From: a virus
Reading direction: 5' to 3' (one strand)
Virus record (IMG/VR): IMGVR_UViG_3300046048_000315
Coordinates: 1-30,933 of that record
Length of the DNA stretch: 30,933 bases
The stretch's first letter is position 1, and every line of letters starts with the position of its first letter. A program made the translations under genes and the position numbers. Positions 1 through 30,933 of the stretch are shown piece after piece. Below the pieces are notes generated by a model. The model made no database searches, was not told the origin of the DNA, and saw nothing but the letters and a program-made list of their open reading frames with translations.

Positions 1-1
1 C

Positions 2-172
2 ATGACCGAGCCGCAATACACCAGCACGCACATCGTGGGGGGTACACCCAAGCCGATCACCATCGAGGAGATCGAGACGTTACTCGACAAGGTGTTCGTC
101 GAGATCGTCAAGGACATGGAAGTGGGGGGTACCTTCGTGATCGACTTCCAACGCATCGAGCGGGTCGCATGA
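2..172 (+). CDS. small hypothetical protein (possibly cut at the window edge)
   Basis: An open frame from ATG at position 2 encodes 56 residues and ends at TGA 170-172, overlapping the ATG of the next gene (ATGA). The product is acidic, beginning MTEPQYTSTHIVGG and ending in DFQRIERVA. The frame is open at the left edge, so the true start may lie outside the window. The four-base overlap with the downstream gene, typical of this genome, is the main support that it is real. No family recognised. Confidence 0.6.
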   Translation: MTEPQYTSTHIVGGTPKPITIEEIETLLDKVFVEIVKDMEVGGTFVIDFQRIERVA

Positions 173-861
173 AGCACGCGCACAAGGCGAACAATCACTG
201 GCACGCACCGACGTGGATGGACTCCCTGCTACAGTCTCAGCAGGCGAAGCAGGAGGTCATCGCGACGTGCAAGCCCAACCAGCGCATCCGCTGGGCAAAG
301 CCGAGGCCCATGAGTATGGCATCCATGTTTGATCAGGGAACCACGACCGCTAACACGTACATCGACACCTTCGATCTCTACAACGGCACAGGCGGGACCA
401 TGACGGTGTCGTCCACGTCCAGTTCCGACACGTTCATCATCGGCACCGGGCAGACGGTCACCTGCCTGCCCAACAACCCACGCTACATGCCACCCCCACC
501 CCCGCAGGTAACCAGTGACCCTCGCATCCTCAACAAGTACCTGAACGCGAGCGACCTGCTGGAGGAGTTCATCAGGGACCTGGGCAAGCTGGACGTGAAG
601 CAGGGCGAAGTGCTGCAGATCCCCATCGAGTTGTTCATCAATTGGCTGATATGCAAGGCCGCAGAGGAAGACGGACATGCCCCACCGGAAGACATCAAAG
701 CCCTGCCTGATCTCGCTACCCTGCAACCCCAACGCATCAAGCAGGAGCAACCCCGCTGCCTGTGCTGCGGACGGTTCATCGCCAGACGGGTGGCAGACCG
801 GGGTGTTAATTTTTGCAACGGGGCGCACGCTGACAAGTACCTCAAAGCCCTTGCTGCGTGA
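169..861 (+). CDS. hypothetical protein with a C-terminal zinc-binding-like motif
   Basis: The 230-residue product has a Thr/Ser-rich middle (about residues 57-95), a run of six prolines near residue 110, a helical segment (about 120-165) and a C-terminal motif of the form CLCCGRF...NFCNGAH (about 197-222). Two close cysteines followed by C-x3-H resemble a small treble-clef or zinc-ribbon finger, in which the last Cys is replaced by His. It overlaps the preceding gene by four bases, consistent with translational coupling. Its position before exported Fn3-like proteins could suggest a virion or tail accessory role, but this is inference. I do not recognise the family. Confidence 0.75.
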   Translation: MKHAHKANNHWHAPTWMDSLLQSQQAKQEVIATCKPNQRIRWAKPRPMSMASMFDQGTTTANTYIDTFDLYNGTGGTMTVSSTSSSDTFIIGTGQTVTCLPNNPRYMPPPPPQVTSDPRILNKYLNASDLLEEFIRDLGKLDVKQGEVLQIPIELFINWLICKAAEEDGHAPPEDIKALPDLATLQPQRIKQEQPRCLCCGRFIARRVADRGVNFCNGAHADKYLKALAA

Positions 862-897
862 CAATTCATGACGAGGGTAACCACTTTTGAAATGGTG

Positions 898-920
898 AAG
901 GTAGACTCGGGGTCTACCTT
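898..920 (+). other. perfect stem-loop between genes
   Basis: AAGGTAGAC and GTCTACCTT are exact reverse complements (9 bp) around the loop TCGGG. Only TTT follows, so it is not a convincing intrinsic terminator by itself. It lies between the stop at 861 and the preferred start at 937 of the next gene. It may be a weak terminator, an RNA-processing site or a translational control hairpin. Confidence 0.6.
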
Positions 921-936
921 TGGAGCACCCGTCAAG

Positions 937-1356
937 ATGGCAAACCGGTGGAAGCCCTTCAAGGAGCCGATCTACTTCTTCGTGTACATCATGTTCGTGT
1001 TCATGGTCCTGATCTTTTTCGGGGACGAGGCCGAAGCTGCAGAGGTGTTCGTCAGGAACATACCAGCAACGCAACCGGGGGAGCAGCAGTGCACGCCTGT
1101 CAGTGGGGCAGGTGTCTGGTACTACCGGATGACTGCGGTGGACGCCGAGGCCAACGAGTCGGGTCTGTCGAACGAAGTGATCAAGACGGACGCCACCGAG
1201 GTCTGCTGGATGAACCCCACAGAGAACGTCGACGGCACAGCCCTGACGGATCTGGTGTCACTCAACTTATACCAAAGCAGTGGGACAATCACGGACGTCG
1301 GGGGCAGCGGTCCACCTCCGGTGATCACCGATGCCCCCATCCTTCGCATCGAATAG
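937..1356 (+). CDS. exported or membrane-anchored protein with Fn3-like domain
   Basis: From ATG 937 the product is 139 residues. It starts with a basic stretch (MANRWKPFKEP), then a strongly hydrophobic segment (about residues 11-28) and AEAAEV, which looks like a signal peptide or anchor. The rest resembles a fibronectin type III fold: WYYRMTAVDAEANESGLSNE is the usual Fn3 strand pattern. The frame is open back to an ATG at 868, but that longer start would place a perfect 9-bp stem-loop inside the coding part and has no clear ribosome site, so I prefer 937 (GGAG about 11 bases upstream). Two more genes with similar domains follow at 2034 and 2435, suggesting a set of surface or virion proteins. 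Confidence 0.7.
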   Translation: MANRWKPFKEPIYFFVYIMFVFMVLIFFGDEAEAAEVFVRNIPATQPGEQQCTPVSGAGVWYYRMTAVDAEANESGLSNEVIKTDATEVCWMNPTENVDGTALTDLVSLNLYQSSGTITDVGGSGPPPVITDAPILRIE

Positions 1357-2020
1357 CACAGCCCACGAGGTCATCGCGGTATGGGACCGAGAGCGAGAAC
1401 GCGCCGAGAATGGGATCGGCAAGAGTGCAGCCGACGAATTAGAACGGCTGCGGGAGACGATGCCCAAGGCAATCGACCGGATCAGAGAACTACATCAGAT
1501 GCACACGATGGCGAACGCGTGGTTGACGCGTTTCTTCGAGCTTACCGGGCACGATTTTCCCGAGGCAATGGCGGGTGAGTACGCGAGACCTTTCCGGCCA
1601 GACGTAGGTACCGGAACGGCTGAGCAATGGCTGGCGATACGTCGTCAGATTGAGTCATGGGTGAAGGAGACATACGGCAATGAAGCTGAGCTTTTCTCAG
1701 TCCGAAGTGGTGGCGATGATCGTGCGAGCAATCGAGGAAGGGTGGAACCCCCTGGGCGCAGTGGAAGGGGTGAAGATGCACAGCCCCCAGTCGAGCCACC
1801 TGCTGACCCTGGAGTGCCAGCCGGGCATCGAGGTAAAGTTCACATCAGAAGCCATCGAGGTGGGCGTGGCGCAGGCGTTCAAGCGAGGCGTCGCGCCGCT
1901 GAAGATCGACAACCCGAAGCTGCACTCGGTGACCTTCCACAACAGCACCGACGCGATGGCAAAGGTGGACATCAGGGACGAGGAAATCGAGTCACGATTC
2001 GGCGAGGAAGACGAAGATGA
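1331..2020 (+). CDS. hypothetical protein; 3' part overlaps the next gene (possible frameshift)
   Basis: The frame from ATG 1331 gives 229 residues. The first ~118 residues look like a real protein: charged, helical, with WDRERERAENG, a Leu-rich helix around 35-60 and a conserved-looking WLAIRRQIESWVKETYG. After about position 1690 the translation becomes Arg/Gly/Pro-rich and looks like an out-of-frame reading of the gene that starts at 1680. So either the two genes truly overlap by about 340 bases, or a frameshift (natural or from sequencing) ends or fuses this product near 1680-1700. A +1 slip at CTT-T (1691-1694) would fuse it to the next gene. No family recognised. Confidence 0.45.
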   Translation: MPPSFASNSTAHEVIAVWDRERERAENGIGKSAADELERLRETMPKAIDRIRELHQMHTMANAWLTRFFELTGHDFPEAMAGEYARPFRPDVGTGTAEQWLAIRRQIESWVKETYGNEAELFSVRSGGDDRASNRGRVEPPGRSGRGEDAQPPVEPPADPGVPAGHRGKVHIRSHRGGRGAGVQARRRAAEDRQPEAALGDLPQQHRRDGKGGHQGRGNRVTIRRGRRR

Positions 2021-2033
2021 CGGAGATGACTAA
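1680..2033 (+). CDS. hypothetical acidic-tailed protein
   Basis: ATG 1680 starts a 117-residue protein with plausible alternating strand/helix pattern and a strongly acidic C-terminus (EEDEDDGDD). GGAG occurs about 12 bases upstream. Its TAA at 2031-2033 abuts the ATG of the next gene. The acidic tail recalls small phage proteins that interact with DNA-binding or capsid partners, but no family can be named. It overlaps the 3' half of the frame that starts at 1331; this frame has the better protein character in the overlap. Confidence 0.75.
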   Translation: MKLSFSQSEVVAMIVRAIEEGWNPLGAVEGVKMHSPQSSHLLTLECQPGIEVKFTSEAIEVGVAQAFKRGVAPLKIDNPKLHSVTFHNSTDAMAKVDIRDEEIESRFGEEDEDDGDD

Positions 2034-2438
2034 ATGCTGACCCTACTGTTTGCGCTGAGTCTGTCGGCAGATCTGTCGACCGCTAACATAGCATCGTACA
2101 CAGCCGACTCGAAGTACACGTACTCGGGTCGGACGATGACGATCTCGTGGTGTTACTCTAACCCGACGGTGACCTACGATCTGGAAGTCGTGAACCTGAT
2201 CGGCGAGTACCGGGAGGTGAGCGAGATCGGGCTGACAGGCATGTCCTATGATTGGGTTGTGCCGAGAACTGGTAGTTATATGATCCGCATACGCGCAAGG
2301 GGAGCAGACAACACCCTGGGACCCTGGAATGAATCGGTCACGAACGGCGAGCAACAGACCTCCGGGTGTGAAGCACAGCGCAGTTTCCTGATCAACGCGA
2401 TAACAGCACCACCCACCTCTGGAGGTTTCGAGCCATGA
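2034..2438 (+). CDS. secreted protein with Fn3/Ig-like domain
   Basis: The 134-residue product begins MLTLLFALSLSADLSTA, a short signal peptide with a likely cut after an Ala in that stretch. The mature part reads as a single beta-sandwich: strands around ISWCYSNPTVTYDLEVVN and a late strand YMIRIRARGADNTLGPWNES, which is the typical fibronectin type III signature (Tyr-x-hydrophobic-Arg-hydrophobic-Arg-Ala). Two or three cysteines could form a disulphide after export. The start directly follows the preceding stop. With the similar products at 937 and 2435 it probably belongs to a surface-exposed or virion-decorating set; the exact role is unknown. Confidence 0.75.
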   Translation: MLTLLFALSLSADLSTANIASYTADSKYTYSGRTMTISWCYSNPTVTYDLEVVNLIGEYREVSEIGLTGMSYDWVVPRTGSYMIRIRARGADNTLGPWNESVTNGEQQTSGCEAQRSFLINAITAPPTSGGFEP

Positions 2439-2776
2439 GTACAGTCGCGCCGCTGATTGCGGCATTCAGACAATCCGATTCACCAGACACGGAAGCGAAC
2501 CGCATCCGTATCGTTCCGACCGGGTCACCGATGACCTACGACCTGCCCTACAGTGAAGTGACACCGCTGCCAGCACCCGACGCTGACGGCTTCACCCGCA
2601 TCGACTTGTCGAAGCTGGAAGTCGCTGCAGGTCTGGACGGGGTGTACGACGTGGGCATCACGGCAGTCGACGAGCGCAAGCAGGAGTCCAGCTTCCTGAT
2701 TATGGCCGAAGGAAATTTCGACTTCAGCCCTCCGAGTGCCCCAACGGAAGGCCGATTCGAGGACGGGGCCGCGTAG
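2435..2776 (+). CDS. hypothetical protein with Fn3-like strand pattern
   Basis: The 113-residue product overlaps the previous stop (ATGA) and has a good ribosome site (TGGAGG) about 12 bases upstream. It carries no signal peptide. The pattern GVYDVGITAVDERKQESSF resembles the end of a fibronectin type III domain, and the C-terminus is Pro/Ser/Gly-rich. It is the third product of this type in a row. Function unknown; a tail, head-decoration or adhesion role is inference from the domain type. Confidence 0.75.
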   Translation: MSTVAPLIAAFRQSDSPDTEANRIRIVPTGSPMTYDLPYSEVTPLPAPDADGFTRIDLSKLEVAAGLDGVYDVGITAVDERKQESSFLIMAEGNFDFSPPSAPTEGRFEDGAA

Positions 2777-2805
2777 ACTGCTGGAACGACCAGACGTCTG
2801 GCGGC

Positions 2806-2940
2806 GTGAGTCCTTGTCCGGTGCATGGCGATCCGCCACCGGGACACGGCAAGCCCTCGTCCACGTCACGGGTTGCCGATGCGGTCGGGAGCCTGTTGGC
2901 ATTGGTCGAGCGGGTGTTTAGGGGGAGGGGACGGAGGTGA
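2806..2940 (+). CDS. very small Pro-rich protein
   Basis: GTG 2806 opens a 44-residue frame ending at TGA 2938-2940. The stop overlaps the GTG start of the next gene (GTGA), the same coupling seen elsewhere in this genome. The product begins SPCPVHGDPPPGHGKPS and continues with a short amphipathic helix (VADAVGSLLALVERVF) and a basic end. The early Cys and Pro-rich stretch faintly recall small Rz1-like lipoproteins, but there is no signal peptide, so this is only a thought. No strong ribosome site was found. Confidence 0.5.
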   Translation: MSPCPVHGDPPPGHGKPSSTSRVADAVGSLLALVERVFRGRGRR

Positions 2941-3752
2941 AGCAATGGGGGTGTCTGCTGGTGCTGTTGGCTGGGTTTGCACACGCGACACCACCCGACA
3001 ACCGTCCACCCGACAACCGTCCACCTGATCGTGGCAGCAAGCCGGGACCGGTGGTCGCAACAACAAGCCCGTCGAGTGCGGCATCGAGCGCAACGTCGAG
3101 CAGCACGTCGAGCAGCACGTCAGACAGCACGTCAAGCGCAACGTCTGGCATCGGTGATGTCACCGCCACGACTGGACCCTCGTCTGCTGTGGTCGGGGAC
3201 GTGGGCAGCACTTCGGTGTCCAATCAATTGGACGTCAATCTCTCAAACCCCAACAAGCTGAAGATCAAGAACGTGCCCAGCATGGTGGCACCGGACATCT
3301 ACCCGACCGTGTCGTGCTTCAGAGGAGGCTCCGGGTCTGCTGCCGGGGCGGGCTGGGGCTTCAGTCTCGGGGGAGGTAAGATCGACGAGGATTGCGTGGA
3401 GCGCGAGGAGATACGGCTGGCGCACGCGATGGGACTGCAGGCACGAGCACTGTATCGCTGGTGCCGACTGCCCAACAACGTCGAGGCGTTCGGCAGTGTC
3501 ATCGAGTGTATGCAGTTCGACCCGACGGTCGACGTGTCCGATCACGTGATGGAGGACACCGTGTCCCCCACAGAGTTCGCTGTGATAAGCGATCGGGTTG
3601 ATCCCATAGCCCAACAGGCGCAGCAGGTCGACGACCGGCTGGCGAGGCTGGAGGCGCAACTGGTGCGGGCAGAGAGGCGAGCAGAGCAGGAACGGCGGGA
3701 GCGCGAACAATGGAAGAAGGACCTGAGCCAGAAGTACCTCGACGGCGAGTAG
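2937..3752 (+). CDS. secreted protein with Ser/Thr-rich spacer and C-terminal coiled coil
   Basis: GTG 2937 is preceded by a very purine-rich ribosome site (GGGGAGGGGACGGAGG). The 271-residue product has a signal peptide (MKQWGCLLVLLAGFAHA, likely cut before TPP), three PPD(N)R repeats, a Ser/Thr/Ala low-complexity spacer (about residues 43-72), a central domain with several cysteines (SCF, DEDCVERE, YRWC, IECM) and a charged coiled coil at the end (about 222-271). Gly-rich GGSGSAAGAGWGFSLGGG lies before the Cys-containing helix. One copy of the 14-bp genome repeat lies inside the coding part (SNQLD). The layout suits an envelope-located phage protein, possibly in lysis or adsorption; I do not recognise the family. 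Confidence 0.75.
   Translation: MKQWGCLLVLLAGFAHATPPDNRPPDNRPPDRGSKPGPVVATTSPSSAASSATSSSTSSSTSDSTSSATSGIGDVTATTGPSSAVVGDVGSTSVSNQLDVNLSNPNKLKIKNVPSMVAPDIYPTVSCFRGGSGSAAGAGWGFSLGGGKIDEDCVEREEIRLAHAMGLQARALYRWCRLPNNVEAFGSVIECMQFDPTVDVSDHVMEDTVSPTEFAVISDRVDPIAQQAQQVDDRLARLEAQLVRAERRAEQERREREQWKKDLSQKYLDGE
2991..3020 (+). repeat. 15-bp tandem repeat, two copies
   Basis: CCACCCGACAACCGT occurs twice back to back (2991-3005 and 3006-3020), followed by a partial third unit (CCACCTGA). It encodes the repeated PPDNR units after the signal peptide of the secreted protein and may vary in copy number. Confidence 0.9.
3081..3152 (+). repeat. degenerate AGCACGTC/AACGTC short repeats
   Basis: Near-repeats such as GAGCAGCACGTC, GACAGCACGTC and AGCGCAACGTC fill this stretch and encode the Ser/Thr-rich spacer of the secreted protein. 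Slippage between units is likely the origin. Confidence 0.7.
3219..3232 (+). repeat. 14-bp dispersed near-palindrome, copy 1
   Basis: TCCAATCAATTGGA, arms TCCAAT/ATTGGA around CA, with G/C flanks extending the symmetry by one base. It is inside the secreted-protein gene and encodes SNQLD. Identical to six other sites in the window. Confidence 0.9.
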
Positions 3753-4033
3753 GCTACTGGGACGCGTTCAAACTGGTCGCTGCACCGATGGCGACAGTCG
3801 GCGGGATCGGCGGCGTGATCCTGTGGTTCGCGGCGGATGCCTGGGTGCGGCATATTGTGCAGGACGAGGTGGCTGACATAGCGACGGGTACCAACAACGC
3901 CGGGACTCTGCTGTCCGAGCACAACGCTAAGCTGCAGGCACACGAGAGAGAGATCGTAGAAAACGAAGGCGACATCAAGCGGCAGGACGACAGGTTCACC
4001 GACTTCGTGCGCGAGATCATTGCCAAGCTATGA
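3710..4033 (+). CDS. small membrane protein with periplasm- or cytosol-facing coiled coil
   Basis: The 107-residue product has a charged N-terminus, one hydrophobic segment (about residues 24-42, AAPMATVGGIGGVILWFAA) and a helical, coiled-coil-like remainder (about 60-107). It overlaps the 3' end of the preceding gene by 43 bases in another frame and its stop overlaps the ATG of the next gene (ATGA). Size and one-pass topology recall holins, spanin inner-membrane subunits (Rz-like) or XhlA-type proteins; the coiled coil after the membrane segment favours the last two. A lysis role is inference only. Confidence 0.7.
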   Translation: MEEGPEPEVPRRRVGYWDAFKLVAAPMATVGGIGGVILWFAADAWVRHIVQDEVADIATGTNNAGTLLSEHNAKLQAHEREIVENEGDIKRQDDRFTDFVREIIAKL

Positions 4034-4455
4034 GCGAAGAAAAAACAGCGGGCCTGTACGACGTGCTACGGGCGATCACCCTGATGGGTGGAACCATCAC
4101 GATCCTGATCGGGGGCGGCAAGTTCGTGCTCGATGCGTACAACGCGGTCGCCACCAAGGAGTACCACGACAGCGATCGGCGAGTCGTGATCGAACAAGTG
4201 CAGAAGCAGATCGAGATCGAACTGCTGCCGCTGAAGGAGTCGGTCGAGAACACGGAGGCCAGCGCAATCGTGCCGCGCATCTCGAACATCCTGAGTCTGA
4301 AGTGCCGCACTGAGATACCGGTCGACGTCGAGAACATCCTGCAGAAGCAACTGGCAAGATACAGGGAACTGAACGGGCGGGACTTTGCCATCGGCGGATG
4401 CCGTGACGGCAAGAGGGTGTCTGCCTATGAGTTGACGAACGGCGACGACACGTGA
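4030..4455 (+). CDS. small membrane protein
   Basis: The 141-residue product starts MSEEKTAGLYDVLRAITLMGG and has a single short hydrophobic segment (about residues 12-32), then a long charged helical region (about 45-110) with two cysteines further on (LKCR, GGCRD). It is translationally coupled to the gene at 3710, which has a similar plan, so the pair may act together in the inner membrane. Its 3' end contains the -35 box of a promoter for the next operon. Function unknown. Confidence 0.7.
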   Translation: MSEEKTAGLYDVLRAITLMGGTITILIGGGKFVLDAYNAVATKEYHDSDRRVVIEQVQKQIEIELLPLKESVENTEASAIVPRISNILSLKCRTEIPVDVENILQKQLARYRELNGRDFAIGGCRDGKRVSAYELTNGDDT

Positions 4456-4461
4456 TATACT
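4432..4461 (+). promoter_or_regulatory. sigma70-like promoter P1
   Basis: TTGACG (4432-4437), 18-base spacer, TATACT (4456-4461) preceded by TGA, an extended -10. The AACGG just after the -35 box is shared with five other promoters here. It drives the gene at 4490. Confidence 0.7.
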
Positions 4462-4489
4462 GAGCGATCAACCAAGCCACGGAGGCAAG

Positions 4490-4753
4490 ATGGCAGTACG
4501 GATCAAAAGCCGCAAGGCTGACCCTAAGCACATAAAGAACCCGACCACGCGTAAGCTGGTCACCGAGTACCTGAAGCGAGCGCGGTCATTCAATCATGGC
4601 TACCTGCGCGGACTGCTGCAGGTCGAGCGACGACACAAGTCAACGGACGCTGATGTCATCGAGCGCATACTGGAGAACCTGAAGCATGAAGACCGACTCA
4701 AAGAAACACGCGTGCTACCGAGCGGAGTGGTGGACTTGGAGCCACCTGCTTAA
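4490..4753 (+). CDS. small basic hypothetical protein
   Basis: The 87-residue product is rich in Lys/Arg (MAVRIKSRKADPKHIKNP) with helices (KLVTEYLKRARSF, ADVIERILENLKHEDRL). It is the first gene after promoter P1 and has the recurrent ribosome site CACGGAGGCA (4478-4487). A nucleic-acid-binding role would fit its charge but is not shown by a motif. Its 3' end overlaps the next gene by 68 bases. Confidence 0.75.
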   Translation: MAVRIKSRKADPKHIKNPTTRKLVTEYLKRARSFNHGYLRGLLQVERRHKSTDADVIERILENLKHEDRLKETRVLPSGVVDLEPPA

Positions 4754-5174
4754 CGTCCGGCACACCGAGGCGCACCCGAAGTTCTACGCTGAGATCAAGA
4801 TTCAACTCGACGCCCACATGATCGACAGCAATGGGAAAGTGCGTGAGTGGCTGAAGGTGTCCGACCGGTACGCGATCACTCGGCGTGACGCGTGGAACTT
4901 CATCGAGTCAAGGTACCGGGCCGGGGACCCCGAGTACAACTTCGATCTGATCCTGAACCTGTACCCGCTGCAGGAAGATCCTGTCGTCGTCGTGGAGATG
5001 GTGTGCGCGGATCTCTGGTATGTCTGGCTGGAGAACTTCCTGAGTCATTCGCTGCCGGACTGGCGCGAGGTCGACGATCTATCCAAGATGCAGATACCCG
5101 CGATACTCGAACCGATCGTGGTGCCGTTCATCGACTTGTCATGGTTCAGGGAGCAGGTACAGGTATGCGTCTGA
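4686..5174 (+). CDS. hypothetical protein
   Basis: The 162-residue product is rich in Trp and acidic residues (AEWWTWSHLL, WREVDD, DLSWFREQ). The N-terminal 40 residues overlap the preceding gene in another frame yet look protein-like, so I keep ATG 4686; an internal start near 4818 is possible. No motif recognised. It shares a short overlap with the next gene at 5165, so the three genes 4490-5374 form one transcription unit. Confidence 0.7.
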   Translation: MKTDSKKHACYRAEWWTWSHLLNVRHTEAHPKFYAEIKIQLDAHMIDSNGKVREWLKVSDRYAITRRDAWNFIESRYRAGDPEYNFDLILNLYPLQEDPVVVVEMVCADLWYVWLENFLSHSLPDWREVDDLSKMQIPAILEPIVVPFIDLSWFREQVQVCV

Positions 5175-5374
5175 CGTTCAGATTCGGGAGTGACACTAAC
5201 GAGAACTGGTTTCGATCTTTTATGCTGGAGGAGTACCCGATGCTGGAGGAGAACTTGCGGCGGGTCGGTCCGTCGATGGTGCTCTATGGGGTGTACGTGT
5301 CTGACCAAGACATCGAGCGGATCGAGGACGAGGCGCATGTCCTGGGAGCCACGATCACCCGGTCCCCAGACTGA
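5165..5374 (+). CDS. small hypothetical protein
   Basis: ATG 5165 follows GGGAGCAGG and overlaps the preceding gene by ten bases. The 69-residue product (MRLTFRFGSDTNENW...) has a beta-alpha-beta pattern: a first strand, a helix (YPMLEENLRRVG), a strand (SMVLYGVYV) and an acidic helix (DQDIERIEDEAHVLG), like a small ferredoxin-like fold. Last gene of the P1 unit. Function unknown. Confidence 0.7.
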   Translation: MRLTFRFGSDTNENWFRSFMLEEYPMLEENLRRVGPSMVLYGVYVSDQDIERIEDEAHVLGATITRSPD

Positions 5375-5395
5375 CAAAGTTCTTACAATCAATAG

Positions 5396-5423
5396 TTGAC
5401 AAACGGCAGTCACATGCTAAGAT
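5396..5423 (+). promoter_or_regulatory. sigma70-like promoter P2
   Basis: TTGACA (5396-5401) with AACGG following, 16-base spacer, TAAGAT (5418-5423) preceded by TGC (extended -10). A degenerate version of the 14-bp repeat (10 of 14 bases, 5384-5397) overlaps the -35 box. It reads into the gene at 5451. Confidence 0.75.
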
Positions 5424-5450
5424 GGGAACCATAGAGACACGGAAGCAGAC

Positions 5451-5684
5451 ATGAAAATCCAGACCAAAAAAATCAACAGCTACTTCCACCTAGTCACGGT
5501 GGATGGCAAAGAGATCGGGTTCCTTCGCAAGGCTCCCGCATCACGGTCGACGATCACTCCCTATCAGCCGTTCACGCTGGACAACGAGATGATCGCGGAC
5601 AAGAACTCACCCAGCGGATACGCTGCCTGCTACGGGCGACACGCCAAGGCAGACGCGATCCAGATCCTGATCAACAACCAGTAG
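5451..5684 (+). CDS. small hypothetical protein
   Basis: The 77-residue product begins MKIQTKKINSYFHLVTVDGK and reads as a short beta-rich domain followed by a helix (AKADAIQILINNQ). The pattern, with an N-terminal two-stranded VDGKEIGFL turn, recalls small domains that phages express early to modify host processes, but no family is recognised. First gene after promoter P2, with ribosome site CACGGAAGCA (5438-5447). Confidence 0.75.
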   Translation: MKIQTKKINSYFHLVTVDGKEIGFLRKAPASRSTITPYQPFTLDNEMIADKNSPSGYAACYGRHAKADAIQILINNQ

Positions 5685-5698
5685 TCACGGAGGCTAAC

Positions 5699-5911
5699 AT
5701 GGCACTTTTCAACATCACATTCACCAAGGTCTTCGTCGACGGTACGCTCGAAGGCATCACCTACAACGACACGCTGAAGGGCGCGAGCGAGAAGTGCGTC
5801 GAGACCATGCGCAGGCGCGAGCGCGAGGGCAGCATAGTCACGCCATGCGTCGGCGGGTCCAAGTACCGGATCACCAACGTGGTGGTCATGGAACGGTTTC
5901 TCGTTCTGTAG
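5699..5911 (+). CDS. small hypothetical protein
   Basis: The 70-residue product (MALFNITFTKVFVDGTLEG...) has two N-terminal strands, a helix (ASEKCVETMRRRERE) and two C-terminal strands. Ribosome site CACGGAGGCT (5686-5695). It is in one unit with the gene at 5451; the TAG stop is followed two bases later by the -35 box of the next promoter. Function unknown. Confidence 0.75.
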   Translation: MALFNITFTKVFVDGTLEGITYNDTLKGASEKCVETMRRREREGSIVTPCVGGSKYRITNVVVMERFLVL

Positions 5912-5913
5912 GG

Positions 5914-5942
5914 TTGACAAACGGAGGGGACTTGTTTAGGCT
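5914..5942 (+). promoter_or_regulatory. sigma70-like promoter P3 with inverted repeat around the -10
   Basis: TTGACA (5914-5919) in the block GGGTTGACAAACGG, then a weak -10 near TTTAGGCT (5935-5942). A perfect inverted repeat, AGGGGAC (5925-5931) and GTCCCCT (5944-5950), brackets the -10, as expected of an operator. It drives the PPDK-like gene. Confidence 0.65.
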
Positions 5943-5967
5943 GGTCCCCTAAGTCACGGAGGCAGCA

Positions 5968-8046
5968 ATGACAATTTACGGTTTCGGATTCAACTCAAAG
6001 ATGCCAATCGGCGATTCTTCACAGAAGGATCTGCTGGGGGGCAAGGGCGCGAACCTGGGGCACATGTCTCGCATGGGTTTGCCGGTACCTCCAGGCATCA
6101 CCATCCCGACCACCTACTGCCAGCAGTGGCTGGCACTGGACCCTAAGCACCAGCCATCCTTCGTGCATCACTTGTACATGGACTCGGTTAAGCCTGCCCT
6201 GGATGCGCTGCAGGAGCAGCACGGGTTCTGCCTGTTCTCGGTTCGATCGGGCGCAGCAGACTCGATGCCGGGCATGATGAACACCCTGCTGAACGTGGGC
6301 ATCACGACGAAGAACTTCCCCACGGTGGAGCAGGCACTGGGCTGGACAGCGGCACACGATTGCCGACGTCGCCAGTTCGAGATGTATGCCGACGTGGTAC
6401 TCGACGCTAACGAGTTGGTCGACACGCTGAAGGCGCAGGTCGCATCGAGCAAGTATGGCGAGAAGGCATTGCCTGCCGACATCTACCAGTCGGTTCCGCA
6501 CTTGCTGAAGCTGATCGAGAAGTACGAGCACAACGTGAACATGCCCGACGACTTCGACAACCAGATGATCCGATCCATCCGAGCCGTGTTCCAGTCGTGG
6601 AACTCCGAGCGGGCGCGGGAGTACCGAGCCATGCACGGGATCGACGACAACCTCGGCACGGCAGTCACGATTCAGTCGATGGTCTACGGCAATCTGAACA
6701 AGAAGTCGGCAAGCGGCGTGTACTTCACGCGCAACCCGATGACCGGCGAGAACATTCCTTACGGGGACTTCGTTGTCGGCGGACAAGGCGAGGATGTCGT
6801 CGCAGGCACGCACGATACCCTGGCGCTTGATTTCCTGCAGGAGTTCAACCCGACCGCGTATGCCCAACTGATCGAGTTCGGCGAGAAGCTGGAGGGTGAT
6901 TTCGAGGACATGGTCGACATCGAGTTCACCATCGAGAACGGCAAGCTGTACATGCTGCAGGTGCGAGTCGGCAAGCGTGAAGCCCGAGCGGCATTCCGCA
7001 TCGCCCATGACTTCGCCGAAGAAGGTGTGGTCAGTCGGGAGCAGGCGTGCAAGATGGTCACCGTCAAGCAGTTCCGAGCCATGCGCAAGACCCGCATCGA
7101 CCTCGACGTGGTACCGGACGCAGACTTCATCGGGATCGCGGCAGGGGGTTCCCTGGTTGTCGGTAGACCGGTTTACTCCTCGGCGGAAGCCAAGGCACTG
7201 GGCGGCAAGGAACCGGTGATCCTTGTCACTGACGAGACCAACCCCGAGGACTTCGGCGGCATGGCGGCAAGCGTCGGCATCCTGACCCGGACGGGTGGGC
7301 AGACATCGCACGCGGCAGTTGTCGGTCGATCGCTGGAGAAGCACTGCGTGGTCGGCTGCACGAGCCTGCCCGAGGAGATCGCTGTCGGTCAGATCACGAT
7401 CGACGGATCGACCGGGCGGGTCTGGTTTAATGCGCTGCCTCTGGTGTCTGATGCTGGCGACGAGTACGCAGCCAAGCTGCTGGAGTGGGGCAGCGAGGGC
7501 AAGATCCTGCGAGTCGGCATCGACTACACGGGAGACCTGAACGGCAAGTGCGTGACCCTGGCGGACGCGGTACCTGCAGACGTGGCAGCGTTCCTCGGGA
7601 CCCTGGCGGCGAAGACGTTCGAGAAGATCTACATCGACCTGACCGTACCGGGCAGCGAGATGCGAGAAGACGATGCGCTGCTGTGGGAGTTGACCGGGCA
7701 GGTGCGTAACCCAGCACGAGAAGCCCTGCAGGCGCGTGTGCACGTGTTTGCTGAAGTGGCTGGGTCCTTGGGCCTCCTAGACCGCGTGCTGCTCTTGGCG
7801 GCACCTGAAGCGTCTGGGGCTTTACTGAGCGCGGGGTGGAAAGTCGTGGCAGTCGTTGATACTCTGGACAGATTGCTGGACAGCACCGGAGTCGTCGACA
7901 TCCTTCCCGCGTTCGCAGCGAGCGTAGGGGGCGAGGAGGTCGCTGCCAAACTGATCAACCTGATGGCAGAGGCTGGCAAGCAGATCGAGCAGGTGCCTGA
8001 CATGCTGTCGCACGCTCGACTGATCTCCACGGTGTTCGCATCATGA
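5968..8046 (+). CDS. truncated pyruvate phosphate dikinase-like protein (ATP-grasp + phosphohistidine domains, new C-terminus)
   Basis: The 692-residue product matches the first two parts of pyruvate phosphate dikinase (PPDK: ATP + Pi + pyruvate to AMP + PPi + PEP). Visible motifs are LLGGKGANL (about 23-31), FSVRSGAADSMPGMMNTLLN (about 89-108), TAVTIQSMVYGN (about 232), GVYFTRNPMTGE (about 250), GEDVVAGTH (about 274) and DIEFTIENGKLYMLQVRVG with Q331/R333, then the phosphohistidine domain with GILTRTGGQTSHAAVV, catalytic His448. These sit at almost the same residue numbers as in full-length PPDK (about 875 residues). The PEP/pyruvate barrel with its LCRTEHMF and catalytic Cys motifs is missing; instead about 190 unfamiliar residues follow. 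The protein could therefore still phosphorylate its own histidine but should not make PEP unaided. It has its own promoter and ribosome site CACGGAGGCA. Alternatives: a PEP-utilising family enzyme with another acceptor, or a decoy/regulator of host PPDK. Confidence 0.9.
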   Translation: MTIYGFGFNSKMPIGDSSQKDLLGGKGANLGHMSRMGLPVPPGITIPTTYCQQWLALDPKHQPSFVHHLYMDSVKPALDALQEQHGFCLFSVRSGAADSMPGMMNTLLNVGITTKNFPTVEQALGWTAAHDCRRRQFEMYADVVLDANELVDTLKAQVASSKYGEKALPADIYQSVPHLLKLIEKYEHNVNMPDDFDNQMIRSIRAVFQSWNSERAREYRAMHGIDDNLGTAVTIQSMVYGNLNKKSASGVYFTRNPMTGENIPYGDFVVGGQGEDVVAGTHDTLALDFLQEFNPTAYAQLIEFGEKLEGDFEDMVDIEFTIENGKLYMLQVRVGKREARAAFRIAHDFAEEGVVSREQACKMVTVKQFRAMRKTRIDLDVVPDADFIGIAAGGSLVVGRPVYSSAEAKALGGKEPVILVTDETNPEDFGGMAASVGILTRTGGQTSHAAVVGRSLEKHCVVGCTSLPEEIAVGQITIDGSTGRVWFNALPLVSDAGDEYAAKLLEWGSEGKILRVGIDYTGDLNGKCVTLADAVPADVAAFLGTLAAKTFEKIYIDLTVPGSEMREDDALLWELTGQVRNPAREALQARVHVFAEVAGSLGLLDRVLLLAAPEASGALLSAGWKVVAVVDTLDRLLDSTGVVDILPAFAASVGGEEVAAKLINLMAEAGKQIEQVPDMLSHARLISTVFAS

Positions 8047-8055
8047 AGGGGTTCA

Positions 8056-8502
8056 ATGGCGATCAGACGTGTGCGCAAAACGCCGAGGGTGCTGCCAGAT
8101 TCAGAGCAGTGCCCCAAGTGCCGAGGACCCGCGTGGTACGAGGTCACCGATCACGACATCATTCAACGCTGCACATGCGGACTTCTCCGCTACGTGTGGG
8201 CGAAGCTGCCCGACGGGGGATACCGAACCCACGTGCAGCGCAAGGAGGAGTTCAAGGTTCCCGAGAAGGGTACCAAGTTGAGCATCTGCCTGGGGTACGT
8301 CGCAAGCGTCTATCCCAAAACAGTCACGACCCGAGACCTGTGTGGGATCAGCGGGCAGAACACGTCGGACGTGTCGAGTCAGTTGATTGTGCTGATGCAC
8401 AAGGGTCTAATAGAGCGGATAGAAGCGCGGCCTGGAACGAAGGGCGGCAGCATCTGGCGCATCACGCGTCGAGCACTCGACGCATTAAGCATGGAGGTGT
8501 AA
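8056..8502 (+). CDS. zinc-ribbon / winged-helix DNA-binding protein
   Basis: The 148-residue product has an N-terminal zinc ribbon (CPKCRGPAWYEV...RCTCG, about residues 19-43, C-x2-C and C-x-C spacing) and a C-terminal winged-helix pattern: a helix at KLSICLGYVASVY, TTRDLCGISGQNTSDVSSQL as recognition region, LIVLMHKGLIERI and a wing GGSIWRIT. This resembles small MarR- or replication-initiator-like winged helices that read DNA. AAGGGG precedes ATG 8056, ten bases after the stop of the PPDK-like gene, so both are likely co-transcribed. A phage transcription regulator is likely; the target is unknown and the 14-bp repeat or the promoter operators are candidates. Confidence 0.8.
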   Translation: MAIRRVRKTPRVLPDSEQCPKCRGPAWYEVTDHDIIQRCTCGLLRYVWAKLPDGGYRTHVQRKEEFKVPEKGTKLSICLGYVASVYPKTVTTRDLCGISGQNTSDVSSQLIVLMHKGLIERIEARPGTKGGSIWRITRRALDALSMEV

Positions 8503-8505
8503 ATC

Positions 8506-8826
8506 ATGGCACTCGTATTTGAACTGTATCCCGACGAGCCGTACAACGACTTCTACGTGGAGGACGTCCGCGTCACCCTGGAGTCCATCCGCCACGAGTT
8601 CAACTATAAGTTGAAGGTCTGGTCCCCGAACCTGCACACTGTTGTGGAGGTCACCGACCAGCGAGCAGTCGAGATACTGCCCGGCGTGCGAGTCAGCGCA
8701 GGAGATGGCGCAGACATTGCCAAGCACGCGGTAAAGGTAGCGATCGAAGCACCGAGGAGGATCAGAGTCGACCGTGGCACTGTTTATCGAGAACGGCAAA
8801 AAGGCAACATCAAAGCCACGACCTGA
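8506..8826 (+). CDS. CsrA-like RNA-binding protein with N-terminal extension
   Basis: The 106-residue product ends with a stretch that resembles CsrA/RsmA: VEILPGVRVS followed by HAVKVAIEAPRRIRVDRGTV, comparable with the CsrA pattern ...QVRIGVxAPxxVxVHREEIY. The Arg of the VDR motif corresponds to the RNA-contacting Arg44 of CsrA. The canonical N-terminal MLxLTR is replaced by VEVTDQR, and about 45 unrelated residues precede it (an acidic strand-helix region). CsrA dimers bind GGA motifs at ribosome sites; this genome has many GGAGG sites, so control of phage or host translation is plausible. Ribosome site TGGAGG lies before ATG 8506, and the gene is four bases after the preceding stop. The call rests on short motif similarity and could be wrong. 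Confidence 0.55.
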   Translation: MALVFELYPDEPYNDFYVEDVRVTLESIRHEFNYKLKVWSPNLHTVVEVTDQRAVEILPGVRVSAGDGADIAKHAVKVAIEAPRRIRVDRGTVYRERQKGNIKATT

Positions 8827-9166
8827 AGGGTTCGGCATACCTATGCGGCTGGTCCGCTGGGTGCGCGACCACGAATACGCTGACGAGGATGCGTACCTCT
8901 GGCTGCGGCGTGCGATGTACGAGAGTGCACCGATCACGCACCCGGAGGGCAACCGTCGGTACGGTGACCTGTTGCTGACGGTGAGTGACAACCGGCTGGT
9001 TGACCTCGCAGTCTACGAGCCACAGTGTGCATCCTGTAACGACACGCGTCGGTTCATCGCGTACGACCCGGACGGCACACCAAGATCCTGGCCCTGCCCA
9101 GATTGCAGGGTTGACAAACGTCAAGGACGAGCAGAGAATAGAACGTCGAATACACCACGGAGGTGA
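8774..9166 (+). CDS. hypothetical protein with zinc-ribbon motif
   Basis: GTG 8774 overlaps the preceding gene by 53 bases in another frame and gives 130 residues. The N-terminal part has a helix-rich region (MRLVRWVRDHEYADEDAYLWLRR), and the C-terminal part a zinc-ribbon: CASCNDTRRF...WPCPDC (about 85-111). The last ~20 residues are read through promoter P4 and look unstructured. Purine-rich GAGGAGG lies about 15 bases upstream of the start; an internal ATG near 8843 is an alternative. Function unknown; a nucleic-acid-binding role is possible. Confidence 0.7.
   Translation: MALFIENGKKATSKPRPEGFGIPMRLVRWVRDHEYADEDAYLWLRRAMYESAPITHPEGNRRYGDLLLTVSDNRLVDLAVYEPQCASCNDTRRFIAYDPDGTPRSWPCPDCRVDKRQGRAENRTSNTPRR
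9111..9139 (+). promoter_or_regulatory. sigma70-like promoter P4
   Basis: GGGTTGACAAACG block with TTGACA at 9111-9116, 17-base spacer, GAGAAT (9134-9139) as a modest -10. TTGAC/GTCAA (9111-9115 / 9120-9124) form a small inverted repeat over the -35. It lies inside the end of the gene at 8774 and drives the phosphatase gene at 9168. Confidence 0.6.
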
Positions 9167-9167
9167 C

Positions 9168-9677
9168 ATGTTTAGTAATGAGTATCAACGCGTCCAATCA
9201 ATTGGACGATCGCGCCCGGATTCCATCCGCACCATCATGCTGGAGTTCCCCTTCGGCGCTGCAGCGGTGACCGGGGGTCCTTACCTGCATCGTCTTCCAG
9301 GCTATGCCGGGGTGAAGCTGGCGGCAGAGATCGACGCCGAGTGCGCCATCAACCTACCGACCGAGGACTTCAGCGTGCCTGACGTCGAGCAATGCGAGCG
9401 AGCACTGGCAGCAGCGATTGCACTGGCAGCAGCAGGCTCACCGATCTATGTCGGCTGCATGGGTGGCATCGGTCGCACTGGTCTGTTCCTGGCGCTGCTG
9501 GCAAAGATCTCGCTGCGGTCGATGAAGCCGTGGTATTCGCTGAGTTCCCATCAGGACCCGGTCGCGTTTATCCGCAACACCTTCAAGCCCCACGCGGTCG
9601 AGACCAAGCAGCAGCAGGAGTACGTCCAACTGTTCAACACGCACCGGCTGGAACGTCTTGCAAAATCCTTACGATAG
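9168..9677 (+). CDS. dual-specificity/tyrosine phosphatase-like protein A
   Basis: The 169-residue product carries the Cys-phosphatase P-loop C-x5-R in YVGCMGGIGRTGLFLALLAK, with nucleophile Cys97 and Arg103. Family members hydrolyse phosphate esters of Tyr/Ser/Thr, phospholipids or RNA 5' ends through a phospho-Cys intermediate. The length is close to the minimal dual-specificity fold. I start at ATG 9168, after CACGGAGGTG (9156-9165), although the frame is open further upstream. A related gene is at 11014: both have the same P-loop and a conserved later block (DPVAFIRNTF here, DPIGYVRENY there), so they are paralogues. A 14-bp repeat lies 25 bases after the start codon. Possible substrates include the products of the PPDK-like kinase nearby; that is inference. 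Confidence 0.8.
   Translation: MFSNEYQRVQSIGRSRPDSIRTIMLEFPFGAAAVTGGPYLHRLPGYAGVKLAAEIDAECAINLPTEDFSVPDVEQCERALAAAIALAAAGSPIYVGCMGGIGRTGLFLALLAKISLRSMKPWYSLSSHQDPVAFIRNTFKPHAVETKQQQEYVQLFNTHRLERLAKSLR
9193..9206 (+). repeat. 14-bp dispersed near-palindrome, copy 2
   Basis: TCCAATCAATTGGA, extended to CGTCC...GGACG by the flanks. It is in the first codons of phosphatase A (QSIG), downstream of promoter P4, a place where a bound protein could block transcription. Confidence 0.9.
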
Positions 9678-9681
9678 GGGG

Positions 9682-9709
9682 TTGACGAACGGTAGGGATC
9701 TGGTAAACT
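9682..9709 (+). promoter_or_regulatory. sigma70-like promoter P5 with inverted repeat around the -10
   Basis: GGGTTGACGAACGG block with TTGACG at 9682-9687, 16-base spacer, TAAACT (9704-9709) preceded by TGG (extended -10). GGGATC (9695-9700) and GATCCC (9710-9715) bracket the -10 exactly. It drives the genes from 9735 to 11658. Confidence 0.75.
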
Positions 9710-9734
9710 GATCCCATCAGTCACGGAGGCAAGC

Positions 9735-9944
9735 ATGGAAAAGAGATTCACAGTTACGATCGAGACCCCCGAGGCGTGGGACGGTGAACTTGCCGTCTTC
9801 AAAATCGTCAACCGTCGCGGTCGCACCTGGGTGTCCAAGACCCCAGACGCGCCCTGCTACCTGTCGGAGCAGCACTACGAACTGGAGGACTACCTCAACA
9901 ACGGGGGCAAGCTGAACCCGGCGTCCTGGGAGGAGGTTGCCTGA
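9735..9944 (+). CDS. small hypothetical protein
   Basis: The 69-residue product (MEKRFTVTIETPEAWDGELA...) looks like a small beta domain with a C-terminal helix. It follows promoter P5 and ribosome site CACGGAGGCA (9722-9731). Its stop TGA overlaps the ATG of the next gene, so translation is coupled. No family recognised. Confidence 0.75.
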   Translation: MEKRFTVTIETPEAWDGELAVFKIVNRRGRTWVSKTPDAPCYLSEQHYELEDYLNNGGKLNPASWEEVA

Positions 9945-11017
9945 TGTTCGCCTATGACACCGACACCCTGAACCACCACACGAAGGAGAGACCGGGCACC
10001 ATGTTCCGCGACCTCTCCGGCGTGCCGATGAACGAGATGGGCAAAGCCCTGGCAGTTGCCAAGCAGCGAGCGAACGGCAAGGTGCAACCGGAGCAGGAGG
10101 CTGTGGTCTTCTACCTGTTGAACCATGCGGTCGCTGAGATCGCGCAGAAGGTGGACACCGACGAACCTCTGGGAGACTACCTGCCGATCGTCGAGAACTA
10201 CCACCGGGCACTGAACCGTCTGGGTTTCCGTCTGTTCAGCTACCTGTTCTGCATCACCACGCGGGAGGCGCGGCACCTGAACGAGATCCAGTTCAGCAAG
10301 CTGAGCGCAGCGCATCCTCCGGTGCTGGTGAACTTCCTGTCGAACCGAATCAAGAGCAAGGCACAAGAGGCTCTGTTCGATTGCGATCTTCCCGGTGTGA
10401 CCGTGGGTCAGTACCTCGACTTCATCGCGGACATCTACTACGTCTGCACCTGGGGTGGATCGTTCGGCGGACCCAAGTGGGGAGTCATCACCGATTGCCT
10501 GCGCAGCGTGGTGAAGGGCGAGTCCTCGATCGAGATGATGCTGGACGTCGGCTACACGCTGGCGCATAACACCTCCTCGATCTTCAACAAGGGCATGTAC
10601 TACAACGACTACAGCGGCGACGACATGATCGTGATACTGGACTGCCAGCGAGCGGGGCAGATCCCGAACTACGTGAAGTCCGGCGAGTACCCCCACGTGA
10701 ACAAGGAAGCCCACGGTCTGCTGAAGCAGATCGAGGATGCGGGTCTGATGACCGTGCAGCCCTGGGTGAACTGGGGACTGGTTGAACTGCTGGGCAGCAT
10801 GAAGAAGTACCCCTCCTTCAAGGTAGCAACGGAGCACAAGTTCGGCGGGAATGCCGACTATCAAGTCGAGGTGGCGAGTACCGCAGACAAGGCGCACGCC
10901 AAGCAGGTCGCCAATCTTGCGGCACTGGCGGCGAAGGAAGCGGCAGAGAACGAAGGCACGATCGAGATCATGCCGGGCGTGAAATTGAAGAAGGCGAAAG
11001 CCGTGAGGGCTGCATGA
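9944..11017 (+). CDS. conserved-looking phage protein of unknown function
   Basis: The 357-residue product is a well-folded soluble protein: helix-rich N-terminal half (AVVFYLLNHAVAEIAQKV, YHRALNRLGFRLFSYLF), a Gly/Trp segment (TWGGSFGGPKWG, about 168-179), an acidic-aromatic segment (YYNDYSGDDMIVILDCQ, about 220-236) and a Lys/Ala-rich helix at the end. GGGAGGAGG precedes the ATG. It lies between a small gene and phosphatase B, overlapping the latter by four bases, so the three are co-expressed from P5. I do not recognise the family, and no catalytic motif is certain. Confidence 0.8.
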   Translation: MFAYDTDTLNHHTKERPGTMFRDLSGVPMNEMGKALAVAKQRANGKVQPEQEAVVFYLLNHAVAEIAQKVDTDEPLGDYLPIVENYHRALNRLGFRLFSYLFCITTREARHLNEIQFSKLSAAHPPVLVNFLSNRIKSKAQEALFDCDLPGVTVGQYLDFIADIYYVCTWGGSFGGPKWGVITDCLRSVVKGESSIEMMLDVGYTLAHNTSSIFNKGMYYNDYSGDDMIVILDCQRAGQIPNYVKSGEYPHVNKEAHGLLKQIEDAGLMTVQPWVNWGLVELLGSMKKYPSFKVATEHKFGGNADYQVEVASTADKAHAKQVANLAALAAKEAAENEGTIEIMPGVKLKKAKAVRAA

Positions 11018-11658
11018 TGTGGAAAGGAAAAGAGACGACCCCGAAGTGGGGCGGGAAGAAGTCAGCGGGAGGGTGGACGACCAACGGCAAGCGATGCTAC
11101 CACGACCACCCGGTGCTGAAGCTGAAATGCACGACCGGCGAGGACGTGGAGATCTTTGGCGGGTCCTGCGGGTCACCCGTGTGGGACGACTGCGACATCT
11201 ACATCGGGCTGGACTACTCGATGAAGGACCACCCGCATCGGTTCCCGTGGCACCCTGGGCACGCGATCCACTACAAGATCACCGACATGAAGGCACCCGA
11301 GGACCCGGTCGAGTTCAAGCAACTGATCGACTGGCTGTGCACTGAACTGCGTCAGGGAGCGCGTGTGCACGTCGGCTGCATAGGGGGGCATGGCAGGACG
11401 GGTCTGGTGCTGTCGGCGCTTACAGCGACGCTGACGGAGTCACAGGACCCCATAGGCTACGTGCGGGAGAACTACTGCAAGAAGGCAGTCGAGTCCGAGG
11501 AGCAGGTCGAGTTCCTCGTGCAGCACTTCCACTGTGCCAAGGCACTGCCGGTGAAGACGTACGCGACCCCCAAGAAGACCAGCACGATGACACGGGTCGG
11601 GCCGGTGCGGGACGCGCCCATGTACCTGTTCGGAGATTATGAGGTAACCCCATTTTAG
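11014..11658 (+). CDS. dual-specificity/tyrosine phosphatase-like protein B
   Basis: The 214-residue product has the P-loop VHVGCIGGHGRTGLVLSALT with Cys122 and Arg128 (C-x5-R), followed by DPIGYVRENYCKKAVESEEQ, closely parallel to phosphatase A at 9168. The N-terminal part is longer (about 70 residues rich in Lys/Trp/Gly: WKGKETTPKWGGKK), and a C-terminal tail of about 35 residues is absent from A. An aspartate in IGLDYSMKDHPH could be the general acid. The gene starts four bases inside the previous one. Two diverged copies so close together suggest duplication followed by specialisation for different substrates. Confidence 0.8.
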   Translation: MMWKGKETTPKWGGKKSAGGWTTNGKRCYHDHPVLKLKCTTGEDVEIFGGSCGSPVWDDCDIYIGLDYSMKDHPHRFPWHPGHAIHYKITDMKAPEDPVEFKQLIDWLCTELRQGARVHVGCIGGHGRTGLVLSALTATLTESQDPIGYVRENYCKKAVESEEQVEFLVQHFHCAKALPVKTYATPKKTSTMTRVGPVRDAPMYLFGDYEVTPF

Positions 11659-11662
11659 GGGG

Positions 11663-11692
11663 TTGACAAACGGTCGGCAGTCGTGGTTTAAT
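11663..11692 (+). promoter_or_regulatory. sigma70-like promoter P6
   Basis: GGGTTGACAAACGG block with TTGACA at 11663-11668, 18-base spacer, TTTAAT (11687-11692) preceded by TGG (extended -10). AACCCC (11646-11651) and GGGGTT (11659-11664) form an inverted repeat reaching into the -35. Drives the genes from 11730. Confidence 0.75.
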
Positions 11693-11729
11693 GTACCCAC
11701 ACTGAGAACACAGACACGGAAGCAACGAC

Positions 11730-11966
11730 ATGAACAACATCATCGAATATCAGACCGGCGCACACGCAGCAGGCGACTTTGAAGTCATGCTCGAAAGCAC
11801 CGCAAACCTTTACGCTGCAGTGTCCATCGTTGCACGCTGCAACAACATCGACAACGACGCGTACATCATGGCGCACGGTGTTGACGTAGAGAACGAACTG
11901 ATCAACGAAGCACGCGCAGAAGCATACGCAGCAGGCGAAGGTTCTCGCCCGTTCGAGTTCTGCTAA
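11730..11966 (+). CDS. small acidic hypothetical protein
   Basis: The 78-residue product (MNNIIEYQTGAHAAGDFEVML...) is acidic and mostly helical, rich in Ala/Asn/Glu, and less GC-rich in codon use than its neighbours. It follows promoter P6 and ribosome site CACGGAAGCA (11715-11724). Acidic size-matched proteins in phage early regions are often inhibitors or DNA mimics, but nothing here proves this. Function unknown. Confidence 0.7.
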   Translation: MNNIIEYQTGAHAAGDFEVMLESTANLYAAVSIVARCNNIDNDAYIMAHGVDVENELINEARAEAYAAGEGSRPFEFC

Positions 11967-11995
11967 TCACACGAAGACACGGAGGCAACAAGGCA

Positions 11996-12805
11996 ATGGC
12001 AATGAAACAAGTATTCACCCCGAGCAAGTTCGCGGGCATATTCGACGTCGAGGTTCCTGGCACCGAGAAGCTGGAGGACTGGGGCGTGAAGGTCATCATG
12101 TCAGGCGGCAAGATGGCTATGCAATGCGGCGATAAGCCGATCATCTCAGGCGTCGGTCTGCACCCTGGTGTACTGGCACTGGCATCCGCAGGAGAACTTC
12201 CTGCCGTGGCAAAGCACCACGTGCAAGGTGTGATCGAGGCGGCGTACAAGCACGCACTCTCGTGGAACAAGTGGACTGCCGAGGAGCCGAAGACTGAGGG
12301 CGCGGACAAGAAGCCGATGTACAAGGACCTGTCCGGGTTCTTCGTTCCTGATGACAAGCAGAAGGCTGCACCGGCACCGATGCCCCCGACACCTCCACCG
12401 GTTGTGGTCGAGGAGAAGGTCTGGCCCGTCGAGGAGGCTGACCCGGCTGGGGCGACCAAGGTCAAGCTGATCGACGCCACCAAGATGTACCAGCCCGTCG
12501 AGGGCACGAGTTCGGGATCTACCTATCACTGCATCGCGATCGCGGGACTGCTGAAGTTCGCAGCGCGGCGCAAGGGGCAGGACCTGTCCATCCGCGTCGA
12601 GGGACCTGTCGAGAAGTTCGCCGACGAGCTAGTCGCTGCAGGCTTCAACGACACGTACCTGCCGAAAGGCTACACGTCGGTGCACTTCCACGGAGTCGAC
12701 GACATGCTGGCCCAGCGAGCACTGGGGGCTGTCCTGATGGGTACGGGCCTGGAGTTCGCGACCCCGATACCGCACCTTCACGAGATCGTGGGGCACGGCG
12801 AATGA
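11996..12805 (+). CDS. two-part hypothetical protein with Pro-rich linker
   Basis: The 269-residue product has an N-terminal domain (about 1-120; GGKMAMQCGDKPIISGVGLHP), a Pro-rich linker (APAPMPPTPPPVVVEE, about 124-139) and a C-terminal alpha/beta domain (about 150-265; STYHCIAIAGLLKFAARRKG, ... KGYTSVHFHGVDD). CACGGAGGCA (11978-11987) lies upstream; ATG 11996 and ATG 12002 are both possible starts. No family recognised. It overlaps the next gene by four bases (ATGA) and leads towards the polymerase gene, so a DNA-metabolism role is conceivable but unproven. Confidence 0.75.
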   Translation: MAMKQVFTPSKFAGIFDVEVPGTEKLEDWGVKVIMSGGKMAMQCGDKPIISGVGLHPGVLALASAGELPAVAKHHVQGVIEAAYKHALSWNKWTAEEPKTEGADKKPMYKDLSGFFVPDDKQKAAPAPMPPTPPPVVVEEKVWPVEEADPAGATKVKLIDATKMYQPVEGTSSGSTYHCIAIAGLLKFAARRKGQDLSIRVEGPVEKFADELVAAGFNDTYLPKGYTSVHFHGVDDMLAQRALGAVLMGTGLEFATPIPHLHEIVGHGE

Positions 12806-13050
12806 ACGCGCAGCAACTGGCACAGTTCAAGAAGGGCGACCGCATCACGCTGGGGGTGCTGTTGCCTATCGCACCCAACGACGAGATCGAGTGGGAAGCC
12901 ATCGCAGTGGGCACCGGTACCCGGCAGACCAAGAAGGGCAACGAGCAGTTCCCCTGGGTCGAGTTCCGGCTGACGTGGCTGGGGGTTGAGGTGGGCAGGC
13001 TACTGGGCACTGCCGAAGACGGGAGCATCCGCTGGGAGTCACGCGCATGA
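12802..13050 (+). CDS. small beta-rich hypothetical protein
   Basis: The 82-residue product (MNAQQLAQFKKGDRITLGVL...) reads as a small barrel of strands: RITLGVLLPI, WEAIAVGTGTRQ, WVEFRLTWLG, GRLLGTAEDGSIRW. It is coupled by ATGA to the preceding gene and by a four-base overlap to the next. The KKGDRI...  opening resembles small SH3- or OB-like domains. No family is certain. Confidence 0.7.
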   Translation: MNAQQLAQFKKGDRITLGVLLPIAPNDEIEWEAIAVGTGTRQTKKGNEQFPWVEFRLTWLGVEVGRLLGTAEDGSIRWESRA

Positions 13051-13472
13051 AACTGCCAAAGTCCGCACTGTACTGGATCTCGGACGCCTTCGGTCTGACC
13101 CTGCAACAAAACACCAAACGGGTGACCGGCACGGGCCGATTGCCTGTCCCCCTGAATGACAAGACCCGGCTGATCTGCAAGCTGGACATCGTCGCCGACT
13201 GGCACAACCGGAAGACCGGAGAGTCTGCTGTGGTTGTACATGTGCGCGGCAACCTGTACCTGTTGCTGATGCTGTGCGAGGACATGCCCAAGGCATCGGC
13301 GAACCTGTTCGCGGTGGACGCCACGAAAGTGGAGGGCGGCATCAAGGAAGTCTTCAAGAAGGCTCGATCTTCTGATACGGTTACCGACCGGATCACGGAG
13401 GGGGAGATCAAGTCATGGAGATGGGAACCGCAGGGGGGCTGGGTCGAAGGTGCTGGTAATCTGGGCGGATAG
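13047..13472 (+). CDS. hypothetical protein upstream of DNA polymerase
   Basis: The 141-residue product has a central strand-rich section (KLDIVADWHNRKTGESAVVVHVRG, partly quoted by region 48-70) and a helix with MLCEDMPKASANLF. It starts in a four-base overlap with the preceding gene and its 3' end overlaps the DNA polymerase start by 23 bases, so it is co-expressed with polymerase. It could be a replication accessory factor; there is no recognisable motif. Confidence 0.7.
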   Translation: MKLPKSALYWISDAFGLTLQQNTKRVTGTGRLPVPLNDKTRLICKLDIVADWHNRKTGESAVVVHVRGNLYLLLMLCEDMPKASANLFAVDATKVEGGIKEVFKKARSSDTVTDRITEGEIKSWRWEPQGGWVEGAGNLGG

Positions 13473-15780
13473 ATCGCAGAAGGAGTTCCGCAACTTCGTC
13501 CGATCCAAGCTACAGAACCTCGGCATCGACTACGAAATAGACGACGGGATGGCACCGTGGGAAACCGCGAAGCCTGACGACGTCATTCTCGCGTTCGGCA
13601 AGGAGCGACTGGCGGCACTGCAGGCGTCAGGGCATGGGCACAAGGGTCGCGCCATCGGATCGCAGCGAGGCAAACTGCTGGGCAACAACTGCCGGGTGCT
13701 GGTCACCTGGGACGCGTCCGCTGTTGCGTTCGATGCGGCACGCCGACCGGAGATCATCTGGGATCTGAAGCTGGCGAAACGGCTGCACGAGACTGGCACC
13801 CTGATGCCGGTGACCGGCGACTACATCGAAGTCGAGGACTTCAGTGCGGTGGTCGATCTGCTGAACGGCATCGCCAAGGATGCGCCCAAGATACCGATCG
13901 CGGTGGACACCGAGACCGTGGGCACCGACTACATGAACCCCGAGGCGTGGATCGTCGCGGTGTCCATGAGCGTGGCGAAAGGGCAGTCGTACGTCATGCA
14001 CTTCACCAGCAACGACGTGCCGAGCGGCGTGGTTGCCCAAGTCATCCACATCCTGAACCACCCGCGTGCGAAGGTGTACGGGGCGAACTTCAAGTTCGAC
14101 ATGCTGTGGTTCTGTCAGAAGTGGGGCATCAAGACCTTCGACGCGTTCACGCTGGACACCACGCTGGTCGGGTCCCTGCTGGACGAGAACCGGTCGAACT
14201 CCCTGAACCTGCACGCCAAGGTGTACACCGACATCGGCGGCTACGACGACCCGTTCAACGAGCAGTACGACAAGTCGCGCATGGACCTCGTGCCTAAGCA
14301 GGACCTGATCCAGTATGCGGGAGGGGACACGGACGCGGGCCTGCGCGTGGCCCTGCGTATGCGCAGCGACCTCGGACGACAGAAGCGGCTGACAAGGTTC
14401 TACACGGACCTGCTGCACCCGGCACAGAACGCGGTGCGGAAGATGGAGCAGCGCGGCATGGTGGTCAGTCTGGACGAGTACAAGCGACTCGACGACGAGA
14501 TCACCCAGTCGATGCAGGAGAACTATCAGGTGATGTGGGAGATCGTGCCGAACGCGATCAAGTACATCTTCGCGGACGACCCGACCCTGACCCGACCGAA
14601 GATCGTCGGCGACTTCCTGTTCTCGAAGCGGTGGCTGGGCCTGAAGCCGAAGATGCTGAGCGAGAAGAAGAAAGCCCCCAGCATGGCGGCTGAGCACTTC
14701 GAGATGTTCGCCGACCACCCCAAGGCGGGACCCTTCGTGCAGGCGTTCATGGCATTCAAGAAAGCCGAGAAGACCAAGTCCACCTACCTCGACGGATTCA
14801 TCAAGCACCTGCGCAGCGACGGCAGATACCACCCTAGCTACATGCTGTTCCGGGGTCTGTTCCACGGTGACAAGGCGAGCGACGACGACAGCGGCGGGCG
14901 CACGGGCAGGACCTCGGTGAAGGAGCCAGCGTACCAGACGGTACCCAAGCACACGGACTGGGCGAAGCCATTGCGGCGCGTGTACGTCCCTCCCCCTGAC
15001 ATGGTGATCCTCGACGTCGACTTTTCACAAGGTGAGCTACGCATTACCGCGTGCATCGCCAACGAGCCGACGATGATCGAGACCTACCGGCAGAACATCG
15101 ACCTGCACCTGAAGACCGGGTCCCAGTTGAACGGCATCGAACTGGCGGAAGCCATCGCGATGAAAGCGAGCGACGACCCGGCAACCAAGGCTGTGATCAA
15201 AGCCATCCGCCAAGGCGGCAAGGCGGGCAACTTCGGGCTGATTTACGGCATGGGTGCTGAAGGTTTCGTCGACTACGCACGCAAGTCCTACGGGGTTGAA
15301 CTCTCCCTGCGTGAGGCTGAGCAGTTCATCGCCACGTTCTTCGGTCTCTACAACAAGCTGCCCGACTGGCACGCCGAGACCAAGGCGTACGCACACCAGC
15401 ACAAGTTCGTCGAGTCACCCCTGGGCCGGATCAGGCACCTGCCGCTGATCGACTCCTTCGTCGGCGAGATCCGCAGTCGCAGCGAACGGCAAGCGATCAA
15501 CGCCGGGGTGCAGGCTACCCTGACGGACATGGGTCTGCTGGCAATGGCGGAACTGGACAAGCGGTACCCTGACCTGTGGATCTTCGGCTTCACCCACGAC
15601 GCGCTGTCGTTCTACGTGCCCGAGGACAACTGGATGGACTGGGCAGTGCGGATCGCTGATGTAATGAGCAACCTGCCCCTCGGGCACTTCGGCTGGAAGC
15701 CACAACTGGACTTCCCGGTCGAGGTGGAACTGGGTGTGCACAACCTTGCCGACACCAAGGAGATCGAGTTATCAGCATGA
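13450..15780 (+). CDS. family A DNA polymerase with 3'-5' exonuclease
   Basis: The 776-residue product copies the phage genome. The proofreading domain shows Exo I D153-x-E155 (AVDTETVG), Exo II around GANFKFDMLWF and Exo III YAGGD (Y289...D293). The polymerase domain has motif A LDVDFSQGELRI (D522/D524, E529 as steric gate), motif B RQGGKAGNFGLIYG (R587, K591, F595, Y599) and motif C FTHDALS (H716-D717). F595 corresponds to Phe762 of E. coli Pol I, so discrimination against dideoxynucleotides is expected. There is no 5' nuclease domain; the first ~130 residues (VIWADRSQKEFRNFVRSKL, DDVILAFGKERL) form a separate small domain of unclear role, perhaps derived from a uracil-glycosylase-like fold found in some phage polymerases. 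Start is GTG 13450, inside the end of the preceding gene. Confidence 0.95.
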   Translation: MLVIWADRSQKEFRNFVRSKLQNLGIDYEIDDGMAPWETAKPDDVILAFGKERLAALQASGHGHKGRAIGSQRGKLLGNNCRVLVTWDASAVAFDAARRPEIIWDLKLAKRLHETGTLMPVTGDYIEVEDFSAVVDLLNGIAKDAPKIPIAVDTETVGTDYMNPEAWIVAVSMSVAKGQSYVMHFTSNDVPSGVVAQVIHILNHPRAKVYGANFKFDMLWFCQKWGIKTFDAFTLDTTLVGSLLDENRSNSLNLHAKVYTDIGGYDDPFNEQYDKSRMDLVPKQDLIQYAGGDTDAGLRVALRMRSDLGRQKRLTRFYTDLLHPAQNAVRKMEQRGMVVSLDEYKRLDDEITQSMQENYQVMWEIVPNAIKYIFADDPTLTRPKIVGDFLFSKRWLGLKPKMLSEKKKAPSMAAEHFEMFADHPKAGPFVQAFMAFKKAEKTKSTYLDGFIKHLRSDGRYHPSYMLFRGLFHGDKASDDDSGGRTGRTSVKEPAYQTVPKHTDWAKPLRRVYVPPPDMVILDVDFSQGELRITACIANEPTMIETYRQNIDLHLKTGSQLNGIELAEAIAMKASDDPATKAVIKAIRQGGKAGNFGLIYGMGAEGFVDYARKSYGVELSLREAEQFIATFFGLYNKLPDWHAETKAYAHQHKFVESPLGRIRHLPLIDSFVGEIRSRSERQAINAGVQATLTDMGLLAMAELDKRYPDLWIFGFTHDALSFYVPEDNWMDWAVRIADVMSNLPLGHFGWKPQLDFPVEVELGVHNLADTKEIELSA

Positions 15781-15786
15781 TAGTGG

Positions 15787-15814
15787 TTGAAATTCTGGAT
15801 CAGTAGGTTAGTCT
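15787..15814 (+). promoter_or_regulatory. possible weak promoter after the polymerase gene
   Basis: TTGAAA (15787-15792), 16-base spacer, TAGTCT (15809-15814). It lacks the AACGG block of promoters P1-P6. It could drive the small genes at 15851 and 16072 and perhaps the structural genes. Confidence 0.35.
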
Positions 15815-15850
15815 GATGAACCTAGTGCCAACCGGAGAGGAGACACTAGG

Positions 15851-16075
15851 GTGCCAGTATCCATTCAAGTCAGCGATCGAGTCATACTCCACGAGCGGCA
15901 CGTCTACGCCGAAACCAACAAGCACGTCTTCCGTCGCCGCGAACCGAACACCCTGGCGGTGCTTCGTTGCGGGGACCTTGTCAGAGAGTCTGCCCGCATA
16001 AACCTCCGCGACTGGGAGTGCTTCCCACGCCACAACCTTCCCCCTGCCTATGTGCAAGCGACGGCAATCGAATGA
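15851..16075 (+). CDS. small hypothetical protein
   Basis: GTG 15851 follows CCGGAGAGGAG by about ten bases. The 74-residue product (MPVSIQVSDRVILHERHVYA...) is Arg-rich with several strands and a C-terminal tail. Its stop overlaps the ATG of the next gene (ATGA), which supports that it is translated. Function unknown. Confidence 0.65.
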   Translation: MPVSIQVSDRVILHERHVYAETNKHVFRRREPNTLAVLRCGDLVRESARINLRDWECFPRHNLPPAYVQATAIE

Positions 16076-16209
16076 TCCCGTCCAATCAATTGGATAGGCT
16101 CGACTCCGAGTATGAACAGAACCAGTACGGGTTATGGCGGGCACTGATCATCTGCATACCGCTGTCCGTTGTTTTCTGGGGGGGCGTGTTTTACGCATTT
16201 TTCGGTTGA
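16072..16209 (+). CDS. 45-residue single-pass membrane protein
   Basis: ATG 16072 is coupled to the preceding gene by ATGA. The product has a polar N-terminus (MIPSNQLDRLDSEYEQNQYG) and one strong hydrophobic helix (ALIICIPLSVVFWGGVFYAFF) ending in G. A copy of the 14-bp repeat covers codons 4-8. Tiny one-pass proteins before head genes may be holin-like, superinfection-exclusion or membrane-targeting proteins; none can be chosen on this evidence. Confidence 0.65.
   Translation: MIPSNQLDRLDSEYEQNQYGLWRALIICIPLSVVFWGGVFYAFFG
16081..16094 (+). repeat. 14-bp dispersed near-palindrome, copy 3
   Basis: TCCAATCAATTGGA, seven bases after the ATG codon's last base of the small membrane protein gene. 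Only 191 bases before copy 4, the closest pair in the window. Confidence 0.9.
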
Positions 16210-16249
16210 TTCCTAGCCGATTTTGCGCAAAAGCGTGACGTTTTCACAT

Positions 16250-16297
16250 CGGAGGTACTAGGGTACTCCCATCCAATCAATTGGACGGAGACCTCCG
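16250..16297 (+). promoter_or_regulatory. structured leader before the portal gene
   Basis: CGGAGGT (16250-16256) pairs exactly with ACCTCCG (16291-16297), which covers the space between the GGAG ribosome site (16287-16290) and the GTG start. An alternative hairpin pairs GGAGGTAC (16251-16258) with GTACTCC (16263-16269) with one bulged G. The two exclude each other, so the leader could switch portal translation on or off. Copy 4 of the 14-bp repeat lies inside. No function shown. The region 16210-16296 otherwise holds no gene. Confidence 0.45.
16272..16285 (+). repeat. 14-bp dispersed near-palindrome, copy 4
   Basis: TCCAATCAATTGGA immediately before the portal ribosome site (GGAG at 16287-16290). 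Confidence 0.9.
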
Positions 16298-18183
16298 TGG
16301 CGATCAGACGAAGCAGTGGAAGCGGTGACGGCGACGGGAAGCCGTTGACCATCGGCAACGCACTGGGTGTGCAAGGCGAAAGCGGCGCACACTTCACCGT
16401 GATCAAAGGCGGGCGAGTAGCCAAGCAGGACAGGCAGGTTCTGCAGGGCACTGACATCGAGAAGGACGACGCGTTCGAGGACTTCTACTTCGACCCCAAC
16501 AAGCAAGACGAGAAAGCCAAGGTACTGCGACCCCCTTACCTGCCGAAGCATCTGTCGAGCCTGTGCCAGCACAACAACACCCTGGGACAGATGATCACCA
16601 CGATGGAGGTGAACATCGACGGCACCGGCTGGGTGATCGAGAAGGACGACGACACCGAAGACGAGACCGAGGAGAACGACGCCGAGATCGACCGGCTGAC
16701 CCAGTGGTTCGCCGAGCCATACCCCCGGACGTCATTCACCACGATCCGCCGAGCCATTCGCCGCGACATGGAGAAGATCGGCTACGCCTACGCCGAGGTG
16801 CTGCGTGCTGTCGACGGTACCCTGACCTTCCTGAAGTACCTGCCCGCTGACCAGATGCGACTGGTCAAGCTGGACGAAGCCGTGCTCGTGGAGGAGACGG
16901 TGAAGCGCGACGGCGAGGAACTGAAGATCTCCATGTATAAGCGCGAGCGCAGGTTCGCACAGGTGCAGGGCAAGAAGATCGTGTACTTCGCCGAGTACGG
17001 GGCGAGCCGTGACGTCGATCGCAACACCGGGGACTGGGCTGACAAGGGATCTCTGCCGGTGGCTGACCGGGCTACCGAGGTGCTGTTCTTCAAGATCCAC
17101 GAGGATGCCCTGACCGCGTACGGTGTGCCGCGCTGGGTGAACAACATCCCGAGCGTGATCGGATCGCGCAAAGCCGAGGAACTGAACCTCGACTTCTTCA
17201 ACTCAGGCGGACTACCCCCGGCGTTGATCTTCATCCAAGGCGGGCAGTTGACCACCGAGGTGCGCAAGCAGGTGCAGCAGTACATGTCCGGCAAGGGCAG
17301 CGGCTACAACCGGGGCGGCATCGTCGAGGTGCACAGCACCGGAGGTACGGTCGACTCCCCTGGTAACGTCCGGGTGACGGTCGAGCGGTTCGGTTCCGAG
17401 CGGATGCAGGACAGCATGTTCGAGAACTACGACGCACGCTGCGAGGAGCGGGTGCGCGGATCGTTCCGGCTTCCCCCGATCTTTGTGGGTAAGTCGCAGG
17501 ACTACTCCTTCGCGACTGCATACGCGAGCTACACCGTCGCCGAGGCGCAGGTGTTCCAGCCCGAGCGCGAGGAGTTCGACGAGATGATCAACAACACGAT
17601 CATGCGTGAACTCGACCCCTCCGGCGAATACGTGTACCGATCCCTGCCGCTGTCCGTGAAGGATGTGCAGACCCAACTCGAAGCTCTGGGCATGGTGGCT
17701 GACAAGCTGTCAGACGAGGGCCTGATCATCGCAGTGAACGAAGCCGTGGGGCTGTCCCTGAAAGTCGACGACAGCGCAGCCGAGGAGGAGGAGCCAGACC
17801 CCAACGCATTCGAGCCGCAGATGCCGAACCCGGTCGCAGTGGAGGGCGTGCCCCCTTCGACACCTGCCAACCCGGCATCCCCTGGCGGACCGGCACCCAC
17901 CCCCGTCGAGCGGTCCGTGACGAAGTGGGACACGTTCGAGCTTATGGAACTGGTCAACCGCTGGTGCCATGCCATGACCACGGACGAGATCGACGACAAG
18001 GACATCGCACTGATGCGTTCGCAGATTCAACGGATGGACGGCAACACGCGGGAGCGGTTCGATGGCTACGCTGCCATGCGCATGATGGGCGACGCGTTGG
18101 ACTTCGATCTGCACGGTGGTGTGGAACTGGTCGGCGCAGCGAGTGAAATCGCAGAGCATGGCGCAGATGGCTGTAAGCACTGA
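16297..18183 (+). CDS. portal protein (PBSX-type)
   Basis: The 628-residue product has the features of a phage portal protein: an acidic N-terminal arm, a conserved central part with RRDMEKIGYAYAEVLR, AYGVPRWVNNIPSVIGSRKA (the hallmark block of PBSX-family portals), NSGGLPPALIFIQGG and SFRLPPIFVGKSQDYS, then a long stem helix region. Portals form the dodecameric ring at one capsid vertex through which DNA is packaged and ejected. The C-terminal third (about 500-628) is Pro/acidic rich and then helical, longer than in the smallest PBSX portals. GTG start with GGAG six bases upstream. It opens the head operon and overlaps the MuF fusion gene. Confidence 0.9.
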   Translation: MAIRRSSGSGDGDGKPLTIGNALGVQGESGAHFTVIKGGRVAKQDRQVLQGTDIEKDDAFEDFYFDPNKQDEKAKVLRPPYLPKHLSSLCQHNNTLGQMITTMEVNIDGTGWVIEKDDDTEDETEENDAEIDRLTQWFAEPYPRTSFTTIRRAIRRDMEKIGYAYAEVLRAVDGTLTFLKYLPADQMRLVKLDEAVLVEETVKRDGEELKISMYKRERRFAQVQGKKIVYFAEYGASRDVDRNTGDWADKGSLPVADRATEVLFFKIHEDALTAYGVPRWVNNIPSVIGSRKAEELNLDFFNSGGLPPALIFIQGGQLTTEVRKQVQQYMSGKGSGYNRGGIVEVHSTGGTVDSPGNVRVTVERFGSERMQDSMFENYDARCEERVRGSFRLPPIFVGKSQDYSFATAYASYTVAEAQVFQPEREEFDEMINNTIMRELDPSGEYVYRSLPLSVKDVQTQLEALGMVADKLSDEGLIIAVNEAVGLSLKVDDSAAEEEEPDPNAFEPQMPNPVAVEGVPPSTPANPASPGGPAPTPVERSVTKWDTFELMELVNRWCHAMTTDEIDDKDIALMRSQIQRMDGNTRERFDGYAAMRMMGDALDFDLHGGVELVGAASEIAEHGADGCKH

Positions 18184-20926
18184 GTCGTTTCTTGTCCTAG
18201 AAAAGGCACTAGCAAGGCGACTAACAAATGCCTGGACCAAAGACACCGCTACCACCCGACGGAAGATCGTCGATGCTGTCCAGCGAGGAGATTTTGCGGA
18301 AGCTGTCGACCTCTGCGATGGCTTGGGCATGGGTCCAAGTGCTGAGCGCAACCGTCGATATGCTGAGTTCGTTGGGATGCAAGCCGTCCTGTTCGGAGCG
18401 AGCCGACTCTCCGCAGGAAACCCTAAGCGGACCATGTTCATGGGCAAACCACGACCCCCAGAAGTCGAGCAAGCCACCGACATCCTCCTGTTCACCCTCG
18501 CCGACAACGGTACCCGCGACGTTTGCGCACTTGCGTCTCGTCTCCTCGAAGCGGAACGAGCACGTCAGCAGGACGAGACTTTCAAGCATGAAGTCCGCAA
18601 AGCTGCTACTGCTGGATTCGTCCGAGGATTCACCTCTGCCGTAAACGGCAACGGTCAGGCATACATCAACATCGGGTCCTCCCTGCACAACTCGCGCCTG
18701 GGCGCGTGGGGCTTTACGCAGGAGGCAGGCTTCCGTGAGATCAAGCAGTACCAAGTCAGCGAACAACTCGACGGACGCCAGTGTCCTGTGTGCGAAGCCA
18801 TGCACGGGCGCAAGTTCGAGGTGGCACCGGCTGAGAAGAAGCTGGAGCAGTGGCTGGGTGCCAAGAACCCCGACGACCTGAAGGCACTGGCACCCTGGCC
18901 GAAGCAGGACAAGAACTCGGTCGCCAAGCTGCGAGCCATGTCCAACGACAGGCTGTCGAGCAACGGCTGGGACACGCCACCGTATCACCCCCTGTGCCGA
19001 GGCATCCTTGTGCCTGCCGGACAGATCAAGGAAAAGCTGCCAACCCCTCGCGTCGAAGACACGATGGAGAACCCGATCATCGGCAAGCCAGATCCTGCCC
19101 TGGAAGCGCAGCCGATCATCGAGGCACCGGACCCGCACCAGTTGCCGTTCACGGGCAGCGTGGCCGAGTACCGCGACCGGTTCTTCGTCGAGGGCGTTAC
19201 CCCCGAGGACATCCTGGCGCGACACGATCCCAAGGCGAAGACGATCATCGCGAGGTACGAGGCGGATCTGGCGAAGGGCAAGTCGACGCGGGAACTCTAT
19301 CACGATGGCTACGACTGGAACGACGAGCGCAAGCAACTGCACAACGAGATCATCGCCAAGATCCTGAACCCTGTGGACGTGGCGAGAGCAACCCCTCCTC
19401 CGGGCGTGAAGCCGAAGGTCACGGTGCTGGGTGGTCGCGGTGGATCGGGCAAGACGTTCCTGACCGAGGGCGTCGACGAGAAGTTCTTCAAGAAGAACGG
19501 CTACGGCAAAGGCGCACCCGTCGATCTCTCCGACAAGATCGTGCTGAACTCCGACGAGATCAAGAAGCTGCTGCCCGAGTACGAAGGCTGGAACGCGGGC
19601 CTGTTGCATCAGGAAGGCTCCGAACTGTTGAAGCGGATCGAGAGCATCGCCCAAGAGCGTCGTCTTAACGTGGTGCTCGACACAACCCTGGCCGGGCGCA
19701 GCAAGGCACTGGGCAACCTGCAGAACTACCTCGACGCAGGCTTCGAGGCAGAAGGCTACTACATGCACCTGCCAAGACAGGAGGCGGCGTTCCGTGCCGT
19801 GTTCCGTGGCATCGGCGGCGAGAAGCGGTACGTGCCGATCGACATTATCCTGGGCAACCTCGACAACGAGGACTCCTTCGACGCGATGAAGAAGTTCTTC
19901 ACGCGCTGGGGGGCCTGGGACAATCAGGTGCCGCAGGGCACGCTGCCGAGATTCATCGGTGGCGAGAACCTGCCGAGCTACGTGCCCCTGAACAACCCGG
20001 CAGGTGGCGGGCCGAGCATCCCCGGCAAGCGTCGGCGCAAGCCCAAGCCACCCCCGGTGCAGGTGTACACGCTGCCCGGTGTGAAACCTCTGAAGGGTGT
20101 GGCTGTCGAGGAGAACATCGACGAGACCTTCGACTACCTGGGGTCGCACGCGTACCCTGGCGATCGACCGAGCATCGAGCAGAACGCACAGGCGCGAGTC
20201 AGGACGAACTACGAGAAGGCGGGCACTCGGATCGCAGAGCACTCGACCCTGGACGAGGCAGCGGCACTCGCACGGCTGGAGCCACACGAAGCTGCTGCCC
20301 TGCACCAGTACACCGAGACCGCGTACCGGCAGGTGAACGGTCACCTGGGCGGCTGGCGCAACCTGTCCGAAACGAGTGCCAGACTGGTCACCGGTTATGG
20401 GCTGGTGCTCGACAAGGCAATGGCAAAGCTGCCGAGCTACGGAGCGAAGACCACCTACCGAGGCATGACCGTAGAGAACCACACTATCCAGGCGCACCGC
20501 GAGACGTTCCAAGTCGGGCGCACCATCAACCTCGGGTACTTCATGTCGACCGCGAGCGCGGACAACGCTGCCTTCGGCGGCAACCTGAAGTACGTGGTGC
20601 ATGGCAAGAAGAACGGAGGCGGCAAGTCCGTGACCCCCTATTCTCAATACGGCTATGACGAGACCGAGGTATTATTCCGACCGGGTACAACCTTCAAGGT
20701 GCTGAACGTGGAAGACGGGGTTGACCGTTACGGAGATCCGAGCATGGTCATCTACCTCGAAGAAGTCGGGGCGACCCGCAAGTACGACGTCACCGAGGAG
20801 CAGGCACTCTGGATTCTGGAAGCCAAGAAGCAGCAGGTCGCTGCTGAGCTAGAGTTCCTGCGCACCGGCAAAGAGTGGAACCCGTCCCCCGTCTGGAAGG
20901 ACAAGATGAAGATCGAGAAGGACTGA
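18158..20926 (+). CDS. MuF head protein fused to zeta-toxin-like kinase and ADP-ribosyltransferase
   Basis: From ATG 18158 the product has 922 residues; the frame is open to GTG 18116, so the start may lie up to 14 codons earlier. Residues 1 to about 290 form a MuF-type (SPP1 gp7/Mu gpF) head morphogenesis domain: CPVCEAMHG (C209, C212) and YHPLCRG (H277, C280, R281). Residues about 405-600 look like a zeta-toxin/UDP-GlcNAc-kinase P-loop domain: GGRGGSGKT (K432), then LNSDEIKKLLPEY and VVLDTTLAG. Residues about 640-890 match R-S-E ADP-ribosyltransferases: TYRGM (R768), FMSTAS (S797-T798), and ETE (E835, E837) in YDETEVLFRPGTTFKV. All three sets of key residues are present. MuF proteins sit inside the head, and MuF-toxin fusions are known in phages, so delivery of both enzymes with the DNA is a good inference. 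Targets unknown. Confidence 0.9.
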   Translation: MAQMAVSTESFLVLEKALARRLTNAWTKDTATTRRKIVDAVQRGDFAEAVDLCDGLGMGPSAERNRRYAEFVGMQAVLFGASRLSAGNPKRTMFMGKPRPPEVEQATDILLFTLADNGTRDVCALASRLLEAERARQQDETFKHEVRKAATAGFVRGFTSAVNGNGQAYINIGSSLHNSRLGAWGFTQEAGFREIKQYQVSEQLDGRQCPVCEAMHGRKFEVAPAEKKLEQWLGAKNPDDLKALAPWPKQDKNSVAKLRAMSNDRLSSNGWDTPPYHPLCRGILVPAGQIKEKLPTPRVEDTMENPIIGKPDPALEAQPIIEAPDPHQLPFTGSVAEYRDRFFVEGVTPEDILARHDPKAKTIIARYEADLAKGKSTRELYHDGYDWNDERKQLHNEIIAKILNPVDVARATPPPGVKPKVTVLGGRGGSGKTFLTEGVDEKFFKKNGYGKGAPVDLSDKIVLNSDEIKKLLPEYEGWNAGLLHQEGSELLKRIESIAQERRLNVVLDTTLAGRSKALGNLQNYLDAGFEAEGYYMHLPRQEAAFRAVFRGIGGEKRYVPIDIILGNLDNEDSFDAMKKFFTRWGAWDNQVPQGTLPRFIGGENLPSYVPLNNPAGGGPSIPGKRRRKPKPPPVQVYTLPGVKPLKGVAVEENIDETFDYLGSHAYPGDRPSIEQNAQARVRTNYEKAGTRIAEHSTLDEAAALARLEPHEAAALHQYTETAYRQVNGHLGGWRNLSETSARLVTGYGLVLDKAMAKLPSYGAKTTYRGMTVENHTIQAHRETFQVGRTINLGYFMSTASADNAAFGGNLKYVVHGKKNGGGKSVTPYSQYGYDETEVLFRPGTTFKVLNVEDGVDRYGDPSMVIYLEEVGATRKYDVTEEQALWILEAKKQQVAAELEFLRTGKEWNPSPVWKDKMKIEKD

Positions 20927-21165
20927 TGGCAAAAGAGAAGGGTATCGTCAGCGAAGTCGACGGACACATCCTGACGTACGACAACGGTAAGATCCTGCCA
21001 CGCGACTGGTTTGACAGTGACGCGCCGCAGGAGATCATCGACGAGATCAACAACCGACTACCCGAGAAGGGGTACGAGGACCAACTGCGTGCAGGCTTCG
21101 CTCGCGACCTGAAGCTGGAAGCCAAGCTGAACATGACCCTGGTCGATCCCGAACTGCTGAAATAG
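20926..21165 (+). CDS. small acidic/basic protein directly after the toxin fusion
   Basis: ATG 20926 shares one base with the stop of the fusion gene (TGATG), so the two are translationally coupled. The 79-residue product begins MAKEKGIVSEVDGHILTYDN, short strands then helices (PQEIIDEINNRL, DLKLEAKLNM). In MuF-toxin and other polymorphic-toxin loci the gene right after the toxin often encodes an immunity protein; that role is possible here but there is no motif to prove it. It could equally be a small head completion or head-decorating protein. Confidence 0.7.
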   Translation: MAKEKGIVSEVDGHILTYDNGKILPRDWFDSDAPQEIIDEINNRLPEKGYEDQLRAGFARDLKLEAKLNMTLVDPELLK

Positions 21166-21202
21166 TTGCGCGGCCTTTGCAAGCCGACGTGGAGGTTCTA
21201 AC

Positions 21203-21811
21203 GTGCCTCCCATGACGACCGAGTGTCTTATCAAGCGAACCGATGACGAACTACAGATCGTCTACGGCGAGGTCTACGCTCCGAACGTACCAGACGTTCA
21301 CGGCGAGTTCATGACACCGGTCGAGGTTCGGAAGATGGCGCACAGGTTTATGACGAAAGGCATCCTGGCGTCGGTCGATACGAACCACGACAACGAGTTG
21401 AACGGGTCGATGATTGTCGAATCGTTCATTGCGCGAGAGGACGACGACATCTACATCCCCGAGTCCTGGGTCATCGGAATGCACGTTCCCGATCCAGTCA
21501 TGTGGGGCAAGATCAAGTCGGGCGAGATCAACGGGTTCTCGATGGAGGCATTGGTACGTCTCTCCGAGAAGGTGATCGAGATCGAGATACCGGAACAGAT
21601 CACCGGCATCACGAGCGAGGCGTCAGGACACAAGCATAAATTCGAGGTGCGGTTCGACGACGAGGGGAATTTCATGGGAGGGCTGACGTCGGAAGACGGA
21701 GGTCATCGGCACGAGATTCTGAGGGGCACAGTTACCGAAGCAGCAGATGGTCATACGCACAGGTTCTCGTTCGCCGAGGCTTTGCAGATGATCAGTGACA
21801 GGGCCGCATGA
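21203..21811 (+). CDS. XkdF-like prohead protease with GHxH repeats
   Basis: The 202-residue product matches the XkdF-like putative phage protease: GEVYAPNVPDVHGEFMTPVE, VRKMAHRFM, the block DTNHDNE, ESWVIGMHVPD and INGFSMEALV. Such proteins process the scaffold and capsid during head maturation. The C-terminal part has three GHxH units (GHKHKFEV, GHRHEI, GHTHRFSF) that could bind a metal. GTG 21203 is chosen because GGAGG (21191-21195) lies seven bases before it; ATG 21212 is the alternative. It overlaps the next gene by four bases (ATGA). Confidence 0.8.
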   Translation: MPPMTTECLIKRTDDELQIVYGEVYAPNVPDVHGEFMTPVEVRKMAHRFMTKGILASVDTNHDNELNGSMIVESFIAREDDDIYIPESWVIGMHVPDPVMWGKIKSGEINGFSMEALVRLSEKVIEIEIPEQITGITSEASGHKHKFEVRFDDEGNFMGGLTSEDGGHRHEILRGTVTEAADGHTHRFSFAEALQMISDRAA

Positions 21812-23055
21812 TGAAGCGACGAATCAAAGTTAAAGCGAACGCGATGGAAGACGTAGACGTTCACTTCGTTTCGCTTGTGAATCGTCCGGCTTCCCGCTTG
21901 CCGTTTCGGGCATTGAAATCTGACGATCCCGATCAGGAGAGCAAACCCATGATTGACCTTGCACGTATGTTTAAGCGTGACGGCAGCAAGACGAACGCCA
22001 CCTGCAAACTGGCAGGCGTCGTCGTGCAGAAAGAACACAAGGCTCACTTCGAGCCGCAGTTGAAGGAACTCGGACTGAAGACCGACGACGTCGTAGAAGC
22101 TGACGGCGTGGTGATCTTCCGCCAGTGCGACTACGAGACTGCGGACGTAGTAGCCATCAAACTGAACGAAGTCGGGGGCTTGTTTCTGAATGCCCCTGAG
22201 TCGGTGACGAAGGCATACGATCCGTGGCCCGAGTCCGACAACTTCAGCGAGAACATGTCGGCTGCAGGTTTCCTGCCGGGCATGTCCTTCGCAACCGAGA
22301 TGCTGATGGAAACGGTGCGCAACGTACTGCGCAGTTCCGATTCCCCTGACAGCGCACGCAACGGGCTGAACCAGACCCTCGACGCGTACAAGAACGCGGT
22401 GATGGAGATGGCGAACAACCTGCCCGAGATTGCCTTCAAGATGGAAGCCCTGAGTCTCGACGGGTTCTCCCCCGAGGTGCTGGCGGAAATCGTCGAAGCC
22501 CCCGTGGTTGATATGACCGGGGAAGGTGACGCTGTTGTCGAGAAGCAAGAAGGCGCGGAAGGTGACAAGCCAGCCGCAGCAAGTGCCGATCCTGAAGCGG
22601 GTCTTTCCGACGAGGACAAGCTGAAGCTGAAGGGTGTGCACATCGAAGATCTGGACGTCCAGCCGGTAGCGGCAGACCCAGTAGCATCCAAGGAGCCAGC
22701 GGTTGATCCTGCTGCCCCTGTGGAAAAGAGCGCAGAGAGTGAACTGGATCTGGCGGGCCTGTTGGCATCGTTCAAGTCTGAGGTTCTGGAGGCTGTAAGC
22801 GGAGTACGGTCTGAGGTGGAGGCACTGAAGCAGTCCCAAGGCGAACTCACCGACAAGGTGAAGTCTGCCGAGGAAGTTGCAGAAGCCGCACGCAAAGCCG
22901 TTAAGGGCATTGTTCCGTCGAATAGCGACGCCGGGGATCGTATTCCCGACGAGTCGCTAGGCACGCGTCGACGCAATCGGAAATCCGATGGCGATAACGA
23001 CGAGAGTGCCTGGGGCGGCACTGCACTCGACCGGATCGTTGGCGACTTCCGATAG
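21808..23055 (+). CDS. scaffold/protease-like head protein
   Basis: The 415-residue product starts with HFVSLVNRPASRLPFRALKS (about 19-38), the SLVNRPAxxxPF signature seen in XkdF-type head proteins, followed by a domain with CKLAGVVVQKEHKAHFEP. The second half (about 210-370) is Ala/Glu/Lys/Val-rich and low in complexity, ending in a long coiled coil (SFKSEVLEAVSGVRSEVEAL and on) and a basic, Arg-rich tail (TRRRNRKSDGDN), a common layout for scaffolding proteins that contact the capsid by a basic C-terminus. It lies between protease and capsid genes. Which part is protease and which scaffold is uncertain. Confidence 0.75.
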   Translation: MMKRRIKVKANAMEDVDVHFVSLVNRPASRLPFRALKSDDPDQESKPMIDLARMFKRDGSKTNATCKLAGVVVQKEHKAHFEPQLKELGLKTDDVVEADGVVIFRQCDYETADVVAIKLNEVGGLFLNAPESVTKAYDPWPESDNFSENMSAAGFLPGMSFATEMLMETVRNVLRSSDSPDSARNGLNQTLDAYKNAVMEMANNLPEIAFKMEALSLDGFSPEVLAEIVEAPVVDMTGEGDAVVEKQEGAEGDKPAAASADPEAGLSDEDKLKLKGVHIEDLDVQPVAADPVASKEPAVDPAAPVEKSAESELDLAGLLASFKSEVLEAVSGVRSEVEALKQSQGELTDKVKSAEEVAEAARKAVKGIVPSNSDAGDRIPDESLGTRRRNRKSDGDNDESAWGGTALDRIVGDFR

Positions 23056-23100
23056 TTAGCTGACCCCAAAAAACTTGAGCATCCAGATTCTTAGGAGCAA

Positions 23101-24051
23101 ATGATGGATAACCAGACTCTCATGCAGAAAGCAGACTGGGCCGTCAGCGACCTCGATTCCACCGGGGGTAAGCTGAACGACGAACAGGCGAACGCTTTCA
23201 TCAGAAAGCTGCTTGTGCAGCCGACGATCCTGCAACAGACGCGTACTGTGACAATGTCCAGCCCGCAGCGACAGATCAACAAGATCAACTTCGCCAGCCG
23301 CATCCTGAAGCCAGCCGTGAGCAACACTGCTCTGTCCGCTGGTGACAGATCGGCACCCACGACCGAGCAGGTCCTGCTGACCACGAAAGAGGTGATCGCC
23401 GAAGTGCGTCTGCCTTACGACGTGATCGAGGACAACATCGAGCGCGGTAACATCGGCGCACGCACCGACACTGGCGGGTCTCCGACCAGCGGTGGCATTC
23501 GCGACACGATCATGACTCTGATCGCAGAGCGGGCCGCACTGGACCTCGAAGAACTGGCACTGCTGGGCGACACCGGTTCCGGCGATCCCTACCTCGCGCT
23601 GCTCGACGGGTGGCTGGTACAGGCAACCACCAACGTGGTCGACCTTGCCGGTGCCGCGATCAGCAAGGACACCTTCAAGCAGGGAATGCAGGCAATGCCT
23701 GACCAGTACCTGCGGAACCGTGCCGCGATGCGCCACTTCATCTCCGTGGACAACGAGATCGGCTACCGTGATTCCCTGGCGAATCGCGAGACCGCACTCG
23801 GCGACGCGCAGATCCAGGGCATCTCTCCGGTCTACGGTTTCGGTGTTCAGCTTGACCCGGTGTCTCTGATGCCTGCAGCCAATGGTCTGACGACCAACCC
23901 GCTGAACTGCATCTTCGGCATCCAGCGCGACATCCACATCGAGACTGACAAGGACATCTCCAGCCGTGTGTACATTATCGTGCTCACGATGCGGATGGAC
24001 TTCAAGTACGAGGAAGAAGAAGCAGTCGTGAAGTACACCAACCTCGGCTAA
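23101..24051 (+). CDS. major capsid protein (HK97 fold)
   Basis: The 316-residue product fits a small HK97-fold capsid protein: helix-rich N-arm, RTVTMSSPQRQINKINFASR, APTTEQVLLTTKEVIAEVRL, a spine helix region around TIMTLIAERAALDLEELALL, GDTGSGDPYLALLDGW, then PDQYLRN and an A-domain-like end (IQGISPVYGFGVQLD ... IFGIQRDIHIETD). These blocks are characteristic of XkdG-like capsids. AGGAG lies before the tandem ATGs at 23101 and 23104. Genes upstream (protease, scaffold) and downstream (connector, tail) agree. No sign of a separate N-terminal delta domain. Confidence 0.85.
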   Translation: MMDNQTLMQKADWAVSDLDSTGGKLNDEQANAFIRKLLVQPTILQQTRTVTMSSPQRQINKINFASRILKPAVSNTALSAGDRSAPTTEQVLLTTKEVIAEVRLPYDVIEDNIERGNIGARTDTGGSPTSGGIRDTIMTLIAERAALDLEELALLGDTGSGDPYLALLDGWLVQATTNVVDLAGAAISKDTFKQGMQAMPDQYLRNRAAMRHFISVDNEIGYRDSLANRETALGDAQIQGISPVYGFGVQLDPVSLMPAANGLTTNPLNCIFGIQRDIHIETDKDISSRVYIIVLTMRMDFKYEEEEAVVKYTNLG

Positions 24052-24071
24052 GGCTGAGCGCGGTAACAGTT

Positions 24072-24170
24072 AGAACCTCGGGGTGAGGTGTTAAGGGCAA
24101 GACGCAGTCCTCCCTTTTCGTGTCCTTCCCCATGAAGATGCCCGACAGCATCGTTGACCCCCGAGGTTCT
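24072..24170 (+). other. structured intergenic region after the capsid gene
   Basis: Between 24052 and 24257 there is no gene. AGAACCTCGGGG (24072-24083) pairs exactly with CCCCGAGGTTCT (24159-24170), a 12-bp stem enclosing 75 bases that hold a smaller stem AAGGG/CCCTT and the run TCCCTTTTCG. This may be a transcript stabiliser or processing site, an attenuator that sets capsid versus tail expression, or a small RNA. No promoter was identified. Confidence 0.5.
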
Positions 24171-24185
24171 TCCTATTTGGTCCTG

Positions 24186-24199
24186 TCCAATTGATTGGA
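24186..24199 (-). repeat. 14-bp dispersed near-palindrome, copy 5
   Basis: TCCAATTGATTGGA on the + strand, i.e. the motif in reverse orientation. It lies between the capsid gene and the next gene, just after the 12-bp stem structure and 59 bases before the ATG. Confidence 0.9.
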
Positions 24200-24257
24200 C
24201 GAAAAATGGCGAGGGGCCGGTAACCTTCGCAGCAACAAGGGCGTAAGGAGAACCGAC

Positions 24258-25277
24258 ATGCCTACGGAAAATCCGTTTAAGTTTCTCGACGTGCACACCA
24301 ACAAAGGTGCTGCACACATGGTTGCGGGTCAAGCCATCGGGCAAGGCCAGCCAGACGTTCAATCGTTTGTTACGAGCGGTGTATTCACCGACCGTGAAAC
24401 CCTGACCATCGGCAGCGATGTGTATCAGTTGGTTGACTTGTCGACTGACAGTACCGTCGACGTGCTGACCTTCTGGAACAACACCGACGTGGTGGTCACA
24501 CAGACTGCCATCGACCCGGCTGACTACTCCTTCTCGGTGGGGCAGTATGTTGCGGTGGAGTCCGAGATTGCAATCGTCACCGGCATCGTGGTGAACAGCG
24601 CGACCGACTGGGACGTTAGCTTCTACCGTGGCGTCGCAGGCACGACCGTCGCTGCCCACGCGACTGGCACTACTGCCATCGAAGTGCAGGGCGTCACCGC
24701 ACTGACCGCTGGCGCGATCACCGTACCTGCAACTGCAGTGACCCAAGCCGTCGGCCTGGACGCACTGGCAGCAGTCATCGGTGGCACCAACCGTGGACCG
24801 AGCGATTACGGTGGTGTGGTCAACTCACTGCCGCAGGTGATCGACACCGCGTGGACCTTCTACAACACCGACGACGTGATCGGCCTGCTGGTCTCGAATG
24901 TTGGCGGCGAACGGGCAGTGGCACTGGCAGAGGCGTGCGCCAACGCAGTATGGAGCGACACGGCATCGGCAGGTGGGAGCAGCGTCTACGCTACCCCGCA
25001 TTACGCCATGACCCGCGTACCTTCCGCTGCAGACGTGACCCTCGGCACCCTGTACTTCAAGACCAACGTGCTGACCCTCGCGGTTGAGGCGTTCGTGTAC
25101 ACCACGGCAACCGGCGCAGCCGTAGCCTGGGATGGCACAGCGACCATCGTCGACCGAGTGAACGGCATCGTCTCCTTGGATAACGGCGGGCTGGTTGACT
25201 GGGCCGCAACCGACACGGTAGTGCTTTACGTTCAGGGCGCACCCGTAGCGGTGGCTGACTGCGCAGTAGTCGGCTAA
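24258..25277 (+). CDS. virion structural protein (head decoration or fibre-like)
   Basis: ATG 24258 follows AAGGAG by seven bases. The 339-residue product is rich in Thr, Val, Ala and Gly and reads as strand after strand (VTGIVVNSATDWDVSFYRGV, GAITVPATAVTQAV, VIGLLVSNVGGERA), like a capsid decoration or fibrous virion protein. The N-terminal third (NPFKFLDVHTNKG) seems separate. It is directly downstream of the capsid gene, where decoration proteins are often encoded, and ends at a strong terminator. No family can be named. Confidence 0.75.
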   Translation: MPTENPFKFLDVHTNKGAAHMVAGQAIGQGQPDVQSFVTSGVFTDRETLTIGSDVYQLVDLSTDSTVDVLTFWNNTDVVVTQTAIDPADYSFSVGQYVAVESEIAIVTGIVVNSATDWDVSFYRGVAGTTVAAHATGTTAIEVQGVTALTAGAITVPATAVTQAVGLDALAAVIGGTNRGPSDYGGVVNSLPQVIDTAWTFYNTDDVIGLLVSNVGGERAVALAEACANAVWSDTASAGGSSVYATPHYAMTRVPSAADVTLGTLYFKTNVLTLAVEAFVYTTATGAAVAWDGTATIVDRVNGIVSLDNGGLVDWAATDTVVLYVQGAPVAVADCAVVG

Positions 25278-25288
25278 GATCGAGAGCC

Positions 25289-25318
25289 TGGGGGTGGCAG
25301 TCGCTGCCCCCACCTTTT
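25289..25318 (+). terminator. intrinsic terminator
   Basis: GGGGGTGGCAG, loop TCG, CTGCCCCCACC, then TTTT: a GC stem of about ten pairs with one bulged T and one bulged A, followed by a short T run. It ends the transcript after the structural gene at 24258. Confidence 0.75.
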
Positions 25319-25338
25319 GATCCAATGGGGAATAGTCC

Positions 25339-25647
25339 ATGAGCAAGAAAGTCGAGTTGATCCTGTCGAAGACGTACGTCTACAAGGGGAAGATCTTCGA
25401 GAAGGGTCGACCCTACGTCGTCTCCGATAGCGACTCCAAGCATCTGCTGGCACAGAGAAACGAAAGGGACATTCCCTACTTCCGCATGACTGACGCAGGT
25501 CCTGCGCACATGCCAGCCAACAAGCGCAGCGATAAGGGCGGCACGCCTCCCCTGGCACCTGATGAAGATCAGATCGAGCCAATCGTAGCCGATGCCGATG
25601 ATAGCGTGGTTGACGATGTCGATGACGCGGACGCGGTAACCGTATAA
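25339..25647 (+). CDS. small protein with acidic tail
   Basis: The 102-residue product (MSKKVELILSKTYVYKGKIF...) has a short beta-rich N-terminal half with the pattern TYVYKGKIFEKGRPYVV and an acidic disordered C-terminus (ADADDSVVDDVDDADAV). Similar small proteins lie between capsid and connector genes in many phages, and may assist head closure. Function unknown. Confidence 0.7.
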   Translation: MSKKVELILSKTYVYKGKIFEKGRPYVVSDSDSKHLLAQRNERDIPYFRMTDAGPAHMPANKRSDKGGTPPLAPDEDQIEPIVADADDSVVDDVDDADAVTV

Positions 25648-25657
25648 CGGAGATGGA

Positions 25658-26326
25658 ATGGTCGCGAAATTCATTAGCGTTGAAGACTTCGCAGTCCGGG
25701 CAGGTCTAGGCAACGTCGACGACCTTGCCGATGAAGTCACCGCGAAAGCACAGGCTTCCATCGAAGCCGCGACCATCCACCTGATCTCGATCATCCGCAC
25801 CGAGTTCGATGCTGCTGTCGGCATCCGTGATCGGTACTACATAGATGTCGGTGAGTTCCCCTACGTCGGGGAGTTCCCGCGTCTGTACCTCTCACAGGGC
25901 TTTGTATCGACCGCTGAGTCTGCCATGCAGGTGCGCACTGCCAGCCTGCTGGGCGACCTCACAACGTCTCCTGCACTCAACACAGCGTACCTTGTGATGG
26001 ATGCCACCAAGGGCACCCTGCTGGTCACCGGTACCGACCGCACTAACCTGACCTCGCCGGGCCTGATCTCGGGCAACCGGTTCTTTGTCGACGTCACCTA
26101 CGACGCAGGCTTCGCTGCTGAGTCCGACGCGTTCGGCACCATCTACACCGGGGCACCCGACTGGCTGTCCGAGGCAGCGATGATCCTGGCGAAGTCGATC
26201 TTCGACACGGGCCAACCCTGCAAAGACAACGAGAAGACAGGAACGGGGGGATGCCCCTGCACGATCGACGCACTGGTCGGTCGCTACATCCGGTTCATGC
26301 CTTCCGCACTGCAGCCGATGTCCTGA
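25658..26326 (+). CDS. head-tail connector protein
   Basis: The 222-residue product starts with a helical segment of the connector type (ISVEDFAVRAGLGNVDDLADEVTAKAQASIEAATIHL by region 6-42), followed by an inserted strand-rich domain (residues about 60-165) and a final helix with DWLSEAAMILAKSIFDTG. Adaptors of the gp6/gp15 type form a ring under the portal. A Cys-rich patch (CKDNEKTGTGGCPCTID) near the end is unusual. It overlaps the start of the next gene by one base (TGATG). Confidence 0.7.
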   Translation: MVAKFISVEDFAVRAGLGNVDDLADEVTAKAQASIEAATIHLISIIRTEFDAAVGIRDRYYIDVGEFPYVGEFPRLYLSQGFVSTAESAMQVRTASLLGDLTTSPALNTAYLVMDATKGTLLVTGTDRTNLTSPGLISGNRFFVDVTYDAGFAAESDAFGTIYTGAPDWLSEAAMILAKSIFDTGQPCKDNEKTGTGGCPCTIDALVGRYIRFMPSALQPMS

Positions 26327-26802
26327 TGGCAATCATCGAAGTCGAAGTCCGTGGTCTGAAGGAACTGGTCGCGTCCGTTCAGGAACTTGCCACGAGCGTC
26401 GAGGAGCGCAACGACCTCGCCAACCAAGTGGGCGCGGCACTGTTCGCTCGCATCCGTCAGCGGTTCCTCGACAAGCAGGACCCCGACGGCAAGGCGTGGC
26501 CTCCCTCGCGGGCGGGCCTGAAGCGGGAAGCGGGCGGCTATACGGTGCGCAATGGCAAGCGGTACACAAGCACCGGTACCTTGTTCGAGACCGGCGCACT
26601 GTGGAACTCCATCCAGTTGTTCGCTGCGAGTAACGGCGAGGCACGGATCGGCACAGACATCCCCTACTCGCGCTACTTGCAGCAAGGCAACTCACGGTTA
26701 CCGAAGCGGGTCTTCCTCGGGTTCGGACAGAGCGACGGTGAGTTCGCGGCACTGGTCGCCAAGCGGCAGATGGACAAACTGCTGAAGGACAAGTTCGAGT
26801 AA
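26326..26802 (+). CDS. virion morphogenesis protein (Mu gpG / HK97 gp10 type)
   Basis: ATG 26326 shares a base with the preceding stop. The 158-residue product has the signature RFLDKQDPDGKAWPPS, seen in the phage virion-morphogenesis family (Mu gpG, tail completion), then GTLFETGALWNSIQLFA, IPYSRYLQQGNSRLPKRVF. This family helps join tail to head. Neighbours (connector before, tail terminator after) agree. Confidence 0.85.
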   Translation: MAIIEVEVRGLKELVASVQELATSVEERNDLANQVGAALFARIRQRFLDKQDPDGKAWPPSRAGLKREAGGYTVRNGKRYTSTGTLFETGALWNSIQLFAASNGEARIGTDIPYSRYLQQGNSRLPKRVFLGFGQSDGEFAALVAKRQMDKLLKDKFE

Positions 26803-27272
26803 TGGCAGACTTAATCACGGACCTCGTCGCCGACATCACCACCAAGATGTCGACCGTCTCCGCAATCAGTAACAAGATCATCTACATGTTCGAGATGGAA
26901 GACCTGATGACGGAGTCGAACAAGATCGGCTTGCCTGCCATCGGGGTGGTGTACAACAACATGCGCGGGAAGGAAGGCACGCGCAGCCAAGGACAGACCG
27001 GGCTGATCGCGACGGTGACGCTGGACGTGTACATACTGGGCGGGCAGCAATGCGTCGAGAAGATCAGCCGGGTGACTGGGATCAAAACCACCACGACCCA
27101 GTTCCTCGAAGACATACGCAACGCAATCAAGGAAACCAAGCCGCAAGCCAGCGGAGCCGTTCGACCGCAGACGCAGCGGGTGTGGCAGTTCATGCTTGAA
27201 CAACCCGTGATTTTGCAGGAAGAAGTGATCAGCTACGTGCAACGGTGGGAGACCACCGTGTCCCTGCACTGA
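26802..27272 (+). CDS. tail terminator-like protein
   Basis: The 156-residue product starts at ATG 26802, sharing one base with the preceding stop. It has a helical start and a strand pattern (IATVTLDVYILG, WETTVSLH) plausible for a tail terminator (gpU-like fold), which caps the tail tube. The position between morphogenesis protein and tube gene supports this. No certain motif is present. Confidence 0.7.
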   Translation: MADLITDLVADITTKMSTVSAISNKIIYMFEMEDLMTESNKIGLPAIGVVYNNMRGKEGTRSQGQTGLIATVTLDVYILGGQQCVEKISRVTGIKTTTTQFLEDIRNAIKETKPQASGAVRPQTQRVWQFMLEQPVILQEEVISYVQRWETTVSLH

Positions 27273-27321
27273 CAGTCCGCACTGGAGGTTCTAGGATAGC
27301 GGCGCAATTGGAGTAAATAAC

Positions 27322-27543
27322 ATGGCGCTAAATGTGGAGTTGGAAGTTCTTCGTAGTGGGCATTGGCACCGAGGCGAACTACTCACAGAAGGGGATCGAA
27401 TTGTAGCGGACCCCAAGAGAGCGCAGAAGTTAATCGACGCTGGCATCGGCAAAAAGGTCGGTGTGGTATCGAGCGAGTCGGAACCATCCGTGGAGTCGCC
27501 AGACGGCGAGGGGCAAACCGAATCAGTCGGCAGTGATGCCTGA
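27322..27543 (+). CDS. small hypothetical protein
   Basis: ATG 27322 follows GGAG by about nine bases. The 73-residue product (MALNVELEVLRSGHWHRGELL...) has a short beta-rich domain, DPKRAQKLIDAGIGKKV and a disordered acidic tail, similar in layout to the protein at 25339. It probably belongs to tail assembly. Family unknown. Confidence 0.65.
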   Translation: MALNVELEVLRSGHWHRGELLTEGDRIVADPKRAQKLIDAGIGKKVGVVSSESEPSVESPDGEGQTESVGSDA

Positions 27544-27574
27544 CTTGGAGTTGAACAAATAGGAGATTCAGCGA

Positions 27575-28351
27575 ATGACTACTGCTGACACAAGCAGCAA
27601 CTATCTCTCCGGTCAAGGCGTGCTGCTGCTGGCGACGAAGGATGGCACGACCGGTGAACCGAACTCTGGCTTCCGAGCGGTGGGCAACGTCTCTGCGTTA
27701 TCCATCGGTAACGAGACCTCTGAGTTCGAGCACAAAGAATCGCAGTCCGGGGCGCGAGCCGTTGACCTGACACTGATCACCGAGATCTCTGTCAACGTCA
27801 ACTTCACGATGGAGTCCCTGATCAGTGAGAACCTTGCGCTGGCATTGAAGGGTACCGCTGCAAACGTGGCAGGCTCGACCGTGACAGGTGAAGTGGTGGT
27901 GGGTTACCACGACCTGTGGACCCCGGTCGACAGGATCGGCATCTCTGCCGTGACCCTGACCAACACAGGCGGCATTGTCACCTACGTGCTCGACACTGAC
28001 TACGAACTCGACCTCGCTGCGGGTGCGTTCCGTGCCTTGTCGACAGGTGCGATCACCGACATGCAGGCACTGGAGATCGACTACACCTTCGCTGCGCAGG
28101 AGACTGTGGGCGCACTGACCGTATCCGCGAACCCGACCCGCTGGGCAAGGTTCCACGGATTGAACACGGCAGACAGTGACAACCCTGTGGTGGTCGACAT
28201 CTACAAGCTGGAGGTCACCCCGCTGGCAGAATTGGCGTTGATCAACGACGAGATCGCCCAGATGGCAATCGAAGCAACGGCACTGTCCGATGCAACTCGC
28301 GCTACTGGCTCGAAGTTCTTCACGATCACGCACGCTCCGACAGTAACCTGA
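27575..28351 (+). CDS. major tail tube protein
   Basis: The 258-residue product is beta-rich with Thr/Val/Gly repeats, e.g. FRAVGNVSALSIGNETSEFE, a loop LTLITEISVNVNFTMESL, and a C-terminal helix plus strands (FHGLNTADSDNPVVVDIYKL). This is the usual pattern of tail tube proteins of the gpV/XkdM type. An AGGAG site precedes the ATG. It lies directly before the tail chaperones and ends just before a strong terminator, consistent with a separately abundant transcript. Confidence 0.75.
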   Translation: MTTADTSSNYLSGQGVLLLATKDGTTGEPNSGFRAVGNVSALSIGNETSEFEHKESQSGARAVDLTLITEISVNVNFTMESLISENLALALKGTAANVAGSTVTGEVVVGYHDLWTPVDRIGISAVTLTNTGGIVTYVLDTDYELDLAAGAFRALSTGAITDMQALEIDYTFAAQETVGALTVSANPTRWARFHGLNTADSDNPVVVDIYKLEVTPLAELALINDEIAQMAIEATALSDATRATGSKFFTITHAPTVT

Positions 28352-28369
28352 TCGTAGGCTGATGGGATG

Positions 28370-28405
28370 GGGGCCGGTCCAATTGATTGGACGGTCCCCT
28401 TTTTT
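28370..28405 (+). terminator. intrinsic terminator built on the 14-bp repeat
   Basis: GGGG-CC-(G)G-TCCAAT, loop TG, ATTGGA-C-GG-(T)-CCCC then TTTTTT (28400-28405). Bulged G and T allow most arms to pair. The core is copy 6 of the dispersed repeat. It ends the tail tube transcript. Confidence 0.7.
28378..28391 (-). repeat. 14-bp dispersed near-palindrome, copy 6
   Basis: TCCAATTGATTGGA on the + strand, the motif in reverse orientation, in the centre of the terminator hairpin before the tail chaperone genes. Confidence 0.9.
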
Positions 28406-28422
28406 GGAGGAAGGAGAAAGAG

Positions 28423-28866
28423 ATGAGTCTGAGAGATCTGGTCGATCGTAAATCGAGGATCGCTGGGCCGGGGGATACGTCGTTCGACGTTCGAGGGTTA
28501 TCGCTGGAGGATCTGGTGCTGCTGTTGGAGAACCACTCCGAAGCACTGGCGCGGATCTTCGCGGGCACCGGGGGTACCGACTTCGAGGAACTGCTGAAAG
28601 AGTTCCCGCAGTTCGTGGCCGCACTGATTGCCTACGCAGCGGACGAGCCGGAACTGGAGAACCAAGTGCGCAAGCTGCCGGTGGGGGTGCAACTGCGTGC
28701 ACTGGAGGAGGTCTGGGAGTTGTCTAGCCTGGATGTCGAAACGGTGGGAAAGCTGGCAGTCAATCTGCTCAACAGCATCGGGAGGCTAAACACCGAGCAT
28801 CTCGATCGCCTGCGGACCAGCTTGACGACCTCGTCCGAAGCTATGCCGACAGCGCAGAGTTCCTAG
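28423..28866 (+). CDS. tail assembly chaperone, short form (G-like)
   Basis: ATG 28423 follows AAGGAG. The 147-residue product (MSLRDLVDRKSRIAGPGDTS...) is helix-rich with acidic character, typical of the first tail chaperone, which binds the tape measure during tail assembly. A slippery heptamer GGGAAAG (28746-28752) in the correct phase produces a longer form by -1 frameshift. The position between tail tube and tape measure genes agrees. Confidence 0.85.
   Translation: MSLRDLVDRKSRIAGPGDTSFDVRGLSLEDLVLLLENHSEALARIFAGTGGTDFEELLKEFPQFVAALIAYAADEPELENQVRKLPVGVQLRALEEVWELSSLDVETVGKLAVNLLNSIGRLNTEHLDRLRTSLTTSSEAMPTAQSS
28746..28752 (+). other. programmed -1 ribosomal frameshift site
   Basis: G GGA AAG, in the zero frame the last base of GTG followed by GGA and AAG, the same heptamer used in the lambda G/GT gene. 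After the slip the frame is open from 28752 to TAG 29046-29048. Confidence 0.85.
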
Positions 28867-29048
28867 TTGCGAATGGGCACGATCTGGAGAAGGTTCTCAG
28901 GCTACCGTTGCGGAGGTTGTTAGCGATACACGAGGTCGCGATGCGGAGGGTGAACCGGGAACGGGCCGCGTTCGCAGTCGACGTCAGGGCAGCGGTCTGG
29001 TCTGACGCTAAGAAGTTCAAGGAATACACGAAGGTATTGGACCCATAG
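28752..29048 (+). CDS. tail assembly chaperone frameshift extension (T-like)
   Basis: This part is read only after the -1 shift at GGGAAAG. It adds 98 residues (AGSQSAQQHREAKHR...), ending in basic and helical stretches (MRRVNRERAAFAVDVRAAVW, KKFKEYTKVLDP), to the first 110 residues of the short form, giving a fused product of about 208 residues. The frame has no start codon of its own that is well placed. Its TAG is directly followed by the tape measure ATG. The two forms in a fixed ratio are needed for long-tail assembly in lambda-like phages. Confidence 0.85.
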   Translation, partial: AGSQSAQQHREAKHRASRSPADQLDDLVRSYADSAEFLVANGHDLEKVLRLPLRRLLAIHEVAMRRVNRERAAFAVDVRAAVWSDAKKFKEYTKVLDP

Positions 29049-30933
29049 ATGGCAACCTCGATTCTCGACATCCTACTGCGGGTCAAAGACCAAGCCACCC
29101 AAGCCCTGAAGAAGGTCAGGGGCGCGGCGGAAGACGTCAACGACGAGTTCGACGAACTTGCCAAGAAGAACACCGACAAGCCTGAGAAAGAGGTCAAGAG
29201 TCTCGCTGACCGTCTTGACGAAGCACGGAAAGAAACCAACGCACTGAACGAACGCTTCGATGCCCTGCGCAATGCGGGGCTTGCGGTTGCTGGCCTGGGA
29301 GCCGTGATCGCCGGACCGTTCATCGCCGGGCTGAGATCGGCGGCACAGTTCTCCACCCAGATCGCAGAGATCGAGACCCTGGTCGGCGGCGCTGCCGTCA
29401 GCAACGAAGAACTGCGGACGACGGTGCTGAACCTGTCGAGCGAGTTCGGACAGGCGCGTGGAGACGTCGCACAGGGCCTGTATCAGGCGATCTCGTCGGG
29501 TGCTAGGGCTGGTGCAGAAGCGAACGAAGTCCTCCGTGTGGCGCTTCTCACGGCGCGTGGTGGTGTCACCTCGGTGGCTTCCGCAGTCAACGGTCTGTCC
29601 ACCATCCTGAACGCCTTCCAGTTATCGGCTGGGGATGCTGAGCGGGTAGCTGATTCCCTGTTCACTGCGGTGAAGGGTGGACGAACCACGGTCGAGGAAC
29701 TGTCGAGCTTCCTGTTCCAGGCGGCACCTCTGGCGTCGTCCCTGGGGGTTGGGTTCGATGACCTGAACGCAGCCCTGGTTGCCGTGACGAAGCAGGGCGT
29801 GCCTACACGGAACGCCTTCACGCAGATCCGGTCCGCACTGCAGGGCATCATCCGCGACACCCCGGAACTCGCCGAGGTGTTCAAGGACTTTGGAGGCAGC
29901 GCGACTGCAGCCATCCAATCAATTGGATTGCCAGCGGTACTCGACCGGGTGCGGGCAGCAGCGAACGGGTCTGAGGGTGCACTGATCAAACTGATCGGCA
30001 GCATCGAAGGCGCGAACGCGATCCTCGCATTGACCGGTAAGAACTCGGAGGTGTACGCACAGGCACTGCGAGATCAGGAGCAGGCACTCGGTGCGGCAGC
30101 AGAAGCAGCAGCAACGGTCGAGCAGGCGTTCGGCGTGCGGCTGGAGAACGCACTGATCCGCATCACCAACCTGTTCACCGAACTGGGTAACATCGTCGGA
30201 CCGACGATTGCTGACATCGTCGAGGTGGTGGGGGAGTTCGCCCAAGCCCTAATCACCACCCTGCAGACTAATGAATTTGCGCAGACGATCGCGGCGATCA
30301 CCGCGTCCCTCGGCTTCTTCCTGATTGCCGTCGGCAGTGCAACCGCTGCTGCTTTCGTGGCGGCGCGGGGCTTCAACTTCCTTCGAGGTGCAATGACGGG
30401 GCTGGGCATCTCAGCCACGAGTGCAGCCGGTGGGATGACTCTGCTGGCGAGGGGGCTGCAACTTGCGCGGCTGGCACTGACCCGAATCTTCATACCGCTG
30501 TCGATACTGACCTTCGCCTTCGATGCGTTTGCTGGTGATCAGGTTGACCTGCAGGATGAGATCGAGCGCACTAACGAGGCACTGGACGCACAGGCGGAAA
30601 ACTTCGCTAACCTGGGATCGGCAGCGAAGGTGTCGGTGTCGTCTGATGCCAACGATCAGGTCGGACGACTGGAAGCCCGACTGAAGGAACTGCTGGCGAC
30701 GCAGGAAAGGCTGAAGACGTCAGGCACTGGTCTGTTCGACGAATTGTTAGGGAAGGGCAACGCCGAGGAACAACTCTCCCAAGTGGCCCGTTCCATTCAG
30801 GATACGGAACGCCAACTCGAAGCAGCGAAGAACCGTGCAGCAGAACTTGCCGAGAAGCTGACCGAGGTCAACGAGAAGGGTCTGTCCGTAAACGACAGGG
30901 GCCGGTTCGTGGCAGAGATCCGGGGGGCAGAGC
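29049..30933 (+). CDS. tail tape measure protein (partial, runs off the window)
   Basis: The first 628 codons are present. The N-terminal part is a charged coiled coil (VKDQATQALKKVRGAAEDVN, KEVKSLADRLDEARKETNAL), followed by GLAVAGLGAVIAGPFIAGL and a TP901-type tape measure block (about 95-270: TQIAEIETLVGG, SSEFGQARGDVAQGLYQ, TSVASAVNGLSTILNAF, KGGRTTVEELSSFLFQAAPL, GVPTRNAFTQIRSALQG), and hydrophobic segments around residues 415-440 and 470-490 typical of the membrane-inserting part. Tape measures set tail length and are ejected with the DNA. A copy of the 14-bp repeat lies inside (AIQSIGLPAV). Directly downstream of the frameshift chaperone, as usual. Confidence 0.9.
   Translation, partial: MATSILDILLRVKDQATQALKKVRGAAEDVNDEFDELAKKNTDKPEKEVKSLADRLDEARKETNALNERFDALRNAGLAVAGLGAVIAGPFIAGLRSAAQFSTQIAEIETLVGGAAVSNEELRTTVLNLSSEFGQARGDVAQGLYQAISSGARAGAEANEVLRVALLTARGGVTSVASAVNGLSTILNAFQLSAGDAERVADSLFTAVKGGRTTVEELSSFLFQAAPLASSLGVGFDDLNAALVAVTKQGVPTRNAFTQIRSALQGIIRDTPELAEVFKDFGGSATAAIQSIGLPAVLDRVRAAANGSEGALIKLIGSIEGANAILALTGKNSEVYAQALRDQEQALGAAAEAAATVEQAFGVRLENALIRITNLFTELGNIVGPTIADIVEVVGEFAQALITTLQTNEFAQTIAAITASLGFFLIAVGSATAAAFVAARGFNFLRGAMTGLGISATSAAGGMTLLARGLQLARLALTRIFIPLSILTFAFDAFAGDQVDLQDEIERTNEALDAQAENFANLGSAAKVSVSSDANDQVGRLEARLKELLATQERLKTSGTGLFDELLGKGNAEEQLSQVARSIQDTERQLEAAKNRAAELAEKLTEVNEKGLSVNDRGRFVAEIRGAE
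29914..29927 (+). repeat. 14-bp dispersed near-palindrome, copy 7
   Basis: TCCAATCAATTGGA inside the tape measure gene, encoding IQSIG. Confidence 0.9.

What the first reader, a model, noticed from the sequence alone, without database searches (positions are those of the whole stretch)
18158..20926. Capsid MuF protein carrying two toxin-like enzymes: zeta-type kinase and ADP-ribosyltransferase
One gene in the head operon encodes MuF + P-loop zeta-like kinase (GGRGGSGKT) + R-S-E ADP-ribosyltransferase (R768, S797-T798, E835/E837). MuF-toxin fusions and virion-borne ART enzymes (T4 Alt) are known, but two different enzyme domains on one MuF protein is unusual. It suggests an effector injected with the DNA that could block cell-wall precursor synthesis or modify host proteins at the start of infection.
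Basis: partly seen in the sequence, partly recalled or inferred. Interest (0 to 1): 0.85.

Follow-up and report, generated by a model that had tools for sequence, protein, structure and literature searches.

The report
Phage head protein carrying two enzymes
One gene of an uncultured tailed phage makes a head protein with a kinase and an ADP-ribosyltransferase joined to its end, most likely packed in the particle and injected to alter the host at the start of infection; such multi-enzyme head proteins are a known class, and this is a new combination of parts within it.

Summary
Gene 18158-20926 (+, 922 aa) encodes a MuF-type minor head protein (about 1-292), a zeta/AvrRxo1-like P-loop kinase (about 387-613; K432, D466, R550, R557) and an R-S-E ADP-ribosyltransferase (about 682-875; R768, S797-T798, E835/E837). 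Profile searches and AlphaFold/Foldseek agree. It sits between portal and XkdF-like protease genes.

The 'unusual' claim is weakened. Iyer 2017 describes MuF-zeta and MuF-ART fusions as polyvalent proteins. Cyanophage P-SS2 ORF030 is MuF + zeta + a weaker ART-like domain, and it is abundant in virions (96.5 peptides on average). HVTV-1 gp115 joins zeta and ART.

What is new: at the same portal-MuF-XkdF position, close relatives carry MuF+zeta only, MuF+ART only or other ends, so this gene combines two payloads that otherwise occur singly. The kinase keeps its catalytic residues but lacks three UDP-GlcNAc contacts of zeta toxin and shares motifs with AvrRxo1, a NAD 3'-kinase, so a cell-wall target is doubtful. 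A 79-aa ORF overlapping the stop belongs to a family found beside 7/7 zeta-bearing and 0/26 other loci, a candidate cognate inhibitor.

Best reading: a virion-delivered dual effector, a new variant of a known kind. Substrates, packaging and injection were not tested for this protein.

The parts
16297..18183 (+). portal protein gene (context); its end overlaps the MuF gene
   Evidence: PHROG 12 E 2.6e-28; TIGR01540 portal_PBSX E 3.9e-42
18158..20926 (+). MuF + zeta/AvrRxo1-like kinase + ADP-ribosyltransferase gene, 922 aa
18158..19033 (+). MuF-type head domain, residues 1-292
   Evidence: PHROG 30193 E 1e-19; relatives
19316..19996 (+). zeta/AvrRxo1-like P-loop kinase domain, residues 387-613
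   Evidence: PF06414 E 6e-16; model pLDDT 88 matching zeta, AvrRxo1 and PezT; conserved R391, H395, K432, D466, H484, E486, R550, R557
19430..19456 (+). Walker A motif GGRGGSGKT, residues 425-433
19553..19555 (+). D466, predicted catalytic base (zeta D67)
   Evidence: alignment A5, 27/27 conserved
19991..20080 (+). G/P/K/R-rich linker 612-641 between kinase and ART; the MuF-zeta-only relative L061 ends near here
20201..20782 (+). R-S-E (ExE type) ADP-ribosyltransferase domain, residues 682-875
   Evidence: PF03496, PF01129; PDB profile hits Vis, Tre1, Lmo0066; Foldseek Tre1, XopAI, C3
20459..20461 (+). R768 of the R-S-E triad
20546..20551 (+). S797-T798 (STS-like motif)
20660..20668 (+). E835-T-E837, ExE motif
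20926..21165 (+). 79-aa ORF, start overlaps the stop (TGATG); candidate cognate inhibitor or chaperone of the kinase
   Evidence: same family beside 7/7 zeta-bearing and 0/26 other MuF-XkdF loci
21203..21811 (+). XkdF-like head protease gene (conserved synteny)
   Evidence: PF14550 E 4e-25
23101..24051 (+). virion structural (probable major capsid) protein, context
   Evidence: PHROG 1623 E 9.5e-103

Best explanation
It is a virion-borne dual effector of the 'polyvalent' type. The MuF part places a few copies inside the head near the portal, and the protein or its C-terminal parts enter the cell with the DNA. The kinase then phosphorylates a small nucleotide-type metabolite, more likely NAD-like (as AvrRxo1 does) than UDP-GlcNAc, and the ExE-type ADP-ribosyltransferase mono-ADP-ribosylates host protein(s), probably on arginine. 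The aim would be host takeover or blunting of host defence in the first minutes. The overlapping 79-aa ORF most likely makes a cognate inhibitor or chaperone that keeps the kinase quiet while it is made in the producing cell. The three-part protein arose by adding an ART module to a MuF-zeta protein at a position where payload modules are swapped. Shown here: domains, catalytic residues, synteny, module swapping and co-inheritance of the small ORF with zeta. Inferred: packaging and injection of this protein, substrates, the function of the small ORF, and benefit to the phage.
For: Domains and residues. Folds. Catalytic but not UDP-GlcNAc-contact residues conserved: with PMC3062530. Synteny portal-MuF-XkdF. 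In one supported MuF clade (98/93) the payload is zeta+ART (window), zeta (L061/L066), ART (L067) or other (L063, L065). Small-ORF family beside 7/7 zeta loci and 0/26 others, in two separate MuF clades; one single zeta clade rejected (p-AU 2.8e-5). Virion packaging of relatives: AXL1 gp16 MuF+ART and P-SS2 ORF030 MuF+zeta+ART-like. AvrRxo1 has a small downstream inhibitor, AvrRxo2, 98 aa (PMC5087710). Prior proposals of injection: PMC5512222, PMC9503650, PMC5576092.
Against: The phage is uncultured: no proteomics, no host. By sequence the kinase scores somewhat better against zeta (81.6 bits) than AvrRxo1 (51.4 bits), and NCBIfam XopAJ/AvrRxo1 is below its cut-off, so NAD as substrate is only a lead. 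T510 (zeta T118, a UDP-GlcNAc contact) is kept. Zeta and its small ORF are adjacent, so one recombination event could carry both without functional coupling, and only two independent pairs exist. The small ORF has no known homologue. No case of a MuF payload entering a cell was found in the papers read.
Confidence: 0.62

Rival explanations
1. Canonical zeta/PezT reading: the injected kinase phosphorylates UDP-GlcNAc and stops murein synthesis, with the ART acting on other proteins.
For: Zeta 1gvn and PezT 2p5t are the best sequence-profile hits and 1gvn the best Foldseek E-value; catalytic D, two R and T118 equivalents are kept; Iyer 2017 proposes this for MuF-zeta fusions.
Against: UDP-GlcNAc contacts E100, R120 and T128 become K492, A512 and N520 here and are not conserved across 27 relatives. 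The same kinase family sits in head regions of viruses of Haloarcula, which lack murein. AvrRxo1 lacks the same contacts and does not use UDP-GlcNAc to a significant extent.
Confidence: 0.15
2. Counter-defence payload: kinase and ART act mainly on host anti-phage machinery or its signal nucleotides rather than on growth, like other enzymes fused to MuF (2H phosphoesterases, Nudix).
For: The best viral structural neighbour of the kinase (40% identity, 1134 aa) is named 'Anti-CBASS protein Acb1', suggesting the same kinase fused to an anti-CBASS enzyme; Iyer/Aravind papers give MuF-2H and MuF-Nudix fusions with this reading.
Against: The name was not checked by domain analysis; no defence system can be tied to this phage; it does not explain a dedicated inhibitor.
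Confidence: 0.3
3. Polymorphic toxin for competition: a temperate phage's lysogens use injected MuF toxin to harm non-lysogens, and the 79-aa ORF is immunity expressed in the lysogen.
For: [quoted passage not shown] ORF identity follows payload type here.
Against: No integrase or repressor was recognised among the genes searched in this 30.9-kb fragment. A scan of bacterial genomes with the MuF profile found one locus only, unlike a common prophage family.
Confidence: 0.1
4. Structural only: the domains are decayed passengers and the protein acts just as a minor head protein.
For: Many relatives do without either domain.
Against: Catalytic residues of both enzymes are intact, most of them invariant across relatives at 24-30% identity.
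Confidence: 0.05

Closest known systems
Polyvalent virion proteins with MuF domain (Iyer et al. 2017, PMC5512222)
   Same: MuF plus several enzyme domains in one polypeptide encoded among virion genes; MuF-zeta and MuF-ART fusions are both listed
   Different: the exact MuF-zeta-ART order was not found in the passages read; compact 922 aa; cognate small ORF not described there
Cyanophage P-SS2 ORF030 (1499 aa; PMC2784084)
   Same: MuF + zeta + ART-like domain with R-S-ExE, portal nearby, 96.5 virion peptides on average
   Different: 26% identity in the kinase; ART match weak (26 bits, Pfam E 0.008, below cut-off); annotated as capsid/head protein only
Haloarcula virus HVTV-1 gp115 (1313 aa)
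   Same: zeta and ART in one protein in the head gene region
   Different: no MuF in the protein (a separate head-assembly gene precedes it); archaeal host
Pamexvirus/Bradleyvirinae minor head proteins (AXL1 gp16, PaMx28, Elanor)
   Same: MuF at N-terminus, homologous ART at C-terminus (about 30-35% identity); AXL1 gp16 proven in virions
   Different: no zeta domain; about 1200 aa
AvrRxo1/XopAJ type III effector kinase with AvrRxo2 (Arc1)
   Same: kinase fold (TM 0.65-0.68), ERxxLH and VHxESS motifs, small inhibitor ORF downstream
   Different: low overall identity; substrate of the phage kinase unknown; the 79-aa ORF has no detected kinship to AvrRxo2
DLP5-like phages (Delepquintavirus)
   Same: portal-MuF-XkdF synteny, homologous MuF
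   Different: ParB-like nuclease domain in place of zeta+ART, no small zeta-type ORF

Membership tests
MuF head proteins | MuF domain homology | tested here: met
   Pfam alone weak (E 0.12) but PHROG 30193 E 1e-19, TIGR01641 SPP1 gp7 domain E 5e-4 below cut-off, relatives reaching PF04233 E 2e-7 to 6e-9
MuF head proteins | gene next to portal in the head operon | tested here: met
   portal upstream, XkdF protease and capsid genes downstream
Polyvalent virion proteins | two or more effector enzyme domains in one protein encoded with virion genes | tested here: met
Polyvalent virion proteins | present in the virion and delivered with DNA | not testable with these tools
   only relatives:
Zeta/PezT UDP-GlcNAc kinases | P-loop kinase fold with Walker K, base D, two catalytic R | tested here: met
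   K432, D466, R550, R557
Zeta/PezT UDP-GlcNAc kinases | UDP-GlcNAc contacts E100, T118, R120, T128 | tested here: not met
   only T118 equivalent kept (contacts)
Zeta/PezT UDP-GlcNAc kinases | epsilon/PezA antitoxin partner | tested here: not met
   the only coupled small ORF matches no antitoxin family
AvrRxo1/XopAJ NAD 3'-kinases | family profile score above curated cut-off | tested here: not met
   XopAJ E 3e-4, 20 bits versus cut-off 300
AvrRxo1/XopAJ NAD 3'-kinases | NAD 3'-kinase activity | not testable with these tools
   needs an enzyme assay
R-S-E ADP-ribosyltransferases (ADPrib_exo_Tox/ART) | profile above gathering score and R, S-T, ExE motifs | tested here: met
   PF03496 30.2 versus 23.4 and PF01129 28.7 versus 22.3 bits; motifs; fold
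MuF polymorphic toxins | variable C-terminal toxin plus small downstream immunity ORF | tested here: inconclusive
   variable ends and payload-specific small ORF found; immunity not tested
MuF polymorphic toxins | carried by temperate phages | tested here: inconclusive
   partial genome, no lysogeny gene recognised among the genes searched
T4 Alt | Alt family ART | tested here: not met
   phrog_802 Alt-like only E 0.069

The most novel reading that the evidence does not exclude
A virion-delivered NAD-directed pair: an AvrRxo1-like kinase that makes 3'-NADP (or another 3'-phosphorylated nucleotide) and an ART that consumes NAD, joined on one capsid protein and held in check during assembly by a cognate small inhibitor encoded by an overlapping ORF. 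Zeta-ART pairing in P-SS2, HVTV-1, L056 and this phage would then be recurrent for a functional reason.
Probability: 0.15. Interest if true: 0.75.

Novelty: new variant of a known kind. Interest (0 to 1): 0.5.

Why it matters
It shows an injected head protein being built by stacking payload modules that close relatives carry singly. It questions the cell-wall reading routinely attached to phage 'zeta toxins', and it offers a concrete candidate for a phage-encoded inhibitor of a virion-packaged enzyme. The P-SS2 and AXL1 proteomes already show that such proteins are in particles, so the enzymatic predictions can be tested directly.

Tried and rejected
phmmer of the single protein against PDB finds only the ART; the kinase needed a profile. 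The MuF profile finds no solved structure. Literature searches with MuF + zeta toxin + ADP-ribosyltransferase gave nothing. The ART profile reached only 9 viral loci, none with zeta. The MuF scan of bacterial genomes gave one locus. The idea that closest relative L060 (66% MuF identity) carries a broken ART was left open: about 85 residues match weakly (E 0.018) and no ART core was seen in the forward frames downstream. Chance was rejected as the source of the P-SS2 and L023 ART-like matches: 26-30 bits against at most about 3 bits for reversed sequences and R-S-ExE kept, but they remain weak. T4 Alt membership rejected. Plasmid search: one weak ART hit.

Full report
What is there. The window is a 30.9-kb fragment of an uncultured tailed phage in IMG/VR. 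The ORF at 18158-20926 is intact. Its N-terminal 290 residues are a MuF-type head domain. Pfam sees it only weakly, but PHROGs, portal-adjacent genes of Stenotrophomonas and Vibrio phages, and 72 viral loci place it firmly. Residues about 387-613 are a zeta-type P-loop kinase (PF06414 E 6e-16) and about 682-875 an ADP-ribosyltransferase (PF03496, PF01129). A second assembled contig, 99.9% identical, crosses the kinase/ART junction.

Folds. The kinase model (27-sequence alignment, pLDDT 88) matches zeta toxin (E 2e-10, TM 0.58), AvrRxo1 (TM up to 0.68) and PezT. The ART model (pLDDT 72, core mostly 74-96) matches Tre1 (TM about 0.8 by target length), XopAI and C3 exoenzymes. The ExE motif (E835-T-E837) is that of arginine-type ARTs (established knowledge of the family).

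Same place, different payloads. The order portal - MuF - XkdF protease - 400-aa protein - capsid protein is shared with DLP5 and many metagenomic phages. What follows MuF differs: nothing long (L069, L071), a ParB-like domain (DLP5), zeta only (L061/62/66; L014, L016, L097, L102, L105, L109, L111), ART only (L067, L068, L095), unknown ends (L063-65, L070, L074 and others), and zeta plus ART (window). In a well-supported six-member MuF clade (98/93) the window, L066 (zeta), L067 (ART), L060 and L063/L065 (other) stand together. L061 is 58% identical in MuF and 67% in zeta and ends just after the kinase. So the window gene looks like an L061-type MuF-zeta gene with an ART module added through a G/P/K/R-rich linker.

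Precedents. MuF-zeta and MuF-ART fusions are named in Iyer et al. 2017 (PMC5512222), and ART-MuF fusions and polyvalent proteins again in PMC9503650. Among cultured viruses, P-SS2 ORF030 has MuF (154-270), zeta (427-597) and an ART-like region (906-1050; weak but with R, S and ExE), and is among the best-detected virion proteins, 96.5 peptides on average (PMC2784084). Marine contigs L023-L025 look alike, and L024 and L027 carry two zeta copies. HVTV-1 gp115 has zeta and ART in one protein beside a separate head-assembly gene, and L056 is similar without MuF. MuF-zeta also occurs with protein-kinase-like and PI3/4-kinase-like ends (L044, L035). Two enzymes on one MuF protein is therefore not exceptional.

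What the kinase may do. All 27 aligned sequences keep K432, D466 and R550, and 26 keep R557. Of the zeta residues that touch UDP-GlcNAc (E100, T118, R120, T128; PMC3062530), only T118 has a conserved counterpart; the others are K, A and N here and vary in relatives. Two motifs invariant or nearly so in this family, ERxxLH and VHxES, align with AvrRxo1 but not with zeta, and NCBIfam assigns the L061 kinase to XopAJ/AvrRxo1 (E 1.7e-11, far below cut-off). AvrRxo1 lacks the UDP-GlcNAc contacts and phosphorylates NAD at the 3' position (PMC5087710, PMC5491322). Haloarcula hosts have no murein (general knowledge) yet their viruses carry this kinase. I therefore rank a NAD- or nucleotide-like substrate above UDP-GlcNAc; this is inference.

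A partner ORF. A 79-aa ORF starts in the stop codon of the gene (TGATG). Its family (shared LTYxNGxxI motif) occurs beside all 7 dereplicated zeta-bearing MuF-XkdF loci with readable downstream DNA and beside none of 26 others (Fisher p 2e-7, not corrected for relatedness). Zeta-bearing MuFs form two groups; a single group is rejected (p-AU 2.8e-5), and both groups have the ORF. Only two independent comparisons exist, and adjacency alone could explain joint transfer. Other payload types are followed by other small ORFs. [quoted passage not shown] A cognate inhibitor or chaperone is the simplest reading.

Delivery. AXL1 gp16, MuF plus an ART homologous to this one, is in CsCl-purified virions with 48 peptides and 48% coverage (PMC9206674). 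With P-SS2 this supports packaging for the class. Injection is proposed, not shown, in the papers read.

Verdict. Observation confirmed, interpretation partly supported. A new variant of a known kind: a polyvalent MuF effector that joins two payloads found singly in its near relatives, with a candidate inhibitor ORF. The most interesting open point is the kinase substrate.

Noticed in passing
window 5968-8046 (+): 692-aa protein with PPDK N-terminal and PEP-utiliser mobile domains (PF01326 E 3.5e-40, PF00391 E 4e-20; PHROG 18609 E 6e-140), apparently without the PEP-binding barrel: a phage-encoded truncated pyruvate phosphate dikinase.
   Followed up: partly
window 8985-9677 and 11014-11658 (+): Two related DSP/PTP-type phosphatase-like proteins flanking 9944-11017; PHROGs calls the same family thymidylate synthase, Pfam calls them Tc-R-P/PTP-SAK phosphatases of polymorphic toxin and NAD-kinase contexts.
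   Followed up: partly
BFVD A0A6J5LTH6 (1134 aa): Best viral structural neighbour of the kinase (40% identity) is named anti-CBASS protein Acb1, suggesting a kinase fused to an anti-CBASS enzyme in another phage.
   Followed up: no
L024:30-4292, L027:4687-9906: Marine MuF proteins with two tandem zeta domains.
   Followed up: partly
L044:2301-5156 and L035:2066-4906: MuF-zeta proteins with a third kinase-like domain (protein-kinase-like; PI3/4-kinase-like).
   Followed up: no
L106:3038-3946, L107:9004-9915, L032:1-1008: Stand-alone or separately encoded ART genes in the head region beside MuF or zeta genes.
   Followed up: no
L123:5296-8229: MuF-type protein with weak intein-splicing and LAGLIDADG matches inside.
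   Followed up: no
L064:7590-7886, L065:6460-6756: A different, conserved 98-aa ORF (83% identical) overlapping the stop of MuF genes with uncharacterised C-terminal ends: perhaps another payload-specific partner.
   Followed up: no
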